From positions 1 to 5,684 of the forward strand of contig JANLIS010000109.1 of NCBI GenBank assembly GCA_024653985.1: DNA of 5,684 nt. The letters are read 5' to 3'. Of the stretch, positions 1-5,684 are shown piece by piece; within the stretch, counting starts at the first letter, position 1, and every line of letters begins with the position of its first letter. The notes beneath the pieces were generated by a model. It had not been told where the DNA came from. It ran no database searches and saw nothing but the letters and a program-made list of their open reading frames with translations. This stretch comes from Candidatus Roizmanbacteria bacterium (GTDB taxonomy: Bacteria > Patescibacteriota > Microgenomatia > UBA1406 > GWC2-37-13). The translations under genes and the position numbers were made by a program.

Positions 1-2367
1 ATATACGAAAAACAACAGTCTGGAGAGACATGTATAAAGACAAGAGATTCAACCGCTGCGCTTACGGAATTTAATCAGAATCCCAGAACCAAACATTTAT
101 GGGTGGAAGACCAGGAAGTTACTGCTCAAGGAAAGTCAAACGACCGGGCCCGCCAATTTATTTATTGGGTTGTTACCCATTCAGCGATCGATAACCATCC
201 GGTTTTGATAAGAATTTGGTCAACTGCCAGAAATATGAGTTATTTTTTTGTCATTTTGACCGCAGCATTATTGGGATTGGGAATAATCGTCGGGCAGAGA
301 ACCAACTTTGAGACTGGGATCAAGCTTTGGCCGGCCATAACAAAAATTTTAATATCAATCCTATATATCTCCTTTTCTGCGACGATAATTTTTACCGTGA
401 TCCAACTATCAGAAATAATGATGAAGTTTTTTATAGAAAATCTGGGAGGTAAAGACCTCTTTAATATTTATTTTTCCGGTATCAGTCAGGAAAAGAACTA
501 TGTGGATTTTTTCGGATGCCGGGACCTGAATATTCGGGTGCAAGAGGCTGCCAAAACAGAAATACTGGTGTTGAAGCTGACCAACATGAGCTACTATTTT
601 ATGGGAGGAATGCTTCTACTTCGGAAAGTAATCCTCTGGTTCCTGCTTTTTGTTTCGCCATTTTTGGCAATTGTACTTTCCTTCTCAATGATAAAAAATG
701 TCGGGATGATCTGGATCGGAGTATTTTTCCAATGGGTTTTTTACGGACCTTTGTTGGCACTTTTCTTGGGAGGCATGGCATCGATCTGGAAGTACGGAAT
801 ACCGTTCGTTTTTGATTTTTCAAGAGTTGATAGTGCCGCCGGTTATATCTATCCGACCGCAATAAATATTCTCTATGGAGGTCCGGCCCAAAAACTTTCA
901 GTTACGAACAATGGAAACTATGTTGATACATTTGTCGAGTACATCATTACCCTTATAATGCTTTGGGCAGTTGTGATATTTCCTTGGTGGTTGCTTCGTA
1001 TTTACCGTGACTATTGTTGTGAAGGGATCAATGCCATGAAAAATATGATGTTGGCAAGCCTTAATCCCGGACATCCAAATGGTCCTCCTCCGGCGCCTTC
1101 TCCTATTCCGGCCGGTATCAATTCAAACGTTGGGGTCGAAATGAAAATGCCAAGAGATATTGGAGCAACAGTGAAAACGAGAATAGAAACTATTGAAGAA
1201 ATAAAAAGCGCCAAGACCGAGGACATCAGTCGATCTCTTAACATCAAAGCATCCAGTATTACCGATATTGCCCATTTTGAAACTAATAAGACAAGCAATG
1301 AATCGACCAACAAAAATATTAATTTCTTAAAAAATCCGATCCAGGCAACAACTTCGGCTGAAAGACAGAAATTCATGAACATTAGAAGTGAACTATCTTC
1401 CCGTGCCGCAAAATCAGATATGTCCGCACGCCGGATGATAAACGTCTTTACAACTTCAAAAGCTCAACAGTCAACTATCAGACAAAACCTGATCACCACC
1501 TTGCCGAAGATGGTTCCGGTAACACAGATCATTTCCGTTAAGGTCAAGTTGTCTCAGGAGAAGGTTCAACAAATTTCGTCAGCCATCACCAACTCGGTTA
1601 TAAATAATAAAAACCTCGTTGACACGATTTCCGTAAAAGCTGGAGTAGAAGCTGATAAAACATCTCAGGTATTAAATTCTTTGCATCAAAATGCCAATTT
1701 ACCAGCAACTGAGGTTGTCCAAAAAATTGCTGATGATACAAAGATAGCGAAAGAAAAAGTAACTTCGGTTATTAGGGAATTTTCAGTTCAAATAAAAGCT
1801 GATGCAAAGATAGGCGAGGCGGTAGCCAAAGAAAATAACATGGATACAGAACAGGTTAAAAAGGTCATTGATGCCCAGGACAAGATCATCAGCGAACCGG
1901 AAAAAAATATTGAGCAAACGGTCGTCATGTCTCAAGCGGTATCAATTGATGAGTATGAAGAAGTTAAAAAGATGTGGACTCAACAATATGAAAAAGGTGA
2001 GATTCCGGCAACCGAAAATATCAAAACAAGAAGTGAATGGGTTGATCAGGATATTGTTGTCATCACCAATACTCTAAATAAATTATTCTCATCAGATCTG
2101 ACGATCAAGCAACAAGGCTTGGACGAGGTTGGTTACATCTTGCCGATATTTCTGGTCAACAATCTATCTGGAGAACAGCTAGTAACATATTTGAAAGCAA
2201 AGATTGAAGCGGCCAAAACTGTTAAAACCTTGACAGATCGAGAAAAAGAAGTGACGGAAAGATTAAAAGCTAAAGTGGAAGAGGTTGATGTTATGAAACC
2301 GAAAATGAAAGAGGCAGCCAAAACAATGGAGATGAAGCAAGAACTCAAAGAAGAATTACCTAATTAA
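1..2367 (+). CDS. VirB6/TrbL-like type IV secretion membrane protein with long repeat-bearing tail (5' partial)
   Basis: The reading frame is open from base 1, so the gene begins left of the window. The GTG at 103 is only the first possible start inside it and has no ribosome site. The visible 788 residues fall into three parts. A membrane part has about five hydrophobic segments (roughly residues 79-98, 112-138, 197-230, 234-260 and 313-332). A Pro/Gly-rich hinge follows at about 355-370 (bases 1063-1110). A charged helical tail of about 420 residues, with no membrane segment, carries tandem 32-33 residue repeats and ends in a Lys/Glu-rich probable coiled coil (from about 732). A polytopic N-part followed by a long soluble C-part matches the VirB6-like channel proteins of CPR type IV secretion loci. 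That assignment rests on architecture and general sequence style, not on a diagnostic motif. The partner genes (VirB4 ATPase, pilin) would have to lie to the left. The gene ends at TAA 2365-2367, followed by a terminator. Membrane protein: near certain. VirB6 family: moderate. Confidence 0.6.
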   Translation: MYEKQQSGETCIKTRDSTAALTEFNQNPRTKHLWVEDQEVTAQGKSNDRARQFIYWVVTHSAIDNHPVLIRIWSTARNMSYFFVILTAALLGLGIIVGQRTNFETGIKLWPAITKILISILYISFSATIIFTVIQLSEIMMKFFIENLGGKDLFNIYFSGISQEKNYVDFFGCRDLNIRVQEAAKTEILVLKLTNMSYYFMGGMLLLRKVILWFLLFVSPFLAIVLSFSMIKNVGMIWIGVFFQWVFYGPLLALFLGGMASIWKYGIPFVFDFSRVDSAAGYIYPTAINILYGGPAQKLSVTNNGNYVDTFVEYIITLIMLWAVVIFPWWLLRIYRDYCCEGINAMKNMMLASLNPGHPNGPPPAPSPIPAGINSNVGVEMKMPRDIGATVKTRIETIEEIKSAKTEDISRSLNIKASSITDIAHFETNKTSNESTNKNINFLKNPIQATTSAERQKFMNIRSELSSRAAKSDMSARRMINVFTTSKAQQSTIRQNLITTLPKMVPVTQIISVKVKLSQEKVQQISSAITNSVINNKNLVDTISVKAGVEADKTSQVLNSLHQNANLPATEVVQKIADDTKIAKEKVTSVIREFSVQIKADAKIGEAVAKENNMDTEQVKKVIDAQDKIISEPEKNIEQTVVMSQAVSIDEYEEVKKMWTQQYEKGEIPATENIKTRSEWVDQDIVVITNTLNKLFSSDLTIKQQGLDEVGYILPIFLVNNLSGEQLVTYLKAKIEAAKTVKTLTDREKEVTERLKAKVEEVDVMKPKMKEAAKTMEMKQELKEELPN
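1531..2067 (+). repeat. Protein-level tandem repeat: six helix-turn-helix-like units of 32-33 residues
   Basis: The repeat lies within the tail of the VirB6-like protein. A 16-residue core of the form [IV]-[SA]-x4-[LVIM]-x2-[ED]-[KQ]-[VT]-x2-[IV] recurs. Cores start at bases 1531 (ISVKVKLSQEKVQQIS), 1627 (ISVKAGVEADKTSQVL), 1726 (IADDTKIAKEKVTSVI), 1822 (VAKENNMDTEQVKKVI), 1921 (VVMSQAVSIDEYEEVK) and 2020 (IKTRSEWVDQDIVVIT). The spacing is 32, 33, 32, 33 and 33 residues. The last two units keep only the hydrophobic register. A further match lies at 2146 (LSGEQLVTYL at core positions 7-16) after a slightly longer gap, and an isolated one at 1225 (ISRSLNIKASSITDIA). DNA identity between units is low, so this is an old protein repeat and not a recent DNA duplication. 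The core register resembles the recognition fold of LacI-type helix-turn-helix proteins, but simple helical hairpins would also fit. Confidence 0.65.
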
Positions 2368-2460
2368 CCTAATTGATCTAATTATTCTAAATAAATCCCA
2401 ATAACCTAATTGGATATTGGTATTTTTTTAGGTCAATTAGAAATTAGTAATTAGAAATTA
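2359..2460. repeat. Short AT-rich repeat cluster spanning a convergent spacer
   Basis: CCTAATT occurs three times (2359, 2368 and 2405). CTAATTGATC (2369-2378) can pair with GGTCAATTAG (2431-2440) over ten positions including one G-U, which encloses the terminator hairpin. AATTAGAAATTA is directly repeated at 2435-2446 and 2449-2460, two bases apart. The cluster covers the last codons of both neighbouring genes: the Pro-Asn-stop of the VirB6-like gene and the Ile-Ser-Asn-Tyr-stop of the peptidase. It looks like decayed simple-sequence or intergenic repeat material. No function can be read from it. Confidence 0.5.
2398..2429 (+). terminator. Rho-independent terminator of the VirB6-like gene
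   Basis: CCAATA (2398-2403) pairs with TATTGG (2415-2420). An inner CC/GG pair (2405-2406 with 2412-2413) closes a TAATT loop. A T-rich run with seven consecutive T's follows immediately (2421-2429). The position, 30 bases after the TAA of the rightward gene, is typical. On the other strand the same hairpin is followed only by a weak U-rich tract, so it may terminate the convergent peptidase transcript poorly. Confidence 0.7.
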
Positions 2461-3604
2461 TCAATAACTTCTTACTAAACTTCGTCAGCACTTCAACTTC
2501 TTTCTCGCTTTTTATCAACACTGTGTCTTCGACTCTCATTCCCCATTTTCCATCAAGATAAACTCCTGGTTCAACTGTCACCACTTGTCCGGGAAGCAAA
2601 ACATCGACGGAGGTAAAAGAAATTTTTGGGTATTCGTGGATCTGCAGTCCGACACCATGTCCGGTCGAATGTGAATATGTCAGCTGTTGACTGACATCAG
2701 ACAGTTGCCGACGGCAAAACTGATCAAGTGAAACCGGATTATTATCAGATCTCAATTGTTTAATCGTTCTTTCCTGAGCATTGAGAAGATCTTGATATGT
2801 GTTGATCATTTCTTGGGTAGGTTTTCCAGTGAAGATCATTCTGGTTGTGTCGGAGTGATAGTCATTAAATTTAGCTCCGTAGTCAATTAGGATTATGGAA
2901 TTTTTTTTGACCTTTTCATTATTTCCATTACGGGTATCATAATGGGGAACAGCCGAGTTTTTGTCTATGGCAACGATCGGATAGAAAGAAAGACCATGAC
3001 CTTTTTCTTTCAGCCAAAATTCAATTTTAAAAGCGATCTCTTTTTCAGTGACCCCGGGTCTGATCATTCTTACAACTTCCTCCAAACATTGATCTGCAAT
3101 TTTGCAGGCAGTTTTCAAATTATTTATCTCCTCTTCATCTTTTATCTCTCGTATTTTAATGACGAATTTTTCCAGTGGAACCAACTCAGTATTTGGTAAA
3201 TTATTCTTAATATTCATAAGTTCGTTAAATTTCAAATCATCTCCTTCAAACCCCAATTGTTTAATTTTTTTCTCTTTAATAATGTCTTGTATATGATTTA
3301 CTAAACCCTTTTCTGGGGTAATTAATCTGTATTTCACATTGTCATCCTCCGACTTGATCGGAGGATCCATCTCTCTGGATTCCCGCCTCCCCTTACAGGG
3401 TAAACGCGGGAATGACATATATCTCGCATCAGTAAATAAATATACGTTTTTATTTGTCACCAGTCCCCACGCTTCCCTCTCGTTGTCGATCAGGGTCCGA
3501 AACCCTGTTAAATAAAGAAGATTGTAAAAATTAGAGATCAAAAATCCGTCAAGATTTTTTTCTTTTAAAATTTTTCTTAATTTATCAAGGCGTGTTTGTA
3601 GCAT
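2444..3604 (-). CDS. M24B metallopeptidase (Xaa-Pro aminopeptidase / prolidase type) with inserted palindromic-element peptide
   Basis: This is a cytoplasmic dinuclear-metal enzyme that should cleave Xaa-Pro bonds in short peptides and recycle amino acids. The ATG at 3604 gives the family-typical opening with RLDKLRKILKEKNLDGFLIS. The creatinase N-domain covers about residues 1-150 and the pita-bread catalytic domain about 155-382. All five metal ligands are visible: D241 (ILIDYGA), D252 (YHSDTTR), H316 (STGHGVGLQIHE), E345 (TVEPGVYL) and E359 (RVEDTV). The catalytic-site His of VPHYD (H221) is also present. Length is 386 residues, against roughly 350-360 for the short family form. The excess is explained by residues 63-89, which are encoded by a 78-bp palindromic repeat lying in frame between LFTDARY and VKYRLITPEKG. 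The catalytic domain is untouched, so the enzyme is probably active. The final residues and stop codon lie in a short AT repeat. Choosing between PepP (aminopeptidase) and PepQ (dipeptidase) is not possible here. Confidence 0.93.
   Translation of the reverse strand: MLQTRLDKLRKILKEKNLDGFLISNFYNLLYLTGFRTLIDNEREAWGLVTNKNVYLFTDARYMSFPRLPCKGRRESREMDPPIKSEDDNVKYRLITPEKGLVNHIQDIIKEKKIKQLGFEGDDLKFNELMNIKNNLPNTELVPLEKFVIKIREIKDEEEINNLKTACKIADQCLEEVVRMIRPGVTEKEIAFKIEFWLKEKGHGLSFYPIVAIDKNSAVPHYDTRNGNNEKVKKNSIILIDYGAKFNDYHSDTTRMIFTGKPTQEMINTYQDLLNAQERTIKQLRSDNNPVSLDQFCRRQLSDVSQQLTYSHSTGHGVGLQIHEYPKISFTSVDVLLPGQVVTVEPGVYLDGKWGMRVEDTVLIKSEKEVEVLTKFSKKLLIISNY
3340..3417 (-). repeat. In-frame palindromic repeat element (RPE/MITE-like) inside the peptidase gene
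   Basis: This 78-bp unit is bounded by TGTCAT (3340-3345) and ATGACA (3412-3417). Read on the minus strand it starts TGTCATTCCCGCG and ends CGGAGGATGACA. It contains three hairpins: ATCCTCCGA/TCGGAGGAT (3344-3352 with 3358-3366), ATCCA/TGGAT (3365-3369 with 3376-3380) and ATTCCCGC/GCGGGAAT (3379-3386 with 3406-3413), the last with an inner CCCT/AGGG. This architecture, and the translated motif SFPR..ESR..DPPIKSEDD, belong to the TGTCATTCCCGC class of dispersed palindromes known from many bacterial genomes. The length is exactly 26 codons with no stop in the peptidase frame. Joining the flanking bases (3418 and 3339-3338) restores an intact AAT codon. The element is clearly richer in G and C than the surrounding gene. 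No clear target-site duplication is visible. Confidence 0.85.
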
Positions 3605-3624
3605 AGAAAGTAATTATATATAAT
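3596..3624 (+). promoter_or_regulatory. Promoter of the DMT transporter gene (leaderless type)
   Basis: TTGTAG (3596-3601) as a partial -35 box, a 17-base spacer and TATAAT (3619-3624) as a consensus -10 box. The ATG at 3635 is ten bases after the -10 box, so the predicted leader is only about four bases. No Shine-Dalgarno sequence is present. The -35 box lies inside the first codons of the divergent peptidase gene. Confidence 0.6.
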
Positions 3625-3641
3625 TTATCATTAAATGAATA
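3613..3641 (-). promoter_or_regulatory. Promoter of the peptidase gene (leaderless type)
   Basis: On the minus strand TATAAT occupies 3618-3613, eight bases before the ATG at 3604. Transcription would then begin about two bases upstream of the start codon. There is no Shine-Dalgarno sequence between. No convincing -35 box is seen: the 17-base spacing position reads TATTCA (3641-3636). The -10 box is one half of a perfect palindrome shared with the divergent promoter. Confidence 0.5.
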
Positions 3642-4504
3642 AAACTAAAGGGTTTTTATCACTTTTATCAGCGGGCTTTCTTTTCGGCTTTTTTGGAATT
3701 TTAGTTAGATTGCTTAGTGACGAGCTTACAAATTATCAGCAAATACTATTCAGAAGTGTCGTTGGATTTATATTAGCGTCAATCATTATTGTTATTCTCA
3801 AAAGAAAAATATCATTCAAAAATATTTCTTTAATTAATTTATTTTTCTTTGCGGTTTCGTTGCCTCTGACAATTATCTTTTATACATTATCCATACTAAA
3901 AACAAAAATTATATTAGCCGTTGCAACGCTTTTCCTTGGATCAATACTATTTTCACTAGTGTCAGGAATTTTATTTTTTAAAGAAAAATTGACTTTTAAA
4001 AAAGGCATGGCGATCATAAGCTCGATCATAGCCTTGTATTATTTTACAATTCCTTTTTCATTGTCCAATATTAATGCCGGACTAATTTTTGGGGTCTTGA
4101 GCGGCTTTATGGACGCTTTGAGTAACACCTTTAAAAAGCATTTGGGTGGTAAAGTTGACAGATTTTTATTGATCTCGATTCAAATGATGGGAACGATAAT
4201 TGTTTCCTTAATTTTAATGTTTTACACAAAAGCTTTTACTTTTCCAATAATTTCTCCTTTTATTTTGATAATAGGGCTTTTATTTGGATTTTTATTAATG
4301 CTTAATAATTATTTGATGCTTGTTGGCTTTCATCATTTTGATTTAAACTTAGGAACAATTGTCTTGTCTTCTGAATTGTTATTTGCTTCAATTTTTGGCT
4401 ATTTATTTTACAAGGAAATCCCAACGTTAAATGAATTGATAGGTGGAGGACTGATTGCCTTCTCAATAATTGTTGCCCATTTAAATTTTAAAAAAAACAA
4501 ATAA
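3635..4504 (+). CDS. EamA/DMT-superfamily transporter, ten membrane helices
   Basis: The 289 residues form two EamA repeats (about 7-139 and 147-285), each with five hydrophobic helices. Probable helices are near 7-26, 36-55, 66-85, 92-112, 122-140, 147-165, 178-196, 207-228, 237-258 and 266-284. Each half ends in the family signature, with a helix followed by F-x-K-E and a Gly/Ile-rich last helix: FFKEKLTFKKGMAII in the first half and FYKEIPTLNELIGGGLI in the second. GFFGILVRLLS followed by YQQILFRS is typical of helices 1-2. These proteins sit in the cytoplasmic membrane and move small metabolites (amino acids, nucleotide or sugar derivatives, drugs) in either direction. The substrate cannot be read from the sequence. 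Length matches the family. Base composition is visibly AT-richer than the neighbours, partly because of Phe/Ile/Leu codons. The next gene starts 21 bases downstream, so read-through is likely in addition to that gene's own promoter. Confidence 0.9.
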   Translation: MNKTKGFLSLLSAGFLFGFFGILVRLLSDELTNYQQILFRSVVGFILASIIIVILKRKISFKNISLINLFFFAVSLPLTIIFYTLSILKTKIILAVATLFLGSILFSLVSGILFFKEKLTFKKGMAIISSIIALYYFTIPFSLSNINAGLIFGVLSGFMDALSNTFKKHLGGKVDRFLLISIQMMGTIIVSLILMFYTKAFTFPIISPFILIIGLLFGFLLMLNNYLMLVGFHHFDLNLGTIVLSSELLFASIFGYLFYKEIPTLNELIGGGLIAFSIIVAHLNFKKNK

Positions 4505-4511
4505 CATTTTT

Positions 4512-4520
4512 TGTTAAAAT
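4512..4520 (+). promoter_or_regulatory. Extended -10 promoter of the glycoside hydrolase gene
   Basis: TG (4512-4513), one base, then TAAAAT (4515-4520) form an extended -10 element five bases before the ATG at 4526. Transcription would start at or next to the A of the ATG. No -35 box is seen (the A-run at 4491-4497 lies there), which is acceptable for extended -10 promoters. No ribosome site lies in the 21-base gap after the transporter gene. Confidence 0.45.
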
Positions 4521-4525
4521 AAAGC

Positions 4526-5684
4526 ATGATCAGAAGGCTGGTAATGTTCATGGTAATTTTGGTAATCGCGACTCCTTTATTTTTTTATTCTTTTCAATAT
4601 TTTTCCAGGGCATCGGCAGTCAAAGCAAATATCATCGTTGATATAAATAAAGTTTCAGGACCGTTTCCTGATCGCTGGAAGGCATTAGCTCAGGGAGGAG
4701 AAGAATCTGGGGTAAGAATGTTGGCAAATGTCGTTTCCAAGGTCTCCGGACTTTATCCTAAATATATCCGTCTTGACCATATCTATGATTTTTATGATGT
4801 TGTCACCCGCAATTCTTCGGGGAATATAATCTTTGATTTTTCAAAATTGGATGAAACAGTCTGTGACATTTATCATACAGGAGCAAAACCGTTCTTCTCT
4901 TTAGGATATATGCCACCGACCATGTCTGATGACGGATCTTTGATCGGCAAACCAAAAAATTGGAATGAGTGGAGCTTCTTGGTCCAAAAAACTGTTGAAC
5001 GATATAGTAGCAAAGATTCGGTTCTTCCATGTGGAGCCTTGGAGGATTTTTGGAAAACAGATATTTATTATGAAGTTTGGAACGAGCCTGATCTGGAAAG
5101 CTTTGGGAAATGGAAATATACAGGAGCAAAAAGTTATAGTGGCCTGTATTTTTATTCTGTTAAAGGAGCCAGTCATGCGCAAAACATCCTGCCTTATAAG
5201 ATCGGTGGTCCGGTGACAACCGCCCTGTATAAGAACTGGATTCAAAAATTTTTAGACTACATCATAGCCAATAATTTGAGAATAGATTTTTTGAGTTGGC
5301 ATCATTATTCAAAAAAGACCAATGACTATACTCAGGACATTATTAATATAAATAAATGGTTGGGAGAAGATCCAAAATATGACCGTTATGAGAATCTCCC
5401 TAAAATTATTTCCGAATGGGGTTATGATTCAGAAAAAAATCCGATCGCCGATACTGAAGTTGGGGCCGCTCATACAATCGCCTCGCTTAGAAATCTGATT
5501 AATGCAGGTCTTGAGCTTTCGTTTTTGTTTGAAATCAAAGATGGCCCAACTCTTTCTTGGGGAATTTTAACTTATCAAGGACAAGAAAAACCTCGTTATA
5601 AAGCCTTAAAAATGTTGGATACCTTAGAGGGAAATCAACTAATAGTTGATGGAGAAGGAAGCAATGTCAGCGCCATTGCCAGTA
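4526..5684 (+). CDS. Membrane-anchored GH39-like glycoside hydrolase (clan GH-A), 3' partial
   Basis: The frame runs open from ATG 4526 to the right edge: 386 codons with no stop. Residues 5-26 form a hydrophobic signal or anchor after MIRR. A possible signal-peptidase site follows the SRASAVKA stretch, so the enzyme should face outward. The catalytic part shows GH39/clan GH-A marks in order: YIRLDHIYDFYD (80-91, strand near the active site), EVWNEPD with the acid/base Glu E187 after Asn, DFLSWHHYS (254-262), ISEWGYD with the likely nucleophile E297, and the closing WGILTYQGQEKPRYKAL. The spacing of 110 residues between the two Glu resembles GH39 beta-xylosidases. The last visible residues (LIVDGEGSNVSAIAS) look like the start of the beta-sandwich that follows the barrel in this family. 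Substrate is uncertain: xyloside, uronide or another glycan. Other clan GH-A families are possible. It follows the transporter by 21 bases on the same strand. Confidence 0.85.
   Translation, partial: MIRRLVMFMVILVIATPLFFYSFQYFSRASAVKANIIVDINKVSGPFPDRWKALAQGGEESGVRMLANVVSKVSGLYPKYIRLDHIYDFYDVVTRNSSGNIIFDFSKLDETVCDIYHTGAKPFFSLGYMPPTMSDDGSLIGKPKNWNEWSFLVQKTVERYSSKDSVLPCGALEDFWKTDIYYEVWNEPDLESFGKWKYTGAKSYSGLYFYSVKGASHAQNILPYKIGGPVTTALYKNWIQKFLDYIIANNLRIDFLSWHHYSKKTNDYTQDIININKWLGEDPKYDRYENLPKIISEWGYDSEKNPIADTEVGAAHTIASLRNLINAGLELSFLFEIKDGPTLSWGILTYQGQEKPRYKALKMLDTLEGNQLIVDGEGSNVSAIAS

Follow-up and report, generated by a model that had tools for sequence, protein, structure and literature searches.

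We find that a conserved M24 peptidase gene of a Candidatus Roizmanbacteria bacterium carries, in frame and within a loop of variable length, what is very probably a dimer of TGTC-tagged REP units that is tolerated there as a predicted disordered segment, copies of the repeat presumably being filtered by reading frame and the loop remodelled by short-tract recombination. The gene lies in a stretch of 5,684 nucleotides of contig JANLIS010000109.1 (hereafter the window), and its features are collected in Table 1 together with the other proteins in which a copy of the repeat is read in frame. In-frame palindromic repeats are known in Rickettsia and some other bacteria.

The element and its host enzyme

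An earlier note on this DNA had proposed that the 78 bp at 3340-3417, with ends TGTCAT/ATGACA, are a palindromic repeat now read as part of a conserved peptidase, in an apparent CPR bacterium. The boundaries, the length, the lack of stops in the gene frame and the clean codon join left on removal all proved correct, and the proposal itself is supported by the recurrence of the core hairpin ATTCCCGC..GCGGGAAT at 38 exact places in the 817-kb genome, where a reversed-pattern control gave 0. Read on the minus strand from 3417 to 3340, the element consists of TGTC, the core hairpin with a nested inner hairpin, the CCA..TGG stem, the ATCCTCCGATCAAGTCGGAGGAT hairpin, and GACA. Together with 5 bases on each side it folds at -40.7 kcal/mol, compared with -23.9 +/- 3.2 for shuffled sequences (z = -5.28), and none of 200 shuffles folded as well. 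In the window copy the two terminal tags can pair together, CCA can pair with TGG, and the loop of unit 1 has 19 bases with the inner hairpin inside it, compared with 4 bases in the common 20-bp copies. The window has no match in Rfam at gathering scores.

Table 1. Features of the host gene and element in the window, and other proteins with an in-frame copy of the repeat (G000, the genome of the window)
Feature	Position	Strand	Evidence
M24 (Xaa-Pro peptidase) gene, host of the element, 386 aa	2444..3604	(-)	Pfam and Foldseek
In-frame TGTC-tagged REP dimer, 78 bp, peptidase residues 63-89 (SFPRLPCKGRRESREMDPPIKSEDD)	3340..3417	(-)	Sequence, fold, genome copies
REP unit 1 stem-loop ATTCCCGC ... 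GCGGGAAT after the TGTC tag, 35-bp long-arm variant	3379..3413	(-)	Five identical genomic 35-bp copies
15-bp segment encoding LPCKG (five codons) and including most of an inner hairpin	3390..3404	(-)	Presence/absence across copies
Middle short stem CCA ... TGG, from the inner tails of both REP units	3367..3378	(-)	Fold
REP unit 2 stem-loop ATCCTCCGATCAAGTCGGAGGAT before GACA	3344..3366	(-)	Fold; paired changes in the stem
FolC-like protein, REP in the loop after IYFV, SSSSPRRRGSRNMDSRLRGND	L101:898-2277 (G000 C33)		In-frame copy
Second Mur-ligase-like protein, VIPAKAGIQ	G000 C94:8843-10171, element near 9306		In-frame copy
Two membrane glycosyltransferase-like proteins, LIGGSRKLDSRLRGND; WIPAFAGMT			In-frame copies
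Nucleotidyltransferase-like protein, VIPAKAGIH			In-frame copy
ClpC-like protein, 44-bp-arm REP variant in the N-terminal linker, VIPAPDRSRGQAPAGIQ	G000 C68:1660-3498, element at 1890		

The host ORF matches Peptidase_M24 (1.4e-56) and Creatinase_N (4.6e-19) in Pfam, and the best Foldseek match to its model is 5cnx_A (TM 0.86 by query length), the neighbours being solved Xaa-Pro aminopeptidases and dipeptidases. Residues D241, D252, H316, E345 and E359, which we take to be the metal ligands from the roles known for the M24 family, show no variation across 61 aligned homologues; the ligands are intact, as had been stated, and with the fold they identify the protein as an M24 Xaa-Pro peptidase. 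Its named close relatives are Candidatus Roizmanbacteria. Elsewhere in the window, a long ORF at 1-2367, open at its 5' end, has no Pfam match and appears by eye to be membrane-like and then to consist of charged repeats.

In the AlphaFold2 model of the insert-bearing peptidase (61 sequences; mean pLDDT 91.4, pTM 0.88), pLDDT falls below 50 only at residues 65-85, and the model of the insert-free relative P0099 (pLDDT 94.7) has no comparable stretch of low confidence. According to the prediction, the insert forms a disordered loop at the surface of an ordered enzyme, in line with the earlier suggestion, and leaves fold and metal site intact; this is the likely reason why the element is tolerated. 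Comparing models with and without the insert, the low-confidence stretch is found only in the insert-bearing one, but the proposed loss of a helix after the LFTDARY strand is not borne out, as the model of the insert-free P0099 likewise shows no helix at this point. Removal of the 26 codons leaves a loop of 5 residues, against 8-29 in the other aligned rows (the exceptions being P0001 and P0002, which have the window allele and 31 residues, and P0108, clipped in extraction, with 6), so that the element probably took the place of some loop residues of the host, as had also been surmised.

Outside the insert, the gene and its counterpart in the relative G015 are 74.3% identical in DNA and 76% in protein, with third positions at 55%. 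Since third positions are far more diverged than amino acids, the enzyme is under selection, with amino-acid constraint around the insert. From its open and conserved frame we infer that the insert is translated; our explanation needs no function of the insert peptide.

Genomic copies and the REP superfamily

A search of the genome with the element gave 65 matches at E up to 10, and further copies were indeed found, four other places matching it over 44-55 bp at 95-100% identity. Copy-by-copy counts cover 37 of the 38 core hairpins, which were examined with their flanks. Hairpin 1 has forms of 20, 35 and 44 bp, the 35-bp form being represented by five identical copies, that of the window among them. 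Complete dimers make up 26 of the 37 copies, with the anatomy TGTC-[ATTCCCGC..GCGGGAAT]-CCA..TGG-[AT..AT]-GACA, and the spacer starts with CCA and ends with TGG in 25 of them. Compensatory pairs are present in the third stem of the dimers, that of unit 2, where both partners of pairs 5, 7 and 8 vary across the 13 distinct hairpins; the one mismatch, A-A, is at pair 7. The ATCAAGT type of second hairpin is rare: it is found in two of the 26 G000 dimers, that of the window (C12, 3344-3366) and one in C105 near 1450, both of them genic. The TGTC and CCA pattern occurs in 19 of the 57 genomes of the relatives set, its own genome counted, with 37 copies in G000, 34 in G014 and 31 in G015, and only 2 in G007 beyond the peptidase copy.

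In Di Nocera, De Gregorio and Rocco 2013 (PMC3733652), CGTC repeats are described as having a tag that is often TGTC or CCTC, an 8-9 bp stem starting with AT, a loop of 4-5 bases, with other lengths in some families, and a short unpaired CCA tail; they have a high copy number, frequently form dimers and are associated with no transposase, and REPs inside genes are already reported there. The features of our element are those of a dimer of this CGTC/TGTC-tagged superfamily. TGTC stands ahead of unit 1 in all 37 copies, and GACA, which is TGTC on the other strand, follows unit 2 in the window. The ATTCCCGC/GCGGGAAT stem has 8 bp, unit 2 also starts with AT (stem 6-10 bp), the 20-bp copies, unlike that of the window, have the 4-base loop, and the CCA tail is present in 36 of 37 copies, C35 having CTA. 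Copy number (38 hairpins) and dimers (26/37) agree with the description as well, and so does the location, mostly outside genes with some copies in frame within them. The genome contains five Y1_Tnp matches, and in a search limited to this class the core hairpin was absent within up to 1.5 kb on either side of the five Y1 transposase genes, a lack of flanking transposase that is again shared with the described repeats.

The element differs from the CGTC REPs described there (PMC3733652) in its Microgenomates/CPR host, the CPR not being among the five phyla named, in the 15-bp nested arm of the window copy, and in that the same protein loop is used by unrelated repeats in relatives. The parallel with Rickettsia drawn in the earlier note turned out to be closer than claimed: the intragenic R. 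conorii repeats RPE-4 and RPE-6 are assigned to the CGTC-tagged superfamily in the same paper (PMC3733652), so that the element shares with them the features of the superfamily as well as being a palindromic repeat in frame within conserved proteins. It is not itself an RPE, the named close relatives being Candidatus Roizmanbacteria and not Rickettsia, and it differs by its patchy, near-identical alleles at one codon, a comparison made with the published description of the RPE.

GTAG REPs, which RAYT transposases mobilise, are likewise short palindromic repeats in inverted pairs, but the tag of the element is TGTC and no core hairpin lies within the up to 1.5 kb searched around the five Y1 genes; a RAYT/GTAG origin was rejected, since tag and flanks do not fit. 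A MITE was also rejected: terminal inverted repeats of 15-30 bp are given as the criterion in PMC3733652, and perfect inversion at the ends of the element extends over just 6 bases. Its flanks, AGATATA and ATGTGAA, show by eye no duplication beyond 2 bases.

A variable loop and the spread of the insert

The segment following F[ST]DxRY varies in length among 26 aligned orthologues, our own included, as it might if the insert were ordinary loop divergence that resembles a repeat. This reading, or that of an assembly artefact, is almost certainly wrong, being refuted by the matches of 44-55 bp at four other genomic places and by homologues from elsewhere: P0002, 97% identical and from another assembly, has the same insert, and P0003, 85% identical, has a shorter form. 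A single assembly error, against which the earlier note had cautioned, is thereby dismissed; one error would have to be common to all assemblies.

Among the best 120 of 7601 homologues, five carry the SFPR insert (P0001-P0003, P0007 and P0118), and SFAKAS, SEARNPKQ, PAGRQ or HPANDG peptides are found at the same spot in other rows. Over 134 peptidase rows, the loop peptides are of SFPR type in 5, SFAKAS type in 9, SEARNPKQ type in 7, CCGCCAG type in 2 and PAGRQ type in 2. Searched against their own genomes, the loop DNA of G002 gives, itself counted, 15 matches at E < 1e-3 and 25 at E <= 0.5, that of G006 and of G011 is present in 14 and 21 copies respectively (control 0), and that of G035, again with itself counted, gives 26 matches at E < 1e-3, a figure in which some places appear twice, once per strand, and 47 at E <= 0.5. 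The same peptidase loop holds other, unrelated multi-copy repeats in these four relatives' genomes, and so the spot is likely one at which translation of repeat DNA does no harm. Between P0012 and P0027, 358 of 369 positions are identical outside the loop, and the loops are unrelated. The insert is indeed present in other orthologues, and the view gained from the window is refined to a patchy, mosaic spread with several repeat families in the loop.

Some details concern single genomes. The G002 loop was considered as a decayed form of the element and rejected, as it consists of another repeat, which has copies of its own. In the peptidase loop of G035 (L039:2350-2460) the genome matches fall in two adjoining blocks, an AT-rich repeat and a palindrome. 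In G057 a search for the exact PAGRQ pattern gave a single hit, as did one in G002 for the SFAKA-type pattern of its ClpC-like gene; multi-copy status is supported for neither.

An AU test on 26 rows chosen by hand rejected the carriers as one clade, both with four rows (p 1.1e-46) and with three rows, a set picked after the first tree (p 0.0028). A clade of P0001 and P0003 was not rejected (p 0.383), so that one insertion with losses is possible in that small group. On the 134-row tree the SFPR label needs four changes, three of them forced by starred branches, and since four changes or fewer also sufficed in 24 of 500 shuffles, it is hardly clustered. Yet the insert DNA is near-identical between carriers: 96.7% for G000/G015 against 74.3% elsewhere in the gene, a level reached by none of 342 windows of equal size, and 90.0% for G000/G007 against 66.5%, reached by none of 339. 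Taken together, these observations make it likely that the insert was transferred laterally as a short tract.

Moreover, the flanks of the insert in G015 resemble those of G002, which lacks this insert, more than those of G000 (140 vs 91 informative sites). In the four codons just upstream of the insert G000/G015 identity is 92% and G015/G002 identity 67%, and at 8-12 codons from it the values are 58% and 92%. This mosaic, seen in one genome pair, favours short-tract transfer of the insert. Constraint acting on the palindrome, and not recent transfer, could account for part of the near-identity.

A single ancient insertion, inherited vertically with many losses and kept similar by selection on the hairpins (as DNA or mRNA) or on the peptide, seems rather unlikely to us. 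Such a history would fit the 63-bp form found at the same codon position in G015 and G007 and the stem pairing kept across the repeat family, and losses could also produce carriers that do not form one clade, which is otherwise a point against it. However, G000 and G015 show no difference in the unpaired GAGAGA spacer or in 12 flanking bases downstream, and third-position identity between these genomes is 95% in the insert versus 55% outside, so that peptide constraint alone is not enough.

That each lineage acquired this REP type independently at the same codon, by way of a preferred target site, we regard as distinctly improbable. The pools exist, with 37 exact copies in G000 and 31 in G015, and the peptides of the FolC-like loop imply two REP orientations and hence at least two insertions, mostly on protein-level evidence. 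Against this, G000, G015 and G007 agree in orientation, in position after the Tyr codon and in the ATCAAGT second hairpin, a type confined to C12 and C105 among the G000 dimers, both genic, and G007 has only 2 other exact copies.

In the preferred explanation, short-tract recombination between lineages, and with intergenic copies, would swap or remodel the loop, which would account both for near-identical insert DNA in non-sister orthologues and for the 15-bp arm common to four other copies. These 15 bp are absent from the DNA of G015 and G007 and from the P0003 protein and are found in four other G000 copies, so that they were most likely gained by exchange with these copies. The original insert would then most likely be the 63-bp form, to which the arm was added later, and not the 78-bp form.

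In-frame copies in other proteins and their meaning

Seven of the 37 copies, in the peptidase and six more proteins, are in frame within long ORFs whose homologues align around them. The naming of the FolC-like protein is backed by source names of homologues, and the Mur-ligase-like, glycosyltransferase-like, nucleotidyltransferase-like and ClpC-like names are ones we presume from the look of the sequence. With six relatives searched, 3-6 homologous rows per insert-bearing protein align around the insert, the G016 row of the nucleotidyltransferase-like alignment stopping at it. The insert or a degenerate form is present in some relatives (WIPAFAGMT and VIPSKEGIQ in G014, DSRLRGND in G014 and G016), and in the other rows it is missing or has other letters in its place. 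Across proteins the inserts are read in several frames. In the FolC-like loop, CGTC-REP-like peptides occur in 11 of 120 homologues, in both orientations by their letters, and other recurring peptides occur in others. At the Mur-ligase-like site, VIPSKEGIQ in G014 and VIPKNVGNI in G016 stand in place of VIPAKAGIQ, which looks like a decaying translated repeat. The G002 orthologue of the ClpC-like protein has a SSFAKATADK stretch at the linker site instead of the REP.

Genic copies would be kept only when free of stops and able to keep the frame. The basic 28-bp unit has no stop in five of its six frames, and full dimers have a length divisible by three in 3 of 4 genic cases and in 3 of 22 elsewhere. 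The genic dimer of C68 has 86 bp, that is 2 mod 3, and neighbouring indels must therefore restore the frame.

That REPs lie inside genes was already known; new here are the host group, the loop used by several repeat families, and the mosaic spread. Among the papers listed by searches of the open-licence PMC literature, none dealt with translated REPs in CPR bacteria. It is possible, and we put it forward tentatively, that repeat DNA at intergenic sites and in protein loops offers homology for recombination, in which case surface loops of housekeeping enzymes in these CPR bacteria would be exchanged between lineages like cassettes and renewed out of each genome's stock of repeats, at a pace exceeding that of the enzymes' own evolution. 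If CPR genomes repeatedly use a few loops as sinks for many repeat families, the origin of protein segments from non-coding DNA could be watched there, with many natural replicates at one codon. Our work also carries a warning, that variable loops and recurrent metagenomic peptides such as SFPRRRESR, VIPAKAGIQ and DSRLRGND can be translated DNA repeats.
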